Shown: positions 1 through 64,000 of the stretch, one piece after another
How the letters are laid out: each line of letters begins with the position of its first letter
Numbering within the stretch: position 1 is the stretch's first letter
Made by a program: the position numbers and the translations under genes
The notes under the pieces: generated by a model
Database searches by the model: none
Told to the model about the DNA's origin: nothing
What the model saw: only the letters and a program-made list of their open reading frames with translations
Assembly (NCBI GenBank): GCA_016887485.1
Contig: CP069394.1
Location: 1,550,001 to 1,614,000 of the forward strand
Reading direction: 5' to 3'
DNA from: Chloroflexota bacterium
GTDB lineage: Bacteria; Chloroflexota; Anaerolineae; Anaerolineales; Anaerolineaceae
Length of the DNA stretch: 64,000 bases

Positions 1-1261
1 CGGTCTCAGCCATGGTCATCGGGGTCTGCTGCTGCAGCATGGTTTTATCCGCCTGGAACATATTGAAGTTGTGATAGCCGTGACCCAGCTCGTGGGCAAT
101 GGTCATCACCTGATCCAGCGTGCCATCAAAATTGCACAAGACCCGGGACTCTTTCACTGCCGGCACAGGCATACAGAATGCGCCGCCGCGCTTCCCGGAG
201 CGCTGCTCCGCGTCAATCCAGTTCTTATCAAAGGCGCCTTTGGCGAAATCACGCAGCTCGTCGGAGAAGGTGCCAAAATTCTTGAGGATAAATTCCCGGG
301 CCTCATCAAAACTGAAGGTCATCTCAGATTTGCCCACCGGGGCAAAAAGGTTCCACCAGGGCAGCGCTTCCTGACCAAAGCGGGCAGCCTTGGCCTTGAA
401 GTATCGGCGGAAGGTCGGGAAAGACTCTTCCATCGCTTCCATCATCGCTTCCAGGGTTTCCCGGTCAATCCGGGCTTGATCCAAAGGTTCCGCCAGGGCG
501 TCCACACGGTCACGATGGTCGTTGAGTGTATTCACCCAACCCTTGATCCCATTCATACATGCGGCCAGCGGCTCCTTCAGTTCTTCCCAGGCAGCCATCT
601 CGGCTTCATACGCCCTGCGGCGCACATTCTCATCCGGGTGCCCATGCAAGTTGATCAATGCAGGCATCGGCAGGGATTGGATCTCGCCATCCAGGTCAAA
701 ATCCACACTCTTTTGTGAGGTCACAGTCCCTTGCAGCTTTGACCACGCGTTTGCACCAGAAAGGCTCAGTTCTGTGGCAAGGACTTCTTCCTTCTCACTC
801 ATCAGATACTGGCTTTGTTCAGCAATTTCAGTAACTGGGAAAGTGTGCTCGCCGGCAGAATTGCCCAGGGCAAGTACCTCAGGCAGCTTGTCCTTGAAGG
901 TGCCCAACCAGGCTTCCAGCCCAACATTGACTTTTTGCAAGCCCACGATCACCTGATCAAACTTGGAATCGATCTGCAAAGCTTCCTTATTATAGGAATC
1001 GGTGGTTAAGAACGATTGAATATAGGCCCCTATGGTGATAGCCTTGAGCAGGATGGCATTCAACTTGTCCACCCCCGTGCTGATCGCCAGGTTGATTTCC
1101 TCATTTGGTGATCCAGGGGTAACTTTTTTCAGTTCTTCATCATAGACACGCTTAAGTTCAGCGCTGGCATCCTTCACCCAGGCAATATCAGCAGCTAATT
1201 CTGCAGAGCCCAGGCTAGTGTACACATTAGAGAGGTCCCAATGGGGAGGGGTTTTTGGCAT
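1..1261 (-). CDS. pepF: M3 family oligoendopeptidase (PepF-like), 3' end outside window
   Basis: Zinc metallopeptidase that would cleave short cytoplasmic peptides. Reading the minus strand from the ATG at 1261 gives about 420 residues before the window edge cuts the frame, so the C-terminal part is missing. The M3 zinc motif HELGH is at about residues 390-394, followed by GYHNFNM, as in oligoendopeptidase F proteins. The ATG at 1261 has a good ribosome binding site (AAGGAG, 6 bases upstream). A further in-frame ATG at 1279 lies before that site and is less likely. The active-site motif is clear; assignment to PepF rather than another M3 subgroup is by general resemblance. Confidence 0.85.
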   Translation of the reverse strand, partial: MPKTPPHWDLSNVYTSLGSAELAADIAWVKDASAELKRVYDEELKKVTPGSPNEEINLAISTGVDKLNAILLKAITIGAYIQSFLTTDSYNKEALQIDSKFDQVIVGLQKVNVGLEAWLGTFKDKLPEVLALGNSAGEHTFPVTEIAEQSQYLMSEKEEVLATELSLSGANAWSKLQGTVTSQKSVDFDLDGEIQSLPMPALINLHGHPDENVRRRAYEAEMAAWEELKEPLAACMNGIKGWVNTLNDHRDRVDALAEPLDQARIDRETLEAMMEAMEESFPTFRRYFKAKAARFGQEALPWWNLFAPVGKSEMTFSFDEAREFILKNFGTFSDELRDFAKGAFDKNWIDAEQRSGKRGGAFCMPVPAVKESRVLCNFDGTLDQVMTIAHELGHGYHNFNMFQADKTMLQQQTPMTMAET

Positions 1262-1435
1262 AAATTTCTCCTTTTCCATTCTTCAAAAAACCAAAGGTTC
1301 AATCGCCTCATTATAAGATAAAATCAGTTCCTACGTCCAGGCTGGCAAGCAAGAACCGCAAAAAGGTATAATAATCCCAAACTAATTACCAACACATTGA
1401 GTCAGCTCCGTGCAGCTGGCATCTGAAAGGATCGT

Positions 1436-1855
1436 ATGGCGTTTCGAATCACCTCTGAATGGCTCATTGACCTTCCCGACGATTTTGAAAAAAGGGTCGA
1501 GGAAGATAAACTGGTCTTTTGGAAAACAGGCATCACTATCATCATTGCGGCCTTCCGCATCTCTGAAGGCACGGATAAACTGGAACTGTTAAACCAGGTT
1601 CAAATTAAGATCCCCGAAAACGCACTGGAGAAACTGGTCTCTACTAAAGGGGAAATCGTCGGTCTGGGCTACACCCAACTTCAAAAGGTCCAGAATGAAA
1701 ATGACCGCCTCTCCCTCATCACCTTCACCGCCAGCGACACCTCCTTCTTACAGGTTGCCTTCTATCTCGACAACCCCAACGACCTGGATTGGGCCAAGAA
1801 AGTCTGGGAGAAGATCATCTTCCTGCCCCAAAACGAGGAAGCTGCCCAGGAATAG
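1436..1855 (+). CDS. hypothetical protein, 139 aa
   Basis: I do not recognise a family. The product is a small soluble mixed alpha/beta-looking protein with no signal peptide or membrane segment. It is rich in short hydrophobic strands (for example the ITIIIAAF stretch near residue 33) and ends in an acidic tail. The start is supported by AAAGGA four bases before the ATG. A TATAAT box lies at 1367-1372, about 65 bases upstream. It stands alone between the divergent M3 peptidase gene and the GIN-domain gene. Confidence 0.6.
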   Translation: MAFRITSEWLIDLPDDFEKRVEEDKLVFWKTGITIIIAAFRISEGTDKLELLNQVQIKIPENALEKLVSTKGEIVGLGYTQLQKVQNENDRLSLITFTASDTSFLQVAFYLDNPNDLDWAKKVWEKIIFLPQNEEAAQE

Positions 1856-1956
1856 CCTTCTCATGTGTAGGTTTATCAATAAAATAAATACGTAGCTTAA
1901 TTATATCAATAATCTTATTGTTTTTCATTAGTATTATCCAAAATGACTTTAATTTA

Positions 1957-1965
1957 TGCTATAAT
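1957..1965 (+). promoter_or_regulatory. extended -10 promoter (TGCTATAAT)
   Basis: TGC followed by a perfect TATAAT, about 55 bases before the GIN-domain gene at 2020. No good -35 is visible at 16-18 bases, so this would act as an extended -10 promoter. Confidence 0.4.
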
Positions 1966-2019
1966 CCATTTAGGATTATTTAAATCAAGGAATTAAGGTC
2001 AATAACGAAAGGAATTCTA

Positions 2020-2685
2020 ATGAAAACCGAGACACGCTCGATTGAAAGCTTCGACAAGATCAACTTCAAGGACTTCGGCACACTGATCCTGACCCAGGGG
2101 GAGCAGGAATCACTGACCATTGAAGCTGATGACGACCTGATGGACGACCTGATCTCAGAAGTCCGGGATGGCACCCTTTATCTTGGCATGGATGAAGATT
2201 GGATCTCCAGGATAGGCAAACTTGTCTCAACCGTATTCTCAACCTCCAACCATAAAGTGACCTACTATCTGACATTCGTCTCTCTTCAGAAGATCAACGC
2301 CAGCGGGAAGTGCAACCTGAAATGCGATTCCCTCAAGGCCGACACATTGAAGGTCAACATCTCCGGTTACGGCAATATGAATATCGATCAGCTGGAAGCC
2401 AACGCCGTAAAGATCAATATCAGCGGCCGGGGAGATGTCAAAGCGGCCGGCGCCGTTGAAGAACAGATAATTAATGTCTCCGGCTCCGGTGACTATCAAG
2501 CGCCTGATCTGAGCAGCCAAAACACCAAAATTTCAATCTCAGGCCAGGGTGACGCCACCCTGCGGGTGGAAGAAAGCCTGAATATTACCATTTCTGGCGT
2601 GGGTAATGTAAAATATTATGGAAGGCCCAAACTCCGCCAGGTGATTAGCGGCTTGGGCAAATCCAAAAGGATCGACGACGAATAA
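2020..2685 (+). CDS. GIN-domain (DUF2807) protein without signal peptide
   Basis: Belongs to the DUF2807 family (putative autotransporter adhesin head, GIN domain), which folds as a repetitive beta-solenoid. Seen here: an N-terminal segment of the type 'RSIESFDKINF...GTLILTQGEQESLTIEADD', then from about residue 90 repeated units of the form NISG-G---. Family members are normally exported, but this 221-residue copy starts directly at the domain with no signal peptide or lipobox. The lipoprotein copy at 38379 has one. Start chosen at the ATG with AAAGGA six bases upstream. A pentapeptide-repeat gene follows 27 bases downstream, so the two may be co-transcribed. Role unknown. Confidence 0.75.
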   Translation: MKTETRSIESFDKINFKDFGTLILTQGEQESLTIEADDDLMDDLISEVRDGTLYLGMDEDWISRIGKLVSTVFSTSNHKVTYYLTFVSLQKINASGKCNLKCDSLKADTLKVNISGYGNMNIDQLEANAVKINISGRGDVKAAGAVEEQIINVSGSGDYQAPDLSSQNTKISISGQGDATLRVEESLNITISGVGNVKYYGRPKLRQVISGLGKSKRIDDE

Positions 2686-2712
2686 AAAAGTGGATCACCA
2701 GAAAGGGGCCAA

Positions 2713-3381
2713 ATGTCAAACGAGTTCAAAATTGAAAGAAAAGCCTCAGATATATTCCATCCAAAATCGTCTGAAGAGGCCTGGCAGGCGATTAAGGAAA
2801 AACGCGACCTGACAGGTGCTGACCTGCAAGGGTTAAATCTGGAAGACCTCAATGCCAGCGGTGCAATTCTGCGCAAGACCAACCTGAAAGGGCTAACCCT
2901 CACCCACGGGCTGCTGACGAACCCGAACTTCTATCGCTCTGCGGCTCACCAGGCGAACTTCCAGCATACCGTCATGCTCAATCCCGATCTTGTCCGGGCG
3001 GATTTCCTTGGCGCTGATTTTAGCGACGGTGGCCTGATCGGTGCAGATGCGCGCGAAGCTCAGTTTATGAATGCCAACCTTCGAAATGCCGGCTTGATTG
3101 GCGGCGATTACAGCCAAACGGATTTTACAGGCGCCACTCTGGCCAATGCCTGGCTGACGGGGATCAATGTGGAAGGTGCAAACTTCACCGGTGTGGACAC
3201 CACCGGCACCAGAGCCTATGGGATCGACTGGTCAACAGCCAAAGTGCCGCCAGCCATCCTGCCTGCCCCAATCATCCAACTGCCCAAATGGGCCTGGGCT
3301 GCCCTGGCAGGCAGCGTCATTGGAGTGATTGGCGTGCTGATCTATTCCATTTCCCGCCGCCAACACAAATCCGCAGCCTAG
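2713..3381 (+). CDS. pentapeptide-repeat protein with C-terminal membrane anchor
   Basis: A 222-residue protein with tandem A(D/N)LxX pentapeptides from about residue 32 to 165 (for example GADLQGLNLEDLNASGA and ADFLGADFSDGGLIGADA). These fold as a right-handed four-sided beta-helix. A single hydrophobic segment near residues 193-212 (AWAALAGSVIGVIGVLIYSI), followed by basic residues, predicts a tail anchor with the repeats in the cytoplasm. Pentapeptide proteins serve many roles (scaffolds, gyrase mimics); nothing here points to one. AAAGGGG precedes the ATG. The gene ends just before a strong bidirectional terminator. Confidence 0.8.
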   Translation: MSNEFKIERKASDIFHPKSSEEAWQAIKEKRDLTGADLQGLNLEDLNASGAILRKTNLKGLTLTHGLLTNPNFYRSAAHQANFQHTVMLNPDLVRADFLGADFSDGGLIGADAREAQFMNANLRNAGLIGGDYSQTDFTGATLANAWLTGINVEGANFTGVDTTGTRAYGIDWSTAKVPPAILPAPIIQLPKWAWAALAGSVIGVIGVLIYSISRRQHKSAA

Positions 3382-3403
3382 TGGATTTGGAAACAATAAA
3401 AAT

Positions 3404-3436
3404 ACCGGCTTTCCTCAATCAAGAAGGAAAGCCGGT
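3404..3436. terminator. bidirectional terminator hairpin
   Basis: Perfect 12-bp stem (ACCGGCTTTCCT / AGGAAAGCCGGT) with a 9-base loop, flanked by A-rich and T-rich bases. It lies between the convergent pentapeptide and HIT genes and can serve both. Confidence 0.8.
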
Positions 3437-3458
3437 TCTAATTTAATGAACATTCTCG

Positions 3459-3884
3459 CTAAAGGGAATCTACTGCCTGTTTGAGCTTGGTGGCAGTTTC
3501 ATGCAACTGCTGCCTGCCAGGCGTGGCCCGTTCATAGGATTCGAGATTGAGATTAAAGCCATCCTCTTCAAACCGCGGGAAGACATGCAAATGGACATGA
3601 CCCACATCCTGTCCGGCGGCTTTTCCATCCGCAATAAGCAAATTAACGCCCTCACAATGCAGCTCGCTGGCCCGTAAAGCCTTATCCATCAGCTGTCCGA
3701 CCCGCATCGTTTGAGCGGCGTCTTCCGGTGATAGCTCGACCAGCGATTCGGCATGCGCCTTCGGGACCACCAATACATGCCCCGGATTTATCGGCTGGAT
3801 ATCCAGAAATGCAATCGTTTTTTCATCTTCATAAACAACACTGGCCGGCAATTCCCCAGATGCTATTCTGCAGAATATACACAT
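3459..3884 (-). CDS. HIT family nucleotide hydrolase/transferase
   Basis: A 141-residue histidine-triad protein that would hydrolyse nucleoside phosphoramidates or dinucleoside polyphosphates. The triad HVHLHVF (His96, His98, His100) is intact, and CIFC at residues 2-5 matches the zinc-type N-terminus of many bacterial HIT proteins. Length fits the HinT-like subgroup. Start is the ATG at 3884, preceded by a GAGGTGA site. A second, longer HIT protein lies at 39762. The cellular substrate cannot be told from sequence. Confidence 0.9.
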   Translation of the reverse strand: MCIFCRIASGELPASVVYEDEKTIAFLDIQPINPGHVLVVPKAHAESLVELSPEDAAQTMRVGQLMDKALRASELHCEGVNLLIADGKAAGQDVGHVHLHVFPRFEEDGFNLNLESYERATPGRQQLHETATKLKQAVDSL

Positions 3885-4189
3885 TTTCTAATTCACCTCA
3901 AAATTTTTTCTTATAAAGTCTGCCTACTCGATTTTTCCTATTGATCTTTTTAATCGAGCATTAAATTAATTTATCACAGATTATTCCCAAATTAGAATAA
4001 GGAACAAAAAACAAAGATACAAATGCTTATTTGTCCATTTTAAACGATTTACATCCATATTGATGGTGTAGTCCTGTCATTTTTCAGCAGTAATCCATCA
4101 CCATCTCAAAATCCATGGGCTGGCGTGTATTACCCTGTAATCGAACAGGGTACTGTATCCTGATGTTAGTCATCCTTATTGAGGGAGAA
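3885..4189. other. 305-base intergenic region
   Basis: AT-rich spacer between two minus-strand genes. I see no coding frame. The only clear structure is a perfect 8-bp hairpin (TACCCTGT / ACAGGGTA, 4131-4152) about 40 bases beyond the stop of the LprI-like gene. It has no T-run, so it is a weak terminator or a 3' stabilising stem. The part next to 3885 should hold the HIT gene promoter, which I could not define. Confidence 0.4.
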
Positions 4190-4687
4190 TTAGTTTACTA
4201 CTTCAGTAGCGCAGATGGCATCAGTCTCGATATCACAATAAAGCTGGTTCAGATACTCCAGCCGTTCCATATTGGCATCCCGCAGACAAGTCTGCTCGTC
4301 AACGCCATCCTCGTCGGCATCGGCGTTCAAATCACTGAGAAGGTCACAATCTGCATCACGGGAATCTTCCCAGTTCATTTGGCTTTCAACCAACTTGATC
4401 CGAAGTTCCGAATCCGTCGTCAGGGCCAGAATATCTTCTAACTTTGAATCCAGCAAGGATTGAGAGGCCTCAACAGCCTGCGCAAGGCATGTCTGTTGGT
4501 CTTCAATGGAGTCATCTGAGCAATCTGGTACATCCACAACCGATTCAACCTGTGACACATTAGCCATATTGGATTGAATTGAGGCCGGATCATCAGTATT
4601 ATTGTTTTTCTGGGAAAAGAAAAAGGCACAACTCATTAACGTTGCGATGATCGTCAGAAAGGAAATGTTCTGCATATGGCGGCGCAT
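4190..4687 (-). CDS. secreted LprI-like (DUF1311) protein
   Basis: A 165-residue exported protein. The N-terminus (MRRHMQNISFLTIIATLMSC) is a basic stretch and hydrophobic core ending in a lipobox-like LMSC, so it may be a lipoprotein. The central part has the spaced cysteines and the pattern SQMNWEDSRDADC, which matches the LprI N-terminal domain family (DUF1311; 'W..YRDADC'). Some members inhibit lysozyme; many are uncharacterised. Start supported by AGGAG eight bases before the ATG at 4687. It is a single gene, divergent from sixA. Confidence 0.65.
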   Translation of the reverse strand: MRRHMQNISFLTIIATLMSCAFFFSQKNNNTDDPASIQSNMANVSQVESVVDVPDCSDDSIEDQQTCLAQAVEASQSLLDSKLEDILALTTDSELRIKLVESQMNWEDSRDADCDLLSDLNADADEDGVDEQTCLRDANMERLEYLNQLYCDIETDAICATEVVN

Positions 4688-5045
4688 GGTTAACTCTCCT
4701 AAACCAGATAGAGGCCCGCATTCCGCGTGCCTGTACCCGAGTTACTCCTATTGAGAGTCCGCCAACCAAAATTGATCATAAATATTGTTCCTAGGACGAT
4801 TCTATTCTGTAAAACCAGCCAAAAACAGCCTGGGCTGGAAATTGGATGTATTATAACCCTATTTTCGCAAAACCCAAAATGGCTAAAAGGGCACGCCCTG
4901 GGAAAAAGCCCACATGCTTTATGTAAAAACTGAGACACCATAAGGTTAATATCCCGTCAATATTTTCACCTGCAAATCATATCTTGATGAATCTATGATA
5001 TGATGTTTTTGAAATTTATGATTGCGTTTGTAAGGAGTTGTGTGG
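4688..5045. other. 358-base divergent intergenic region
   Basis: Separates the divergently transcribed LprI-like and sixA genes and so must hold both promoters. I found no pair of good -35 and -10 boxes. A weak 6-bp inverted repeat (CCAGCC 4815-4820 / GGCTGG 4833-4838) is the only structure. No coding frame is convincing. Confidence 0.35.
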
Positions 5046-5546
5046 ATGAAAACCCTTTTCCTAATGCGGCATGCGAAATCAAGTTGGAAAGATGACAGCC
5101 TTGAGGATCATGAACGACCGCTTAAGAAACGCGGGAAGAAAGATATCAAATTGATCGCAAAGGTAATGAAGAAAAGCGATCTAAAACCTGAGCTGATCAT
5201 CACATCTTCTGCGGTTCGTGCCAAGGAAACTGCCGAACTTTTAGCTGAAGCTCTCGGGTACAAAGGCAAGATCAACACCTCAGATGAACTTTATATGGGT
5301 GAACCCTCAGACTATTTGAAGATTCTGCAGGGCATCAAAGAAAAATATAATTCGGTGTTGTTTGTCGGTCACAACCCCGGACTCGAAGCCTATTTGCAAA
5401 TCATTGATGGTGAGATTGAATCCCTCCCCACCGGCGGTTTAGGTTACCTGATGTTGGCTGTGGATGAATGGGATGAAATTACCATTGAGACGATGGGTGA
5501 TTTGGTCGGTTTTTGGAAGCCCAAAGACCTCCGCGAAGACAAATAA
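5046..5546 (+). CDS. sixA: SixA-like phosphohistidine phosphatase
   Basis: Histidine-phosphatase (RHG) family protein of 166 residues, the size of SixA, which removes phosphate from phosphohistidine. Seen: the catalytic LMRHAKS at residues 6-12 (His9), the second-histidine motif VGHNPG (His near 109), and the short compact architecture of the SixA subgroup rather than phosphoglycerate mutase. The ATG at 5046 is chosen because AAGGAG at 5032-5037 is 8 bases away; the in-frame GTG at 5040 is too close. It has no histidine kinase or phosphotransfer neighbour, so its partner is unknown. Confidence 0.85.
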   Translation: MKTLFLMRHAKSSWKDDSLEDHERPLKKRGKKDIKLIAKVMKKSDLKPELIITSSAVRAKETAELLAEALGYKGKINTSDELYMGEPSDYLKILQGIKEKYNSVLFVGHNPGLEAYLQIIDGEIESLPTGGLGYLMLAVDEWDEITIETMGDLVGFWKPKDLREDK

Positions 5547-5572
5547 TCCCCCTTGTCACCCCCAAATAAAAC

Positions 5573-5597
5573 AAAAATCCCCAAAACGGGGATTTTT
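5573..5597 (+). terminator. rho-independent terminator after sixA
   Basis: Perfect 10-bp stem AAAAATCCCC / GGGGATTTTT with a 5-base loop, running into a T-rich tract. Confidence 0.85.
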
Positions 5598-5620
5598 TAT
5601 TTTTTCCAAATTTAAATTAA

Positions 5621-5648
5621 AAAGAGACGTTGTTTCCAACGTCTCTTT
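5621..5648. terminator. GAGACG-type terminator hairpin, copy 1
   Basis: Perfect 12-bp stem AAAGAGACGTTG / CAACGTCTCTTT with a TTTC loop, 23 bases beyond the end of the minus-strand decarboxylase operon. The core GAGACG/CGTCTC recurs in the hairpins at 39711 and 47992. Confidence 0.8.
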
Positions 5649-5670
5649 CATATATCTTGTGTTGTTACGA

Positions 5671-6789
5671 TTAGAGCATCCCATTCACCAGAGCCAGGAG
5701 CAGCCCACCGGCGATCACGCTGCCCAATTGACCGGCAGTGTTGGCGCCCATTGCGTGCATCAGGATAAAGTTCTCGAAATCCTCTTCCTGAGCCATCTTG
5801 GCTGAAAGCCGTCCGGCCATCGGGAAGGCGCTGATCCCACAAGCACCAATGAGAGGGTTGATCTTGTGCCCGCTCATCACAGACATCAACTTCCCAAACA
5901 GCAAACCCATCACCGTATCCAGAACAAAGGCGATCAGGCCCAGGCCCAGGATCATCAGGGTTTGGACATTTATGAATGATTCAGCCTTCATGGTTGCGCC
6001 GATCGCCAGGCCAAGGAACAGCGTGGAGATATTGATGATCTCGTTCTGCGCAGCCTTGCTCAACCGGTCCACCACTAAGCTTTCCCGCAGCAGGTTCCCC
6101 AGCATCAGCGATGCAATCAGGGGCGCCGCATCCGGGGCCACAAGGCTAACCACCAGGGTAACGAAGATCGGGAAAACCACCAGTGTCAACCGGGAGACTG
6201 GCTTTGGGGCATATTCCATCCGGATCATACGTTCCTTGCGGGTGGTCAGCAGTTTCATGATCGGCGGCTGAATGATCGGGATCAGACTCATATAAGAATA
6301 AGCTGCCACTGCAATCGGGCCCAGCATTTCCGGGGCCAGCTTGCTGCCCACAAAAATGGCCGTAGGACCATCAATCGCGCCAATCACGCCGATTGAAGCG
6401 GCCTGCGGCAGGTCAAAGCCCAACAGCAGGGCCAAAAGCAGCGTGCCGTAAATCCCGAATTGGCCCGCCGCGCCCAGCAGCACCATCTTGGGCTGAGCCA
6501 GCAGGGGACTGAAGTCGATCATAGCGCCAACGCCAACAAAGATCAGCAGCGGGAAAAGTTCAGTCTTTATCCCAGCCTCGTAGATCACCTTCATAAAGCC
6601 CACATCAGTGGACATGCCAATATTGGCCATAATACAGCCAAAGCCAATCGGCAACAATAGAACCGGTTCATATTCCTTGATCACTGCCAGAGCAATCAGG
6701 ACCAGACCCACCAGGATCATCACTGCATTGCCCCAGGTGAAATTGGTAAATCCCCGGGTTATTTCTTCGATCAAATAGGTAAAATCCAT
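5671..6789 (-). CDS. mmdB: sodium-pumping decarboxylase subunit beta (MmdB/OadB family)
   Basis: Integral membrane subunit that decarboxylates carboxybiotin and exports sodium ions. The 372-residue product has the family's many hydrophobic segments and conserved stretches such as GFGCIMANIG, GVGAMIDFSPLL and GAIDGPTAIFVGSKLAPEMLG, and ends in a C-terminal membrane region (HAMGANTAGQLGSVIAGG). It is the last gene of a four-gene operon (carboxyltransferase, gamma/delta subunit, biotin protein, beta), separated by 12 bases from the biotin carrier. Start is the ATG at 6789 with GGGGAG upstream. The Mmd rather than Oad name follows from the carboxyltransferase type; the sequence of this subunit alone does not separate them. 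Confidence 0.9.
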   Translation of the reverse strand: MDFTYLIEEITRGFTNFTWGNAVMILVGLVLIALAVIKEYEPVLLLPIGFGCIMANIGMSTDVGFMKVIYEAGIKTELFPLLIFVGVGAMIDFSPLLAQPKMVLLGAAGQFGIYGTLLLALLLGFDLPQAASIGVIGAIDGPTAIFVGSKLAPEMLGPIAVAAYSYMSLIPIIQPPIMKLLTTRKERMIRMEYAPKPVSRLTLVVFPIFVTLVVSLVAPDAAPLIASLMLGNLLRESLVVDRLSKAAQNEIINISTLFLGLAIGATMKAESFINVQTLMILGLGLIAFVLDTVMGLLFGKLMSVMSGHKINPLIGACGISAFPMAGRLSAKMAQEEDFENFILMHAMGANTAGQLGSVIAGGLLLALVNGML

Positions 6790-6801
6790 TGGCTCGCTCC
6801 C

Positions 6802-7227
6802 CTACCCACCGTAGGTCATCAGGACTTGCCCGTGGCTGACCTGATCGCCAACTGCTACCTCGACTGAGCCGATCACACCATCCCGTCCACTGCAAATGGC
6901 GTTTTTCATCTTCATTGCTTCCAGGGTGCAGAGTTCCTGCCCCTTGGTAACCTTATCGCCAGGCTTGACGGCAATCGCCACGATCACACCCGGCAGCGGT
7001 GCCACTAATGACGATCCGCCAGCATTTTGTGGTTTGGCAGGTGCCGCTGCGCTGGCGACCACCTGTTCAGGGGCTGCCATTGCCGGCGCTGATGCAGGTC
7101 CTGAGGTATCGGCTTCCGGCCAGACCTCAAAACGTTCACCATCAATCACGGCGATCACAGGCCGGGCATGGATATCTTCAACATCAACCTGGTAAGTTTG
7201 ACCATCTATCACGACTTTAATCATCAT
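6802..7227 (-). CDS. mmdC: biotin carrier subunit of the decarboxylase
   Basis: A 141-residue biotin carboxyl carrier. The C-terminal biotinyl domain holds EAMKM with Lys106 as the biotinylation site, inside the usual 'PLPGVIVAIAVKPGD...V..GQ' frame. The N-terminal 40 residues form a small strand-rich region, joined to the biotin domain by an Ala/Pro-rich flexible linker (about residues 42-70). Such linkers let the biotin arm swing between the carboxyltransferase and the membrane pump. It sits between the mmdD and mmdB genes with gaps of 15 and 12 bases, so coupled expression is expected. Confidence 0.92.
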   Translation of the reverse strand: MMIKVVIDGQTYQVDVEDIHARPVIAVIDGERFEVWPEADTSGPASAPAMAAPEQVVASAAAPAKPQNAGGSSLVAPLPGVIVAIAVKPGDKVTKGQELCTLEAMKMKNAICSGRDGVIGSVEVAVGDQVSHGQVLMTYGG

Positions 7228-7242
7228 GGAGTTTTCCTCTAT

Positions 7243-7587
7243 CTACTTTTCTTCCAGTTGCCGGGCACGGTGAACCGCCTGCCAGGGGCTTAGATTTCCC
7301 TGGTCACTCTGAGCAGCGCTTTGAAGTTTCCTGCCGCCGCTCATCGCCATCGCCAAAGACACAGCCACCGCCGCTGCGGCAGCTCGTCGCTGACCTTCTG
7401 CGTTTTCCAATTCAGGCTCCAGGGGTTCATCCGTCTGGGTTGGGAGCGATTCTTCGGTTGGCTTGCGCTTCTTTCCGGAGGTCACCCTCATCATCAGCGC
7501 CATCAACCCCCAAAGGAAGATGATGACGACGAACACCAAACCCATGCCAATACCGGTGATCAACAATCCTTGTTCAATAACAGTCAT
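7243..7587 (-). CDS. mmdD: OadG/MmdD-type small membrane subunit
   Basis: A 114-residue protein with one N-terminal membrane span (about residues 7-32), a charged Pro/Glu-rich linker and an Ala-rich helix, ending in SPWQAVHRARQLEEK. This is the architecture of the OadG (gamma) / MmdD (delta) subunit that holds the cytoplasmic carboxyltransferase to the membrane beta subunit. It starts 12 bases after the carboxyltransferase stop. Sequence conservation in this family is low, so the call relies on topology plus operon position. Confidence 0.8.
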   Translation of the reverse strand: MTVIEQGLLITGIGMGLVFVVIIFLWGLMALMMRVTSGKKRKPTEESLPTQTDEPLEPELENAEGQRRAAAAAVAVSLAMAMSGGRKLQSAAQSDQGNLSPWQAVHRARQLEEK

Positions 7588-7598
7588 TGAGTTCCCTC

Positions 7599-9143
7599 TC
7601 AGACCGGCATATTGCCGTGTTTGCGGGCAGGATGTGTCTCGGTTTTATTGCCAATCGCCCGCAATGCTTTGATGATCATCCAGCGGGTCTCGGCAGGTTC
7701 GATCACATCATCCACATAACCGGCCTTGGCCGCAGCATAAGGTGTGAGATGCTTCTGGCGATATTCCGCCTCGAGGCGTTCTCTTTCGGCTTGAGGATCT
7801 TCTGCTTCTTTCAATTCTCGGCGATAGAGGATGTTGGTTGCGCCTTCAGCACCCATCACAGCAATTTCAGCACTCGGCCAGGCATAGTAGACGTCCGTGC
7901 CAAGGAATTTGCTGCTCATCACAACATAGGCCCCACCATAAGCTTTGCGGGTCACCACGCTGATCTTGGGCACATTCGCCTCGGAATAGGCATAGAGTAC
8001 CTTGGCGCCGTGGCGGATGATTCCGCCATGTTCCTGGCTGACACCAGGCAGGAAGCCGGGCGAGTCGATGAAGGTCACAATCGGTAAATTGAAAGCATCG
8101 CAGAAGCGGACAAAGCGTGAAATCTTATCCGCTGCGTTAATATCCACCACACCCGCCATTACGCTGGGTTCCTGGGCCACAATTCCGACCGCATAACCCT
8201 CAAAGCGGGCAAAGCCGACAATTGCGTTACGGGCAAAGCCGGACTGAATTTCCAGGAAGGTTCCCTGGTCCACAACTGCTTCGATTGCCGTGTGCATGTT
8301 ATAGGGCGTCCCCGGGTCCACCGGCACCAATTCATTCAGTGCAGGCACTAATCGGGCGGGATCGTCATTGGTCTCCACATAAGGTGGATTCTCAACATTG
8401 TTGCCAGGCAAATAGCTCAACAGATAACGAGCCATCTTCAGAGCGCTCTCTTCGTCCTTGGTCACCAAGTGAGCGGTGCCGCTCTCGTTCAGGTGCACTT
8501 GCGCACCACCGAGGGACTCAAAATCAGTCTCTTCACCTGTAACTGTTTTAATAACTTGCGGGCCAGTGAGGAACATGAAAGACTGCTTATCGACCATAAT
8601 GATCATATCGGTCATCGCAGGGGAATAAGCTGCGCCGCCGGCACAAGGCCCAAGGATCAGGCTGATTTGGGGAACAACGCCGGAATATTGGGCATTTCGC
8701 TTGAAAATTTCAGCATATCCACCCAGGCTCTTGACGCCTTCCTGGATCCGGGCGCCGCCGGAATCAATCAGGCCGACGATCGGGCTTCCATTAGCGGCTG
8801 CCAAATCCATCACCCTGCAGATCTTGCGGCTGTGCATTTCGCCCAGCGCACCACCCTGAACGGTGAAGTCCTGAGCATAGACATAAACTGTCCGCCCATC
8901 CACTGTGCCATAGCCGGTCACAACACCGTCGCCCATGGTTTGATCACCATCGGGGTCATTCTGTTGAACGGTAAAGGCTTCCAACTCGGTAAAGCTGCCC
9001 TCATCCAACAGGATTGCCAGCCGCTCTCGGGCAGTCAGCTTTCCTTTGGCATGTTGGCGGTCAATCCGGTCTTGCCCACCGCCTTGTTGAGCTTTGGCGC
9101 GCATTTCGCGCAGCTCTTCAATTCGGGGATCCACGTTTGCCAT
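7599..9143 (-). CDS. mmdA: carboxyltransferase subunit (methylmalonyl-CoA decarboxylase alpha type)
   Basis: Carboxyltransferase of the propionyl-CoA carboxylase beta / MmdA family; in this context it moves CO2 from an acyl-CoA to biotin. It has 514 residues from the ATG at 9143, the usual length, with two crotonase-like halves. Typical motifs are GSPIVGLIDSGGARIQEGV, GPCAGGAAYSPA and, in the second half, FIDSPGFLPGVSQEHGGIIRHGAK and KAYGGAYVVMSSK. The start at 9143 has AAGGAG upstream; the longer frame to 9215 has no such support. Together with mmdD, mmdC and mmdB downstream it forms a sodium-translocating decarboxylase. Methylmalonyl-CoA is the likely substrate by family; malonyl- or glutaconyl-CoA cannot be excluded. 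Confidence 0.88.
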   Translation of the reverse strand: MANVDPRIEELREMRAKAQQGGGQDRIDRQHAKGKLTARERLAILLDEGSFTELEAFTVQQNDPDGDQTMGDGVVTGYGTVDGRTVYVYAQDFTVQGGALGEMHSRKICRVMDLAAANGSPIVGLIDSGGARIQEGVKSLGGYAEIFKRNAQYSGVVPQISLILGPCAGGAAYSPAMTDMIIMVDKQSFMFLTGPQVIKTVTGEETDFESLGGAQVHLNESGTAHLVTKDEESALKMARYLLSYLPGNNVENPPYVETNDDPARLVPALNELVPVDPGTPYNMHTAIEAVVDQGTFLEIQSGFARNAIVGFARFEGYAVGIVAQEPSVMAGVVDINAADKISRFVRFCDAFNLPIVTFIDSPGFLPGVSQEHGGIIRHGAKVLYAYSEANVPKISVVTRKAYGGAYVVMSSKFLGTDVYYAWPSAEIAVMGAEGATNILYRRELKEAEDPQAERERLEAEYRQKHLTPYAAAKAGYVDDVIEPAETRWMIIKALRAIGNKTETHPARKHGNMPV

Positions 9144-9183
9144 ATCTCTCCTTAATAGTTTATGAGTTCGCTTCGAAAGTGCA

Positions 9184-9192
9184 ATTATAACA
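9184..9192 (-). promoter_or_regulatory. extended -10 promoter of the mmd operon
   Basis: On the minus strand this reads TGTTATAAT, a perfect -10 with the TGn extension, about 40 bases before the mmdA ATG. No good -35 at normal spacing. Confidence 0.45.
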
Positions 9193-9260
9193 TTATCAAC
9201 CTTAAAATATTCCACAAGTGCTAAGTATCAGGTTAGCGTTTGCCAGTCATCAGGTCTGCC

Positions 9261-9297
9261 AAAAAAAAGCAGAGACTATTATTCATAATCCCTGCTT
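9261..9297 (-). terminator. rho-independent terminator of the PP2C-like gene
   Basis: On the minus strand: a 9-bp stem (AAGCAGGGA / TCTCTGCTT, one G-U pair) followed by a T-run. It lies 29 bases beyond the stop at 9326. Confidence 0.75.
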
Positions 9298-9325
9298 GAT
9301 TTTCATCAATGGGTCCCAGCCTTAC

Positions 9326-11779
9326 TTATTGACCCAGGTACCCATAAAACAGCTGGTGACCAAAAGCAATAAAGGCCACCCGGTCAATGCCAATGTAAAA
9401 GGCCGTTGCTGTCGGGTCTTCCACCTCATAGATCCCAAATGACGGCCGCAGCATCTGGTGCAGGCGGAAAGTTTGCGAAAATTGGAAGATGTCGCCGCTG
9501 TTCGAATCCAACATGCTGATCGTCTGGTCAGGGGGTGAAGTAAAGAGCAATTCAGTAAATACCGATGCAGGCATTATTACCGCCTGGTCTTCAAAGCCCA
9601 CTCGTCCATCCACATAAGTCACCGGTTTTTCACAAACAACCAAACTATCGCCCACCGCATTGGCCTCACAGGAAACCAGAGACCCATCGGCCCGTAACAA
9701 GTAAAGCATATCCCCATTGACGGCCAGGTCAACGGTCTGGTTGAGATCGGGCATGTTCTGCGCATCCGTTCCTGAGAAGAATTCCTCCGGGGTCTCACTG
9801 AACAGACTATTCGTGGCATAGAACACTCGAACGGTGCTAACCGAGGGGATCAGAGCATAAAGCGTATTGCTGGCATAGGTGATCGCTGTAACTTCACCCG
9901 AAAGCCCGGTGGACTGCGGAAGCTGAGACACAATCGGGTCCATCCCCGCGCCGCAGTAGGCTACTGTCCCCTGCGCATCAATTGCCAGGACATGTGCCAA
10001 ATAAGGGTTGTTGATCGGCAGGGCAACCATATCCACCAGGTTGCCGATGCTGCCGGTCTCAAAATTCCCGGCGGCGCAGACAAAATCGGCATCCACCTCA
10101 AAACCCGAACTGCGGCTCTCGGCGTGGATCACACGACCGCCAGCTTCATCCAGAAGATAAAGGTCCGCACCAACGGAGATGATCCGGGTGATCTCAATCC
10201 CATCAAAGAGCGTCCCGGTCAGTGCAGGGCGATAATCCAGCCGGACCGCGCCATCCAGCAGGTCCAGAGCATCTTCCACCTGATCCCGCAGCAGCACAGT
10301 CTCATCCGTGGAGCGATAGGTTTCAGCCAACTGGACCATTTCAAGCGCCTGAGTCCAACTATCTTTGGCTGTGGCCGGGTCCGTCATCATGGCAGCCGCC
10401 TGTGCATATTGTTCAGCCTGTTGATAATAATATTCATACTGCTGGCTCTTGCCCTGGCTGAGGTAAACACCCACAGCCAGCGCCACAACTACTAACGGAA
10501 CTGCCACAGCGATGAAGATCATCGAACTCTTAGACATCGTCGGTTCTGTGTCCTCAGGCGACCAATGCGCCACCAAATCCCGGAAGAAAGTCTGGATATT
10601 GGTCTTGACCTTTCGCCACCATTTCAGCGCAGCGGAAATCCCTTTCAGGCTTTTCTCCTCGAATTCAGCATTGCGCTGAAGAAGCATATCCCGATCCTGA
10701 GTTGGCTTTTCACGGCGGGCGCTCGGTCTGCCATGGGTCTGGTCAGCATCAACTTCCGGCTCAGAGCGCATATGGGATAGCGGTGTCTGCTGAGCAGATT
10801 GACGAGATGGTAGTTGAGTTCGCATCGGCTGCTCAGTTGGCGTTTGCTGAGGTGTTTCCCGAGCGGACATCTCCCTCCGGGGCTCCGCCTTGTGGGGCTG
10901 TTCAGGAATAACCGCTTCCTGCTCTTCCAGTGTTTTTTCCTTTGCCAGGTCCACCTTCTCAACAGGCACTTCCGGCTGGGCAGGAACGGGTACAATCACC
11001 TTCTCCTGCTCAACTGGCGGTTCTTCAATTACTGGCTTTTCACCTGTCTCTTGCACTGCAGGTTTTTCGGGTGTCGTTCCCCTGACAACCGGGCGGATCA
11101 GGTTGATCTTGCCTTCACCCACCAATAACTGCACCAGCGCCAAATCAAACCGGGAAGGTGCCTGATTGAGCAATCTCCGCCGGAGTTGATCCAGGCTGGG
11201 ATAACTCTCCGAGAAGTGCAGGGAATCTTGCCAGTTTTCCAGGGGCGTGGTGGTAGAGAAGAAATAAGCACCGGTCCCAATCTCATCCTGATAATAACGG
11301 ATGGTCGGCGTCCGGCTCACACCGAGGCCCCGGTCGGTCTGACTGGTATCGGTATGATGCTCCAACCCCTGATGATTCAATACAAAAGCGTGAGTCTGCC
11401 CAGCTTGAGCGATATAGAGGCTGCGGCGGTGGATCACGGCCATGTTCACAGCCGCTGTCACCGAGACGCCCTCGGCAGCGGTCTTGATGTTGCGCTCCAT
11501 CAGGGTCAGGTTCAGCGTTTCGATCAAAGACCGCAGGGCGGCGGTCACCGTCCCGGCAGTTTTATAAAAGGTATGCGAAAGATGCTCCGTCCAGGTCTGA
11601 ACGAGATCATCCGAGATTTCGTCCTTATCGGAAAATTGGAGGGCAAGGATCAACACGTCCTCTTCACGACCGCGGGCTGCGCGCCTGGGGGGTGAAAAGG
11701 CCTGAATCCCGGTAGAATCCGGTGTATTTCTGCCCTGCCGGAGATGGATGGGTAAGATGTTCAGATCATACATAGGCAC
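9326..11779 (-). CDS. membrane-anchored PP2C-like (probably inactive) protein
   Basis: A three-part 817-residue protein. Residues about 1-215 resemble a PP2C/SpoIIE phosphatase fold (SVTAAVNMAVIHRRSLYIAQAGQTHAFVL), but the usual 'AGDSR' aspartate position reads AGQTH and no metal-binding aspartate pair is evident. I therefore infer a pseudophosphatase. Residues 230-380 are a Pro/Glu/Gln-rich disordered linker. A single membrane span lies near 420-440 (MIFIAVAVPLVVVALAVGVYL), followed by a coiled region and a beta-propeller-like exterior domain. This suggests a sensor linking outside and inside. The start is the GTG at 11779 or the ATG at 11773; neither has a clear ribosome site. Confidence 0.6.
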   Translation of the reverse strand: MPMYDLNILPIHLRQGRNTPDSTGIQAFSPPRRAARGREEDVLILALQFSDKDEISDDLVQTWTEHLSHTFYKTAGTVTAALRSLIETLNLTLMERNIKTAAEGVSVTAAVNMAVIHRRSLYIAQAGQTHAFVLNHQGLEHHTDTSQTDRGLGVSRTPTIRYYQDEIGTGAYFFSTTTPLENWQDSLHFSESYPSLDQLRRRLLNQAPSRFDLALVQLLVGEGKINLIRPVVRGTTPEKPAVQETGEKPVIEEPPVEQEKVIVPVPAQPEVPVEKVDLAKEKTLEEQEAVIPEQPHKAEPRREMSARETPQQTPTEQPMRTQLPSRQSAQQTPLSHMRSEPEVDADQTHGRPSARREKPTQDRDMLLQRNAEFEEKSLKGISAALKWWRKVKTNIQTFFRDLVAHWSPEDTEPTMSKSSMIFIAVAVPLVVVALAVGVYLSQGKSQQYEYYYQQAEQYAQAAAMMTDPATAKDSWTQALEMVQLAETYRSTDETVLLRDQVEDALDLLDGAVRLDYRPALTGTLFDGIEITRIISVGADLYLLDEAGGRVIHAESRSSGFEVDADFVCAAGNFETGSIGNLVDMVALPINNPYLAHVLAIDAQGTVAYCGAGMDPIVSQLPQSTGLSGEVTAITYASNTLYALIPSVSTVRVFYATNSLFSETPEEFFSGTDAQNMPDLNQTVDLAVNGDMLYLLRADGSLVSCEANAVGDSLVVCEKPVTYVDGRVGFEDQAVIMPASVFTELLFTSPPDQTISMLDSNSGDIFQFSQTFRLHQMLRPSFGIYEVEDPTATAFYIGIDRVAFIAFGHQLFYGYLGQ

Positions 11780-11810
11780 CTGACCAGTAGTTCAATGAGT
11801 TAATACCTTC

Positions 11811-11840
11811 ATTATACACACTAGTCCGCTAAGGTATAAT
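11811..11840. promoter_or_regulatory. palindromic divergent promoter region
   Basis: A perfect 7-bp inverted repeat, ATTATAC (11811-11817) and GTATAAT (11834-11840), 16 bases apart. Each arm is a TATAAT -10 box for the gene on its own side: plus strand 11835-11840, minus strand 11816-11811. It could also be an operator. Confidence 0.45.
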
Positions 11841-11847
11841 CCCTCCT

Positions 11848-12873
11848 ATGGAATTCAAAAAGATCGAAAATTTCAACGCATTTGCGAAATATACTGATGA
11901 CTGGAATGCCCTGCTAAAACAATCCGTCAGTCCGGTTCCCTTTCTCACACCTGAATACCTCTCTGCCTGGTGGCAGACCCGAGGCGGCAGCGAATGGCCC
12001 GAGGATAGCGAACTGATCCTGATCACAGCTTTTGAGGGTGATGAGTTGGTGGGAATCGCGCCGCTCTTTGCCGCCAAAAACCAGGATGGCATCCCCGCCC
12101 TGATGTTTATTGGTGCAGTGGAGGTCTCCGACTACCTGGACTTCATCGTCACAGCGGAAATGCTGCCAGCCTTCCTCTCTGGCTTATTGGACTTCCTTAT
12201 TAATAGCGACTCCATCCCCTCCTGGGATGTGCTTGACCTCCACAATCTGCTCGACAGCTCCCCCACCTTGGCCGCACTGCAGGCTGAAGCCAAAAAACGC
12301 GGCTGGCAGCATCAGCAGAGCCGGTTACAGCCCTCACCGATCGTCGCCCTGCCCGGTGACTTTGAGGCTTATCTGATGAGCCTGGAGAAGAAGCAGCGCC
12401 ATGAGATCCGCCGCAAGCTCCGCAACGCCGAAGCGGACCCGGTAGAGCCGGGTATGTATTTTGTGGAAGATCCTGATATTCTGGATGCTGAGGTGAACGC
12501 CTTCATTAATATGATGGCTCAGGACCCCGAGAAAAAAGCCTTCCTGACCGCGCCCATGCGCGCCCACATGCACAATGTTGCCCGGGCAGCGCTTGAAAAC
12601 GGCTGGCTGCACCTTTCTTTCTACACTCTGGATGGCAAGAAAGCCGCCGCGCACTTCTCCTTCATCTGGGAGGACCGGCTCTGGCTGTATAACTCAGGCT
12701 GGGAATGGGAATTCCGCAGCTATTCACCCGGCTGGCTGCTGTTGGCCAACCTGCTGCGCTGGGCCACGGAAAATGACATCACCGCCTTTGACTTCATGCG
12801 CGGTGACGAGGATTATAAGTATAAATTTGGGGGTGTGGATAGGTTTGTGGAGCGAGTGGTGATAAGGAAGTAA
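11848..12873 (+). CDS. GNAT-fold acetyltransferase, CelD/BcsL type
   Basis: A 341-residue protein of the CelD/FemAB-like acyltransferase group (BioF2-like acetyltransferase domain, about residues 165-310). Characteristic parts are SLEKKQRHEIRRKLRNAE near residue 178, the core KAAAHFSFIWEDRLWLYNSGW, and the end DFMRGDEDYKYKFGG. Relatives are found in polysaccharide and cell-envelope gene clusters, but the acceptor here is unknown. No ribosome site precedes the ATG. Instead a TATAAT box ends 7 bases upstream, so the message may be leaderless. It is a single gene. Confidence 0.75.
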   Translation: MEFKKIENFNAFAKYTDDWNALLKQSVSPVPFLTPEYLSAWWQTRGGSEWPEDSELILITAFEGDELVGIAPLFAAKNQDGIPALMFIGAVEVSDYLDFIVTAEMLPAFLSGLLDFLINSDSIPSWDVLDLHNLLDSSPTLAALQAEAKKRGWQHQQSRLQPSPIVALPGDFEAYLMSLEKKQRHEIRRKLRNAEADPVEPGMYFVEDPDILDAEVNAFINMMAQDPEKKAFLTAPMRAHMHNVARAALENGWLHLSFYTLDGKKAAAHFSFIWEDRLWLYNSGWEWEFRSYSPGWLLLANLLRWATENDITAFDFMRGDEDYKYKFGGVDRFVERVVIRK

Positions 12874-12918
12874 AATGTGAATGGGGAATAGAGAATGGTA
12901 ATCGGTGGTTTACTCTTC

Positions 12919-12958
12919 TTGTCTAGCCGATCAGATGGAAGGAAAATTTTCTAGACAA
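12919..12958. repeat. inverted repeat downstream of the acetyltransferase gene
   Basis: Perfect 8-bp arms TTGTCTAG (12919-12926) and CTAGACAA (12951-12958), 24 bases apart. It could be a loose terminator for the upstream gene or an operator for the glycyl radical enzyme operon. No T-run follows. Confidence 0.3.
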
Positions 12959-13139
12959 TGGAAGAGTCTTAATGTTATAAAGAGTGCAGAACCAGGTAGA
13001 TTTTTAGATTATCATTAGCTCATCAATAGCAGAAGACAAAATGCCAAGCTTACCTGCTTTTTAACTCCTTTTACCTCTGCAGGCTGACAGGTTCAGACCT
13101 CTATCCAGGTTATGCCCAAAATAAATCAGGGAAACACTT

Positions 13140-15668
13140 ATGGTTAATATGGAATTGAATCACATCACCCCCTGGTGGCAGCGCAGTAAAGCCCCCTGGT
13201 ATGGGCAATTCTTTGAGGACATGCTCCTCCAGCCGGAGGACCCTCGCGAGATGCGCATCCAGGCGATCCGGGAAGGCATGCTGCCGCGCTACAAAAGCGG
13301 CAAGCGCAAGCTTTCCATTGCCCAGGCGCTTTCCGTCACCCGCTCATACCAGGAAACCGAAGGGCTGCACCCTGCCCTGCGGCGCGCCCTTGCGATGAAG
13401 CGGGTCTTCACTGAACTCCCCATTGCCCTTTTGCCGGGCCAGCTGCTGATGGGCGGCGCTTCCAGCGGCCCGCACATCATCGATTTCACCCCCGAGTTCT
13501 TTCCCCTCGACCTCCAGGCGTGGCAGCCGGACAGCTTCTTGACCGGTGGACTGAGGAGCGCTGACCAGTTTTATGTCTTTGATCCTGATGACCAGCAGGT
13601 CTTTGAACAGGAAATCTGGCCCTACTGGCGCACCCATGCCCGTTCACATTATTTTTACAATGAACTTAGCAGTCACTATCCCCAGGCCTGGGCCTATATG
13701 CGCGAGGCCGACTGTGCCCGTTACTCCCCGCTGATTGGCGGTGGTTTGGCCCATTCCATGCAGGATTATCTTTCCATCCTCCAGAAAGGGCTGCTGGGTG
13801 TCAAGCAGGAGATTCTGGAGCAGATTGCCCACCTGTCTATGGATAGCTATGAAGCCCGTGAGGCATTTGAGCGCCGTAACATCTACGAGGCCATGCTGAT
13901 CGTTGCTGACGGCCTCATCACCTATGCCAACCGCAATGCCGACCTGGCAGATTCCCTGGCCGAAGCAGAGCAAGACCCAGACCGGGCTGCTGAACTGCGC
14001 AGCATGGCTGCCATCTGCCGCAAGGTCCCGGCCCACCCGGCCGAAAGCTGGTGGGAGGTTTTACAGGCTTTCCATTTCCTGTGCTCTGGCACAGCCCTGA
14101 GTGAGGGCGGCGATTCCCATTCCGCCGGGCGTTTTGACCAATATATGTTTCCCTACCTGCAGCATGATCTGGAAGCCGGGAAAATCACGCCCCAGGATGC
14201 CCAAGAGCTGCTGGAATGTTTGTTTCTGAAATGGAACGAAACGCGTGCTTTCAAACCCAATCTGAGCGTTGGCAGCTCCGGCGGCGGCAATAACGCCAAG
14301 ATCAACATCGGCGGGATGGATGTGTATGGCCGCGACACCACCAACTCCCTCTCCTACATGCTCCTGGAAGCGCATGCCCACGTCCACCTGGTGGACCCCA
14401 ACCTTTCCCTGCGGATGCACAAGGGCACCCCGGATCGCCTCCTGCAGAGTTCTCTGGAGGTCCTGCGTCTGGGCGGCGGCCTGCCGATCCTCATCAACGA
14501 TGACGTCATTATCCCCGCTCTGATGGGCTGTATAGGGGTCGAGCTGGCCCATGCCCGTAATTACGGTGACGCCGGCTGTCAGGAAAACAGCATTGACCCC
14601 AATACGTCGGGCGTAGATATAAATGGGCGCAATAACACCGGCTGGATTAACCTGCCCAAACCGCTCGAATTGGCCCTGCACAATGGCGTCAACCCGCGCA
14701 ACGGTAAACAGGTCGGACCGCAAACTGGAGACCCGCGCACCTTCACAACCATGGACCAGTTTGTGGATGCCGTCCGGGCACAGATTAACTATGCCGTTGA
14801 GATGAATGTCATCATCAACAACGTTTACGATCAGGTATTTGTACGCTATTTCCCCTGCGTCTATCACGATTTGATGTACCCCGGCCCCCGCCAGAGCGGG
14901 GTGGATATCCAGGCCGGCGGCTGCCGCTATAATTCCACCGGCGTTCTGGCAATCGGTATGGCCAATGCCGGTGACATCCTGGCTGCTGTGGATGACGTGA
15001 TTTTCCAGCGGAAGGAAGCCACCTGGGATGAACTGCTTACCGCTCTGCAGAATAACTGGGAAGGCAAAGCCGACTTACGCCGCAAGTTCATCGCTGCCCC
15101 CAAATATGGGGCTGATGATGAGTACGCCGACAAATGGGCCCGCTTAGCTCTCCAAATGTGGACCGAGGCTTTTGAAAGTCACACCAATCCCCGCAACGGC
15201 CGCTACGTGATGGGTCTGCTCAGTATGGGCAATTACGTCACTTTGGGCGCCATGACCGGTGCCACTCCGGATGGACGAAAATCCGGTGCTCCCCTGGCGG
15301 ATGCCACCAGTCCATCTTCCTTTGCCCCGGTGTTTGGTCCTACCGCAGCTCACAAATCGGTTACCCGCGCGATTGATACCTACCACGTCCCCAACGGGGT
15401 CACCTTCAACCAGCGTTTCAACCTCACCGCTGTTGGCAGCCCTCGCGATGTGCGTAAGTGGATGGATCTGGTGCGCAGCTACATGGACATGGGCGGGCAG
15501 CAGGTGCAGTACACCGTTGTTGACGGCGAAACGCTGCGGGAAGCCCAGAAGGACCCCTCCACCTACCGTGATCTCCTAGTGCGGGTAGGGGGTTACAGCG
15601 CCATTTTTGTCCAACTCAGCAAAGAGGTTCAAGACACCATCATTGAGCGGGCGGAGATGCGTTTTTGA
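13140..15668 (+). CDS. glycyl radical enzyme of the eliminase/decarboxylase type (not classical PFL)
   Basis: An 842-residue glycyl radical enzyme, which generates a protein radical under anaerobic conditions. The radical site RVGGYS near the C-terminus gives Gly818. The active-site cysteine lies in DAGCQENSI (Cys480). The spacing Cys-x-Glu (Cys480, Glu482) matches the GCxE motif of glycerol/propanediol dehydratases, choline lyase and related enzymes, not the Cys-Cys pair of pyruvate formate-lyase, although Asn replaces the usual following Pro. I infer an eliminase or decarboxylase on a small organic substrate; no neighbouring gene identifies it. The start has AGGGA seven bases upstream. The activase gene overlaps its stop codon. 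Confidence 0.85.
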   Translation: MVNMELNHITPWWQRSKAPWYGQFFEDMLLQPEDPREMRIQAIREGMLPRYKSGKRKLSIAQALSVTRSYQETEGLHPALRRALAMKRVFTELPIALLPGQLLMGGASSGPHIIDFTPEFFPLDLQAWQPDSFLTGGLRSADQFYVFDPDDQQVFEQEIWPYWRTHARSHYFYNELSSHYPQAWAYMREADCARYSPLIGGGLAHSMQDYLSILQKGLLGVKQEILEQIAHLSMDSYEAREAFERRNIYEAMLIVADGLITYANRNADLADSLAEAEQDPDRAAELRSMAAICRKVPAHPAESWWEVLQAFHFLCSGTALSEGGDSHSAGRFDQYMFPYLQHDLEAGKITPQDAQELLECLFLKWNETRAFKPNLSVGSSGGGNNAKINIGGMDVYGRDTTNSLSYMLLEAHAHVHLVDPNLSLRMHKGTPDRLLQSSLEVLRLGGGLPILINDDVIIPALMGCIGVELAHARNYGDAGCQENSIDPNTSGVDINGRNNTGWINLPKPLELALHNGVNPRNGKQVGPQTGDPRTFTTMDQFVDAVRAQINYAVEMNVIINNVYDQVFVRYFPCVYHDLMYPGPRQSGVDIQAGGCRYNSTGVLAIGMANAGDILAAVDDVIFQRKEATWDELLTALQNNWEGKADLRRKFIAAPKYGADDEYADKWARLALQMWTEAFESHTNPRNGRYVMGLLSMGNYVTLGAMTGATPDGRKSGAPLADATSPSSFAPVFGPTAAHKSVTRAIDTYHVPNGVTFNQRFNLTAVGSPRDVRKWMDLVRSYMDMGGQQVQYTVVDGETLREAQKDPSTYRDLLVRVGGYSAIFVQLSKEVQDTIIERAEMRF

Positions 15669-16588
15669 AAGGGCTGGTCTTTGACATTCAGCGCTACTCC
15701 ATCCATGACGGTCCCGGCATCCGCACCGTCGTCTTCCTCAAAGGTTGTCCCTTGCGCTGCCTATGGTGCAGCAATCCTGAATCCCAAAAGGGAAACATTG
15801 AGCTTGAATTTCGTTCCAGGTTGTGTGAGCATTGCGGCCTGTGCATCCCTGCCTGTCCGGAAAATGCCATCCATCCCGACCTCTTCGCCGCGCCTGAGGA
15901 GAAAATTGATTTCCTCCGGTGTAATTTGTGCGGAGGATGCAAACGAGCTTGCCCTACCGGTGCGCTGCACTTGATTGGACAGGAATATCCCGCCGCAGAA
16001 ATTCTCCAGCAGGTTCTCAAGGATGAAATCTTTTATCGCAGGTCGGGCGGCGGCATGACGCTCTCCGGCGGCGAGCCGTTCTACCAACCCGATTTCAGCC
16101 TGGAACTGCTCCGCCTCTGTTATGAGCGCGGTATCCACACTGCTGTGGAAACCACTGGGCATGTGGATTGGTCCGTGCTGGCCCAGGCCCTCTCAATCAC
16201 AGACCTTTTCCTTTTTGATATCAAACACCTTGATGCCCAATTACACACGCAGTATACGGGGGTATCCAACACGGTAATCCTCGCCAACCTGAGCCGGCTG
16301 GTGGAGTCTGGTGCCAACATTATCCTTCGCGTCCCCCTCATCCCCAAATTCAATCTGGACAAAGAGCATCTCCGGGCAGTTGGTGAGCTGGCCTCACACC
16401 TCGAGATCAAAGAAATCCATCTCATGCCCTTCCACCAATTCGGGCGGGATAAATACACCCGCCTCTGCCGGCCTAACCTGATGGGCGATACCAAGGGCTT
16501 GCAGGACACCCCGGAGGGGCGGGAACAGATTGACCTGGCCGTACATAGGGTCAGCCGCCCAGGCATAAAGGTTCTGGTCGGCGGCTGA
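15665..16588 (+). CDS. glycyl radical enzyme activating enzyme (radical SAM)
   Basis: Installs the glycyl radical on the upstream enzyme using S-adenosylmethionine. The radical SAM cluster motif CPLRCLWC (CxxxCxxC) is at about residues 29-36. Two ferredoxin-like 4Fe-4S motifs follow, CEHCGLCIPACP and CNLCGGCKRACP, as in the activases of non-PFL glycyl radical enzymes. SGGEP and the 307-residue length fit. Translation begins at TTG (15665), overlapping the upstream TGA by four bases (TTGA), which implies tight translational coupling. No other partner is encoded nearby. Confidence 0.92.
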   Translation: MKGLVFDIQRYSIHDGPGIRTVVFLKGCPLRCLWCSNPESQKGNIELEFRSRLCEHCGLCIPACPENAIHPDLFAAPEEKIDFLRCNLCGGCKRACPTGALHLIGQEYPAAEILQQVLKDEIFYRRSGGGMTLSGGEPFYQPDFSLELLRLCYERGIHTAVETTGHVDWSVLAQALSITDLFLFDIKHLDAQLHTQYTGVSNTVILANLSRLVESGANIILRVPLIPKFNLDKEHLRAVGELASHLEIKEIHLMPFHQFGRDKYTRLCRPNLMGDTKGLQDTPEGREQIDLAVHRVSRPGIKVLVGG

Positions 16589-16702
16589 AATCATTATCCA
16601 ATTCCTCAAATGTTTTTACGAGCGCAGCGCAGCATTATCTGCTGCAATCACTATAGCCGAAATTTCTAACAAAACTCTTACGCCCTGACAGGCCTGCTTT
16701 TC

Positions 16703-16731
16703 TTGACGGCCATTTTTCGTCATGGTAACAT
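16703..16731 (+). promoter_or_regulatory. sigma-70-type promoter of the heat-shock operon
   Basis: TTGACG, a 17-base spacer, then TAACAT. The CIRCE operator begins 16 bases after the -10 box, so the repressor would cover the transcription start and early leader. Confidence 0.65.
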
Positions 16732-16746
16732 TAATTTTGTGCTGTT

Positions 16747-16773
16747 TTAGCACTCTCGCCTTGAGAGTGCTAA
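16747..16773 (+). promoter_or_regulatory. CIRCE operator (HrcA binding site)
   Basis: Perfect match to the CIRCE consensus: TTAGCACTC, nine bases, GAGTGCTAA. It ends 25 bases before the hrcA ATG. HrcA bound here would repress the whole hrcA-grpE-dnaK-dnaJ-prmA unit until heat or misfolded protein inactivates it. Confidence 0.97.
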
Positions 16774-16798
16774 ATGTTAACACAAACTGAGGCATGGA

Positions 16799-17830
16799 AT
16801 GCGACTTACTGACCGCCAAAAACTCATTTTGACCCTCATCATCCACGAACACATCCGCACGGCTCAGCCGGTCGGATCGCGAACCATCGTGGAACAATAT
16901 GACCTGTCGATGAGTTCCGCCACGGTACGCAACGAAATGGTCACCCTGACGGACTATGGGCTGCTGCGTCAGCCGCACACCAGTGCCGGCCGGGTCCCCA
17001 CCGAAGAGGGTTATCGCTTCTTCGTGGGCAACCTGGTGCACAAAACCGGGCTGCCAACCAACACCCGCCGCACGATCACCCACCAGTTCTACCAGTCCCG
17101 GCAGGACGTGGAACAATGGCTCAAGCTGGCGGCCTCCGTCCTGGCCAACCAGTCCCAGGCGGCCTCGCTGGTCACCGCCCCCCACTCGGAAAAGACGATC
17201 TTCAAGCACCTGGAATTGGTCGCCACTCGCGGCCGGCAGGTGTTGATGGTGATTGTTCTGATGGGCGGCGAAATCCGGCAGCAATTCATCACCCTGGCCG
17301 AACCCGTCCCGCAGGACAGGCTTTCCTCCGTCGCCGCTGAGATCTCCAATCTCTGCGTCCGCTGTGATGCCGACCAAATGGCTCGCATCCGCCCTCAGCT
17401 CGACACCCTGGGTGTTGAAATCCTCAATGTCCTGCTGATCGAAATGGCTCTCACTGAAGAATCCGCCACCGGCGAAATCTACCTGGACGGTATGACCAAT
17501 GTGCTCTCCGAACCAGAATTCTCCGAATCAGAAGAAGCCCGCCAGGCACTGCACGTGCTCGAAGAGCGGTCTCTGCTCGAAAATTTATTGGCCAGCACGG
17601 TAATGAACACCGATGTGGGTGGTATTCAGGTGTTGATCGGCGGGGAAGGCACCTGGGATGAATTACGGTCGTGCTCCGTTGTTTTGGCCCGTTATGGCGA
17701 TCCCAACACCCTAACAGGTTCGATCGGCGTTTTGGGACCAATCCGAATGCCTTATGACCGCACCATTTCTACCGTGCGGTTCGTTGCAAATGTCCTGAGC
17801 GACCTTGTCTCAGAGACATTGGCTGTGTAG
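16799..17830 (+). CDS. hrcA: heat-inducible transcription repressor HrcA
   Basis: Represses class I heat-shock genes by binding CIRCE. The 343-residue protein has the N-terminal winged-helix segment of the family (LTDRQKLILTLIIHEHI, QPVGSRTI, MSSATVRNEM, LRQPHTSAGRVPTEEGYR) and the C-terminal signature IGGEGTWDELRSCSVV followed by GSIGVLGPIRMPY. A perfect CIRCE lies immediately upstream, so it is autoregulated. It is the first gene of the operon; grpE begins about 43 bases after its stop. Confidence 0.97.
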   Translation: MRLTDRQKLILTLIIHEHIRTAQPVGSRTIVEQYDLSMSSATVRNEMVTLTDYGLLRQPHTSAGRVPTEEGYRFFVGNLVHKTGLPTNTRRTITHQFYQSRQDVEQWLKLAASVLANQSQAASLVTAPHSEKTIFKHLELVATRGRQVLMVIVLMGGEIRQQFITLAEPVPQDRLSSVAAEISNLCVRCDADQMARIRPQLDTLGVEILNVLLIEMALTEESATGEIYLDGMTNVLSEPEFSESEEARQALHVLEERSLLENLLASTVMNTDVGGIQVLIGGEGTWDELRSCSVVLARYGDPNTLTGSIGVLGPIRMPYDRTISTVRFVANVLSDLVSETLAV

Positions 17831-17873
17831 GAAAACCTACTTTTAGCAAATTGAATGCGTAATGGAGATTTTT

Positions 17874-18431
17874 ATGGCAAAAGAACCTAAAGATAAAGAA
17901 AAAAAGAACAACCCAACTGAAGGCGAAAATACCGAACAGGCTATGGTTGCTCTGACATACGATGAGTATGATGCTCTCGAAAAGAAAATCGAAAGCCTTG
18001 AAAAAGAAGTTGAAGAAGCCAAAGATTCCTGGCTCCGCAGCCGGGCAGACTTTGATAACTATAAAAAACGCGTCGCTCGTGACGCCGAAAGATCCTATCA
18101 GGACGCTAAAGCCAACATCATCAAGATGTTCCTCGATGCCAGCGATGACCTGGATCGCGCCCTCGCCCATCGGCCACAGAACGAAGACGGCGACGGTTGG
18201 GTTAACGGGATCGAGCTCATCCAGCAAAAACTTGTCAATCAAATGAAAAAAGAGGATGTGGAGCGGATGGAAATCAAACCAGGGGATGAATTTGACCCGA
18301 ATTTCCATGAAGCCATCACTCAGGAAGATAATCCAGACTATTCCGATGGACAGATCATCGAGGTCGTCCAGCCCGGTTATAAAATTGCAAATCGTGTCAT
18401 TCGCCCAGCAATGGTACGAGTAGCCAGATAA
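17874..18431 (+). CDS. grpE: nucleotide exchange factor GrpE
   Basis: Exchanges ADP for ATP on DnaK. The product has 185 residues from the ATG at 17874. It has a charged N-terminal tail, a long coiled coil (about residues 20-60, [17 protein letters not shown]), and the family stretch [15 protein letters not shown]. The beta-domain ends with [22 protein letters not shown] and [12 protein letters not shown]. The ATG at 17874 is preferred because GGAG lies before it; the in-frame ATG at 17862 overlaps that site. It lies between hrcA and dnaK. Confidence 0.96.
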
Positions 18432-18450
18432 AAACAGGAGAATAAAGAAA

Positions 18451-20355
18451 ATGGGAAAAATCATAGGTATTGATCTCGGAACAACCAACTCCGTCGGCGC
18501 AGTGATGGTCGGCGGCGAGCCGGTCGTGATCCCTTCCGCTGAAGGTGAACGATTGGTCCCGTCCGTTGTAGCATTCAACAAGAATGGTGAACGCTTGGTC
18601 GGCCGTGTGGCCCGTAACCAGGCTATTACCAACCCGGAAAACACTGTCTTTTCAATCAAGCGCTTCATGGGTCGGAAATTCGATGACTCGGAAGTCCAGC
18701 ATGCGCTCAAACTGGTACCCTACGAGGTGGCCAAAGCCTCCAATGGCGACGTGCGCGTCAAACTCGGTGGCAAGGAATACTCCCCACCCGAGGTGTCGGC
18801 CATGATCCTCTCCAAGATCAAACGTGATGCCGAAGCCTATCTGGGCGAACCGGTCACCCAGGCTGTGATCACGGTCCCCGCCTATTTCAATGACGCCCAG
18901 CGTAACGCCACCAAAGATGCCGGCAAGATCGCCGGTTTGGAAGTTCTGCGGATCATCAACGAACCCACAGCCTCCTCCCTGGCTTATGGACTGGATAAAA
19001 AGAAGAAGAACGAAGTGATCGCAGTCTACGATTTGGGCGGCGGCACCTTCGATATTTCCATTCTAGATGTTGGCGAAGGCGTTTTCCAGGTCCGCTCCAC
19101 CAGCGGCGACACCTTCCTCGGCGGCGATGATTTCGATCAGCGCATTATTGACTACATCGCAGATGAATTCAAAAAAGAAAACGGTATTGACTTGCGCGGT
19201 GACCGCCAGGCCCTCCAGCGCTTGAAAGAAGCCTCTGAAAAAGCCAAGATCGAACTATCCACCACGATGCAGGCCGAGATCAACCTGCCCTACATCACAG
19301 CCGATGCCTCCGGGCCGAAACACCTTGTGCTAACCCTGACCCGGGCAAAACTGGAACAGCTGACCGATGACCTGGTACAGCGCAGCCTTTCCCCCGTGAA
19401 ACAGGCCCTGAATGATGCCAACCTCACGACGAAAGACATTGACGAGATCGTGCTGGTCGGCGGGATGACCCGTATGCCCAAGATCCAATCCGAAGTTGAG
19501 AAGATGTTTGGCAAAGAGCCCCACAAGGGCGTTAACCCTGATGAAGTTGTGGCCGTTGGCGCCGCAATCCAGGCCGGTGTTTTGGGTGGCGAAGTCAAAG
19601 ATATCCTCCTGCTCGATGTCACCCCTCTGACACTCTCGGTTGAAACCCTCGGTGGCGTGGCTACCCCCCTGATCAAGCGCAACACCACCATCCCCACCCG
19701 TGAAAGCCAGGTCTTCTCCACGGCCAGCGACAGCCAGACTCAGGTTGAGATTCATGTCCTGCAGGGCGAACGCCCAATGGCCGGTGACAACAAGAGCCTC
19801 GGTAAGTTCGTGCTGGATGGCATTCCCCCAGCGCCGCGCGGCGTCCCACAGATCGAAGTGACCTTCGACATCAATGCCAACGGCATCCTCGAAGTCACCG
19901 CACAGGACAAGGCCACCGGACGCACCCAAAACATCACCATCACCGCCTCCTCCGGCCTCAGTGATGCCGAAGTCGATAAGATGCGCCAGGAAGCCGAAGC
20001 GAACGCTGAAGAAGATCGCCAGCGTAAAGAGATGATCGAAGCCAAGAACCATGCCGATAACATGGTCTACACCTCAGAAAAAACCCTGAAAGACCTGGGC
20101 GACAAGGTGCCCGCTGACATCAAACAAAAAGTTGAAGATGCGGTCTCCAAAGTCCGTGATGTCAAAGATGGCGACGATCTGGAAGCCATCAAATCCGCCA
20201 CCGACAATCTGACGGAAGTCCTTCAGGAAGTCGGCCAGGCCGCCTATCAGCAGCAGCAAGCAGAATCACCAGAAGCAGCCGAAGGGAAAGCCGCTCCGGA
20301 AGACAAACCCGGTGATGATGAAGATGTTGTGGATGGCGAATTCAAGCAGGTCTAA
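18451..20355 (+). CDS. dnaK: chaperone DnaK (Hsp70)
   Basis: Full-length 634-residue Hsp70. Visible landmarks are the N-terminal [14 protein letters not shown], the ATPase motif [11 protein letters not shown], the [13 protein letters not shown] segment, the substrate-binding domain start [17 protein letters not shown], and a C-terminal helical lid ending in an acidic, Gln/Ala-rich tail. AGGAG precedes the ATG. It works with the flanking grpE and dnaJ products. A strong stem-loop follows the stop codon. Confidence 0.98.
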
Positions 20356-20384
20356 GCTCTGCTTATCTAAATAAAAGAATATTC

Positions 20385-20410
20385 AGGTGCCCGAAGTATA
20401 TCGGGCACCT
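20385..20410 (+). other. stem-loop between dnaK and dnaJ
   Basis: Perfect 10-bp stem AGGTGCCCGA / TCGGGCACCT with a 6-base loop and no following T-run. It is more likely a partial attenuator or RNA-processing/stability hairpin than a full terminator. It could set the dnaK to dnaJ expression ratio. Confidence 0.55.
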
Positions 20411-20522
20411 GACCCGTTTCAAACCCTGCAGGTTGGTTGACGCATCCGCCCGACCTGAGTAGACTTATCCGGATTTATTATCAAACAGGCATTATTACAT
20501 TCAATACGACAAGAAAAATAAT

Positions 20523-21641
20523 ATGGAAAAACGAGATTATTACGAGATATTGGGTGTCTCCCGTTCGGCAAGCAATGATGAACTGAAATCGGCATTCCGT
20601 AACCTGGCACGCCAATATCACCCCGATGTCAGTGACGACCCCAACGCAGAAGAAAAATTCAAAGAGATCAACGAAGCCTACGCTGTTCTTTCGGACAGCG
20701 ATAAGCGCGCTGCCTATGACCGCTATGGTCATGCCGGCGTTAATTCACAGGGTATGCCCGACTTCACCAACATCGACCTCTCCGACATTCTCGAAGGGAT
20801 TTTCGGTTTTGGTGGTTTCGGCGGCTCCAGCCGGCGATCTCGCAACGCACCCCGACGCGGCGCTGATCTCTCCAGCCGGATCACCCTGACCTTTGAAGAA
20901 GCTGCCTTTGGCATTGAAAAGGAAATTCAGATCACTCGTGATGAAACCTGCGAGACCTGTCACGGCTCCGGCGCCAAGCCCGGCACCACCCCGCATACCT
21001 GTCAGCAATGTAACGGCCAGGGCGAAGTCCGCCAGGTCCATCAGACCCTGTTGGGCTCAATGGTCCAGGTGGTCACTTGTCCGCGCTGTAACGGCCGGGG
21101 TGAAGTGATTGACACACCCTGCCCCACCTGTAATGGACGAGGCTTGGAGCGCAAAGCCATCACCAAGATGGTCTCCATTCCAGCAGGTGTCTCCAGCGGT
21201 GTGCAAATCCGCCTGGCAGGTGAAGGTCAACCCGGCACCAATGGCGGTCCCCATGGCAATTTCTACCTCGAAATTATCGTCCAAAAGCATGACTTCTTCC
21301 GCCGCAAGGATGATGATGTCCTTTTAGACCTGGATATCAATATCGCCCAGGCTGTTCTGGGTGATGAGATCAAAGTGCCCACACTGGAAGGTGAAGTGGA
21401 CCTGCGCATCCCGCCTGGGACACAGCCCGGCAAGATATTCCGAATGCGTGAGCGAGGCATTGCTCACTTGCGCGGTTCCGGCAAGGGTGACCAACTTGTC
21501 ACCGTTTCCGTACAAATTCCAACCCGGCTGAGCAATGATCAACGCGAGCTTTTCGAGAAGCTGGCCGAGACCATGGACCCGGATATCAAGATCCAGGAGC
21601 ACAGCTTCCTGGATAAGCTCCGTGAGGTGTTTGGTGGCTGA
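20523..21641 (+). CDS. dnaJ: chaperone DnaJ (Hsp40)
   Basis: A 372-residue type I DnaJ. It has the J domain with the HPD tripeptide (QYHPDVSD, about residues 32-39), a Gly/Phe-rich region (GFGGFGGSS), and four zinc-finger repeats of CxxCxGxG type ([32 protein letters not shown]). The C-terminal client-binding domains include [18 protein letters not shown]. The ribosome site is weak, which may lower its level relative to DnaK. prmA overlaps its end. Confidence 0.97.
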
Positions 21642-22575
21642 TCAAAACGAAGCTCCGATCCGCTGGATCAAAGTGCAATTCATCACCGAAGATGGCGAAC
21701 TGGCTGAAGCGCTTGCCGATGTCATTGGCCGTTTTGCCTCCAATGGTGTGGCCGTTGAATCCGTGACCCGGTTTGACGAACACACCCAGGAAAACCTCCC
21801 CACCGGTAAATTGGCCGTCTCTGGCTATATTCCCATGGATGAATACATCGAAGAAACCCGCCAAAAGCTGGAAGAAGCGCTCTGGTATATGGGGCGGATT
21901 GCCCCTCTCCCCGAGCCAACCTACACCGACATCCGCGATGAAGACTGGATGGCGGCCTGGAAAAAACATTACACCCCCATCAACATTGGTGAAAAGCTCC
22001 TGATCCTGCCGGCCTGGCAGGAACCCAAGGAAGGCGAACAACGCACGATCATCCGCATCAACCCGGCGATGGCCTTTGGCACCGGCACCCACCCCACCAC
22101 CCAGCTCATCATGACCCTGCTGGAAGATTACGTCCAACCCGGCCAGCCCCTATTGGATATCGGCTGCGGGTCCGGCATCCTCTCGATTGCCGCCCTCAAA
22201 CTGGGCTCAACCCATGCGGTTGCAGTGGATGTGGATGGCGCGGCAGTGGTTTCCACTCAGGAGAACGCTAAGTTAAATGACATCCCAGCGGAATGGCTCG
22301 ATATCGGCAAAGGATCCGTGGAAGAAGTCCTGACCGGCCGCTATTCGTATCAGGAAGCACCTCTGGTGTTGGTCAACATCCTCGCCCCCATCATCCTGCG
22401 CCTGTTTGATGTCGGTCTGGCCCAGTTGGTCAGCCCTGGCGGCACCTTGCTGCTCTCCGGTATTTTGGAGCACCAGGAAGAGAAAATGCGTCAAAAAGCT
22501 GAACAGAACGGCTTCAAATTTCTGGAACGCACTAATCAAGGCGACTGGATTAGTATGGCTTTCAGAAAAGCCTGA
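21634..22575 (+). CDS. prmA: ribosomal protein L11 methyltransferase
   Basis: SAM-dependent methyltransferase of the PrmA family, about 313 residues, with the N-terminal substrate-recruiting domain ([19 protein letters not shown]) and the catalytic domain. Motifs: [15 protein letters not shown]-binding [18 protein letters not shown], and NILAPII as motif IV. I chose the GTG at 21634, which overlaps the dnaJ stop by eight bases and has GAGG just upstream; the same frame is open further into dnaJ without support. prmA following dnaJ is a common arrangement in heat-shock operons. Confidence 0.9.
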
Positions 22576-22597
22576 TCGCCAATTGTTAACGATTTAG

Positions 22598-22625
22598 AAA
22601 AATTGTCCGCAAGCGGGCAATTTTT
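22598..22625 (+). terminator. terminator of the heat-shock operon
   Basis: A 13-bp stem AAAAATTGTCCGC / GCGGGCAATTTTT (one T-G pair) with a 2-base loop and a T-rich end, 22 bases after the prmA stop. Confidence 0.85.
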
Positions 22626-22711
22626 CGTTTTAAAAATCCTAAAGCCCTTGACTTTGTCCTCCCTAACCCCAGAATGATCACCATGATTCCATAAGCGATA
22701 AAATCCAATCC

Positions 22712-22720
22712 TGCTATAAT
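22712..22720 (+). promoter_or_regulatory. extended -10 promoter next to the HAD gene start
   Basis: TGCTATAAT ends only 6 bases before the ATG at 22727, so transcription would start at or next to the start codon (leaderless message). Confidence 0.5.
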
Positions 22721-22726
22721 TGCTCT

Positions 22727-23377
22727 ATGAACAACCAAGCTGAAAAAATCAACATCACCGACTATAAAGCCATCTTATTCGATCTGGATGACACCCTTTA
22801 TCCCCATAACAGCGGTCTTTGGGAACAAATCCGCAACCGCATCCAGCAATTCATGGATGAGGAATTGCACTTTCCCAAAGATGAAATCTCAGAACTGCGC
22901 AAACGGCTTTGGCGCACCTATGGCACAACGCTCAGGGGCCTGCAAATGGAATTCCAGGTGGATATGGACACTTATCTGGAATATGTCCATAAGGTGCCAC
23001 TGGATGGTTTCATCACTCCCGAGCCGGGCTTGAATCAAATTCTGGAAAGCCTTCCGCAGCCCAAATTTATTTTCACCAATTCAGACTACCGCCATGCGAA
23101 TCGGGTCCTGGAGCTGCTTGAAATAGCGGAGCACTTTCATAAAGTCATTGATATTTACGCCCAGATGCCCTATTGCAAACCACAAACCGAGGCATTCCAA
23201 ATTGCGTTGGATACGGTCGGTAAAGAACCGGAAAACTGCCTTTTCATTGATGACTCCCCTGCCAACCTTGAAAAAGCCCAGGAACTCGGGATGACAACCA
23301 TCTCGGTTGGTCAATTCCCGCATGACGGCAGCCCACATATCCAACAAATCTTAGACTTACCTGACCTTCTCCTGTAA
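22727..23377 (+). CDS. HAD phosphatase, pyrimidine 5'-nucleotidase (SDT1) type
   Basis: A 216-residue haloacid dehalogenase-like hydrolase. Motif I is LFDLDDTLYP (nucleophile Asp), motif II FIFTNSDY, motif III a Lys within CKPQTEAF, and motif IV CLFIDDSPANLEKA. The opening YPHNSGLWEQIRNRI and the small alpha-helical cap match the SDT1-like pyrimidine 5'-nucleotidase group. The substrate is not certain; nucleotides are the family default. There is no ribosome site; a -10 box abuts the start codon. Confidence 0.8.
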   Translation: MNNQAEKINITDYKAILFDLDDTLYPHNSGLWEQIRNRIQQFMDEELHFPKDEISELRKRLWRTYGTTLRGLQMEFQVDMDTYLEYVHKVPLDGFITPEPGLNQILESLPQPKFIFTNSDYRHANRVLELLEIAEHFHKVIDIYAQMPYCKPQTEAFQIALDTVGKEPENCLFIDDSPANLEKAQELGMTTISVGQFPHDGSPHIQQILDLPDLLL

Positions 23378-23430
23378 AATTATAAGGCGATCAACCATCG
23401 CCTCCCAAATTGACAATCTGGAGGTTCATT

Positions 23431-23520
23431 ATGGGAAAAGATAAGGATAAGAAGGACAAGAAAGACAAGAAGGAAAAGAAAGAAAAAAAGGGCAAGAAAG
23501 GGAAGAAGGATAAGAAGTAA
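23431..23520 (+). CDS. 29-residue lysine-rich microprotein
   Basis: A very short frame with a textbook ribosome site (GGAGG, 6 bases before ATG) and a TAA stop. The product has only five residue types: 18 Lys, 5 Asp, 2 Glu, 3 Gly and the initiator Met, arranged as repeats of KKD, KKE and KKG. It would be highly basic and disordered, and could bind nucleic acid, polyphosphate or membranes. I know no family. A 7-bp hairpin (AGGCGAT / ATCGCCT, 23385-23403) lies between it and the HAD gene. The AAG/AAA/GAT/GAC repetition could also be simple low-complexity DNA, but the intact start, stop and ribosome site favour translation. Confidence 0.6.
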   Translation: MGKDKDKKDKKDKKEKKEKKGKKGKKDKK

Positions 23521-23584
23521 TAGGTTTCCCGATCTCTGCCTGACCTGACAAGATAACCATCAGGCCAATATTCACTATCTACAA

Positions 23585-24853
23585 ATGGGGCTCCATCTCA
23601 CCATGTCTGTTTCCGCGCCCACCCATCTCGCGATCATCAAACATAGCACGGTCCAATATGATGCCATGGTTGCTTTGCGGCGTGCCCTCCACCAAAACCC
23701 GGAACTCTCCGGGCAGGAATCCTGGACAGCGGCAACCTTACAATCAGCACTTGAAAAACTGGGCTGGGAAGTCCGGTCTCGAATGGGCGGGCACAGCCTG
23801 GTTGCAGATTGGATCACCGACCCCGCCAAACCCACCGTCGCGCTGCGGGTGGATATGGACGCTCTCCCCATTCACGAAGAAAATGACGTTCCCTATCGCT
23901 CGGAAATTTCCGGCGTGATGCATGCCTGCGGCCATGACGTCCACAGCGCCATCGGCGTGGGCGTGGCCGGGGTCATCACGGCGCTGGGTGATGCGGTCCA
24001 GGGGAACATCCGAATCCTTTTTCAAGCTGAGGAAGAAGAAATCACCGGTGCGCTGCGGATGATCCGGGCCGGCGCCCTAACAAGTCCCAAACCCATCGCC
24101 ATTTTTGGCCTGCATGTTTCTCCATTCCCCAGCGGCAAGATCGCCTGGACGGATGGGCTCTTCCTGTCCGGCTTTCAACATTTCCTGGTCAGCCTTTCCC
24201 AAAATCGGGACTGGCAGGGCCCCCAAGCAGATCTAAACGCTGTTGCTGAACGCTGTTGCCGGACGATTCGGGAGATGAACATCTGGCACCTGCCAGAAAC
24301 CTGGCCGGAAATGCAGCACTTTTGTGATCTGATGCAGCAGGGGCCACCCGAGCTGGAGCGCTTCATCGTCTATGATGCCAGCCGGAATTCAGAACACCCC
24401 GATGTCTGGCCGGGCCAATTCGGAATCGGTATCAAAGCTGCCACGCCCCACCTGCGCAGGGCCGCCCTGGGCCGGATCAAAGCCACATTGAACACAATTT
24501 GCGGTGCCACCCATGTCCGCTACCGGCTGGAACCCGTCGGATTCATGCCGGACATGCGCAACGACTTTGACCTGGTCCGGCAGACCCTGCCCGATTTGAA
24601 AACGGCCTTCAATTCAGACTTGCTGCATATCAAAACGACCTATCCCTTCAACTGCGAGGATTTTGCCTTCTATACTAGGTCTGTGCCAGGCGCAATGGTA
24701 TGGGTCGGCGGGGCGAATCCCGAGCAAGGGAAATATGCCATGCTGCACACACCCAATTTTGATGTGGACGAGAACTGTCTGTTCTCCGGCACCCGCGTGA
24801 TGACAACGTTGCTGCTCTCCGCCTTATCTCACCCAATACTCACCGACAAATAA
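23585..24853 (+). CDS. M20 family metal-dependent amidohydrolase
   Basis: A 422-residue amidohydrolase of the M20/M40 (N-acyl-amino acid amidohydrolase, IAA-amino acid hydrolase-like) group. It would remove acyl groups from amino acids or similar amides in the cytoplasm. Metal ligands are visible in MHACGHDVH (residues 112-120) and FQAEEEE (about 146-152), with a late His in MLHTPNFDVDE. The central lid region is unusually divergent, so substrate cannot be guessed. Start could be the ATG at 23585 or at 23603; neither has a strong ribosome site. Confidence 0.8.
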   Translation: MGLHLTMSVSAPTHLAIIKHSTVQYDAMVALRRALHQNPELSGQESWTAATLQSALEKLGWEVRSRMGGHSLVADWITDPAKPTVALRVDMDALPIHEENDVPYRSEISGVMHACGHDVHSAIGVGVAGVITALGDAVQGNIRILFQAEEEEITGALRMIRAGALTSPKPIAIFGLHVSPFPSGKIAWTDGLFLSGFQHFLVSLSQNRDWQGPQADLNAVAERCCRTIREMNIWHLPETWPEMQHFCDLMQQGPPELERFIVYDASRNSEHPDVWPGQFGIGIKAATPHLRRAALGRIKATLNTICGATHVRYRLEPVGFMPDMRNDFDLVRQTLPDLKTAFNSDLLHIKTTYPFNCEDFAFYTRSVPGAMVWVGGANPEQGKYAMLHTPNFDVDENCLFSGTRVMTTLLLSALSHPILTDK

Positions 24854-25007
24854 AACGAAAATATGGGGTAATATATTATTTGTTAATAAATCTGTGGTAA
24901 TCTTCATAAAATATTAAAAACAACCTGAAATATCCGGTATCTTTCCTACTTCCACGCCTGTTCGCCGGATCCATTACACGTAATGTCAGGTAATTAAGGA
25001 GTTCACA

Positions 25008-26327
25008 ATGAAAAATAAAGGCCTACGCACTTGTTTGTCGATTGGAATTGGGTTGATTGTGATCGCCCTGGTGTTTGCTGCGGGTGTCGGCGTTGGTTAT
25101 TTTGGCCCCAAATGGATTGGGATAGACCAATCCTATATCAGCGGACCCTATGATTGCCCACCCTGTGACGATTCCAGCACGACGACAATCATCGAATCTT
25201 ATGAAACCCCGGCTGCCACAGAAGATACAACGGTCACCGTTGATCCCTCCACCAGCACCCCGGCAGATCAAGCGAATCTCTTCTCCCCCTTCTGGGAGAC
25301 CTGGGACCTGCTGCATGAAAATTATGTCGATCAGCCATTGAACGATACCGACCTAATGCGTGGTGCAATCGAAGGCATGCTGGCCTCACTAGGCGACAAG
25401 CACACTTCCTATATGACCCCGGAAGAATTCACTCAGGCAAATGAATCGCTCACTGGCGAATACGAAGGCATCGGTGCCTATGTAGATGTCTCCGGCGACT
25501 ATGTCGAGATCATCAGCCCGATGAAGGGCTCCCCTGCCGAAGCCGCCGGCTTACGGCCCAATGACAAAGTCGTTGCGATTGACGGCGTGGATATGACCGG
25601 CACCCCCGGGGACCTGGTCCTCCAACAAATTCTCGGCCCTGCCGGTACGGACGTGACCCTGACCATTGACCGGGATGGCGAGACCTTTGATGTAACCATC
25701 ACTCGTCAACACATCGTCGTCCCGACAGTTGATTATGAAATGCTCGATAACAATATCGGTTATGTTGCCCTCTACACCTATGGCGACAATTCCACCGAAC
25801 AACTCCGGGCAGCCCTGACCGATCTGTTATCCCAAAACCCCGCTGGCTTGATCTTAGACCTGCGGGATAACGGCGGTGGTTATCTCAATACTGCCATTGA
25901 AGTTGTCTCCGAGTTTGTCAACGATGGCGTGGTGATGTATGAGCAGTACGGTGATGGTGAAACGTATGCCTATGAAGCCATCCCCGGCGGCTCAGCCACA
26001 GATATTCCATTGGTCGTTCTGGTCAATGGCGGCACAGCTTCCGCATCAGAAATTACTGCCGGTGCCATTCAGGATAAGGACCGGGGCGTTTTGGTGGGCT
26101 CAACCACCTATGGTAAGGGCTCCGTGCAGACCTGGATCGCCCTCTCGGATGAGGCAGGCGGCGTGCGAATCACAATTGCCCGCTGGCTGACCCCCAATGG
26201 CACCCAGATCAGCGATATTGGCCTGACCCCGGATTATGAAGTGGAAATGACCGAGGATGATTACCTTAACGGCAATGATCCCCAACTCGAAAAGGCGATT
26301 GAAGTCCTGCTCGATATGGTCAACTAA
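25008..26327 (+). CDS. ctpA: C-terminal processing protease (S41 family)
   Basis: A 439-residue exported or membrane-anchored serine protease. It has an N-terminal membrane segment (about residues 8-35), a Ser/Thr/Pro-rich spacer, a PDZ domain (about 145-225, EGIGAYVDVSGDYVEI to GPAGTDVTLTIDRDG), and an S41 catalytic core with the Ser/Lys dyad in GGTASASE and TTYGKGSVQ. Such enzymes trim C-termini of envelope proteins. AAGGAG lies well placed before the ATG. A YugP-type protease gene follows after 20 bases, so the two probably form an operon. Confidence 0.93.
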   Translation: MKNKGLRTCLSIGIGLIVIALVFAAGVGVGYFGPKWIGIDQSYISGPYDCPPCDDSSTTTIIESYETPAATEDTTVTVDPSTSTPADQANLFSPFWETWDLLHENYVDQPLNDTDLMRGAIEGMLASLGDKHTSYMTPEEFTQANESLTGEYEGIGAYVDVSGDYVEIISPMKGSPAEAAGLRPNDKVVAIDGVDMTGTPGDLVLQQILGPAGTDVTLTIDRDGETFDVTITRQHIVVPTVDYEMLDNNIGYVALYTYGDNSTEQLRAALTDLLSQNPAGLILDLRDNGGGYLNTAIEVVSEFVNDGVVMYEQYGDGETYAYEAIPGGSATDIPLVVLVNGGTASASEITAGAIQDKDRGVLVGSTTYGKGSVQTWIALSDEAGGVRITIARWLTPNGTQISDIGLTPDYEVEMTEDDYLNGNDPQLEKAIEVLLDMVN

Positions 26328-26347
26328 CTCAATTCAGGACGAATATT

Positions 26348-27046
26348 ATGTTCTTTCCAGTTTTCAATCTCAATTACCTGATCTACATGCTGCCCGCGCT
26401 CATCCTGAGCATGATCGCGCAGTTCTTTGTCAATGCCAGCTATTCCCGCTGGAGTCAGGTACCCAATCAAAGCGGTCTGAACGGTGCCCAGGTGGCACAA
26501 CGCCTGGCGGACCGGATGGGGTTGTATGGGATGCGGCTGAAAGGGACCCCTGGAAAGCTGACCGACCATTATGACCCCCAGCAGAACGTCCTGAGCCTCT
26601 CACAGGGCATCGCCCAGAGAGCCAGTGTTGCCTCAATGGCAATCACGGCCCATGAACTCGGGCATGCCCAACAGGACCAGGAGGAATATCTCCCCATGCG
26701 TTTGCGAACTGCAATGGTCCCTGTGGTCAACATCGGCACAACCGTAGGCTGGCTTTTCATCCTGATCGGCTTGCTGCTCCAGATCAGTGACCTGGCCTGG
26801 GTGGGCGTTATCGCTTTCTCCGCAGGCGCGATCTTCTCGATTGCGACCCTGCCGGTGGAGCTGAACGCCTCCCGCCGCGCCAAACAGCTGCTCAAGACCA
26901 ACGGTCTGGTGACCACAGTCGAAGAAGAGCGGGGTGTCAGCCAGGTGCTGAACGCCGCGGCCCTGACCTATGTGGCTGCAGTTGCCACCTCCGTCCTGCA
27001 GTTGATGTATTTTGCCTCGATGATTGGCGGTAGACGCCGCAGGTAA
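26348..27046 (+). CDS. YugP-type neutral zinc metallopeptidase
   Basis: A 232-residue membrane metallopeptidase of the YugP family. The zinc motif HELGH is in ITAHELGHAQQDQ (about residues 100-104). Membrane segments lie at the N-terminus (about 8-30), in the centre (two spans, about 120-165) and at the C-terminus. The shape is typical: 'LPVELNASRRAKQLL' and 'VLNAAALTYVAAVATSVLQL'. The target is unknown. It is the second gene after ctpA, so the pair may act together in envelope protein turnover; this is inference. A strong terminator follows. Confidence 0.88.
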   Translation: MFFPVFNLNYLIYMLPALILSMIAQFFVNASYSRWSQVPNQSGLNGAQVAQRLADRMGLYGMRLKGTPGKLTDHYDPQQNVLSLSQGIAQRASVASMAITAHELGHAQQDQEEYLPMRLRTAMVPVVNIGTTVGWLFILIGLLLQISDLAWVGVIAFSAGAIFSIATLPVELNASRRAKQLLKTNGLVTTVEEERGVSQVLNAAALTYVAAVATSVLQLMYFASMIGGRRRR

Positions 27047-27066
27047 GGGAGACTTAAGTAAATGAC

Positions 27067-27093
27067 AAAGGCTGTCCAGTGTGGACAGCCTTT
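27067..27093 (+). terminator. rho-independent terminator
   Basis: Perfect 12-bp stem AAAGGCTGTCCA / TGGACAGCCTTT with a 3-base loop and a T-run, 21 bases after the YugP-type gene. Confidence 0.9.
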
Positions 27094-27108
27094 TTATTTT
27101 CACTTATT

Positions 27109-27290
27109 CTTTGTCATTGCGAGCTTGCGACATTGTCCCCGAAGCAAAGCAGAGTGGGAAGCAATCTCATTCATCTACATTCTCTTGTCATTGCGACGAA
27201 GGAAGCAATCTCATTCATCCTGTCACGCTGGAAGCGTGACCTACATCCTTTTGTCATTGCGAGCTTGCGAAGCAATCTCATCTACAACGT
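27109..27290. repeat. dispersed GTCATTGCGA...GAAGCAATCTCAT repeats, three copies
   Basis: Between the terminator and the TspO-like gene, a noncoding patch with three versions of a short imperfect palindrome. Each opens with TTGTCATTGCGA and closes with GAAGCAATCTCAT (27111-27172 with an internal insertion, 27185-27214, 27251-27280). ATTGC and GCAAT pair within each unit. A separate hairpin GTCACGCT / AGCGTGAC (27222-27240) sits between copies two and three. This looks like a REP-type genome repeat; I see no gene in 27094-27354. Confidence 0.65.
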
Positions 27291-27354
27291 GCCGGATGAG
27301 GGAAGCCGAAGTGAGTACCAGTGATAAGCAATTATCTACACTTACATCATCTCA

Positions 27355-28107
27355 TCACGCCGTCTTCACCGCCCCTACAACCCACCTTCCCAGCGCCAGC
27401 ACACCCAGCAGGATCGCACCCACCAGAGCCGTCATGGCAACCAGAGGCGTCTCGCCTTGCTTGACCCAGATCCCCACAAACGCCCAGACCAGCACCAAAG
27501 GATAGGCCACTTCCTTACGCAGGAAGATCATCAGCAATCCCAGGAGGCTCGCCACAGCTAGCAAAATCACGGCCCAAAACGGCTCAGAGAGCGGCATACC
27601 CCGCCACCCCAGCACATATAACACCTGGGAGAAATTGGCCACCGTCGCCACTGTGATCCAGCCGAGGTAAATACTAAAGGGAGTATCCACCAGCAGTTTT
27701 CCCTGCCAGCTGCGCTTCTCCAGGCCGACCCGCAACTTGAGATAGGTTGTCAACAAGCTGACCAGCAGGCCACCCATTGCAACCAGGGTCAGGGGGAATT
27801 GCTCGTAGTGCCAGAGGAAAATCCACACAAAATTGAACAGGTTGGATGCCACGACCCACCCGGCAACTTTATCCACCCGAGGATCGGCCAGGCCCATCTT
27901 CGTGACGCTGTAAACCGCAAAGGCTGCCAGGCCTAGGTAAATCAGGCCCCAAATGGAAAAGACAAAGCCGGCCGGGACAAAAAAGATCGGATAGGCATCC
28001 GAGATTTCACCGGTGGTCAGGCCGTTGAGCGGTAAGGCGTTCGCCAGAAAATTAGCTACAAGAGTCAGCACCAGCGATCCAATGATTAATATTCGATTAC
28101 GTTTCAT
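27355..28107 (-). CDS. TspO/MBR-related multi-span membrane protein
   Basis: A 250-residue, very hydrophobic protein with about seven predicted spans, rich in Trp. Motifs such as FVPAGFVFSIWGLIYLGL and TPFSIYLGWITVATVANFS fit the tryptophan-rich sensory protein (TspO/MBR) superfamily. It is longer than classical TspO (about 160 residues), like the extended bacterial group. Ligand and role are unknown. The start at 28107 has GGAG upstream. It is a lone gene, divergent from the Dlt-like operon. Confidence 0.65.
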   Translation of the reverse strand: MKRNRILIIGSLVLTLVANFLANALPLNGLTTGEISDAYPIFFVPAGFVFSIWGLIYLGLAAFAVYSVTKMGLADPRVDKVAGWVVASNLFNFVWIFLWHYEQFPLTLVAMGGLLVSLLTTYLKLRVGLEKRSWQGKLLVDTPFSIYLGWITVATVANFSQVLYVLGWRGMPLSEPFWAVILLAVASLLGLLMIFLRKEVAYPLVLVWAFVGIWVKQGETPLVAMTALVGAILLGVLALGRWVVGAVKTA

Positions 28108-28224
28108 TTTCTATTCTCCATTATGATTTCTTTTCCTTTATTTTATAATTTCTTCACTCCAAAGTAAAAGGCTTGTATAAGGTTTGCTGATCAGAAAAAA
28201 CCTCAAAACCCATCGGCTCCCTGT

Positions 28225-28252
28225 TTGGCATAAAAGCAGAACATGTTATAAT
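28225..28252 (+). promoter_or_regulatory. promoter of the Dlt-like operon
   Basis: TTGGCA (28225-28230), 16-base spacer, TATAAT (28247-28252), also with a TGT extension before the -10. This is one of the best promoters in the window. It would give a leader of roughly 90 bases before the first gene. Confidence 0.7.
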
Positions 28253-28352
28253 TCGTAGCGGACAAATTTTGTCTGAAATTAATTTCCCACACCCTTCCCT
28301 CTTCCAAAACCAATTCATCGCACAGGGAAGTGGTGTTTTGAAAGGACACTTT

Positions 28353-30383
28353 ATGCGTACCAACTCGACCTATCGGGTGGTCGTCTTGCTTATTGTGGCG
28401 ACACTGGTCCTGACCAGTTGTAAAGTACCCGGCCCAACCCTTCCTGCTTCAACGGAGATTAGCGAGGCAGATGCCATCGCTGCTACTGTGACCCAGGCCC
28501 TCCAAAATGAGACCGCCGAAGTGACAGAAGCGCCCACCCCCACCATCCCTGCGCCAACTGCAATCCCAATTGTGGATAATCGTCTCCCCCCGGAACGCTG
28601 GCAGGAATGGCCCGTGATCCCGGAACTAACCGGGTATGAAAAACAAATCTACCAATATGGCCTAAGCCTGGGCAACGACCCCCACAGTTTCTCAAAGGTT
28701 GGCGATTGCCAGGCTATCAAACAGGTGCTGATGGGTATCTATGACCAGCCCACCCGCTTCACCCTGACCGAACGCAACGCCTATCTGCAGGAAAGCATTG
28801 ATAACTTCGCCGGATCCTTCAACCGTGATGGACAAGCTGTACGGGGCGGTTTCAACGCTGCTGCGGTACTTTCCCCCATTTGGGCAGACCCGGAGGTCTG
28901 TGAACCGGGCGAGACGCCAATCGAATGTGAAAACCGGGTGCACAACCCCTCATTCGTCATCATCAGCCTGGAAGTCTGGTGGTCCGGCCGCACGGTGGAA
29001 CGCTATGAAGAATATATGCGCACAATGATCGAATATTATATCGACAACGGCGTTGTGCCGATCCTTTCCACCAAAGCCGATAATGTTGAAGGTGATCACC
29101 GAATCAACCTGGCAACCGCCCAACTGGCCTATGAATATCACATCCCCTTATGGAACTTCTGGCTTTCTGTGCAGGACATGCCCTACCACGGGATTGACCC
29201 CGACCGGGACGGCTTCCATATAAGTTACGCTGCCTGGTCCGTGCGCAGCCTAACAGCCCTCGAAGCGCTGGATGCAGTCTGGCGCGGGGTTCGCGATGAA
29301 GCCGTTGCAGACATCACCCCTGTTGTCACCGAGACCCCCGAAGTGACCTTTGCAGATGTTTCGCTCAGCCCAAGCCCCATCGCTCCACAGGTGACGGTGG
29401 AAAACCAACGTTTGGTCTTCTCCATCGAGCAGCGCAGCGGTGAAGCAAGCCAAAGCCTGGGCGTGTTCACCTACGACATGACGACCCAAACCCTTTTTCA
29501 GGTCCTTGAGACCGGATATGAGCTGCAGGATGTGGACCCCACCGGTACCAAGCTGCTGGTCAATCAGGGCAGCAACCTCTTCATCAGCGATGCCGACGGC
29601 AATATCTCGGTAGTAACCGATAAAATGGCTGTCACCGGGCGAAGTGCCAGTGCTTTCTGGCTGCCAAACGACTCCCGCCTGCTGGTCCTGACCGAAGAAG
29701 ATCAAAATCAGGCCATCTGGTTGATTGATCCCGTCAATGACACCTGGCTCCAAATAGCTTCCGGACAAATCTCCGGCCTGATTCGCCCCACTGGCGACGC
29801 CAGCTTCTATTGGTATGAAGGTGAATGCCTGGCTGAAGCTTCCTGCGAGGAAAATACCGTTTGGACCAATGACGCCAATGGCAGTACACTCTATAAGGAA
29901 CAATCCAATATCGCCATGTCCGCTGATGGAAAGACATTTGTCTGGGTTGAAGGTACGGATGACCCCACCCAGATCCTCTACGTTGAAAACACCGGAAAGA
30001 CCTACCAGGACTACCTTTACCTTCCCGGAAATCGGGCAGTGGACCTGGAATGGTCGCCGGACAGTGACGATGTGGTTCTGCTCTCCAAGACCCGTGATGA
30101 TTACACCGGCAAATCCGGTGATGCCCGCATCTTTGTGGTCAATATCGCGGCCATGAGCCAACTGGAATACTATGCCTTCCCCGGCCTCAACCCCAGCGTC
30201 GTCTGGAGTGCCGGCTCAGGCCAGCTTTTCCTGACCTCAACCCTGCCAATGGATGATGGCTATCAAATCCATCTCCGCCAACTCAACCTGGGATCCGGTC
30301 TCTTTGATGAACTGGATGATTCCCTGACGATTACTTCTACAGATTTCATCACCTTAGATGCAATCTATTGGATCACACCATAA
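28353..30383 (+). CDS. SGNH-like lipoprotein with C-terminal beta-propeller
   Basis: A 676-residue lipoprotein. The signal peptide ends in LVLTSC, and AAAGGA precedes the ATG at 28353; an upstream in-frame ATG at 28269 lacks support. Residues about 75-310 look like an SGNH-hydrolase fold: block I is VGDCQ (Cys119 where serine is expected), block III region FVIISLEVWW lacks the GTND asparagine, and block V is DGFH (His289). Residues about 340-670 are WD40/TolB-like propeller repeats. It shares the block-I domain with the lipoprotein at 32364. As first gene of the operon it probably binds or modifies the acylated surface product. Whether it is catalytic is doubtful. Confidence 0.7.
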   Translation: MRTNSTYRVVVLLIVATLVLTSCKVPGPTLPASTEISEADAIAATVTQALQNETAEVTEAPTPTIPAPTAIPIVDNRLPPERWQEWPVIPELTGYEKQIYQYGLSLGNDPHSFSKVGDCQAIKQVLMGIYDQPTRFTLTERNAYLQESIDNFAGSFNRDGQAVRGGFNAAAVLSPIWADPEVCEPGETPIECENRVHNPSFVIISLEVWWSGRTVERYEEYMRTMIEYYIDNGVVPILSTKADNVEGDHRINLATAQLAYEYHIPLWNFWLSVQDMPYHGIDPDRDGFHISYAAWSVRSLTALEALDAVWRGVRDEAVADITPVVTETPEVTFADVSLSPSPIAPQVTVENQRLVFSIEQRSGEASQSLGVFTYDMTTQTLFQVLETGYELQDVDPTGTKLLVNQGSNLFISDADGNISVVTDKMAVTGRSASAFWLPNDSRLLVLTEEDQNQAIWLIDPVNDTWLQIASGQISGLIRPTGDASFYWYEGECLAEASCEENTVWTNDANGSTLYKEQSNIAMSADGKTFVWVEGTDDPTQILYVENTGKTYQDYLYLPGNRAVDLEWSPDSDDVVLLSKTRDDYTGKSGDARIFVVNIAAMSQLEYYAFPGLNPSVVWSAGSGQLFLTSTLPMDDGYQIHLRQLNLGSGLFDELDDSLTITSTDFITLDAIYWITP

Positions 30384-30402
30384 TTTTACGGAGGACGACA
30401 AT

Positions 30403-30798
30403 ATGAAAAACAATAAATGGTTCTATCTCATCGGTGTCATTGCCCTGCTCAGTATGGCCCTTTCCGCCTGCGCCGGCGGCCAGGATGCCCCCGCCCAAAC
30501 GGTTCTGCTCTATCAGCAGGCCCTGGTGGATAAAAATCAGGAAGAACTGATCAGCTATGCCTGTGCCGATTGGGAATCTCAAGCGCTTCTGGAGCTCGAT
30601 AGCTTCGTCAGCGTGGAAACCGAACTTGTTGACGCCACCTGCCAAACCGTCAGCGAAGATGGCGACACCGCCAAGGTGACCTGTGAAGGAGCCATCTCAG
30701 CGACCTATAATGGCGAAGCCCGGGAATTCTCCCTCAGCGGCCGCACCTATACCCTCGTCAACGAAAATGGCGATTGGCGCCTCTGCGGTTACGAGTAG
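30403..30798 (+). CDS. small lipoprotein, 131 aa
   Basis: An exported lipoprotein with signal peptide and lipobox LSAC near residue 21. The mature part (about 110 residues) resembles the small NTF2-like lipoproteins that begin with a helix (APAQTVLLYQQALVDKNQEELISY) followed by a sheet ending in NGDWRLCGYE. No function is recognised. The start at 30403 has GGAGGA seven bases upstream. The gene lies 19 bases after the SGNH-like lipoprotein and 12 bases before the microprotein, so it belongs to the operon. Confidence 0.7.
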   Translation: MKNNKWFYLIGVIALLSMALSACAGGQDAPAQTVLLYQQALVDKNQEELISYACADWESQALLELDSFVSVETELVDATCQTVSEDGDTAKVTCEGAISATYNGEAREFSLSGRTYTLVNENGDWRLCGYE

Positions 30799-30810
30799 AA
30801 AAGGTAATCG

Positions 30811-30939
30811 TTGCGCTGGCTAAAAGACCATCTGCTAACTAAAGAAAACCTCTGGGCGTTGTTGCTCTGCCTGCTGATCGTCATCCTGGTGATCTTCAGC
30901 GCTGACCGTTCTCCGCTCTGGATCTATCAGGGATTTTAA
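30811..30939 (+). CDS. DltX-like single-span microprotein (42 aa)
   Basis: Starts with TTG, with AAAGG six bases upstream; an in-frame stop lies just before, so this is the earliest start. The stop TAA directly abuts the ATG of the MBOAT gene. The protein has a basic N-terminus, one membrane span (about residues 14-31, LWALLLCLLIVILVIFSA) and the C-terminus DRSPLWIYQGF. The N-in/C-out topology and the terminal pattern [F/W]IYxxF resemble DltX, the small protein of Gram-positive dlt operons, which as I recall ends in FIYNEF. In that system the C-terminal motif cooperates with the MBOAT protein; I infer the same here, with Tyr39 as the key residue. Confidence 0.75.
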   Translation: MRWLKDHLLTKENLWALLLCLLIVILVIFSADRSPLWIYQGF

Positions 30940-32367
30940 ATGTCGTTACTCAATATCCTGATCCTCATCGCTGCTGCCCTCGCGCTCAGGCTTCTCTTTC
31001 CGGGAAAGCTGCGGCGCTGGGCGCTGCTGGTCAGTTCGGTCATCGCGATCTACTGGCTGCAGCCCAGCCTCCCCATCCGCCAGATGGATTTCTGGTTTCC
31101 AACCGCCACCCTCGGCCTGGTTATAGCAGTCTGGGGCCTGACGGCTGAGAAGGAACAATTCAAAATCAAACAAAACTGGTTGGCGGCGGTCCTCACATTG
31201 GGGACCGTCTTGCTGCTGGGCCTGCTGCGTTTCGTCAGCCTGAAAGGCATTCTGACGGCTTCCCGACCGCCCCAGTTCCTCTCAGTGGCAATCGCCCTGG
31301 CGATCATTGCCGTGCTGACGCTGGTACTCACTCGCTTCCTCAAGCCGGCCCGTCCTGCACTGACAGTCGGTGTGCTGCTGATCCTGGTGTTCTTCGTTCT
31401 GCTCAAGAACCCCACCCTGGCAGCCCGCACAAGTGCCGCCCTGCGCGGCCTGATGTCGCAGGACCCCAACCTGGCCCTCTCAACCGACCTTGGCTGGCTG
31501 GGCTTTTCTTATGTGGCCTTCCGCCTGATCCACACCCTGATTGACCGGATGAACGGGCGACTCAAAGAAATGGGTCTGGACGAAGTGCTAATCTATACGA
31601 TCTTCTTCCCGTCCTTCATGGCTGGCCCCTTGGATAAACTGCAGCGATTCCGCAAGGACCTCGACGCCCCGCAGCCCCTGAACGCCGGTGAACTGAAGAC
31701 CAGCGGCAAGCGACTGGCAACCGGTCTCTTCCGCAAATTCATCCTGGCCGACTCGCTGGCACTGGTGGCGATCACCGCGACCAACGTCACCCAGACGAAT
31801 TCCACCGGCTGGCTTTGGCTGATGCTGGCGGCTTATTCCTTCCAGCTCTATTTCGACTTTGCGGGTTACACCGATATTGCTATCGGTATGGGACATTTGT
31901 TGGGCTTCGCCCTGCCAGAAAACTTCAATCACCCCTATCGAGAGCCCAACCTGACCCTGTTTTGGAATAATTGGCACATGACCCTCACGCAATGGTTCCG
32001 AGGCTATTTCTTCAACCCCATCACCCGCAAGCTGCGCAGGAACAAGAAACTCCCTACCCCATTGATCATTTTCATAACACAGATCAGCACCATGCTGGTG
32101 ATCGGCCTCTGGCACGGAATCACCCCCAATTTCATCATTTGGGGCCTTTGGCATGGCCTGGGCCTGTTCATCCATAATCGCTGGAGCAGCTTTGCCAGCC
32201 CGAAGGTCGCAGCTCTGGTTGAGAAGAAGCCCGCGCTGGGCAAAGTCTTCTATGTGAGCGGCGTTGCCTTTAATTTCGTCTTTGTCAGCCTGGGTTGGAT
32301 CTGGTTTGCCCTGCCCTCAACGAGCCTGGCACTTCAAACCTTCGGAAAGCTGTTTGGAATCGCATGA
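30940..32367 (+). CDS. MBOAT O-acyltransferase (DltB/AlgI-like)
   Basis: A 475-residue multi-span membrane protein of the MBOAT family, which passes acyl groups across or at the membrane. The family core is clear: FFPSFMAGPLDKLQRF, YFDFAGYTDIAIGMG, FNHPY, FWNNWHMTLTQWFRGY, and GLWHGITPNFIIWGLWHG with catalytic His392. The N-terminal 190 residues hold about six hydrophobic segments, more than needed for the core. It starts immediately after the microprotein stop and overlaps the next gene by four bases (ATGA). By neighbours it fits DltB rather than alginate acetylation AlgI. Confidence 0.92.
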   Translation: MSLLNILILIAAALALRLLFPGKLRRWALLVSSVIAIYWLQPSLPIRQMDFWFPTATLGLVIAVWGLTAEKEQFKIKQNWLAAVLTLGTVLLLGLLRFVSLKGILTASRPPQFLSVAIALAIIAVLTLVLTRFLKPARPALTVGVLLILVFFVLLKNPTLAARTSAALRGLMSQDPNLALSTDLGWLGFSYVAFRLIHTLIDRMNGRLKEMGLDEVLIYTIFFPSFMAGPLDKLQRFRKDLDAPQPLNAGELKTSGKRLATGLFRKFILADSLALVAITATNVTQTNSTGWLWLMLAAYSFQLYFDFAGYTDIAIGMGHLLGFALPENFNHPYREPNLTLFWNNWHMTLTQWFRGYFFNPITRKLRRNKKLPTPLIIFITQISTMLVIGLWHGITPNFIIWGLWHGLGLFIHNRWSSFASPKVAALVEKKPALGKVFYVSGVAFNFVFVSLGWIWFALPSTSLALQTFGKLFGIA

Positions 32368-33311
32368 AAAAGCTGACTCTTTCCTCCCAACTACCCACCC
32401 TGGCCGCCATTCTGCTGGCATCCGCGTTGATCGCTGGCTGCGTCCCTCAAACAGCACCGACCGCCAGCGAATCACCCGCCGCCACAGCAACCGCCACCCT
32501 GCAGCCCACGCTTACCCCTACGGGCACCTTGCAGCCCACCCCCACCGAAACCCAAGTCCCCACCCCCACGCCGGACACCCGCCTCAAACCTGATGACTGG
32601 CAGGAATGGCCGGTAATCCCTGAGCTGGAGTCTTATGTTTATGAGGTTTACAGCCTGGGTCAGGAAATGGGCCGTGATGCTCACGTGTTCTCGGTGATCG
32701 GCGACTGCCAAAGCTCGCCCACCTATTTCCTCAGCCTCTATGACGAAAATCGTTACACCCTACCAGAGGGTGAGGAATATTTGGAAGACACCATCGAGTG
32801 GTACGCTGGTTCCTTCGTGCACCGCAGCATCACCGTTGAAAATGGTATGACGGTTGCCAGTGCCCTGAACCCAATGTGGGCCAGAGCGAATTCTGAACTC
32901 TGCGAAACCACTGAAACCCCAGTTGCCTGTGAAGTCCGTCTGTCCAATCCCTCTCTAGCCTTGATCAGCCTGGGAACCAACTGGACACCATCCACCTCAC
33001 AGGAAGATTACATCGCTTATCTGAACCAGATCGTTGATATCCTGCTGGAACAAGGCGTTTTGCCGGTGCTCTCCACCAAAGCGGACAACACCGAAGGCGA
33101 TTACAGCCGCAACCTGGCCATGGCACAGGTGGCTTATGACCGGCATCTACCCCTCTGGAATTTCTGGGCAACCGTGCAGGACCTGCCTAATGGCGGCCTG
33201 GATAAAGATCGGGAAGATGTCTACCTCAATTACCGGGCCTGGGATATCCGCAACCTCTCTGCGCTGGAACTGCTTGACAGCATCCGCCAGCAGCTGGCAG
33301 CGGCCGAATAA
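32364..33311 (+). CDS. second SGNH-like lipoprotein
   Basis: A 315-residue lipoprotein (lipobox LIAGC near residue 24) with a Thr/Pro-rich linker to about residue 70, then an SGNH-like domain homologous to that of the lipoprotein at 28353. Shared stretches: DDWQEWPVIPEL, VIGDCQ, NPSLALISLGTNW, LPVLSTKADNTEGD, LWNFW. Block I again carries Cys (Cys115) instead of Ser; the block III Asn is kept (GTN), but the block V His is replaced by Tyr287. The catalytic triad is therefore incomplete. Starts by an ATGA overlap with the MBOAT stop. Probably a surface partner of the acyl-transfer machinery. Confidence 0.75.
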   Translation: MKKLTLSSQLPTLAAILLASALIAGCVPQTAPTASESPAATATATLQPTLTPTGTLQPTPTETQVPTPTPDTRLKPDDWQEWPVIPELESYVYEVYSLGQEMGRDAHVFSVIGDCQSSPTYFLSLYDENRYTLPEGEEYLEDTIEWYAGSFVHRSITVENGMTVASALNPMWARANSELCETTETPVACEVRLSNPSLALISLGTNWTPSTSQEDYIAYLNQIVDILLEQGVLPVLSTKADNTEGDYSRNLAMAQVAYDRHLPLWNFWATVQDLPNGGLDKDREDVYLNYRAWDIRNLSALELLDSIRQQLAAAE

Positions 33312-33326
33312 TCCCCCCGATGATCG

Positions 33327-34493
33327 ATGAGAGAAATAAAACAAATGACAGAAGACACAACTACTGATAAAAAATCCACAGGCAAATTCATCCGCAATGT
33401 GCTGATCAAAGGCCTGCTGCTCTTCATTATTATCAATTTCACAATTGGATTGATCCCTGTAGGCAATAACTGGGGCAAGCTCTCGCTCTATAACCTGGTT
33501 TGGCCCGGCAGGGTCCGGCTGCCCTTTGGCGAGAACCCCACCGAAGCCTATAACCTCAGCCTCTATGACCTGGAAGCGATGTTCGCCTCCCATGAGATCA
33601 ACGCGGGTGATAAACCCAGTGACGAGTTCCGCATCATCCTGATCGGTGACAGCGCCACCTGGGGCACCCTGCTGGAGCCACAGGACACCCTCAGCGGGCT
33701 GATTAATGCGGATGGCCTCACCACCAGCGATGGCCGGACGGTCAGGGCCTATAACCTGGCTTATCCTTCCATGTCCCTCGCCAAGGACCTGATGATCCTT
33801 GAAAAAGTGCTGGCCTATGGCCCGGACCTGATCCTATGGCCGGTCACGCTTCAATCCTTCCCTAACCAAATTCAGATTGAGACGCCCCTGGTTGCCAATA
33901 ACCCCCAACGGGTGATCCCCCTGATTGACAGATTCGACCTCCCGCTGCAGGATAACCTGGCAGCCTTCACCCAATCCACTTATTGGGACCAGACTCTCAT
34001 CGGCCGCCGGCGTACGATTTTTGACGCCCTCCAATTGCAGTTCTACGGCATGATGTGGGCTGCCACCGGAATCGACCAGACCTATCCCAGCAACTACACC
34101 CCCGCTCAGCGCGATTTCGAAGCCGGTGACACAAACTTTGCCGGTTGGGATGCAAGTACCCTACCCGTAGATCAACTACTGACAAGCGCACTCTCAGCCG
34201 GGACAATCCTGGCCGGGGATGTGCCTGTTCTGATTGTCAATGAACCGATCCTGGTCAGCACAGGGGCCAACAGTGATATCCACTATAACTTCTTCTATCC
34301 CCGCTGGGCCTATGACCAGTACCGCGAACTGATGACCGGCCTCTCTGCAGATGCGGATTGGACCTACATTGACCTTTGGGATGTTGTTCCCGAAGCTGAA
34401 TTCACCAATTCCGCTGTTCACCTGACCCCCGCAGGCTCCCAAACCTTATACGAAGCCTTAAAACCCGCTCTGGAACAACTAATTGCCCCCTAG
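33327..34493 (+). CDS. membrane-anchored SGNH protein (DltD-like role)
   Basis: A 388-residue protein with one N-terminal membrane span (about residues 24-45) and a large exterior SGNH domain. Block I is intact, LIGDSATWG with Ser109. Block V has SAVHLTPAGS (His365), although the aspartate three residues before the His is replaced. This single-span plus SGNH layout is that of DltD and of AlgX/AlgJ-type proteins that work with MBOAT enzymes. Start at 33327 or, better spaced from a GAGAG site, 33345 (MTEDTT). It lies 15 bases after the second lipoprotein, within the operon. Confidence 0.8.
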   Translation: MREIKQMTEDTTTDKKSTGKFIRNVLIKGLLLFIIINFTIGLIPVGNNWGKLSLYNLVWPGRVRLPFGENPTEAYNLSLYDLEAMFASHEINAGDKPSDEFRIILIGDSATWGTLLEPQDTLSGLINADGLTTSDGRTVRAYNLAYPSMSLAKDLMILEKVLAYGPDLILWPVTLQSFPNQIQIETPLVANNPQRVIPLIDRFDLPLQDNLAAFTQSTYWDQTLIGRRRTIFDALQLQFYGMMWAATGIDQTYPSNYTPAQRDFEAGDTNFAGWDASTLPVDQLLTSALSAGTILAGDVPVLIVNEPILVSTGANSDIHYNFFYPRWAYDQYRELMTGLSADADWTYIDLWDVVPEAEFTNSAVHLTPAGSQTLYEALKPALEQLIAP

Positions 34494-34581
34494 GTATACC
34501 CTGGTGGTAAAATACACAGGTTGCCGTCAATAAATCAACCTCGGACGGCTGAAATTTCTCAAAGAGGAGACTAAACTGAAC

Positions 34582-34833
34582 ATGAAAGATGAAATTATTG
34601 CCAAAGTGGATAGTTACCTGCGCGACGAAGTCTTGCAGCAACCGGACCGCCAGATTGATGCCGACGAAGCCCTGATCTCCAGCGGCCTGATCGATTCCTT
34701 CAGCCTGGTGGATGTGGCCTTGTTCGTTGAGGACAATTTCAATGTCCATATTGATGACACCGAGTTGAACGCGGACACCTTTGACACCCTCAACCAATTA
34801 GCCGACCTGATCATCGAACGCCAGGACGCTTAA
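34582..34833 (+). CDS. acyl carrier protein (DltC-like)
   Basis: An 83-residue carrier protein. The phosphopantetheine attachment site is GLIDSFSLV with Ser39, inside a normal four-helix ACP pattern (LISSGLIDSFSLVDVALFVEDNF). The absence of fatty-acid-synthesis genes nearby and the one-base overlap with the following ligase show that it is a dedicated carrier. The ribosome site AGAGGAG lies about 12 bases upstream, slightly far. It would carry the acyl group activated by the ligase to the membrane acyltransferase. Confidence 0.9.
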   Translation: MKDEIIAKVDSYLRDEVLQQPDRQIDADEALISSGLIDSFSLVDVALFVEDNFNVHIDDTELNADTFDTLNQLADLIIERQDA

Positions 34834-36512
34834 TGCAGACGTTTCACCACATTTTAAAAAACCATTACGAAAATCGACCGGATGAGATCGCCCTCACATT
34901 GCAGCATGCCGGTGAGGAAGACCGACAGATCACCGTGCGCCAGCTGGTCACGAGTGCGGTCAGCGCCCAGCGCAAGCTGGAAGCTGAAGGCATTCAGCCC
35001 GGTGAGGTGGTGCTGCTGATCTTCCAACATGGTCATGACCTGATCCGCACCTATTTCGGCACCATCCTGCATGGGGCGATCCCTTCGATCATGCCCTATC
35101 TGACGGAAAAGCTCCAACCGGAAAAATACCGCCGGGACCTTGCCTCATTGATCGAAGTGACCAAACCCGCCGCAATTTTCACCTATGCAGAATTTGAAAT
35201 GGAAGTGCGCGCCGCTCTCAAGGAAGAGGATTCGGTCCGCACGGTGATGGTGGCGGAACAACTCGGTGAAGGTGAAGAGCCAGTCTTTGACCTCTCCCGC
35301 CGAAAACCTAAAGACATCGTGCTGCTCCAGCATTCCTCCGGCACTACCGGCCTGCAAAAGGGCGTCGCTCTTTCGCACCAGGCAGTTCTGAACCAGGTCA
35401 GCGCTTATGCTGATGTGCTTCATATTGATCCAAAATCGGATGTATTGGTCAGCTGGCTGCCCCTCTATCACGACATGGGCCTGATCGCCGGCTTCCTGAT
35501 GCCGATCCTCTACGGCCTGCCGCTGGTATTGATGTCCCCCTTCGACTGGGTCCGGGCACCCTATAGGCTGATGCAGGCTGTCAGCCAATACAAGGGCACC
35601 CTGGTCTGGCTGCCGAACTTTGCCTATAACTTCTGCGCCACCAAGATCCGCCCCCGTCACATGGAAGGGGTTGACCTCAGCTCCTGGCGGCTGGTGACGA
35701 ATTGCTCTGAGCCGATGCGCAATGACAGCCAGCAGCTTTTCCTGGAAGCCTTCAAACCCTATGGCTTCAAAGAAAGCGCGCTTGGCACCAGTTACGCTAT
35801 GGCGGAAAACACCTTTGCCGTCACACAGGGCGGCGTGGACAGCCCCGTCCGGATTGACCCCGTGGATCGAGATGCTGTTCAGACCGAACGAATCGCCAGG
35901 CCGGCTATTGAAGGCCAGCCCTCCATTGACATGGTCTCCGCCGGCAAGCCCATCCCCAACACCCAGGTGAAAATAGTGGATGCGGATGGTAATGCCCTGC
36001 CGGAGCGGCACATTGGTGAGATCGCACTACTCTCAGACTGTATGCTGACGGAATATTATCACCGACATGACGCCACCGAACAAGCCTTCATTGATGGCTG
36101 GTACCTGACCGGTGACTATGGCTATATGGCAGATGGCGAAGTGTATATTTCCGGTCGCAAAAAGGACCTGATTATCGTGGGCGGCAAGAACATCTACCCC
36201 CAAGACCTTGAGCGGATCGCCTATACCATTCCCGGCGTGCACCCCGGCCGGGCCGTGGCCTTTGGTATCTTCTCACAGAAGATGGGCACCGAACAGGTAG
36301 TTCTGGTGGCGGAAGTGGATACCGCTGAGGAGGAAGAAAAGCAGCGGATCGCTAATGACATCCGCCAGACCATCACCCAGGATTCAGCGGTTGCGCTGCG
36401 CCATGTGCACCTGGTGGAAGATGGCTGGATCGTCAAGACCAGTTCCGGCAAGACTGCCCGTTTGGCAAACCGGGATAAATTCCTCGAAGAAACCGGTTTC
36501 AAGGTTATCTAA
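34833..36512 (+). CDS. acyl-AMP ligase of the FAAL type
   Basis: A 559-residue adenylate-forming enzyme that would activate a carboxylic acid with ATP and load it on the adjacent carrier protein. Motifs: HSSGTTGLQKGVALSH (P-loop-like A3), SWLPLYHDMGLIAGFLMPI, typical of fatty-acyl-AMP ligases, TGDYGYMADGEVYISGRKKDLIIVGGKNIYPQDLE, and a C-terminal lysine in SSGKTAR (Lys540). It starts within the ACP stop (TAATG). In the dlt system this slot is taken by DltA, a D-alanine activating enzyme; the FAAL features here suggest a fatty or other aliphatic acid instead. The exact acid cannot be told. Confidence 0.85.
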   Translation: MQTFHHILKNHYENRPDEIALTLQHAGEEDRQITVRQLVTSAVSAQRKLEAEGIQPGEVVLLIFQHGHDLIRTYFGTILHGAIPSIMPYLTEKLQPEKYRRDLASLIEVTKPAAIFTYAEFEMEVRAALKEEDSVRTVMVAEQLGEGEEPVFDLSRRKPKDIVLLQHSSGTTGLQKGVALSHQAVLNQVSAYADVLHIDPKSDVLVSWLPLYHDMGLIAGFLMPILYGLPLVLMSPFDWVRAPYRLMQAVSQYKGTLVWLPNFAYNFCATKIRPRHMEGVDLSSWRLVTNCSEPMRNDSQQLFLEAFKPYGFKESALGTSYAMAENTFAVTQGGVDSPVRIDPVDRDAVQTERIARPAIEGQPSIDMVSAGKPIPNTQVKIVDADGNALPERHIGEIALLSDCMLTEYYHRHDATEQAFIDGWYLTGDYGYMADGEVYISGRKKDLIIVGGKNIYPQDLERIAYTIPGVHPGRAVAFGIFSQKMGTEQVVLVAEVDTAEEEEKQRIANDIRQTITQDSAVALRHVHLVEDGWIVKTSSGKTARLANRDKFLEETGFKVI

Positions 36513-36530
36513 GATCAAACTCCAAAAAAC

Positions 36531-36555
36531 ACAAGGCACCGTTATGGTGCCTTGT
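36531..36555. terminator. terminator closing the Dlt-like operon
   Basis: Perfect 10-bp stem ACAAGGCACC / GGTGCCTTGT with a 5-base loop, flanked by an A-run on one side and T-rich DNA on the other. It lies between convergent genes and can serve both. Confidence 0.8.
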
Positions 36556-36575
36556 CTATTTAAAGTTTAATCAAC

Positions 36576-37583
36576 CTAGCGGTGAGGAAACACCCGTTGG
36601 ATCAGGGCTTCCTGATCGCCAACCACTTCCAACCCTGCATTTTCACCGATGCTTTGATAAAGCACCTGACCATCCAGGTCCTCAAATTTAACTCTGAAAC
36701 AGGCATTCAGACTTTCCAGAATCCGCCGCTCCATCGCCACAGTCGTGGGCGCCTGTAAAAGCCCTCCCGCATTCTGCCGAGCTTCCACTTTCAGGCGATG
36801 GGTCCGATTGCGGAAGGTCAACCGCACCCAGTTATCCTCGACGACCAATTCTTCAATTTTTCCGCCATTATAGGTCGTGAACCGGTGAAGTTGGCCTTCA
36901 AAATAGAACCCAACGATGAACCCGCCAAAAGACCGTCCCAGCCAGGGAATCACCGCCACGGACAACATCAGGCTGATCCCGGGCCGGTCAAAGTGATTAC
37001 TTTGTCCCCATATCCAGGCCGAAGGGAATTGACGGCCCCAATCCTTCTCGATGAAGCCCCTGCCGCCGCTAAAATCAATCTCTTGCCTGTTAAGCCTGAG
37101 AGAGCCAGAGATCTCATGATCCAGGCTGACCACACCATGATAGCACTCCATGAATGGCACCCAGGCAAACCACCCCATTGCGCCAACCGATGTCAAACGT
37201 ACGGGCCAGGGGGTCAACCCACTGAAATTCAGCGTTCCGTGGAGAGATATATTATGCTCATCAATATCCAGATTGATTTCACCAGCAGAGAAGAAATTTT
37301 CCCCAATCAATATTTCAAAGCTATCCGGTGAAGCCTTGAAATCCTCATATGGAAACCGAAGATAAGCACCAGCCTCCGATTCCGAATCAAAGACCTGAAT
37401 AAAAGCATGCCGCTTCTCACGATCCTCGCTCAGATATATACCTGGGATAATTGCCAATCGGTGACTGCCATCCCGGCTGACCAGCTTGAAATACCAGCCT
37501 TCAAAGAAGGGCGGATTTGCTGTAAAACCATGATATCTTTCCGGGTGAAGTCGGTTGCCTAATCCCACGGTCAATCCTTTCAC
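36576..37583 (-). CDS. tocopherol-cyclase-family protein
   Basis: A 335-residue protein of the tocopherol cyclase (VTE1-like) family. Signatures include HGF-ANPPFFEGWYFKLV near the N-terminus and FSGGRGFIEKDWGRQFPSAWIWGQSNHF in the middle. Plant members close the chroman ring of tocopherol; most bacterial members have no known substrate and act as lipid-binding beta-barrels or cyclases. A methyltransferase gene lies 19 bases upstream on the same strand. The start is GTG at 37583, or GTG at 37568, which has the better ribosome site (AAAGGA, six bases away). Confidence 0.75.
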   Translation of the reverse strand: MKGLTVGLGNRLHPERYHGFTANPPFFEGWYFKLVSRDGSHRLAIIPGIYLSEDREKRHAFIQVFDSESEAGAYLRFPYEDFKASPDSFEILIGENFFSAGEINLDIDEHNISLHGTLNFSGLTPWPVRLTSVGAMGWFAWVPFMECYHGVVSLDHEISGSLRLNRQEIDFSGGRGFIEKDWGRQFPSAWIWGQSNHFDRPGISLMLSVAVIPWLGRSFGGFIVGFYFEGQLHRFTTYNGGKIEELVVEDNWVRLTFRNRTHRLKVEARQNAGGLLQAPTTVAMERRILESLNACFRVKFEDLDGQVLYQSIGENAGLEVVGDQEALIQRVFPHR

Positions 37584-37602
37584 TTGTCAGCCCACAGATC
37601 GA

Positions 37603-38238
37603 TCAGCTCTTTTGGATCTTGTAGATCCCAGCACAATCCGAGGTCTGCGTATACTGAACCTTCAGGCCTAACACCTCCATTTGCGGGATCATCGTCTCTG
37701 CGCACCAATAGAATTCTGAATCATCCCATTGATTGGCAAAACGTTGGAAACCCACTCGAAATGCCGCCTGGGTCTGAAATGAAATATCTGCAATTAGTAC
37801 AACCCCATCATCGGCCAAATGATCCGCGACCAGACTCTTGAGGACCGCCAGCTTTTGCTCATCGGTGAACTCATGAAAGGTATACCCGGAGATGATCCGA
37901 TTAAAAGGCTGGTGAATCTCCTCGGGCCACTCATCTGACAGCAAGTCCAGTTGGAGTAAATGTGCCTCAGGGAGAACTTCAGCCGCCTTGTCCAACATGG
38001 CAGCCGAAAAATCCACACCCCACAATTGACCTGGAGGAATAGACAGCCTGACACCCAAAGCGCCCGTGCCGATCCCAAGATCCAACACTTTATGGATTGG
38101 CTGAAGCTCAGCAGCCTGAATTAAACAATCAAGGGTCTGTTCGTAACCGATAAAAGGAAATTCTCCATCGCTGACATCATCCTGATAGGTTTGAGACCAA
38201 TGATTGAATAAGGCTTCTCTACCGTTGTTGTCTGGCAT
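37603..38238 (-). CDS. class I SAM-dependent methyltransferase
   Basis: A 211-residue methyltransferase. It has the SAM-binding motif VLDLGIGTGALGVRL, the acidic loop VDFSAAML, and motif IV region FNRIISGYTFHEFTDEQK, as in the YrrT-like small-molecule methyltransferases. The ATG at 38238 is chosen for its AAAGGA site; the longer open frame to 38379 has none and overlaps the divergent promoter. It forms a two-gene operon with the tocopherol-cyclase-like gene. The substrate is unknown; a lipophilic quinol or phenol is possible by context only. Confidence 0.8.
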   Translation of the reverse strand: MPDNNGREALFNHWSQTYQDDVSDGEFPFIGYEQTLDCLIQAAELQPIHKVLDLGIGTGALGVRLSIPPGQLWGVDFSAAMLDKAAEVLPEAHLLQLDLLSDEWPEEIHQPFNRIISGYTFHEFTDEQKLAVLKSLVADHLADDGVVLIADISFQTQAAFRVGFQRFANQWDDSEFYWCAETMIPQMEVLGLKVQYTQTSDCAGIYKIQKS

Positions 38239-38310
38239 ATTTTCCTTTCTATTCACCCCTAATTGTAATCCCTTGCCCAAAAAACTAGTAAAACCCTGAA
38301 AAACCCAGGC

Positions 38311-38341
38311 TTGCAACTTATCAGGGCCTTTCTCGTATAAT
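38311..38341 (+). promoter_or_regulatory. possible promoter of the GIN-domain lipoprotein
   Basis: TATAAT at 38336-38341 with TTGCAA 19 bases upstream; the spacing is longer than ideal. Confidence 0.35.
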
Positions 38342-38378
38342 ATATATACTGAAAGATATTTAAAGAAAGGCATAATCA

Positions 38379-39125
38379 ATGAAAACCAAGAAGATATTCC
38401 TTATCAGCGCCCTGCTACTTTTGAGCGCAACCCTGATGGCCTGCTCGTTTCCCATTATTAGGGTCGTCAAGGGCTCTGGCACGCTGACAACCGAGACCCG
38501 TAGCATTAACAATTTCAATGCGATCCAATTGGATGGCGCGGGCCAACTGGTGATCACCCAGGGTGACACTGTCGCACTGCAGATTGAGGCTGAGGACAAC
38601 ATCCTCCCCTATTTGAAATCCACCGTTGAAGGGGGCACACTGGTTCTCGGCTTCCAGGACCATTTCTGGCAGAAATCCCTGCTTCCTACCGAAACCATCA
38701 CTTATTCTTTGGTCGTCACGGACTTAAATGCCATCACCTTCAATGGCGCGGGCGACATGGATATGAACCTGCTGGACACCGACACCCTGAGCATTACTGT
38801 CAATGGCGCTGCACAAGCTCACATCACAGACCTGACGGCGGACTCACTGATCATCCAGATCAATGGCACCGGCAATGTCAATATCAGTGGTGAGGTCAAT
38901 TCCCAGATACTCGGTATAGATGGCGCCGGCACCATCCAAAATGGCGATCTCAAGACCTCGCAGACTGTCCTCACATCAAATGGGCTGGGTATTGCCACCG
39001 TTTGGGTCACGGACAGCCTTGAAGTCACTTTTAATGGCGGCGGCACATTGAATTATTTCGGAGAACCTGCTATCATCCAAAATATCAATGGCGCGGCAAA
39101 CATCACTCATCTTGGCAGTAAATAA
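38379..39125 (+). CDS. GIN-domain (DUF2807) lipoprotein
   Basis: A 248-residue surface lipoprotein (signal peptide ending in LMACS near residue 22) with a DUF2807 beta-solenoid. The N-terminal part TETRSINNFNAIQLDGAGQLVITQGD and the later repeated 'FNGAGDMDMN', 'VNGAAQAHIT' units parallel the protein at 2020, which lacks a signal peptide. The family is widespread in envelope-associated proteins of unknown role. A membrane protein of the DUF5668/LiaF-like type follows after 61 bases; GIN-domain and LiaF-like proteins are often neighbours, which suggests envelope-stress duties (inference). Confidence 0.85.
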   Translation: MKTKKIFLISALLLLSATLMACSFPIIRVVKGSGTLTTETRSINNFNAIQLDGAGQLVITQGDTVALQIEAEDNILPYLKSTVEGGTLVLGFQDHFWQKSLLPTETITYSLVVTDLNAITFNGAGDMDMNLLDTDTLSITVNGAAQAHITDLTADSLIIQINGTGNVNISGEVNSQILGIDGAGTIQNGDLKTSQTVLTSNGLGIATVWVTDSLEVTFNGGGTLNYFGEPAIIQNINGAANITHLGSK

Positions 39126-39186
39126 TTAATTTTTGTTCATCACCTGCTGGAAAGTTTTCCAGCAGGATTAATTAAAAGGAATCAAA

Positions 39187-39690
39187 ATGAAAAAGAAATC
39201 AGGTATTTTTACTGGGATCATCATGATTTTGTTGGGTGGTCTCTTCCTGGCTGGTGAACTCTACCCCGAAATCTTCAGCTTCTGGAGCTGGCCCTTCATC
39301 CTCATAGGTCTGGGCGTCATGTTCCTGCTTTGGGCTCTGATTTCCGGCACCGGCGGCCTCGCCATCCCAGGTTCGATCCTTTCCGGCTTGGGCGGAATCT
39401 TCTATTATCAGGAACTTACCCAAAACTGGGACTCCTGGGCCTATATCTGGGCACTGATCCCCGGCTTTGTGGGTATTGGCATTCTGCTGAAGGGGCTGAT
39501 TGATAAGAACTTCAAAGATACGACCAATGCGGCTTTGACCCTCATCATTATCAGCGCTGTGCTGTTCTTTGCCTTCGGCACTCAGTTCGGTCTGCAATCC
39601 TATGTGATGACCTACTGGCCGATCCTGTTGATCCTCCTTGGCCTCGTCTCCCTGGTCAAAGCTCTGCTCAAGAAAAAAGAACAGATCTAA
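39187..39690 (+). CDS. DUF5668/LiaF-N-like membrane protein
   Basis: A 167-residue membrane protein with about five or six spans and short loops. The opening GIFTGIIMILLGGLFLAGELYPEIFSFWSWPFILIGLGVMFL and the late MTYWPILLILLGLVSLVKALL are the repeated 'WPlllIl.G' pattern of the DUF5668/LiaF N-terminal domain. It ends in a Lys-rich tail. AAAGGA precedes the ATG. It probably forms an operon with the GIN-domain lipoprotein upstream. Confidence 0.75.
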   Translation: MKKKSGIFTGIIMILLGGLFLAGELYPEIFSFWSWPFILIGLGVMFLLWALISGTGGLAIPGSILSGLGGIFYYQELTQNWDSWAYIWALIPGFVGIGILLKGLIDKNFKDTTNAALTLIIISAVLFFAFGTQFGLQSYVMTYWPILLILLGLVSLVKALLKKKEQI

Positions 39691-39710
39691 CCCACCTTTC
39701 TATCTATACA

Positions 39711-39740
39711 AAAAGAGACGCTGATGACAGCGTCTCTTTT
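39711..39740. terminator. GAGACG-type terminator hairpin, copy 2
   Basis: Perfect 13-bp stem AAAAGAGACGCTG / CAGCGTCTCTTTT with an ATGA loop and A/T runs on both sides. It is placed between convergent genes. Confidence 0.85.
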
Positions 39741-39761
39741 ATTTTAACAGGTCTATTCCAA

Positions 39762-40253
39762 TCAGGATTCAAAATTATCCCAGGCCGTCTTCACCCGTTC
39801 ATAAGTCTCAGTCAGTGATTCAGGCAATACCCGGGTCTCACCCACCGTAGACATGAAATTCGTGTCGCCGCCCCAACGAGGAACAACGTGCATATGCAAA
39901 TGGTCCGCAACACCAGCCCCAGCCATCTCGCCTAGGTTCAAACCCACATTGAATCCTTGGGGCTTATAAACTATTTGTAGGACATCAACGGCCTTGTTGG
40001 TCATTTCCATCATCTCGGCCCTGGCAGCCTGCGAAAGGGCATGCAGTCGGTCCACATGGGCATAGGGCACGCACATCACATGCCCGCTCGTATAAGGGAA
40101 GCGGTTGAGGATCATGAAAACATGCTCTCCGCGATGGAAAATAAGGTTATCCACGCCATCCGGCTCCTCAGCCGCCAGGCAAAAGACACAACCGGGATAG
40201 TCGTGATGTTCTTGAATATATTTCATACGCCAGGGTGTCCAGATTAGATCCAC
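39762..40253 (-). CDS. HIT family protein, Ap4A-phosphorylase/Fhit-like
   Basis: A 163-residue histidine-triad protein. The opening LIWTPWRMKYIQ and CVFC (Cys22, Cys25) followed by the triad DHLHMHVVPRW (His118, His120, His122) match the bacterial group related to Fhit and AP-4-A phosphorylase. It would cleave dinucleoside polyphosphates or similar adducts. It is longer and distinct from the HinT-like protein at 3459. A lone gene, divergent from xseA. Confidence 0.88.
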   Translation of the reverse strand: MDLIWTPWRMKYIQEHHDYPGCVFCLAAEEPDGVDNLIFHRGEHVFMILNRFPYTSGHVMCVPYAHVDRLHALSQAARAEMMEMTNKAVDVLQIVYKPQGFNVGLNLGEMAGAGVADHLHMHVVPRWGGDTNFMSTVGETRVLPESLTETYERVKTAWDNFES

Positions 40254-40271
40254 TATTGAGTCATCCTTATT

Positions 40272-40299
40272 TTGATATTGGATAATTGTATCAGATAAT
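40272..40299 (+). promoter_or_regulatory. possible promoter of xseAB
   Basis: TTGATA, 16-base spacer, GATAAT, about 57 bases before the xseA ATG. Confidence 0.4.
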
Positions 40300-40356
40300 C
40301 ATCTTGACGGATTTGTTGTTATACTTAAGCATTCGCGCATTATCAAGCGACCAATT

Positions 40357-41592
40357 ATGGAACAATTTTCGCTATTTCAACCCAAGAACGTTCTCAAAGT
40401 CAGTCAACTGACCACTTATTTGCGCCAGTTACTGGAGGATGATCCCATCCTGCAGGATGTCTGGGTGGAGGGTGAGATCTCCAATTTTGCCCAGCCGTCA
40501 TCCGGCCACCTTTATTTCACCCTCAAGGATGGCGACGCTGCAATCCGCTGCGTCATGTGGCGGAACGCTGCCCAGCGGATGAATTTTGCCCCCAGAGAAG
40601 GCATGGCAGTCCAGGCGCATGGCAGCATGGGGATTTATGAAACCAGCGGTCAGGTCCAGCTCTATGTGGATACGATGACGCCGGCTGGGGAAGGCGCACT
40701 CTTCCAGGAATTTCTTAGACTTAAAGCCAAACTGGAAGCTGAAGGCCTTTTTGAGGAAGAACTCAAGAGACAAACTCCCTGGCTGCCAAAGGTGATCGGC
40801 ATTGTGACTTCACCCACCGGCGCGGCCCTCCAGGATATGCTCAACACGATCACCCGGCGCTATCCCGTGGCCGAGGTGGTTCTCTCACCTACCCCTGTGC
40901 AGGGCATTGACGCCCCGGCAGGGATCGTAGCTGCGCTGGAACGCCTCAATCGGGAAGTGGCACCTGATGTGATCCTGATTGGGCGCGGCGGTGGCTCAAT
41001 TGAAGACCTCTGGGCCTTCAACGACGAGGCTGTTGCCCGGGCTGTGGCTGCCTCGGAAGCGCCCATCATCTCCGGTGTGGGCCATGAGACCGACTTCACC
41101 CTAACCGACTTTGCCGCTGACCGCCGGGCGCCCACCCCAACTGCCGCCGCTGAACTCGCTACGCCGGACCGGATGGAATTGCTGGGCATCATTGCTGAAT
41201 TGGAAAATCGTCATAGAACACGGCTGCGAGAATCCCTCGTTGTTCTGGGCTGGGAGGTCGCACAATGGACCAACAACCTCGAGCGCCACTCCCCCCATTA
41301 CCGGGTGGATAATTACCGCCAGCGCCTGGATGAAGTACAATTGCGACTGGAGCGATCCATCCAGGCCAACTTCGAGCATAGTAAGCTCACCCTGGCGCAC
41401 CTGACCCAGTCCCTGCACAGCCTGAGCCCGATGGCCGTACTGAAACGAGGTTATGCGATCGTCACCCGCGAAGAGGATGGGCAAGTTGTGAAAGACACCA
41501 GCCAGGTGGCTGTTGATGAAAACCTACACGTCCGGGTTAGCCAGGGAAGCCTGTCCGCTCGGATTTCAAAGATTAACCCAGGAGGTTCCTGA
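40357..41592 (+). CDS. xseA: exodeoxyribonuclease VII large subunit
   Basis: The catalytic subunit of ExoVII, which degrades single-stranded DNA to oligonucleotides. A 411-residue protein with the N-terminal OB fold (LKVSQLTTYLRQLLEDDPILQDVWVEGEISNF), the catalytic domain (IGIVTSPTGAALQDMLNTI, LIGRGGGSIEDLWAFNDE, ISGVGHETDFTL), a coiled coil, and the C-terminal ALKRGYAIV-type segment (VLKRGYAIVTREEDGQVV). Its stop overlaps the xseB start by one base. Confidence 0.95.
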   Translation: MEQFSLFQPKNVLKVSQLTTYLRQLLEDDPILQDVWVEGEISNFAQPSSGHLYFTLKDGDAAIRCVMWRNAAQRMNFAPREGMAVQAHGSMGIYETSGQVQLYVDTMTPAGEGALFQEFLRLKAKLEAEGLFEEELKRQTPWLPKVIGIVTSPTGAALQDMLNTITRRYPVAEVVLSPTPVQGIDAPAGIVAALERLNREVAPDVILIGRGGGSIEDLWAFNDEAVARAVAASEAPIISGVGHETDFTLTDFAADRRAPTPTAAAELATPDRMELLGIIAELENRHRTRLRESLVVLGWEVAQWTNNLERHSPHYRVDNYRQRLDEVQLRLERSIQANFEHSKLTLAHLTQSLHSLSPMAVLKRGYAIVTREEDGQVVKDTSQVAVDENLHVRVSQGSLSARISKINPGGS

Positions 41593-41828
41593 TGCCAGAT
41601 AAAGTACAAACAGAGATCCAGAAAATGGATTTTGAAGCCGCTTTCACCGCCCTGCAGGAGAATGTCACCCTGCTGGAAGGCGAAGAATTGCCCCTCGAAA
41701 AAGCCCTGGAAGTCTATGAACGCGGCCAGCTGCTGGCCCGGCACTGTGCAGAACTGCTGGAAACAGCCGAAATTAAACTCCGTCAACTTTCTCAGGACGC
41801 CGCCTCTCAAGCGCCTTCTGAAGGATAA
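41592..41828 (+). CDS. xseB: exodeoxyribonuclease VII small subunit
   Basis: A 78-residue helical partner of XseA. The family pattern is FEAAFTALQENVTLLEGEELPLEKALEVYERGQLLARHC with the usual small-subunit length. ATG at 41592 sits in TGATG with the xseA stop, giving translational coupling and a balanced subunit ratio. Confidence 0.93.
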   Translation: MPDKVQTEIQKMDFEAAFTALQENVTLLEGEELPLEKALEVYERGQLLARHCAELLETAEIKLRQLSQDAASQAPSEG

Positions 41829-41834
41829 TTAACC

Positions 41835-42296
41835 ATGCCCTTAATTGATGTCATTAGAAACCCCGTCCTGATCAGCAGCCTGGTTGCCTCCTTCCTGGCG
41901 CAGATCCTCAAACTCCCCCTGGAATATCTGCGAACGAAAAAGTGGGATTGGTCCCTGATGCTCAGCACAGGCGGTATGCCCAGTTCCCATTCCGCGATGG
42001 TCACAGCCGCAGCAGCGGGTGTGGGGCACTATATGGGCTTTGATACCCCCGCTTTCGGTCTGGCAATCGCCCTGGCCGCCGTGGTGATCTATGACGCCAC
42101 GAACATCCGCCGTCAGGCCGGCTTCCACGCCCAACAGATCAACCGCATCATCGATGAGTTTATTCAAGGCAAAGCCAAACCCTTGGAAGAATATCAGGAA
42201 TTAAAAGAAGTCCTCGGTCATTCCCCTATGGAAGCCCTGGGCGGCATCATTCTAGGCCTCTTGATCAGTATCGCCGCTTGGCAGATCTGGCCGTAA
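41835..42296 (+). CDS. DUF212 / divergent PAP2 family membrane protein
   Basis: A 153-residue membrane protein of the YuiD/DUF212 (acid phosphatase/vanadium haloperoxidase-related) family. Key stretch: GGMPSSHSAMVTAAAAG near residues 46-62, then VVIYDATNIRRQAGFHAQQIN, and a C-terminal span. Possible lipid phosphatase activity is by family resemblance only. AAGGA lies before the ATG, 6 bases after the xseB stop, so it is likely the third gene of the xse operon. Confidence 0.85.
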   Translation: MPLIDVIRNPVLISSLVASFLAQILKLPLEYLRTKKWDWSLMLSTGGMPSSHSAMVTAAAAGVGHYMGFDTPAFGLAIALAAVVIYDATNIRRQAGFHAQQINRIIDEFIQGKAKPLEEYQELKEVLGHSPMEALGGIILGLLISIAAWQIWP

Positions 42297-42333
42297 TATC
42301 TTTCAATATTCTTCTACCAAAACTTTCATTAGT

Positions 42334-42362
42334 TTGACATATTGAATAAAAACAAATATAAT
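42334..42362 (+). promoter_or_regulatory. perfect-consensus sigma-70 promoter of the AT-rich cassette
   Basis: TTGACA (42334-42339), exactly 17 bases, TATAAT (42357-42362). All twelve consensus positions match. Transcription would begin near 42369, just before the first cassette gene. Confidence 0.85.
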
Positions 42363-42379
42363 TTATTAAAAGAATTAAT

Positions 42380-43006
42380 ATGGGCGGGGTAATGAGCAAA
42401 ATAGAGGTCCCTCAAAATTATAAAAAAGAGTTTGTTGATTTATGTAAAAGGACTAACGTAATTCGACCTGCACGCTTTACATTAACCCGTGATGGTAAAA
42501 GAGTCCCTATTCTTTATCATGATCGCTTTTGGAAAAAACCAGAGGTTATAACAAAATTATCTAAAATTACTTGCGATTTAATTGAAATTAATTCTCAAAT
42601 AGTTGATCAATGTAATGCCATAATTTGTATTACCACATTGTTGGGGACATTAGGCCCAATACCAATAATGCCTTTCATTAGCCAAAAATTCAATTGGGAT
42701 AATTATGTAATAAAAGAAGATACTCCTGGCGAATTCAACATTTATCCTAACATTTCAAGAAATTTAGATGATTCTCAAGATCTAGCTGAGATTACTTTCT
42801 TATTATTTATTGATGGGACCGTTAGAGGATCTTCAATTGTTAGAACAAAAAACACAATAATTAATTTAGGTGGACATGTTGGTGGCCTGTTTATGTTCAC
42901 AGATGTTGATAACCATCTAAGTTCTACCCAATCCATTATCGATGATGTTCCAACCTTATCAATTTTATCAGGGGAAGAACTTCTAATTTTAACTAAAGAG
43001 GGTTAA
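42380..43006 (+). CDS. phosphoribosyltransferase-like protein 1
   Basis: A 208-residue protein in AT-rich DNA unlike its neighbours. It resembles the orotate phosphoribosyltransferase fold: an opening RPARFTLTRDGKRVPILYHDRF (like the OPRT 'G.F.L.SGk.s..Y.D'), a core CNAIICITTLLGTLGPIPIMPF, and a PRPP-motif-like strand and loop FLLFIDGTVRGSSIV. The canonical TGGS loop is altered, so activity is uncertain. The start may be the ATG at 42380 or at 42392. First gene of a four-gene unit behind a perfect promoter. Confidence 0.55.
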   Translation: MGGVMSKIEVPQNYKKEFVDLCKRTNVIRPARFTLTRDGKRVPILYHDRFWKKPEVITKLSKITCDLIEINSQIVDQCNAIICITTLLGTLGPIPIMPFISQKFNWDNYVIKEDTPGEFNIYPNISRNLDDSQDLAEITFLLFIDGTVRGSSIVRTKNTIINLGGHVGGLFMFTDVDNHLSSTQSIIDDVPTLSILSGEELLILTKEG

Positions 43007-43014
43007 TTCAACTT

Positions 43015-43395
43015 ATGGAACACGCAAACAAAATGTTTTATATCCTCACTAGTATTTGTGTCGGATATTATATTAAAAGATCAAATTTTACCGATTTTAA
43101 TCTTGTCTTTTCACTTATAGTAATAACTATATTTTCATTTCTTGCTATATTTTTATCAATACTATTTGAAGAAAGACCAAGTAAATATAATCTTTGGAGA
43201 CTAATTCCTTTTATAATTTTGTTATTCTTTGCAACGATGACAATATATAGTTTTGATACAGTATTCTACAATCAATCAAAATTGCCTTTTGAAATGATTT
43301 TATTAATTCCCTCCATTTTTATCGTTTGGATTCTTGTCTACTTCATTTACCACATTTGTTCAGATGGATATGCTAAGAATTTAATGCGCAAATAG
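43015..43395 (+). CDS. AT-rich cassette membrane protein, 126 aa
   Basis: I recognise no family. It has four hydrophobic segments (about residues 8-24, 29-50, 62-82 and 92-116) with short loops, and ends in a basic tail. No enzyme motif. It begins 8 bases after the first phosphoribosyltransferase-like gene and 13 bases before the next gene, so it belongs to the same transcript. Its AT-rich codon use matches the cassette, not the flanking chromosome. Confidence 0.6.
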   Translation: MEHANKMFYILTSICVGYYIKRSNFTDFNLVFSLIVITIFSFLAIFLSILFEERPSKYNLWRLIPFIILLFFATMTIYSFDTVFYNQSKLPFEMILLIPSIFIVWILVYFIYHICSDGYAKNLMRK

Positions 43396-43408
43396 TAAAG
43401 TAAAAAAC

Positions 43409-44359
43409 ATGATAACTTTTTTTGAAAATCACTTACCATTAACTATATTTTTAACATTTGTTTCCCTTATAATATTTTTAATAGTTCTACGAGGAACACA
43501 GGGAAATAAAGGAGAAAAGCTATCTTTATCTACTAATCCCATAATTTCTGAGATCTCCGAATATTTACAGAAAATAAAAAAAATTGACAGCGGAACCGAA
43601 TATCAGTTGGATGGCGAATATTGTGAATTGCTCCAAAGGATAGCATCCTCATTTCAGTCCTTAGTTGACAAATATCAAAACAGTAATCTTATAATAGAGC
43701 GTTTTTCTTCAAAGTATTTTCGATTTATATCACAGCCCATAAATAAAAAATACACTATTGGTGAGTTCCATAATGAACCTCCCGAACCACTAATTTTTTA
43801 TTCACAATTTTCAACTCTAATTAATAGTCTAAAGAAAGAAAACTTTAAGGATTTTTATAACAGCCTTTTAGATACGGTATTTCTAATCGATAATGGAAAA
43901 TTGCCTAATACTACCAGTAATAAGCTAAGTGTAAACATGAAAAGGGAATTGGCTGTTGAATTTTCACAAAACTTTGATTTTCTGATTTCAAGGAATGTAT
44001 ATCAAACAGGAAATAGACTTACAAAATTTCTTATTACGCTAAAAGAATATATAACAACTTATCAGGATTCACATTTATTAAGTTTTTATAATTTAATTCA
44101 ATCTAAAACCTTCTTTGAAACGAGAGCAACAGATGAGGTTGCATATATCTCATACTTAGTTGAAAATTGGTTTTCAGCATGGGCAATAGGTGATATTAGG
44201 AAAGAATATCTATTTTTGGCTAGAATATGGACAGAAATACAAAAGTCCTATACGGATGAATCTCTTTCGGAATACATCTTACCAAACTTTACCCCAAAGG
44301 ATTTTCGATCTGGAGAATTTATTGATGGAAGAATTGGCCCAAATAGTTATTCAGAATAA
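43409..44359 (+). CDS. AT-rich cassette protein with N-terminal membrane anchor, 316 aa
   Basis: I recognise no family. One N-terminal span (about residues 9-29) is followed by about 285 residues of mostly helical, soluble sequence rich in Asn, Lys, Ser and aromatic residues, without known motifs. It probably faces the cytoplasm. Its last 35 bases overlap the start of the second phosphoribosyltransferase-like gene, in another frame, which indicates coupled translation and co-functioning. Confidence 0.6.
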   Translation: MITFFENHLPLTIFLTFVSLIIFLIVLRGTQGNKGEKLSLSTNPIISEISEYLQKIKKIDSGTEYQLDGEYCELLQRIASSFQSLVDKYQNSNLIIERFSSKYFRFISQPINKKYTIGEFHNEPPEPLIFYSQFSTLINSLKKENFKDFYNSLLDTVFLIDNGKLPNTTSNKLSVNMKRELAVEFSQNFDFLISRNVYQTGNRLTKFLITLKEYITTYQDSHLLSFYNLIQSKTFFETRATDEVAYISYLVENWFSAWAIGDIRKEYLFLARIWTEIQKSYTDESLSEYILPNFTPKDFRSGEFIDGRIGPNSYSE

Positions 44360-44840
44360 TTACACCATAAAAAATAATGGATATACTTACCTGGAGTTTT
44401 GGAAATTATATTTACACCCAAATTTAATCGAACAAACCATCCATCAAAAAGCAAAAGAACTTAACTTATTTCTTCAACAATACGATTTACTCTGTGGCAT
44501 TGCTTGTTCGGGAATTCCTATAGTTACAATTTTGCATAATATGTTCCACAAGCCATTCATTATTAGTGAAAATTCGGAAGAATATGGTCGAATAATAAAA
44601 GACAATATCCCATTAAATTCAAATATAAAAATACTTGTAGTCGATTCTATTGTGAACAGAGGAGCTACATTTACTAATTTTGAAATTTGGAACGACAAGA
44701 ATTATCAAGTAAATTCTGATTATTTTAGCATTGTGTTTAATGACACAATGAATAAGAAAAATTACACCCCAGCATTCAAAAAAATCAACAAAGATAACCG
44801 TTATTTTTATTTTTATCGGTTATCTGATTTATTGAATTAG
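44325..44840 (+). CDS. phosphoribosyltransferase-like protein 2
   Basis: A 171-residue protein with the plan of a type I phosphoribosyltransferase: CGIACSGIPIVTILHNMFHKPFII (like 'D.I.G...GG...A..iA') and the PRPP-binding strand-loop ILVVDSIVNRGAT (Asp107, Gly113). The ATG at 44325 is chosen because GGAG lies nine bases upstream; the same frame is open earlier but without support and overlaps the upstream gene deeply. Last gene of the AT-rich cassette; it ends 31 bases before the end of convergent murJ. Enzyme or regulatory nucleotide sensor cannot be decided. Confidence 0.65.
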   Translation: MEELAQIVIQNNYTIKNNGYTYLEFWKLYLHPNLIEQTIHQKAKELNLFLQQYDLLCGIACSGIPIVTILHNMFHKPFIISENSEEYGRIIKDNIPLNSNIKILVVDSIVNRGATFTNFEIWNDKNYQVNSDYFSIVFNDTMNKKNYTPAFKKINKDNRYFYFYRLSDLLN

Positions 44841-44871
44841 CGTGTCGCCCTAATGGGGGTATCAGTAATTG

Positions 44872-46479
44872 TTATTCGTATTTATTTATTCGTTTTATCT
44901 TCCCCACCAGTACCCGGACCATCCCCATCAACTCAGGCATCTTCAGCGCCCACATCAGCCCGCCATAGACCGCCACGCCCACTGCCAACGCGCCAAACAG
45001 GATGACCAGGTTCGAGCGGCCAGCCATCAGCGCTTCCCAGCCCAGCACCACCGCCCCCATCAACCCGGTACCCAGGGCTGAGACAGCGACACCCTTCCAG
45101 ATGTAACTCCCACCCAGGCCATTCAACCGCTTACGCATGAGCAGGATCAGAGCAATACTTTCCAATCCCGTTGCCAGAGAATTGGCCAGAGCCAGTCCCC
45201 CATGCGGCAGCCAGCCCCAGCGGACAAACAGGTTCGCGAAAGCCAGGCTCAAGCCAATATTCAATCCCATCGCCACTACGCCCACCGTGACCGGCGTGCG
45301 AGTGTCATGCATGGCATAAAACGCCCGACTGAGGATCTCCACCAGGGCGTGCCCCACCAGGCCGGCAGAATACCAAAGCAGCGCCCAGGTGACCAGATCA
45401 GTAGAGTGAGCGGTGAATTCACCCCGCTCATACAAGACTCGGATCAGGGGATATCGCAGTAGGATCAATCCCACAGAAGCCGGGATCGCCAGCAGCAGCA
45501 CGGCCCGCAGTGTGGAGGCCAGTGACGTGCGCATTTCTTCCACCTCGCCGCGTGCCACCTGTGCTGAAAATGTCGGCAACGAAGCAATAGCTGCGGACTG
45601 GGCCACTGCCATCTCAGGCATTAACATCAAAGTAAAGGCCAAGGCGATGGCGCTGACACTGCCTGCCGGCTGGCCCAATGCAATAACCGTGTTCACAATG
45701 AAGTTGAGCTGGACCACTGCCACACCCAACAGCCGCGGTCCCATCAACTTGAACACTTCCATGACAACTTTATCATGCAAGCCAAGGAAGAAGTGATAGG
45801 CCCGGTCTTTGAGGGTCAGCAGCTTCGGGATCTGCACCAGCAAGTGCAATAAAGCCCCACCGACCACGCCAATAGCCAGCCGCTGGATGCCCCACTCATG
45901 CGGCAATAACCAGGTACCCAGGATCATACCCAGTGAATACATCGAAGGTGCAATCGCCGGGATCAGAAATACTTGATGGGCATTGAGAATACCCATGATC
46001 AAGCCGCTGATACCAAAGATGACCACCGAGGGCAGCATCGTTCGCAACAGAGAAATCGTCAACGCTTCCTGGCCCACATTGGCATCCGGCACTAATAAAT
46101 ACAAGCCGTCCCGCACAATTTGGGGCGCAAAAATCCAGGCCAGGACAGAGATCAAGATCAAGGCCAAAAAGACCAGGTTGATCACACCCGAAGCCAATTT
46201 CCAGGCACCGGGGCGGTCATCCTTGGTCAGAAATCCGGTAAAAGTCGGGATAAAAGCCGAACCCAACGCACCGCCAGCCACCAGATTGAAGAGTAATTCA
46301 GCAATCCGGTTAGCCGCATTGAACGAGTCCATCTCCACAGACGTTCCAAAGGCATTGGTGATCACAATCCCCCGGATCACCCCCACCAGGTTGCTGATGA
46401 TGAAAGCCACCATCACCGTCCCGGCAGCGCGGGCAATCTGTTGATTAGCGGAGGGCGTCGTGCTTTCGGCTTGAGTCAT
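44872..46479 (-). CDS. murJ: lipid II flippase MurJ
   Basis: A 535-residue MOP-family membrane protein with about 14 spans, which flips the peptidoglycan precursor lipid II. Family stretches: NLVGVIRGIVITNAFGTSVEMDSFNAANRIAELLFNLVAGGALGSAFIPTFT and LPSVVIFGISGLIMGILNAHQVFLIPAIAP, then FYAMHDTRTPV. Its ATG overlaps the stop of the mazG fusion gene by one base (TAATG), so the two are translated together. The presence of MurJ indicates a peptidoglycan-containing cell. Confidence 0.92.
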   Translation of the reverse strand: MTQAESTTPSANQQIARAAGTVMVAFIISNLVGVIRGIVITNAFGTSVEMDSFNAANRIAELLFNLVAGGALGSAFIPTFTGFLTKDDRPGAWKLASGVINLVFLALILISVLAWIFAPQIVRDGLYLLVPDANVGQEALTISLLRTMLPSVVIFGISGLIMGILNAHQVFLIPAIAPSMYSLGMILGTWLLPHEWGIQRLAIGVVGGALLHLLVQIPKLLTLKDRAYHFFLGLHDKVVMEVFKLMGPRLLGVAVVQLNFIVNTVIALGQPAGSVSAIALAFTLMLMPEMAVAQSAAIASLPTFSAQVARGEVEEMRTSLASTLRAVLLLAIPASVGLILLRYPLIRVLYERGEFTAHSTDLVTWALLWYSAGLVGHALVEILSRAFYAMHDTRTPVTVGVVAMGLNIGLSLAFANLFVRWGWLPHGGLALANSLATGLESIALILLMRKRLNGLGGSYIWKGVAVSALGTGLMGAVVLGWEALMAGRSNLVILFGALAVGVAVYGGLMWALKMPELMGMVRVLVGKIKRINKYE

Positions 46480-47966
46480 TAATCCTCTTTAGCTTGATCG
46501 GCGGCATTGGTCCAGAGCTGGCGCTTCTCTTCATCAGAGAGATCGACCAGATTATCTCCGGCAGCCAGGACTTCAGCTTCCATTGTATCAAATTGCCTGC
46601 GGAAACGGTTAATCGCCACCCGCAACGCTGCTTCTGCGTCAATGTCCTTTTGATGCGCAAAACTGGTGATGGCAAACAGAAGTTCACCGAGTTTCTCAGG
46701 CAATTGGGCGTCATCCGTTTCAAGGGCTTCCGCCCCCATCGTACGAATGACATCCTCATGGCCCAGAGCTGCCAGATGATCAAATTTCACCCTCCCAACC
46801 CGCTCCACAATTTCCTCAGCCTGCAATAATGCCGGTAAGGCCCTTGGTACGCCATCCAGCAGGCCCTTCTTGCCATTGTCGCCATTCTCACGGCGTTCAT
46901 CAGCTTTGATAGCTTCCCAATTTTGGATCACGCCAGAGACATCTTCCATATCGACCGCAGCAAAGACATGCGGGTGACGCCGGATCAGTTTATTACTTAT
47001 GCCCTCAATCACCTGGTTAATGGTGAATTCACCTTCTTCAACACCGATTTGTGCATGTAAGCCAATCTGGAGCAGCAGGTCACCCAATTCTTCCGCCAGG
47101 TCCGCCATATTTTCCTTATCCAAGGCGTCCAGCGCTTCATATGCCTCCTCAATCAGGAAGGGCCGCAGCGTGATATGCGTTTGTGCCCGATCCCAGGGGC
47201 AGCCATCCGGAGCACGCAGCCGGGCGATAACTTCCATGAAGGATTCAAAGGATGAGGTTGCCGAAAGAGGCGGAATGAAGAGTGAACTGAGGGCGCACAG
47301 GTAGGAGGATTGGTCAATCTTCTCCAAAGGCAGATTTTCCAGCACCTGTTGATCCGTCCCGGCGGCATGAACCAACCGTACGGGGTGTTCAGCCGGGTAG
47401 GTATTCAGAAGCACTTGTTTAATGCGCTTAGCAACCTTCTCTGAGGAGATCTGGGTAATTAGTACGGAGTTAGCAGGTGAAAAATCGGGGGTGTGGAGCC
47501 TGGATAAGGTCAATCCATCCGCCAGACTCAGGCCGCCAAAGGGATCAATCCCCAGGGCATGAAATGTCGGCTCTAAAAAGCTCAATCCATCAATCACCCG
47601 GCAGGGGATATCCTCATGCTTTGCACGGCGCAGGATCGCCTGGCAGGTGGCTTCTCCCACCAGTGGATGCCCAGGGACGGCATAGGTCACGCCGCCGGGC
47701 TGCAAACCCAAATTCAGGATCGTCTCCACCACAGTTGATACAGCTTCATCCTGATCCCCTTCCAGGTCCAATAGGTCATCCAATCCAATCAACTCCAGCC
47801 CATTCGGCAGGGCATCAACAACCGGATGCGTCATCGTACGCATATAAAGTGTATCTATGGATAAAATCCAATCCCAGGCTTCCCGGGTAAGGCTTGCGAT
47901 ATCGCCCGGGCCAAGCCCCATCAGGGTGATACCGGAATCAGGCAGAGGCGTTTCTTTTTCAGTCAT
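46479..47966 (-). CDS. mazG: tetrapyrrole-methylase-domain / MazG fusion (YabN type)
   Basis: A 495-residue two-domain protein like Bacillus YabN. Residues about 10-225 are a SAM-type tetrapyrrole-methylase fold (GLGPGDIASLTREAWDWI, VTYAVPGHPLVGEATCQAIL). Residues about 250-480 form two MazG units with the EEAYEALDALDKENMADLAEELGDLLLQ metal-binding pattern. It hydrolyses nucleoside triphosphates to monophosphate and pyrophosphate, a house-cleaning role; the methylase half has no proven reaction in this fusion. It is the first gene of a pair with murJ and starts just beyond the ribosomal operon terminator. Confidence 0.92.
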   Translation of the reverse strand: MTEKETPLPDSGITLMGLGPGDIASLTREAWDWILSIDTLYMRTMTHPVVDALPNGLELIGLDDLLDLEGDQDEAVSTVVETILNLGLQPGGVTYAVPGHPLVGEATCQAILRRAKHEDIPCRVIDGLSFLEPTFHALGIDPFGGLSLADGLTLSRLHTPDFSPANSVLITQISSEKVAKRIKQVLLNTYPAEHPVRLVHAAGTDQQVLENLPLEKIDQSSYLCALSSLFIPPLSATSSFESFMEVIARLRAPDGCPWDRAQTHITLRPFLIEEAYEALDALDKENMADLAEELGDLLLQIGLHAQIGVEEGEFTINQVIEGISNKLIRRHPHVFAAVDMEDVSGVIQNWEAIKADERRENGDNGKKGLLDGVPRALPALLQAEEIVERVGRVKFDHLAALGHEDVIRTMGAEALETDDAQLPEKLGELLFAITSFAHQKDIDAEAALRVAINRFRRQFDTMEAEVLAAGDNLVDLSDEEKRQLWTNAADQAKED

Positions 47967-47991
47967 TCCAAATCCTATTACTCAATTAACA

Positions 47992-48020
47992 AATAGAGAC
48001 GTTGCAATAACGTCTCTATT
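47992..48020 (-). terminator. GAGACG-type terminator hairpin, copy 3 (end of ribosomal operon)
   Basis: Perfect 12-bp stem AATAGAGACGTT / AACGTCTCTATT with a 5-base loop, followed on the minus strand by a T-rich stretch. It lies about 140 bases beyond the rpsI stop. Confidence 0.8.
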
Positions 48021-48074
48021 ATTTTCCAACAATATTAGCCTGTGAACAAGAACATACCTAACATCTGCTCAGGC

Positions 48075-48118
48075 CACTGCAAACGGTTTGAGCCAAAAGG
48101 CTAAATAAGTTTGCAGTG
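48075..48118 (-). other. branched stem-loop after rpsI
   Basis: Outer 10-bp stem CACTGCAAAC / GTTTGCAGTG enclosing an inner AGCC / GGCT hairpin with an AAAA loop. It lies in the 3' untranslated part of the ribosomal transcript. No T-run; possibly a 3' stability or processing element. Confidence 0.4.
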
Positions 48119-48158
48119 AAGTTCCCTGTAAGCGATAGCTTCGCAGAGGAATAAAGCT

Positions 48159-48554
48159 CTAGCGTTTGGTGTAGGTAGGTGCCTTGCGGGCCCGTTTGAG
48201 GCCTGGTTTTTTCCGTTCCTTGACACGGGGGTCGCGGGTCAGGAAACCGCCATGACGCAGGGCTGACCGGAGGTCTTCATCCATTTTGACCAACGCACGG
48301 GCGAGGCCAAGTTTGACGGCGTCACGTTGACCTGTCACACCACCGCCTTCAACTTTCACGATCACGTCATAGTTTTTCTGGCTCTGATCGGTCAGGTCAA
48401 ATGCTTTGAGGATTGCAGGTGCATCACCTTGACGGGTGAAGAAACCTTCCAAGGTTTTACCATTAACGGTGAAATCGCCGGAGCCTGCCATCAAACGTAC
48501 ACGGGCAGAGCTTTCTTTACGACGACCAACACCTTCATAATATCGGTTATCCAT
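48159..48554 (-). CDS. rpsI: 30S ribosomal protein S9
   Basis: A 131-residue S9 with the typical GVGRRKESSARVRL start, GGGVTGQRDAVKLGLARAL centre and a strongly basic C-terminus ending in the invariant KR (YTKR), which reaches the tRNA in the P site. It is the last gene of the long minus-strand ribosomal cluster, after rplM, in the usual L13-S9 pairing. Terminator copy 3 follows. Confidence 0.97.
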   Translation of the reverse strand: MDNRYYEGVGRRKESSARVRLMAGSGDFTVNGKTLEGFFTRQGDAPAILKAFDLTDQSQKNYDVIVKVEGGGVTGQRDAVKLGLARALVKMDEDLRSALRHGGFLTRDPRVKERKKPGLKRARKAPTYTKR

Positions 48555-48571
48555 AAATACAGGTACTCCTC

Positions 48572-48997
48572 TTACTCAACTAACGCTGGCTGTTGTGCCT
48601 GATGTGGATGTTCACTTCCGGCATAAACATGCAGGTTCTTATAAATCCGGCGGCCAAGTTTGGTCTTTGGGACCATGCCCCAAACGGCCTTTTCAATCAC
48701 CCGTTCGGGGAATTTGGCCAACTGGTCACGCAGGGTGATCTCTTTGATCCCACCCGGATAACCGGAGTGGTGATAATACTTCTTGCTGTCAAGCCGAGTC
48801 GGGAAGAAATCAACTTTTTCAGCATTGATCACAACCACATTTGCGCCAGTCATAGCGCCGGGGGTGTAATTCGGTTTATGCTTACCAATCAGTAATTGGG
48901 CAATCTTTGTCGCCAAGCGCCCAAGGTTTTTACCCTCGGCGTCAATCAACAACCATTCTCGCTCAACTTGTCCCTTTGGTACAAATGTTTTATTCAC
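48572..48997 (-). CDS. rplM: 50S ribosomal protein L13
   Basis: A 141-residue L13, an early-assembling large-subunit protein. Landmarks: [37 protein letters not shown], and [38 protein letters not shown]. The start codon is GTG at 48997, preceded by GGAGAG. It lies 17 bases before rpsI. Confidence 0.97.
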
Positions 48998-49066
48998 AGT
49001 CTAACTCTCCATCATTCAAAGATCCACTCACCGGCTTTCGCCCGAGAGATGAAATCCGATATTTCA

Positions 49067-49807
49067 TCAGGTATAACTTACTTCTTCCAATACAAGGCCA
49101 TGCGCAGGTGCCAGTCCGTTCATCGGCAATTTTCCGGAATTCAGGCCGTCAGCGATCAAGCTAAGCGGAGCCTCGCCTTGTCCAATCGTGACCAAAGCCA
49201 TTGTGGTCCGGCGAACCATGTGATAGAGGAAGGCATTGGCGGTAATGTCGAATTGATATTCGTCATCCATTTGTCGCCAAACTGCCGAAAAAACCTCTCT
49301 CACCGTCACGCCTGAGTCACTTGTCGGACTTCCAAAGGCTGCGAAATCATGCGAACCAATCAAGTCCTTAGCTGCATGGTTCATCCGATCCAGGTCAACC
49401 TCCGGCCAAACCCGCCAGGCGAATTTTTCCCTGATTGGGTCACGAACCGGTTGGCAGATGACATGGTAACGGTAGCGGCGCCAGGTTGCTCTGTACCGAG
49501 GGTGAAAATCATCCTCAGCCACCTCCACCGAGGTGATCGCCATATCCTGAGGCAGATAGTAGTTCAGTGCTCTCACCAGGTCACTCTCAGAGTGATCCCA
49601 GCTCAGCCTAAAACTCACAACCTGACCTCTGGCATGCACGCCTGCATCCGTGCGGCCTGCGCCAGCAATGCTTCTCTCGCTCCAGCCTAATTGGCGAAGG
49701 GCCTCTTCAAGCTCAGATTGAACCGTCCGAGTATCCTTCTGCCGTTGGAAACCAGCAAATTCAGTGCCGTTGTATGAAAGAATACCTTTGTAAAGTACAG
49801 GGTCCAT
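49067..49807 (-). CDS. truA: tRNA pseudouridine synthase A
   Basis: Makes pseudouridine at positions 38-40 of the tRNA anticodon stem. A 246-residue protein with the catalytic aspartate in AGRTDAGVHARG (Asp54), the opening YNGTEFAGFQRQ, and the C-terminal FLYHMVRRTTMALVTIGQG. It sits between rplQ and rplM, its usual place in many bacteria. The ribosome site is not obvious. Confidence 0.95.
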   Translation of the reverse strand: MDPVLYKGILSYNGTEFAGFQRQKDTRTVQSELEEALRQLGWSERSIAGAGRTDAGVHARGQVVSFRLSWDHSESDLVRALNYYLPQDMAITSVEVAEDDFHPRYRATWRRYRYHVICQPVRDPIREKFAWRVWPEVDLDRMNHAAKDLIGSHDFAAFGSPTSDSGVTVREVFSAVWRQMDDEYQFDITANAFLYHMVRRTTMALVTIGQGEAPLSLIADGLNSGKLPMNGLAPAHGLVLEEVSYT

Positions 49808-49824
49808 CCGGGGTTCCGGGAGGA

Positions 49825-50208
49825 CTACTCTTCGATCAGTTCGATCAACGCCATTTCAGCCCCATCACTGCGGCGGGGGCCCAGTTTGAGAATGCGGGTG
49901 TAACCGCCACTGCGGTTGGCGTATCGAGGGGCAATGTCATTGAATAATTTCTGAACAACATCACGGCTGCCGGTACCGAGTTTGGCAACAGCTAAGCGGC
50001 GGGCATTCATGATCTTGATTTCATCCACATCCTGGTTATTACGGGCCAGGGTGATCAATTTTTCAGCATCTGCCTGAATGGATTTTGCCTTCGGCAGCGT
50101 GGTCTTGATCCGTTCATTTTCCAGAAGTTGCCGGATCATCGTGCGGCGCATCGCTGTGCGATGGCCGGTAGAGCGATTCAGCCGGTAACCTTTTATCTTA
50201 TGTCGCAT
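49825..50208 (-). CDS. rplQ: 50S ribosomal protein L17
   Basis: A 127-residue L17 with the standard MRHKIKGYRLNRSTGHRTAMRRTM start and the ending GYTRILKLGPRRSDGAEMALIEL. GGAG precedes the ATG and overlaps the end of rpoA, four bases away. Confidence 0.97.
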   Translation of the reverse strand: MRHKIKGYRLNRSTGHRTAMRRTMIRQLLENERIKTTLPKAKSIQADAEKLITLARNNQDVDEIKIMNARRLAVAKLGTGSRDVVQKLFNDIAPRYANRSGGYTRILKLGPRRSDGAEMALIELIEE

Positions 50209-50212
50209 TATA

Positions 50213-51172
50213 TTAACTCTCCGTTATTTCTTCTTCCTCGTCCAGGAAGCCCTTTTCAGCCATCTTTTCCTTCAACTCGGTCAGACTCTTCTCACCGAAG
50301 TTGCGGATCGAAAGGATTGCTTCTTCGCCTTTATCCAGCAGTTCCAGGACATCACCCACAGTGGTGATCCCAGTGCGCTTGAGGGAATTGAAGACCCGGA
50401 CAGTTAGGTCGAGGTTCTCAATCGGCATTTCAGCAGCCTCGCTGTTGATCGTTCCTACCGGTTCAGCTTGCTCAATCGGGACCGAGAGCATTTCTTCACT
50501 GATCCCAGCGATGAAGCGCAGGTGATCGATCAGGACCTTGGAGGAATCGCTCATGGACTGTTCGGGGGAAATAGTCCCATCGGTCCAGATTTCCAAAATC
50601 AATCGGTCATAATCCGTGCTCTGACCAACACGAGCTAAGCCAACGGTCCAATTGACCTTCTTGACAGGTGTGAAGATCGCATCCACCGGCAATTCGCCGA
50701 TCGGAAGGCGGTCACTGCGTTCACTGGCTGGGGAATACCCACGGCCGCGTTCCACAGTCATGTCAATTTCAAGGCTGGCTTTCTTGCTATCCACGGTAAA
50801 CAGGTACAGGTCAGGGTTCACGATTTCCACTTCGGGCGGACAAATAATGTCAGCCGCAGTAACGGTACCCTCACCGCTGACTTCCAGATGAATGTGCGCC
50901 ATATCCACATCAAAGAGGATCATGCGCAGCTGCTTCAGCTGGAGGATCACCTGGATTACATCTTCCCGGACACCTTCAATATCACTGAACTCGTGCAGCA
51001 CATCCGTTATATGAATGGATGTGATAGCAGCGCCTTCCAGCGAGGAAAGCAGGACACGGCGTAAGGCGTTACCTACTGTAGTGCCAAATCCGCGCTCCAG
51101 CGGGCTGATTGCAAATTTTCCATAATTTCGAGCTTCTGCAACCCGTTCGACTTTCGGTTTTACCATACTCAT
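50213..51172 (-). CDS. rpoA: RNA polymerase alpha subunit
   Basis: The assembly platform of RNA polymerase, 319 residues from the ATG at 51172. The N-terminal dimerisation domain shows PLERGFGTTVGNALRRVLLSSLEGAA, and the C-terminal domain has the helix-hairpin-helix region RVFNSLKRTGITTVGDVLEL and IRNFGEKSLTEL that contacts promoter UP elements and activators. The frame is open back to a GTG at 51184, but MSMVKPK is the more natural start. Sits between rpsD and rplQ as in the classical alpha operon. Confidence 0.96.
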   Translation of the reverse strand: MSMVKPKVERVAEARNYGKFAISPLERGFGTTVGNALRRVLLSSLEGAAITSIHITDVLHEFSDIEGVREDVIQVILQLKQLRMILFDVDMAHIHLEVSGEGTVTAADIICPPEVEIVNPDLYLFTVDSKKASLEIDMTVERGRGYSPASERSDRLPIGELPVDAIFTPVKKVNWTVGLARVGQSTDYDRLILEIWTDGTISPEQSMSDSSKVLIDHLRFIAGISEEMLSVPIEQAEPVGTINSEAAEMPIENLDLTVRVFNSLKRTGITTVGDVLELLDKGEEAILSIRNFGEKSLTELKEKMAEKGFLDEEEEITES

Positions 51173-51231
51173 AGTTCCAGTCACGTCATACCCCTTACCA
51201 GTGCATCCTTTTGCACTACCATTGAACAGGT

Positions 51232-51870
51232 TTATCGTGAGTAGTACTCAACGATCAACTGTTCGTTCAGATTACCATCAATTTCAGCACGTTCGGGCAA
51301 ACGTAAAACCCGGCCAGACAGGTTGTTTACATCCTGTTCAACCCAAGCGGGAGGTGTTCGTGTTTCATCACTCGCCTTGAGGGCCTTGAAGTATTCGTTC
51401 TGCTTGGATTGTGTCCGTACGGTGATGGTATCGCCGGCCTTAAGGATGGTAGAGGCAATATCGTTGCGGCGACCATTCAACAAGAAATGACTATGATTCA
51501 CCAATTGGCGAGCCTGGCTGCGGCTTTCAGCGAAACCCAACCGATAAACGACATTGTCCAGGCGGGATTCGAGGATCTGAAGCAGGTTCAAACCTGTCAG
51601 ACCTGTGCGTTTTTGAGCATCACCAAAATAGCGACGGAATTGGCGTTCGTAAACGCCGTAAATGCGCTTGGTTTTCTGCTTGGCACGGAGCTGCAGGGAA
51701 TAGTCGGATTGACGATTGCTGCCGCGTCCACCATAACGTCCGTGTTCTCCTGGGGGATAGGCACGTTTTTCCATCGCGCATTTAGGGGTAAAGCATCGCT
51801 CACCCTTTAAGAATAATTTCTCACCTTCACGCCGGCAGAGTTTACACGCCGGACCAGTATATCTTGCCAT
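51232..51870 (-). CDS. rpsD: 30S ribosomal protein S4 (zinc-binding form)
   Basis: A 212-residue S4, a primary 16S rRNA-binding protein and assembly initiator. The N-terminus has a four-cysteine zinc site (CKLC near residue 9 and CFTPKC near residue 26), marking the C+ type. The S4 RNA-binding domain is [42 protein letters not shown] precedes the ATG. Confidence 0.97.
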
Positions 51871-51891
51871 TGAATTCCTCTCTTATCCTAC

Positions 51892-52296
51892 TTAGACGCG
51901 GCGTCGCTTGGGCGGTCGGCAGCCATTATGCGGAACTGGCGTAATGTCCGAAATGGACTTAACCGTGATGCCCATACCTTGCACGGCGCGGATAGCAGAC
52001 TCACGACCTGGGCCAGGGCCTTTCACAATAATATCAACTTCCTGGATCCCAAAGGATTGTGCAGTCTTCATCACTTGTTCAGTTGCCAAACGAGCAGCAA
52101 AGGGTGTGCTTTTCCGGGAGCCTTTGAAACCGGCTGATCCGGCGCTTCCCCAACAAACCGTGTTACCCTGTTGATCGGTAACGGTCACGATGGTATTGTT
52201 GAATGTAGCAAAAACATGCACCTGAGCTGAAGACATCTGGCGCTTGACTTTGCGCGAGCTTGTACCTCGCCGCGATCGTGTTGCTTTAGTTGCCAT
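51892..52296 (-). CDS. rpsK: 30S ribosomal protein S11
   Basis: A 134-residue S11 of the small-subunit platform. Landmarks: [49 protein letters not shown] and the ending [18 protein letters not shown]. Starts with GAGG upstream, in the normal S13-S11-S4 order. Confidence 0.97.
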
Positions 52297-52403
52297 TGTA
52301 CCTCACTAATTTATATCCTCACCCAATCGAAATGCTGTCTTGCCGCGGGGCAGAAAGGAAGGAGAACCCCAGACGGACATCTCGAACGGACGACTTTTTC
52401 CGA

Positions 52404-52793
52404 TTATTTCTTACCAACACCCCGGCGGCGGCCGCGACCGGCAACCGTCTTCTTGGGACCCTTACGAGTCCGGGCGTTCGTTTTTGTGCGCTGCCCATGA
52501 ACCGGCAGACCACGGCGATGACGCAGGCCGCGATATGTGCCAATTTCAATCAAGCGTTTGATGTTCATTTGCACCTGGCGGCGCAAATCGCCTTCTACCG
52601 AAAAGTTACCGGAAATGTATTCGCGCATTTTAGAAACATCAGCATCTGTCAGGTCCTTGACGCGAAGATCCGGATCCACACCGGTGGCTTCAATAATTTC
52701 ATTTGCCCGTGTTGGGCCAATCCCGTAAATATACCTCAGACCAATCTCTACACGTTTATCACGTGGGAGGTCAACGCCTTCAATACGTGCCAT
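52404..52793 (-). CDS. rpsM: 30S ribosomal protein S13
   Basis: A 129-residue S13, which contacts P-site tRNA and the bridge to the large subunit. Landmarks: [26 protein letters not shown], and [25 protein letters not shown] near the C-terminus. Its ribosome site overlaps the rpmJ stop region. A gap of about 107 bases separates it from rpsK. Confidence 0.97.
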
Positions 52794-52804
52794 AGTATAA
52801 ATCC

Positions 52805-52918
52805 TTATCCTTGTCGCTGTTTATGCTTCGGGTTTTCACAAATCACATACAAACGACCCTGTCGTTTTACAATCTTACATTTAGCGCAGCGTTTCTTGAT
52901 CGATGCTGATACTTTCAC
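52805..52918 (-). CDS. rpmJ: 50S ribosomal protein L36 (zinc-binding form)
   Basis: A 37-residue protein read from a GTG start at 52918 with AAGGAG seven bases upstream. It has the L36 pattern [18 protein letters not shown], then [15 protein letters not shown]. The zinc ligands Cys11, Cys14, Cys27 and His32 are all present (C+ form). It lies between map and rpsM. The infA gene that normally sits between map and rpmJ is absent; only 86 bases separate the two. Confidence 0.95.
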
Positions 52919-53004
52919 TTTCAAACTCCTTAATCATTTTGCTACGAATTTCAGCAAAGTAATGATTATACTTGCTGAGCTATTTTTCGTCTAGTCTAAC
53001 TTTT

Positions 53005-53778
53005 CTACAACGCTGTCAGGACCAGCGGTCCATCGGCGGTAATAGCTACCGTATTTTCATAATGTGCCGTCAGTGAGCCATCGGCCGAAGCCACTGTCCA
53101 CTCATCGTCTTTGACGATCGTTTCCGGCGTACCGACCAACACCATTGGCTCCAGGGCAATGGTCATGCCTTCCCGCAGTTTCATCCCACGGCCAGGTCGA
53201 CCATAATTCGGCACCTGGGGACCTTCGTGCATTTTGCGGCCCACCCCATGACCGGTGTAGGTCTTGGTGATGTAAAAGCCTTGTTCTTCAACATAGGTCT
53301 GCACCGCATAGCCGATGTCACCAATTGTGTTGCCGGGGACCATGTTCGAAATGGCGATCTCCAAAGCCTTATCGGTCACTTCCATCAAATGTGTAGTGGA
53401 CTTACTGACATGTCCCACAGCGATGGTTCGTGCCATATCACCAACGAAACCTTCATAAATGGTGCCGCAGTCAATGCTGACGATATCGCCTTCATTGAGC
53501 ACCCGCTTACTCGGGATGCCATGCACCAATTCGTCATTGACACTGGTACAAATGCTCGTTGGGTAAGGATAAGGGCCTGGATAATGTTTGAAGGGCGAAG
53601 TCACACCGTACTTCTTTTGAACAGCTTCAAAAGCTTCGTTCAGTTCGCCCGTGGTCACACCAGGTTTCACCAAATCAATCGCAGCCGCCAGTGCTTCCGC
53701 ATTGATCCGGCCTGCTTCACGCATGATCTTGACCTCATAAGGGGTCTTGATATTGATCGAACGTTCCCAGGAAATCAC
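53005..53778 (-). CDS. map: methionine aminopeptidase, type I
   Basis: Removes the initiator methionine from new proteins. A 257-residue protein with metal ligands in VSIDCGTIYEGFVGDMARTIAVG and TGHGVGRKMHEGPQVPNYG, and the late Glu in MTIALEPMV. Translation appears to start at GTG 53778, two bases beyond the adk stop. Type I because there is no insertion domain. Confidence 0.96.
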   Translation of the reverse strand: MISWERSINIKTPYEVKIMREAGRINAEALAAAIDLVKPGVTTGELNEAFEAVQKKYGVTSPFKHYPGPYPYPTSICTSVNDELVHGIPSKRVLNEGDIVSIDCGTIYEGFVGDMARTIAVGHVSKSTTHLMEVTDKALEIAISNMVPGNTIGDIGYAVQTYVEEQGFYITKTYTGHGVGRKMHEGPQVPNYGRPGRGMKLREGMTIALEPMVLVGTPETIVKDDEWTVASADGSLTAHYENTVAITADGPLVLTAL

Positions 53779-53779
53779 T

Positions 53780-54433
53780 TTATGCTTCCTTTACTGATTT
53801 CATAATTGCATCGAAAACATCATCGATGGGCTGGGTGCCGTCAATTTCCGCAAGCAGTCCTTTATCTCGGTAATAGTTTATTAAAGGTGCAGTTTGTTCG
53901 TTATAGACTTCGATACGATGACGCACTGTTGCTGGGCGATCATCTTCGCGCTGGTAAAGTTGCGAGCCATCAATATCGTCAATCCACTTCACTACCGGTG
54001 GATTGTATTTCTCGTGATAGACACGTCCTGAGGGGCTCATCCAACGCCCGCTCAATCTCTCAACCAGGACATCATCTGGAACCTTGATGAAGGGTACAAC
54101 ATTGACGTCACTGTTAGATTTTCCTAATAAGTTTTCGAGTGCTTCCGCCTGGGCAGGTGTCCGGGGGAAACCATCCAAAACCGCGCCCTTCTCACAATCC
54201 GGTCGGGCAAACCGTTCTTCAACCATTGCCACCGTTACGTCATCGGGGACAAGCTCCCCTTTGTTCATATATTGCTGTGCCAGTTGGCCCAACGGGGTTT
54301 CCTTCTTAAGGTTCTCCCGAAAGAGGTCCCCGGTGGAAACATGCACGAGGTTTAGCGCCTCAGCAAGTTTCTTGGCCTGGGTGCCTTTACCAGCTCCCGG
54401 AGGCCCCAGCATCACAATATACATCGGTGTCAT
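53780..54433 (-). CDS. adk: adenylate kinase
   Basis: Interconverts ATP, ADP and AMP. About 217 residues, with the P-loop GPPGAGKGTQAKKLAE, AMP-binding STGDLFRENL and DGFPRTPAQA, and a long LID domain (SGRWMSPSGRVYHEKYNPP) without the zinc cysteines found in many Gram-positive forms. Start ATG at 54433 with GAGG upstream; a TTG directly before it is in frame but unnecessary. Standard place between secY and map. Confidence 0.96.
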   Translation of the reverse strand: MTPMYIVMLGPPGAGKGTQAKKLAEALNLVHVSTGDLFRENLKKETPLGQLAQQYMNKGELVPDDVTVAMVEERFARPDCEKGAVLDGFPRTPAQAEALENLLGKSNSDVNVVPFIKVPDDVLVERLSGRWMSPSGRVYHEKYNPPVVKWIDDIDGSQLYQREDDRPATVRHRIEVYNEQTAPLINYYRDKGLLAEIDGTQPIDDVFDAIMKSVKEA

Positions 54434-54453
54434 CAATTGCCTCGATTACCTTC

Positions 54454-55788
54454 TCAGCTAATCAGACGGTCATCATACCCGTGCATCTTCAGGTCGGTTT
54501 CAATGATCTGGAAGGTGTCACGAACAACACCTACAACAATCAACAGTCCCGATGAAGAAACGAGGAAAATGTTCGTTGAAGAAAGATCCGAAGGCAAGAA
54601 AAGACCGAGGATGTACGGCAGAGCAGCAACCACACCTAGGAACAAAGCACCTGGGAAGGTGATCCGGCGCTGAACCTTGCTCAAATAACGTTGGGTCGCA
54701 GCACCCCGGGCAACGCCAGGGATCTGGGCGCCTTGCTTCTTGAGGTTATCACCGTAATTCTGCTGGGTGAAAAGCACATCGGTATAGAAGAAGGTGAAAC
54801 CAACAACCATCAGGAAGAACAAGATCGGGTAAACTGCGCCTTCACCACTGAGAGTGTTGTTAATCCAGGCTGCGAATTTCTTTAACCACTCGGCATTGGC
54901 ATTATTAAAGAAGCTGGCCAAAATGGTCGGGAAAGTCAACAGTGATTGCGCGAAGATGATCGGGATCATACCGGCCATGTTCACCATCAAGGGCACGCTG
55001 CTCTTGACAGGCATGGACATGCGGCTGCCCACTCGACGGCCAGGGAACATAACCGGAACGTACCGGCGGCCCTGCTGCACATGGACAACAGCGAAGATGG
55101 TCACAATCAGCAGTGCGATCACGATGAAGATCAGCCACCAATAGGTGCTGTTGCTTAGCAGTGCGACCATATGATCCGGGATCTTTGCGACAATACCGGA
55201 GAAAATGATCAGAGAAAGGCCCTGTCCCCGAATACCATATTCGGAGATCAATTCACCCAACCAGACACCGAACATCGTCCCTGCCATCATGGAAAGGATC
55301 GTTGCCAGTGTGGGGATCAGGCTTGCCCCTGTAAACCCAAAGCCTGTCATCACCGACGTTCCGAGCATTGCGGAGAAAATGTTGATCTGACCAATAGCTG
55401 ATAAAGCAGCCATAGGAACAGTCAGAATGATAGTCCAGCGCTCCATCCAAGCCCGACCCTCACGGGGATCGTCCTGCATTTTGCGTTCGAGAGCAGGAAT
55501 GATCGGAACGAGGAGCTGAAGGATAATCTGGGCGGTAATGTAGGGATAAACACCCATTGCCAGGATTGAGAAGGTGGAAACTGCCCCACCGGAGAGCATA
55601 TCCAGCATGTTAATCAAACCACCGGCTGCCCCACCTGTTTGGGTCAGTTGTGCCACCAGGTTCTTATCAATGCCGGGAACTGGGATATTGGACGCCAGTC
55701 GGTAGATCACCAGTAAAAGCAGGGTGACCAACAACTTCCGACGAATGTCTTGCGATTTCCAAAGGTGGCGCCATGCGGACCGTTTCAT
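54454..55788 (-). CDS. secY: preprotein translocase subunit SecY
   Basis: The channel-forming subunit of the Sec translocase, 444 residues with ten membrane spans. Landmarks: RRKLLVTLLLLVIYRLASNIPVPGID, FSILAMGVYPYITAQIILQLL, NMAGMIPIIFAQSLL and AALPYILGLFLP. AAAGGAG precedes the ATG. It sits between rplO and adk, as in the spc operon. Confidence 0.97.
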   Translation of the reverse strand: MKRSAWRHLWKSQDIRRKLLVTLLLLVIYRLASNIPVPGIDKNLVAQLTQTGGAAGGLINMLDMLSGGAVSTFSILAMGVYPYITAQIILQLLVPIIPALERKMQDDPREGRAWMERWTIILTVPMAALSAIGQINIFSAMLGTSVMTGFGFTGASLIPTLATILSMMAGTMFGVWLGELISEYGIRGQGLSLIIFSGIVAKIPDHMVALLSNSTYWWLIFIVIALLIVTIFAVVHVQQGRRYVPVMFPGRRVGSRMSMPVKSSVPLMVNMAGMIPIIFAQSLLTFPTILASFFNNANAEWLKKFAAWINNTLSGEGAVYPILFFLMVVGFTFFYTDVLFTQQNYGDNLKKQGAQIPGVARGAATQRYLSKVQRRITFPGALFLGVVAALPYILGLFLPSDLSSTNIFLVSSSGLLIVVGVVRDTFQIIETDLKMHGYDDRLIS

Positions 55789-55822
55789 TTGTCAGGCTCC
55801 TTTATCTATTCAAGGACAGTCA

Positions 55823-56278
55823 TTAATCCTGGATCAATTCAACACTTCCGCCAGCGCTTTCAATCTTTTCCTTAGCGCTTTTGGAAATCTTGTTGGCTTT
55901 CACCTTCAGAGCAACAGAGACATCACCCCGACCGAGGATCTTCACAGGAAGACCTAATTTTTTAACCAGGCCCTTCTCGACCATCAGTTGAGGCGTAACT
56001 TCTGTACCTGCGGCAAAATCTGCCAAAGCTTCCAGGTTGACTTCTTCATATTCCACACGATTTCGGACAGTGAAACCTTCACCACGCATGAACGGCAGCT
56101 TCCGGAAGAACGGAAGATTGCCACCTTGGTGGTAAGAAGCCACGCCACCGCCTGATCGGGAGTTCTGGCCTTTCATACCACGACCAGCTGTCTTACCCTG
56201 TCCCGCTGCGGGGCCACGACCAACACGTTTGCGGTCCTTATGTGCGCCTTTATTTGGCTTTAGATCATGTAATTCCAT
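55823..56278 (-). CDS. rplO: 50S ribosomal protein L15
   Basis: A 151-residue L15. The N-terminal Gly/Arg-rich arm (HDLKPNKGAHKDRKRVGRGPAAGQGKTAGRGMKGQ) threads into 23S rRNA, and the C-terminal globular part ends in KSAKEKIESAGGSVELI. AAGGTG precedes the ATG; 10 bases from rpmD. Confidence 0.97.
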   Translation of the reverse strand: MELHDLKPNKGAHKDRKRVGRGPAAGQGKTAGRGMKGQNSRSGGGVASYHQGGNLPFFRKLPFMRGEGFTVRNRVEYEEVNLEALADFAAGTEVTPQLMVEKGLVKKLGLPVKILGRGDVSVALKVKANKISKSAKEKIESAGGSVELIQD

Positions 56279-56287
56279 AATGACACC

Positions 56288-56482
56288 TTATGCTTCATCC
56301 ACAGTAACCAGATGGATAACTGAATTCACCATGCCGCGCACAGCGTCGTTATCAACTCGGGTGACTGTCTGATTGATCCTTTTCAGGCCCAATGCCTTCA
56401 ACGTATCTTTCTGCCGTTGAGGATAGCCAATGGGGCTGCGGACTAATGTAATCGTTAATTGTGCTTGTTTTTTCTTAGCCAT
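56288..56482 (-). CDS. rpmD: 50S ribosomal protein L30
   Basis: A 64-residue L30 with the family pattern [32 protein letters not shown]. Its start overlaps the 3' end of rpsE by eight bases. Confidence 0.95.
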
Positions 56483-56996
56483 TGGTTTCGCGCTCCCAAT
56501 ATGGTTTCACCTGTTCAATGGGTTTTCCGCGATAGGCTGCCTGATCCTTGACCGATTTCAACTGGTCAAGCGCATCAAAGGTCGCCCTGACAACATTCAA
56601 AATGTTCTTGCTGCCCAATGACTTGGTGAGAATATCGTGGACACCAACTGCTTCCAACACGGCCCGAACGCCACCGCCAGCGATAACGCCGGTACCGGCA
56701 GCGGCCGGTCGAAGAAGAACCCTGGCGCCGCTCTGTTTCCCAATAACTTCATGGGAGATAGTGGTGCCGTTGAGGTTCACCTTGCGCATATCCTTGCGAG
56801 CACGTTCACTGGCTTTCCGAATAGCATCCGGAACAGCGTTGGCTTTACCAATACCCAGGCCAACACGCCCGTTATTGTCGCCAATCACCATGGTCACTCG
56901 GAAGGAAAAGCGGCGACCACCCTTCACAACTTTTGCCACACGCGCAATATCAATTACGCGCTCATCAAATTGGTTCTCGACTTGGTAGTCTGTCAT
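56475..56996 (-). CDS. rpsE: 30S ribosomal protein S5
   Basis: A 173-residue S5, important for decoding accuracy. Landmarks: [41 protein letters not shown] (double-stranded RNA-binding domain) and the C-terminal [34 protein letters not shown]. The ATG at 56996 is chosen, with GAGG upstream; a longer frame to 57041 has no support. Confidence 0.96.
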
Positions 56997-57009
56997 AATC
57001 GCCTCTTTC

Positions 57010-57375
57010 CTAGAAATCCAGCCCGCCTTCACGGGCAGCATCGGCTAACGCCTTCACACGGCCGATATATTTATATCCGCCACGGTCAAAGACCACACTG
57101 TCGATTCCAGCATTCTTAGCGCGTTCGGCAATCGCCTCGCCAACTTTCGTAGCCTGTTCCAAATTGGTCAGACCCTTCATTGAAGCCGCCAATTCGGCGT
57201 CAATGCTCGAAGCCGAAGCCAAGGTATGTCCCTGGAAATCATCAATGATCTGAACGTAGATCTGGTTTGAACTGCGAAATACGTTCATGCGCGGCCGTTC
57301 GGGCGTGCCAAAAATCTTTTTTCTCACCCGCAGGTGTCGGCGTAAACGTGCCTGATTGCGTGATTTTTTAGCCAT
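57010..57375 (-). CDS. rplR: 50S ribosomal protein L18
   Basis: A 121-residue 5S rRNA-binding protein. Landmarks: [35 protein letters not shown] and the ending [34 protein letters not shown] precedes the ATG. Confidence 0.97.
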
Positions 57376-57393
57376 ATTATTTCACCTTCACAC

Positions 57394-57939
57394 TTATACT
57401 GTCTTGCCGGCCTTACCCGGTTTACGGCGCACATATTCACCCTGATAGCGAATACCTTTGCCCTTGTAAGGCTCTGGCGGTCGCAGTTTGCGAATATTTG
57501 CTGCAACTTGTCCGACCACCTGTTTATCATAGCCGGACACTTTGATTTGGCGGACTTTCATATCCACATCAAAGTCAATACCCTCGGGGGGTTCAACAAC
57601 CACCGGATGTGAAAAGCCCACATTGACAATCAAATTCTTGCCATCCAACTCGGCGCGGTAGCCCACGCCTTCGATTTCAAGGATCCGTTCAAATCCATTG
57701 CTCACGCCGACCACCATGTTGTTGATCAAAGCCCGGGTTGTGCCGTGCAATGCACGGTGGGTGGGCTCATCGGATGGGCGATCAATGAAGATCACGCCAT
57801 CTTCTTCTTTGATGGTGATATCAGGTGAAAAGGTCCATTCCAATTCACCTTTGGGGCCTTTAACATGGACGTAGGAGCCATCAATCTTGACTTCAACACC
57901 CGCTGGCACATCTATCGGTAAACGTCCTACTCGAGACAC
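57394..57939 (-). CDS. rplF: 50S ribosomal protein L6
   Basis: A 181-residue L6 with two related domains; the C-terminal one has the typical [21 protein letters not shown] and [25 protein letters not shown]. The start is GTG at 57939, eight bases after a very strong GGAGG site. Confidence 0.97.
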
Positions 57940-57966
57940 GTCTCGTACCTCCTATAGCGCCAGGCG

Positions 57967-58380
57967 CTACCAAACTTTACATAATATCTCGCCACCGACG
58001 CCCATCTTGCGAGCGCGCTGGCCAGTCATAACACCCTTGGGGGTGGACACAATGGCCACACCAATACCCGAAAGTACCCAGGGGATGTCTGTTTTCTGTG
58101 AATACACTCGGCGACCGGGACGACTGACACGTTCCAGGCCCGTGATCAACGGGCGGCGGTTCCGCCGTTCACCGATATATTTCAACCGAATGCGCAAAAT
58201 CTTTTGATAAGGCTTACTGCCTTCAACCACTTCGTAGCTATCTACATAGCCTTCTTCTGTCAAAATCCGGGCTATTTCAGCCTTGATCTTGGAGCTGGGC
58301 ATGCTTGCAACTGTACCATTGCTGATAGCAACATTGCGGATTCGAGTCAGCATATCGCCAATTGGATCTGAAATACTCAT
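57967..58380 (-). CDS. rpsH: 30S ribosomal protein S8
   Basis: A 137-residue S8, a primary binder of the central domain of 16S rRNA. Landmarks: DPIGDMLTRIRNVAISN and the ending GVMTGQRARKMGVGGEILCKVW. GGAGG precedes the ATG. Confidence 0.97.
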   Translation of the reverse strand: MSISDPIGDMLTRIRNVAISNGTVASMPSSKIKAEIARILTEEGYVDSYEVVEGSKPYQKILRIRLKYIGERRNRRPLITGLERVSRPGRRVYSQKTDIPWVLSGIGVAIVSTPKGVMTGQRARKMGVGGEILCKVW

Positions 58381-58399
58381 CGATAATACCTCCGCCGAT

Positions 58400-58582
58400 C
58401 TACCACGACGACTTGGTCACGCCAGGAATTTTTCCCTGCAGTGCTAATTCCCGAAAACAAATACGGCACAAACCAAACTTGCGGATATAACCACGTGGGC
58501 GCCCACAGCGTCGGCAACGGTTAACGACCTGAGTGGGATATTTCCGCCGTTGTTCGCGATACTTCATACATTTACTAGCCAT
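58400..58582 (-). CDS. rpsN: 30S ribosomal protein S14, type Z
   Basis: A 60-residue S14 of the short zinc-binding kind: [25 protein letters not shown] carries Cys24, Cys27, Cys40 and Cys43. AAAGGA precedes the ATG. It lies between rplE and rpsH as usual. Confidence 0.97.
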
Positions 58583-58583
58583 A

Positions 58584-59126
58584 CTATCCTTTCCTGAACG
58601 GCATCTTGAATTTACTCAGCAGCGCACGTGCCTGATCATCATTTTCTGCTGTGGTCACAATTGTGATCTCCATACCCCGGATCGAATCGACTTCATCGTA
58701 ATTGATCTCAGGGAAGATCAGCTGTTCATTCAGACCCAGTGTGTAGTTCCCACGGCCGTCAAATGAGTCAGCCGAAATACCGCGGAAATCGCGAACACGG
58801 GGCAGTGCCACGTTGATTAGACGATCAAGAAATGCCCACATCTTGTCACCGCGCAAGGTGACTTTTGTGCCAATTGCACGCCCTTCGCGCAATTTGAAGT
58901 TCGCAATTGATTTCTTTGCTTTCGTAACGACAGGTTTCTGGCCGACAATAGTGGTCAGGTCCTTGACCGCCTCGTCCAGTGCCTTGGGATTATCCAATGC
59001 TTCGCCAACGCCGATATTCACCACAACCTTCTGGATCTTCGGTATCTGCATCACATTTTCGAGGGATAATTCCTTGAAAAGGGCAGGTGCGATCTCTTTT
59101 GTGTATTGCTCTCGTAGTCTATTCAT
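58584..59126 (-). CDS. rplE: 50S ribosomal protein L5
   Basis: A 180-residue L5, which binds 5S rRNA and the P-site tRNA. Landmarks: [50 protein letters not shown] and [30 protein letters not shown]. The ATG at 59126 has GGAG upstream; the longer frame to 59198 overlaps rplX and is not used. Confidence 0.97.
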
Positions 59127-59145
59127 ACTTACTCCCAATCGCGCC

Positions 59146-59472
59146 TTATTTGTCGATCGCACTACCGCTGCGTTTTGCGACACGCACCGGCTTGCCATCT
59201 TTTCGCTTGACTGAGACCCGAGTGGGTTTGTTGTCCTTCGGATCTACAATCTGCACGTTTGAAATACTAATCGGCGCTTCAAACTCAATCTTGCCAGCTG
59301 GGATGGTTTTCCCGCGGGACTGGGTCTGAGCCTGGTGCTTGATGCGAATATTGACGCCTTGCACCACGACACGGTCTTCAGAAGGCAGTACACGGATCAC
59401 TTCACCAACAGTGCCCTTGCCCTTGCCACTGATCACCATAACCCGATCACCTTTTTTAATCTTGGTTTTCAT
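59146..59472 (-). CDS. rplX: 50S ribosomal protein L24
   Basis: A 108-residue L24 with the KOW motif [20 protein letters not shown] near the N-terminus and the family ending ([34 protein letters not shown]). GGAG precedes the ATG. Confidence 0.97.
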
Positions 59473-59494
59473 ATCTTTACTCCTATCTCACCGA

Positions 59495-59866
59495 CTACAG
59501 CACTTCTGGGGCCAGTGAAACGATCTTCATGAAGCCTTTTTCACGAAGCTCACGGGCAACAGGACCAAAGATACGTGAACCACGGGGGTTGACACCATCG
59601 TTATCCAAAATCACAGCGGCGTTGTCATCAAAGCGGATGCAGGAGCCATCAGATCGGCGCCATTCCTTGGCTGCCCGAACGATAACGGCCTTGACAATCT
59701 CGCTCTTTTTCACAGTCGCCTGTGGAGTCGCAGATTTGACTGTACCCACAACGATGTCACCCACATAGCCATAGTGCCTTCTTGAACCACCATAGATATG
59801 GATCACCAGGAGTTCGCGAGCGCCGGTGTTATCGGCAACTTTTAATAGTGTTTCTTGTTGGATCAT
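59495..59866 (-). CDS. rplN: 50S ribosomal protein L14
   Basis: A 123-residue L14. Landmarks: [42 protein letters not shown] and [35 protein letters not shown] precedes the ATG; the rpsQ stop lies three bases upstream. Confidence 0.97.
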
Positions 59867-59869
59867 GAC

Positions 59870-60151
59870 TCAGACTCCCAATTCTTCCACTAAGTCATCT
59901 TCAGACCGTTCTTCAACGCGTAGTACTTCCTCAATAACCCAGTGCTTTGTGCGGGAAATCGGCTTGCTTTCAACGATCCTGACTTTATCGCCAGGGTTCA
60001 CGCCAATTTCGTCATGAGCTTTGTAGGTCTTTGCAGAGCGAACAACTTTGCGATAAAGCGGGTGGCGAAAAACGCGAACCACTTCCACAACAGCGGTCTT
60101 ACTCATTTTATTGCTGATGACAGTCCCTACCAAACGACGTCGATCATTCAT
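59870..60151 (-). CDS. rpsQ: 30S ribosomal protein S17
   Basis: A 93-residue S17 with RRRLVGTVISNKMSKTAVVEVVR and GDKVRIVESKPISRTKHWVIEEV. The C-terminus carries an extra acidic tail (EERSEDDLVEELGV). The ATG overlaps the rpmC stop (ATGA). Confidence 0.96.
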   Translation of the reverse strand: MNDRRRLVGTVISNKMSKTAVVEVVRVFRHPLYRKVVRSAKTYKAHDEIGVNPGDKVRIVESKPISRTKHWVIEEVLRVEERSEDDLVEELGV

Positions 60152-60354
60152 GCTTCACTCTCCTCAGCCATTTGTTTTTCTTTCAAAATGGTCTCCAGCC
60201 GGGCAATATCCCGACGGACATTCCGAACCTGGCTGGTATCAGTCAACTGACCGGTAATGGTTTGGAACCGCATGTTCATCAACGCATGCCGGGTTTCAGT
60301 GATTGCCTGTTCAATTTCGGTGACACTCATTTTACGAATATCTGATGCCTGCAT
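60148..60354 (-). CDS. rpmC: 50S ribosomal protein L29
   Basis: A 68-residue helical hairpin protein near the exit tunnel. Landmarks: IRKMSVTEIEQAITETRHALMNMRFQTITGQL and VRRDIARLETILKEKQ. It overlaps rpsQ by four bases and starts two bases after the rplP stop. Confidence 0.95.
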   Translation of the reverse strand: MQASDIRKMSVTEIEQAITETRHALMNMRFQTITGQLTDTSQVRNVRRDIARLETILKEKQMAEESEA

Positions 60355-60356
60355 GG

Positions 60357-60779
60357 TTACGCCTCTCCTGGGACATCACGTGAAACGATTTTGGTTTTCA
60401 CGGACATCTTATATTTCGCGCGAAGGAGCGCCCGTTTTGCTGTTTCGGGATCAGTCCCGCCAACTTCAAACATGATGCGGCCAGGTTTGACCACGGCTAC
60501 CCAATATTCCACTGGGCCTTTACCTTTACCCATACGGGTTTCAGCTGCGCGCTTTGTGTATGGCTTGTCCGGGAAAATCCGGATCCAGACCTTACCACGC
60601 CTTTTCATTTCGTGCACGATGGCACGCCGGGCGGCCTCGATCTGTCGAGCACTAACCCAACCCGGTTCCAAAGATTGCAAGCCAAATTCGCCAAAGGACA
60701 CATCGGAGCCACGATAGGCTTTACCCCGCATGCGGCCACGCATTTGCTTGCGATACTTAACTCGTTTTGGCATTAACAT
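60357..60779 (-). CDS. rplP: 50S ribosomal protein L16
   Basis: A 140-residue L16 at the A-site side of the large subunit. Landmarks: [33 protein letters not shown] and [39 protein letters not shown]. The ATG at 60779 is spaced best from a GAGG site; the ATG at 60773 is possible. Confidence 0.97.
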
Positions 60780-60823
60780 ATTGACTACCTCACTAACAGC
60801 CGGTCGCCTTGCCGGCGTCGTTG

Positions 60824-61501
60824 TTATTCGCTGACGTAAACGCCTTCAGTGGAGGTTGATTCTTCTTCCACCTGGGGCATGATCTCGCCTTTATAAATCC
60901 AAACCTTGATACCGATCTGACCATAGGTGGTCAATGCTTCGGTCTTGGCATAATCAATATCTGCACGCAAGGTCTGCAACGGCACCCGTCCTTCACGCAG
61001 CCAAACGCTGCGGGACATTTCAGCACCACCCAGACGACCAGACACCATCACCTTGACGCCTTCGGCGCCTTGGCGCATGCCCTGTTGAATGGCACGCTGC
61101 ATAGCACGGCGATAGCTGATCCGGCGCGTCAACTGACCAGCAACGTTCTCAGCAACCAAATAAGCATCCAGGTCAGGGGATTTAATTTCCTTGACCTCGA
61201 GGTCAATCTTCTCGCCAGTCAAAGCTTCCAAGCTGCTGCGCAGTTTCTTCACGTTCTCACCGCTGCGGCCAATCAAAATGCCTGGCTTGGCAGTATGCAC
61301 ATAGATCTTGATTTTTCCGGGGAACCGTTCAATTTCAATCTGTGAGATACCAGCCCGGTCATTTGATTTCCGGATCAGATCACGGACCGCGAGGTCCTCA
61401 TGTAATTGATCCTGATAATCCATACCTTCAGCGTACCAGCGGCCTAACCAAGGTTTGTTAATTTTCAGTCGAAATCCTGTAGGATGTACTTTACGACCCA
61501 T
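60824..61501 (-). CDS. rpsC: 30S ribosomal protein S3
   Basis: A 225-residue S3 at the mRNA entry site. Landmarks: [26 protein letters not shown], the KH domain [27 protein letters not shown], and the C-terminal [42 protein letters not shown] precedes the ATG. Confidence 0.97.
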
Positions 61502-61545
61502 ATTTGCTCCTGGTTCCTTTCAATAATCTTTCTACAGATGCCCCG

Positions 61546-61887
61546 TTAATCCATCTCACGAAGGACGACGGTAACGTGGGACTTACGCCGCAACAGCGGT
61601 TTGAACCGGCCGCGAGCACCAAACCGGCGCCATTTACGGGTCGGGGCCTCATCAGCGAAGATCTGATGAACAAACAGGTCTTCACGAGCAACACCAAAGT
61701 TCTCTTCTGCGTTGGCAATTGCCGATTTAATCAATTTCTGAACGGGCAGAGCCGCCTTGTTCGGTGTGAACTGTAAAATGGTCACCGCTTCCAGGGCAGG
61801 CTTACCGCGAACCAGATCAACCACAAGACGTGCCTTCTGGGCAGACGTATCAAGATTGCTCAATTTCGCTCGAATATCAGTAGCCAT
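61546..61887 (-). CDS. rplV: 50S ribosomal protein L22
   Basis: A 113-residue L22 whose beta-hairpin lines the exit tunnel. Landmarks: SAQKARLVVDLVRGKPALEAVTILQFTPNKAA and the ending RWRRFGARGRFKPLLRRKSHVTVVLRE. AAAGG precedes the ATG. Confidence 0.97.
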   Translation of the reverse strand: MATDIRAKLSNLDTSAQKARLVVDLVRGKPALEAVTILQFTPNKAALPVQKLIKSAIANAEENFGVAREDLFVHQIFADEAPTRKWRRFGARGRFKPLLRRKSHVTVVLREMD

Positions 61888-61914
61888 TGTTATAACCTTT
61901 CTATCCCGATCCGA

Positions 61915-62184
61915 TTAATCCCGACCAGAGATAACGTGGCCGCGGAAGAACCGAGTGGGCGCAAATTCACCCAGTCGATGGCCTACCATATTCTCAGTAA
62001 TATAAATCGGCACATGGCGGCGTCCATCATGAACGGCAATGGTGTGTCCAACCATTTGGGGGAAGATAACACTTGCCCGACTCCAGGTGCGGATCACTTT
62101 CTTCTCACCCTTGTCATTCATGTTTTCAATCTTTTTCAATAATTTCGGGTCGATATACGGACCCTTTTTCAGCGATCGCGACAT
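61915..62184 (-). CDS. rpsS: 30S ribosomal protein S19
   Basis: An 89-residue S19 of the small-subunit head. Landmarks: [75 protein letters not shown] precedes the ATG. Confidence 0.97.
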
Positions 62185-62216
62185 GATTTCGTCCTCTTTC
62201 TCGCTACAATATCCGA

Positions 62217-63062
62217 TTACTTACGACGCCGCTTCGCTTGGGAGCGATGGCGAACGATGTATTTATCAGTACGTTTGTTATGCCGGGTCTTCTTGCCCAG
62301 AGTGGGTTTGCCCCAGGGGCTCTTCGGACCAGCCATACCAATCGGTGAACGACCTTCACCACCTCCATGCGGATGGTCTCGGGGGGTCATTGCGGAACCA
62401 CGGACCGCAGGCCGCCAACCCATATGGCGTTTCCGGCCAGCTTTACCCAACTTGATGTTGGAGTGTTCCACATTGCCAACCTGACCAATGGAAGCACGGC
62501 ACTCTTGCAGGACCAGGCGAACCTCACCCGAGGGGAGGCGCACATGGGCGTACTTACCTTCTTTAGCCAGCAATTGGGCGGAAGTCCCAGCGGAGCGAAC
62601 CATCTGGCCGCCGTTACCGGGGTGCAGTTCCACATTGTGGATCGTGGTACCTACGGGAATACTCGCCATCGGGAGGCTGTTGCCAGGGCGAATTTCAGCT
62701 TCAGTGCTGGAAAGCACTTTGTCGCCGACCATCAAACCAACTGGGGCCACAATATAGGCCTTTACGCCGTCAGCATAGTGCAGCAGAGCCAGACGAGCCG
62801 TTCGGTTGGGGTCATATTCAATCGCCGCAACGGTGGCGGGAACATCAACTTTATCGCGTTTGAAGTCCACAATACGGATATACCGCTTGTGTCCGCCGCC
62901 TCTATGGCGAACGGTGACCCGGCCGTACATATTGCGGCCAGAGCTCTTCCTCAAGGGGATGATCAACGACTTTTCAGGTGTCGTTTTTGTGATCTCTTCA
63001 AACGTATAACTCGTTTTATGACGAGTACCGGGTGTCTTAGGTTTATATACTTTTACGGCCAT
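62217..63062 (-). CDS. rplB: 50S ribosomal protein L2
   Basis: A 281-residue L2, needed for peptidyl transferase assembly. Landmarks: [59 protein letters not shown] and the conserved [16 protein letters not shown] with the active-site-near His. Its ATG overlaps the rplW stop by one base (TAATG). Confidence 0.97.
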
Positions 63063-63367
63063 TACTCCACCCCTTCAAATATCGGGATGCGCTCGCCTTC
63101 GGTCAGGGTCACGATCGCCTTTTTGTAAGCGCTGGAGCGGGTACGCATCCGGCGGCTCTGCAGGCTTCGTGATTGCTTAGCGGGCACGTTCATAACGTTG
63201 ACGGTTTGCACTTTCACATCAAAAATCGTTTCAATCGCTTCTTTGATCTCAGTTTTTGAGGCTTTGGCATCCACCTCAAACACATACTGATTCAGCATCG
63301 AAGACTGATAATTCGATTTCTCAGTGATGATCGGGCGGCGGATGATGTCAAATACAGTTTTCTTCAT
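63062..63367 (-). CDS. rplW: 50S ribosomal protein L23
   Basis: A 101-residue L23 at the tunnel exit, the docking point for trigger factor and SRP. Landmarks: [55 protein letters not shown]. Ribosome site AGGAA before the ATG; 14 bases from rplD. Confidence 0.96.
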
Positions 63368-63381
63368 GATTTCATTCCTAC

Positions 63382-63990
63382 CTATCCGAGATAACTCGCG
63401 ATGACATCCAAAGCAGCAACCGGCATCACAACTTTTTTGTAACCCAGGAGGTCACGAACGTTGAGATAGCTGGCGTTCAGGGTCTTGGCATCTTCAATAT
63501 TGGCGCAAGTCCGCTTCACATCAGCATATTCCGGGGCATTTTCCGGGATCAGCACCAAAACGTTACCTTCCCCAGCCAGAGATTGCAGTGCTTCTGCCAT
63601 GTTCCGAGTCTTAGCTTCATCCAACTTAAATTCATCCACCAGGACGATTTGGCCTTCAGAGGCTTTTACTGATAAGGCAGACCGAAGGGCCGCCCTACGC
63701 ATCTTTTTAGGCATTGCCTTGTCATAAGAACGCGGCTTGGGGGTAAAGATCTTACCACCGCCAACCCATTGCGCAGCTCGAATAGAGCCTTGCCGGGCAC
63801 GACCGGTTCCTTTTTGGCGCCAGGGTTTGCGGCCACCACCAGATACCTCACTGCGACCTTTGGTCGAGTGGGTGCCCAGGCGGCTATTGGCCATCTGCCT
63901 GACATAAGCCTGATGCATTAGATCAACTTTTACTGGGGCTTCGAAAATCGCTGCAGGCAACTCTGCCTTACTGACTTTCTTACCCTTCAT
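63382..63990 (-). CDS. rplD: 50S ribosomal protein L4
   Basis: A 202-residue L4 with the tunnel loop [51 protein letters not shown] and the C-terminal [24 protein letters not shown]. The ATG at 63990 lies 10 bases from the window edge. The few bases beyond could hold the last codons of rplC ending in an overlapping TGA, but that is too short to confirm. Confidence 0.95.
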
Positions 63991-64000
63991 GTTGAAGACA

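Follow-up and report, generated by a model that had tools for sequence, protein, structure and literature searches.

A putative Dlt-like acyl relay with a fatty acyl-AMP ligase-like enzyme in Anaerolineae

Results

Gene content of the locus

The locus described here lies in a 64,000-nucleotide stretch of Chloroflexota DNA (contig CP069394.1), to which, taken as a whole, we refer as the window. It comprises eight genes, running from a lipoprotein gene to the gene of an acyl-AMP ligase-like enzyme (Table 1). A preliminary description, made from sequence alone, had listed eight genes in this order, joined in part by the overlaps TAAATG, ATGA and TAATG; all eight open reading frames were found on the plus strand at the places it had given, as were all three junctions. 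The carrier gene P0007 overlaps the ligase gene P0008 and is preceded, after P0006, by a gap of 88 nt. The same description had also taken the locus for a single promoter-to-terminator unit, and this claim is less secure than the gene order. The region has just three promoter-like sites, where shuffled sequence would lead one to expect 6.1, so that there is no excess over shuffles; the plus-strand tail of the downstream hairpin reads CTATTTAAAG, and a single transcript is not shown.

Table 1. Genes and candidate transcription signals of the locus, in window coordinates.
Feature	Position	Strand	Description
Promoter-like site	28225..28252	+	TTGGCA-16-TATAAT, 11/12 match
P0001	28353..30383	+	Lipoprotein; inferred SGNH-superfamily domain with GDC (Cys at nucleophile position) and DxxH; C-terminal beta-propeller
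P0002	30403..30798	+	Small lipoprotein; SnoaL-like match is weak; usually accompanies microprotein and MBOAT on their upstream side
P0003	30811..30939	+	TTG start; DltX-like membrane microprotein of 42 aa with C-terminal WIYQGF (Tyr39 inferred to be the acyl shuttle)
P0004	30940..32367	+	DltB-like MBOAT; invariant His346 and His392; without own C-terminal shuttle motif
P0005	32364..33311	+	GDC lipoprotein of the P0001 family; DxxH altered to ExxY, possibly inactive
P0006	33345..34493 (or from ATG 33327)	+	SGNH protein; N-terminal helix; GDS nucleophile Ser103
P0007	34582..34833	+	Acyl carrier protein; phosphopantetheine Ser39
P0008	34833..36512	+	Fatty acyl-AMP ligase-like (FAAL) enzyme
Hairpin	36531..36555	.	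10 bp, between convergent genes; T-run on minus strand only

The MBOAT and its microprotein

By far the best family for P0004 is the DltB equivalog TIGR04091 (214.3 bits), whose cut-off of 375 is met neither here nor in any of the 147 family genomes. At E 0.001, P0004 matches just two PDB sequences, both of them DltBs (best 9.7e-62), and His346 and His392 are unchanged in all 14 sequences compared. The large genes that follow two of the MBOATs were considered as SGNH replacements and rejected; going by their sequences, we take their products to be a restriction-modification protein and a histidine kinase.

P0003, with a product of 42 residues, behaves like a gene. Compared with four relatives, its 42 codon positions carry synonymous differences at 13-20 and non-synonymous differences at 3-9, and its conservation is wide. 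The microprotein was found at 72 of the 80 named loci, ending in WIYQGF at 70 of these and in WIYQNF and WVYQGF at one each; six loci have no recognisable microprotein and a further two are unreadable at that spot. Set against FXYXXF, the window hexapeptide retains the Tyr and the final Phe, with W rather than F in first position. Family-model searches gave no DltX model match for P0003, and a PDB sequence search with it returned nothing useful. The analogy with DltX, proposed in the preliminary description, is nonetheless stronger than could be known from that description. Namely, an own C-terminal tyrosine shuttle motif is present in none of the 119 complete window-type MBOATs (106 distinct) and in 20 of 20 other MBOATs. 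In other words, the shuttle peptide is a part that can be either separate from the MBOAT or fused to it.

The SGNH protein and the lipoproteins

The structural model of P0006 has an N-terminal helix at residues 10-36, from which we infer that the protein is located outside the membrane, and structure comparison gives an SGNH fold (Z 16.4 against E. coli TesA). Across its family, the GDS is present in 72 of 72 members and His359 in 69, the remaining three being gaps, and the Asp of DxxH is replaced by Ser or Thr in 67 of 72. Whether block II carries a transferase-type change is undecided: Gly139 is retained in 67/72 (the window has Ala), and Thr or Ser stands at 142 in 52/72. Nor is P0006 shown to be a DltD. 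Neither of the two NCBIfam families matched by 40 members (E 0.1) is a DltD model, DltD chains are weak Foldseek matches (best E 3.2e-3, at rank 15), and DltD does not figure among the 50 matches of the P0006 structure comparison, which in itself proves nothing. PDB sequence searches with P0005 and P0006 gave nothing useful.

Members of the P0001 family match Lipase_GDSL_2, P0001 itself being without this match. Its beta-propeller spans residues 343-676 (Z about 22), and propeller matches filled the structure search, such that the fold of the GDC domain was hardly tested. A profile comparison between the GDC family and the P0006 family aligned only a short stretch near DxxH, at a probability of 1%, and the two SGNH families are thus no close kin. 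The GDC lipoproteins, we infer, likely play an accessory role as SGNH transferases or esterases and share their acceptor with the relay proposed below; P0002 could conceivably aid complex assembly.

The ligase and the carrier

The motif YHDMGLIAGF, read in the preliminary description as a FAAL signature, is indeed present in P0008. The top model, PRK07768, is named long-chain-fatty-acid--CoA ligase (379.3 bits, cut-off 572) and the second best, PRK09192, fatty acyl-AMP ligase (376.2 bits, cut-off 600); P0008 falls under the cut-off of these as of every other family model quoted. Its best PDB matches include FadD32 and 3pbk, labelled fatty acyl-adenylate ligase, and the alignments with 3pbk and with 3kxw, which we take to be the Legionella FAAL, run through the FAAL insertion. 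What is more, the linker between YAMAE and GKPI has 45 residues in P0008; the corresponding lengths are 19 for another AMP ligase from that genome and 22 for a DltA-like ligase. We are therefore rather confident that P0008 is FAAL-like and not a DltA, bearing in mind that this is inferred from sequence, as is acyl transfer to the carrier rather than to CoA. In the carrier, the phosphopantetheine Ser39 is kept in 41 of 41 sequences; P0007 scores 22.7 bits against the DltC model TIGR01688 (cut-off 52.35).

Could this, after all, be a true Dlt system, with an amino acid (D-alanine or another) as the substrate of the ligase and a teichoic acid as the acceptor? In favor of this possibility, the architecture of MBOAT, microprotein, carrier and SGNH protein is Dlt-like, and one locus elsewhere in the family (L198) does have a DltA-like ligase, which reaches 289.6 bits with TIGR01734 and so stays below cut-off, together with an MBOAT and a weak match to a carrier. 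Against it, P0008 itself reaches only 32.7 and 23.3 bits with TIGR01734, far from the cut-off of 559.85, and contains the FAAL insertion. A grouping with D-alanine-activating DltA, which would have refuted the preliminary description, was thus not found, and we reject a D-alanine ligase identity for P0008. In addition, the own genome has no match to CDP-glycerol glycerophosphotransferase (PF04464), which is suggestive only. Taken together, we consider a true Dlt system very unlikely.

Conservation and linkage

The preliminary description proposed looking for the eight-gene order in relatives. The full order was found in two genomes of the same genus (loci L048 and L069, the latter on the same contig as L075), and the class-wide unit is smaller: a core of small lipoprotein, microprotein, MBOAT and anchored SGNH protein recurs across Anaerolineae, with the SGNH protein at 71 and the small lipoprotein at 63 of the 80 named loci. 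Gene order is in this sense conserved, which spares the description a second refutation, though the position of the carrier-FAAL pair varies, as does that of some SGNH genes. Leptolinea tardivitalis, a cultured relative, also has the pieces. Genes for a polysaccharide deacetylase lipoprotein, GT87 and GT2 join some operons, in a minority of loci only.

Carrier and FAAL are mostly paired with each other, and of 25 genomes without a FAAL adjoining the MBOAT, 15 have one elsewhere. Among 110 family genomes, 43 contain both MBOAT and FAAL, 15 MBOAT only, five FAAL only and 47 neither (Fisher p 2.4e-12, without correction for kinship). The 15 of 58 MBOAT-bearing genomes in which no FAAL was found at E 1e-80 include nine of genus g9, which contains a Flexilinea. 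All five g9 genomes searched with the carrier query have kept the carrier, which means that loading must take a different route there. Three regions have a carrier but no FAAL at a place where both are found in a relative.

These displacements invite the objection that two functions are involved, the MBOAT and SGNH proteins forming an acetyl-type transferase that uses acetyl-CoA, and the carrier and FAAL belonging to an unrelated lipid pathway. Consistent with this, carrier and FAAL are distant from the MBOAT in many genomes, at times beside housekeeping-like genes, and in the window itself the 88-nt gap sets them apart from P0006. Several lines of evidence speak against it. First, there is the genomic co-occurrence of MBOAT and FAAL given above. 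Second, several detached carrier-FAAL pairs or carriers adjoin GDC lipoproteins (L164-L167, L171). Third, in Leptolinea sp. HRD-7 the pieces are dispersed, and yet every one lies on a single 212-kb plasmid, the only one of 136 records in a plasmid search with the MBOAT to cover at least 80% of the query. Fourth, MBOAT and FAAL distances correlate across 34 loci (r 0.69), which shared species history alone could produce. Finally, those MBOATs that lie near acetate-CoA ligase-like genes in these genomes bear the fused shuttle motif. We therefore regard two separate functions as unlikely.

Some neighbors were rejected as partners because they look housekeeping-like, namely the genes beside some MBOATs that we take, from their sequences, to be FtsY and RF2, and the ZIP, PepSY, zinc-ribbon and M29 genes beside some carrier-FAAL pairs.

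Discussion

At the level of sequence, the parts of an acyl relay are present: a FAAL-like ligase, a carrier with its Ser, an MBOAT with both His, a microprotein with a Tyr hexapeptide, and an SGNH protein with helix, GDS and His. A Dlt-like transmembrane relay with a different cargo is likely their best explanation, although there is no biochemistry and both cargo and acceptor are inferred. In this relay, P0008 would form an acyl-AMP and charge the phosphopantetheine of P0007, P0004 would transfer the acyl group borne by P0007 onto the microprotein Tyr, and the Ser of P0006 would accept it from there and hand it on to a hydroxyl outside the membrane; the acyl-Tyr and acyl-Ser intermediates are inferred. 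The acceptor would most likely be a surface glycan or glycolipid, and the glycan genes in some of the operons speak for such a link. An uncharacterised surface-acylation pathway of unknown acceptor, as the preliminary description had it, is supported, with acceptor and co-transcription not shown. Several points count against the relay: in addition to the absence of biochemistry, the top ligase model is named for a CoA ligase, FAAL is missing from 15 of the 58 genomes, and the glycan genes occur in a minority. The same is true of the ligase falling short of all quoted cut-offs, the carriers that lack a FAAL, the missing DltX match and initial W of the microprotein motif, the Ser or Thr in place of the Asp of DxxH in P0006, and the loci without a recognisable microprotein.

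The cargo would most likely be a fatty or other aliphatic acid, an earlier claim that is supported as an inference, the actual cargo not being shown. Its chain length cannot be read from sequence, and it remains possible that the same relay carries a non-fatty cargo, i.e. a short, branched, hydroxylated or dicarboxylic acid activated by a FAAL-fold ligase. Namely, a FAAL fold leaves the chain length open, D-alanine and acetyl are the groups carried in one published account of the relay, and Flexilinea-type genomes manage without FAAL. On the other hand, the top-listed models and structures are fatty acid-activating enzymes by name or homology.

Returning to the fatty acyl relay, one may venture a bolder reading, as no more than a possibility: the relay would attach long-chain acyl groups to a glycan on the Anaerolineae surface and thereby help build one of the outer envelope layers, whose composition is unknown. 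This would be a lipid-like coat assembled outside the membrane without LPS or mycolic acid pathways, in which the GDC lipoproteins would take part as SGNH enzymes using Cys as nucleophile. For the Chloroflexota, what the outer envelope layers are has been described as unclear (PMC13319060). In the open-access literature searched, we found no joint treatment of MBOAT with fatty acyl-AMP ligase or of DltB with FAAL, none of MBOAT with acyl carrier protein and SGNH or of any three of MBOAT, SGNH, acyl carrier protein and FAAL, and only unrelated work on MBOAT with Chloroflexi; these absences are weak evidence. If true, the relay would give pathways with both carrier and microprotein a second member, spread through a bacterial class and equipped with a ligase for a different class of acids. 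It opens two testable questions, namely which acids a DltB-type MBOAT lets through, and what is present on the Anaerolineae surface.

Comparison with known systems

With the Dlt pathway (DltA-DltB-DltC-DltD-DltX), which D-alanylates teichoic acids, the locus shares a ligase, a carrier, a motif-less DltB-like MBOAT, a separate Tyr microprotein and an anchored SGNH protein. It differs in having a FAAL-like ligase in place of DltA, in falling below the DltA, DltB and DltC cut-offs, in lacking a DltX model match and an SGNH protein shown to be DltD, in its extra lipoproteins, and in a genome without a PF04464 match. According to a current account, a carrier protein and a DltX-like microprotein are both absent from the MBOAT-SGNH pathways other than Dlt (PMC12148441). 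With the PatA/PatB and AlgI-type O-acetylation systems it shares the relay from MBOAT through Tyr hexapeptide to SGNH Ser (PMC12148441), but in these the donor is acetyl-CoA and the hexapeptide is part of the MBOAT, whereas the window has a carrier and a separate microprotein. Finally, P0008 shares with fatty acyl-AMP ligases of the FadD32/FAAL28 type (3pbk, 3kxw) the sequence family, the FAAL insertion and, by inference, carrier loading. Known FAAL partners are mostly polyketide and lipid synthases; the partner of the window enzyme, in contrast, is inferred to be a surface acylation relay.

Operon architecture and a proposed separate shuttle peptide

The window belongs to a genome of 2.9 Mb (G000:C1:1550001-1614000) whose near relatives are Anaerolineaceae by name. 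Every one of the eight genes listed in the preliminary description was found and their close spacing was confirmed; its claim of a single transcript remains unproven. In the named loci the gap between the MBOAT and SGNH genes has a median of 0 (69 pairs), as tight as in the window, and that between carrier and FAAL a median of 2 (33 pairs). As to the surroundings, a tocopherol cyclase-like gene adjoining a methyltransferase lies on the minus strand, convergent with the operon (window 36576-37583 and 37603-38379), and upstream (25008-27046) a CtpB-like S41 protease is found with a Zn_peptidase_2 gene, an order conserved in same-genus relatives.

When solved structures are searched with the MBOAT profile at E 0.001, only two sequences are retrieved, both DltB, and both MBOAT histidines are unchanged across 14 rows; the MBOAT of the window, P0004, does not attain the status of the DltB equivalog model, scoring 214 against the 375 bits needed. 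The gene for the DltX-like microprotein (P0003) lies immediately 5' of the MBOAT gene. The microprotein is present in all 40 regions fetched from family genomes, namely the surroundings of their best DltB-model matches, and in 72 of the 80 named loci, the two sets having 13 MBOATs in common. Its C-terminal end reads WIYQGF in 70 of these loci, WIYQNF in one and WVYQGF in one; it was not found in six of the 80, and two more are unreadable there (N runs). As a control we took 20 regions, 19 of them around another, lower-scoring MBOAT (hand-picked) and one with FAAL only, and here the MBOATs carry their own C-terminal YxxF in 20/20 cases, compared with none of the 119 complete window-type MBOATs (106 distinct; 120 in total). 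Since window-type MBOATs lack a YxxF of their own and have the microprotein beside them, we conclude that this pathway, like Dlt, keeps its inferred shuttle peptide apart from the MBOAT.

Ligase and carrier

The best NCBIfam model for the ligase, P0008, is by name a long-chain-fatty-acid--CoA ligase (379 bits), followed by a fatty acyl-AMP ligase (376 bits), both scores falling under the respective model's cut-off. Among PDB sequences its best hit is 3kxw, then come a polyketide synthase domain and, third, 3pbk, labelled as a fatty acyl-adenylate ligase, with FadD32 entries next; 3kxw is labelled Saframycin Mx1 synthetase B in the PDB, and we take it to be the Legionella FAAL. The alignments to 3kxw and 3pbk run through the FAAL insertion. 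As measured by pattern, P0008 has 45 residues from YxxxE to GxPx, where a second AMP ligase encoded in its genome has 19 and the DltA-like ligase of a relative has 22. The identification of P0008 as DltA was ruled out by score. The carrier, P0007, has its serine in 41/41 rows, and its gene is the sole match when its own genome is searched with the carrier query at E 1e-6.

SGNH and GDC proteins

The model of the anchored protein P0006 (pLDDT 87.8) shows a single N-terminal helix and an SGNH fold, which superimposes on E. coli TesA with Z 16.4 and rmsd 2.6 over 170 residues. GDS is found in 72/72 family members and His359 in 69, the remaining three being gaps; the usual Asp position of DxxH holds Ser or Thr in 67/72, and Asp343 is conserved in 69.

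In the family of the lipoproteins P0001 and P0005 (81 rows), GDC occurs in 70 and GDS in 11; 53 rows show Cys-Asp-His, and 11 show Ser-Asp-His. We infer that the Cys occupies the place of the nucleophile, the best sign being that Ser swaps for it in the same column. Lipase_GDSL_2 matches 31 of 44 members at E 0.1 (best 4.5e-7; two of the 44 are propeller-only), P0001 itself gives no match at that threshold, and P0005 matches only at E 0.15. Six of eight members checked individually match, covering only the later profile blocks. In P0005 the Asp and His of the motif are gone; P0001 has a beta-propeller as an additional part, and L135 and L080 encode a lipoprotein with the propeller alone (fold read from sequence).

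Co-occurrence across genomes

At E 1e-80 the MBOAT profile matches 34 of 400 sampled Chloroflexota genomes (completeness >= 80), every one in the class of the window. Counting only genes that share the MBOAT's strand and lie no more than 9 kb away, the 80 named loci include SGNH in 71, small lipoprotein in 63, GDC in 52, carrier in 40 and FAAL in 34; many of the contigs stop early. FAAL adjoins the MBOAT in 13 of the 40 fetched regions. Leaving out two of the other 27 as cut close to a contig end, we searched 25 genomes without FAAL beside the MBOAT and found FAAL elsewhere in 15 and a carrier in 23 (some carriers inside the operon). Over 110 family genomes (completeness >= 85%), MBOAT and FAAL are both present in 43, MBOAT only in 15, FAAL only in five and neither in 47 (p 2.4e-12, uncorrected for kinship); one of the five FAAL-only genomes is at threshold and two are on contig fragments. 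Separately, Flexilinea-type genomes (L139, L050, L060 and other loci of that genus) keep carrier, microprotein and MBOAT and have no FAAL of the P0008 kind, and L155, L156 and L157 have the carrier with FAAL missing, their relative L158, of the same gene order, having both.

A natural test of whether the acylation genes belong together is offered by AP024711.1, a complete plasmid of Leptolinea sp. HRD-7 (212,187 bp), on which the set (L202-L204) is dispersed over four sites. Judged from the lengths of the two contigs, the plasmid makes up 5.6% of the genome, and by simple arithmetic the chance of three further sites all landing on it is about 2 in 10,000. Its public annotation gives 'hypothetical protein' for MBOAT, FAAL, carrier and microprotein.

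Sites of the acylation genes on the HRD-7 plasmid
Feature	Position	Sequence
Carrier and two GDC genes	about 26-32 kb	AP024711.1
SGNH	61.6 kb	AP024711.1
FAAL	148.8 kb	AP024711.1
Small lipoprotein-microprotein-MBOAT	184 kb	AP024711.1

Cargo and acceptor

Family ligases near fused-motif MBOATs are acetate-CoA ligase-like in five regions. In L198 a DltA-like ligase (below cut-off) and a gene that weakly matches a carrier occur with an MBOAT whose C-terminus reads FIYMGF, and this set could be an amino-acid version with a fused shuttle. In L182 and L183, FAAL and carrier lie near MBOATs with their own C-terminal shuttle motif (two such MBOATs in L182), which we infer, from sequence alone, to follow the plan of the window operon with the shuttle fused to the MBOAT. 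This variation of ligase type inside one family is consistent with a rule, possible at this stage, that the ligase determines the cargo.

With regard to the acceptor, some of the operons include a polysaccharide deacetylase lipoprotein, whose protein cluster is represented in seven loci from five genomes (two of its members were checked against Pfam). GT87 lies directly 3' of FAAL in six loci, also from five genomes (one member checked against Pfam), and on the plasmid of HRD-7 a GT2 gene precedes the GDC and carrier genes. Such operon partners point to a glycan, but because they occur only in minorities of loci the acceptor is undecided.

Relation to known relays

The cut-offs of DltA, DltB and DltC were tested on the window proteins and none was reached; for this reason we class the system outside Dlt and infer, again from sequence alone, that it is a variant of the MBOAT-SGNH relay. 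A member of the Chloroflexota has a multilayered envelope, the identity of whose layers is unclear, and the phylum is without LPS and BAM genes (PMC13319060). The relay from MBOAT through tyrosine to SGNH has been described, and its pathways outside Dlt are said to have neither carrier nor DltX-like microprotein (PMC12148441). In contrast to these, the window system has both, plus a FAAL-like ligase; as in Dlt, the inferred shuttle peptide is separate from the MBOAT.
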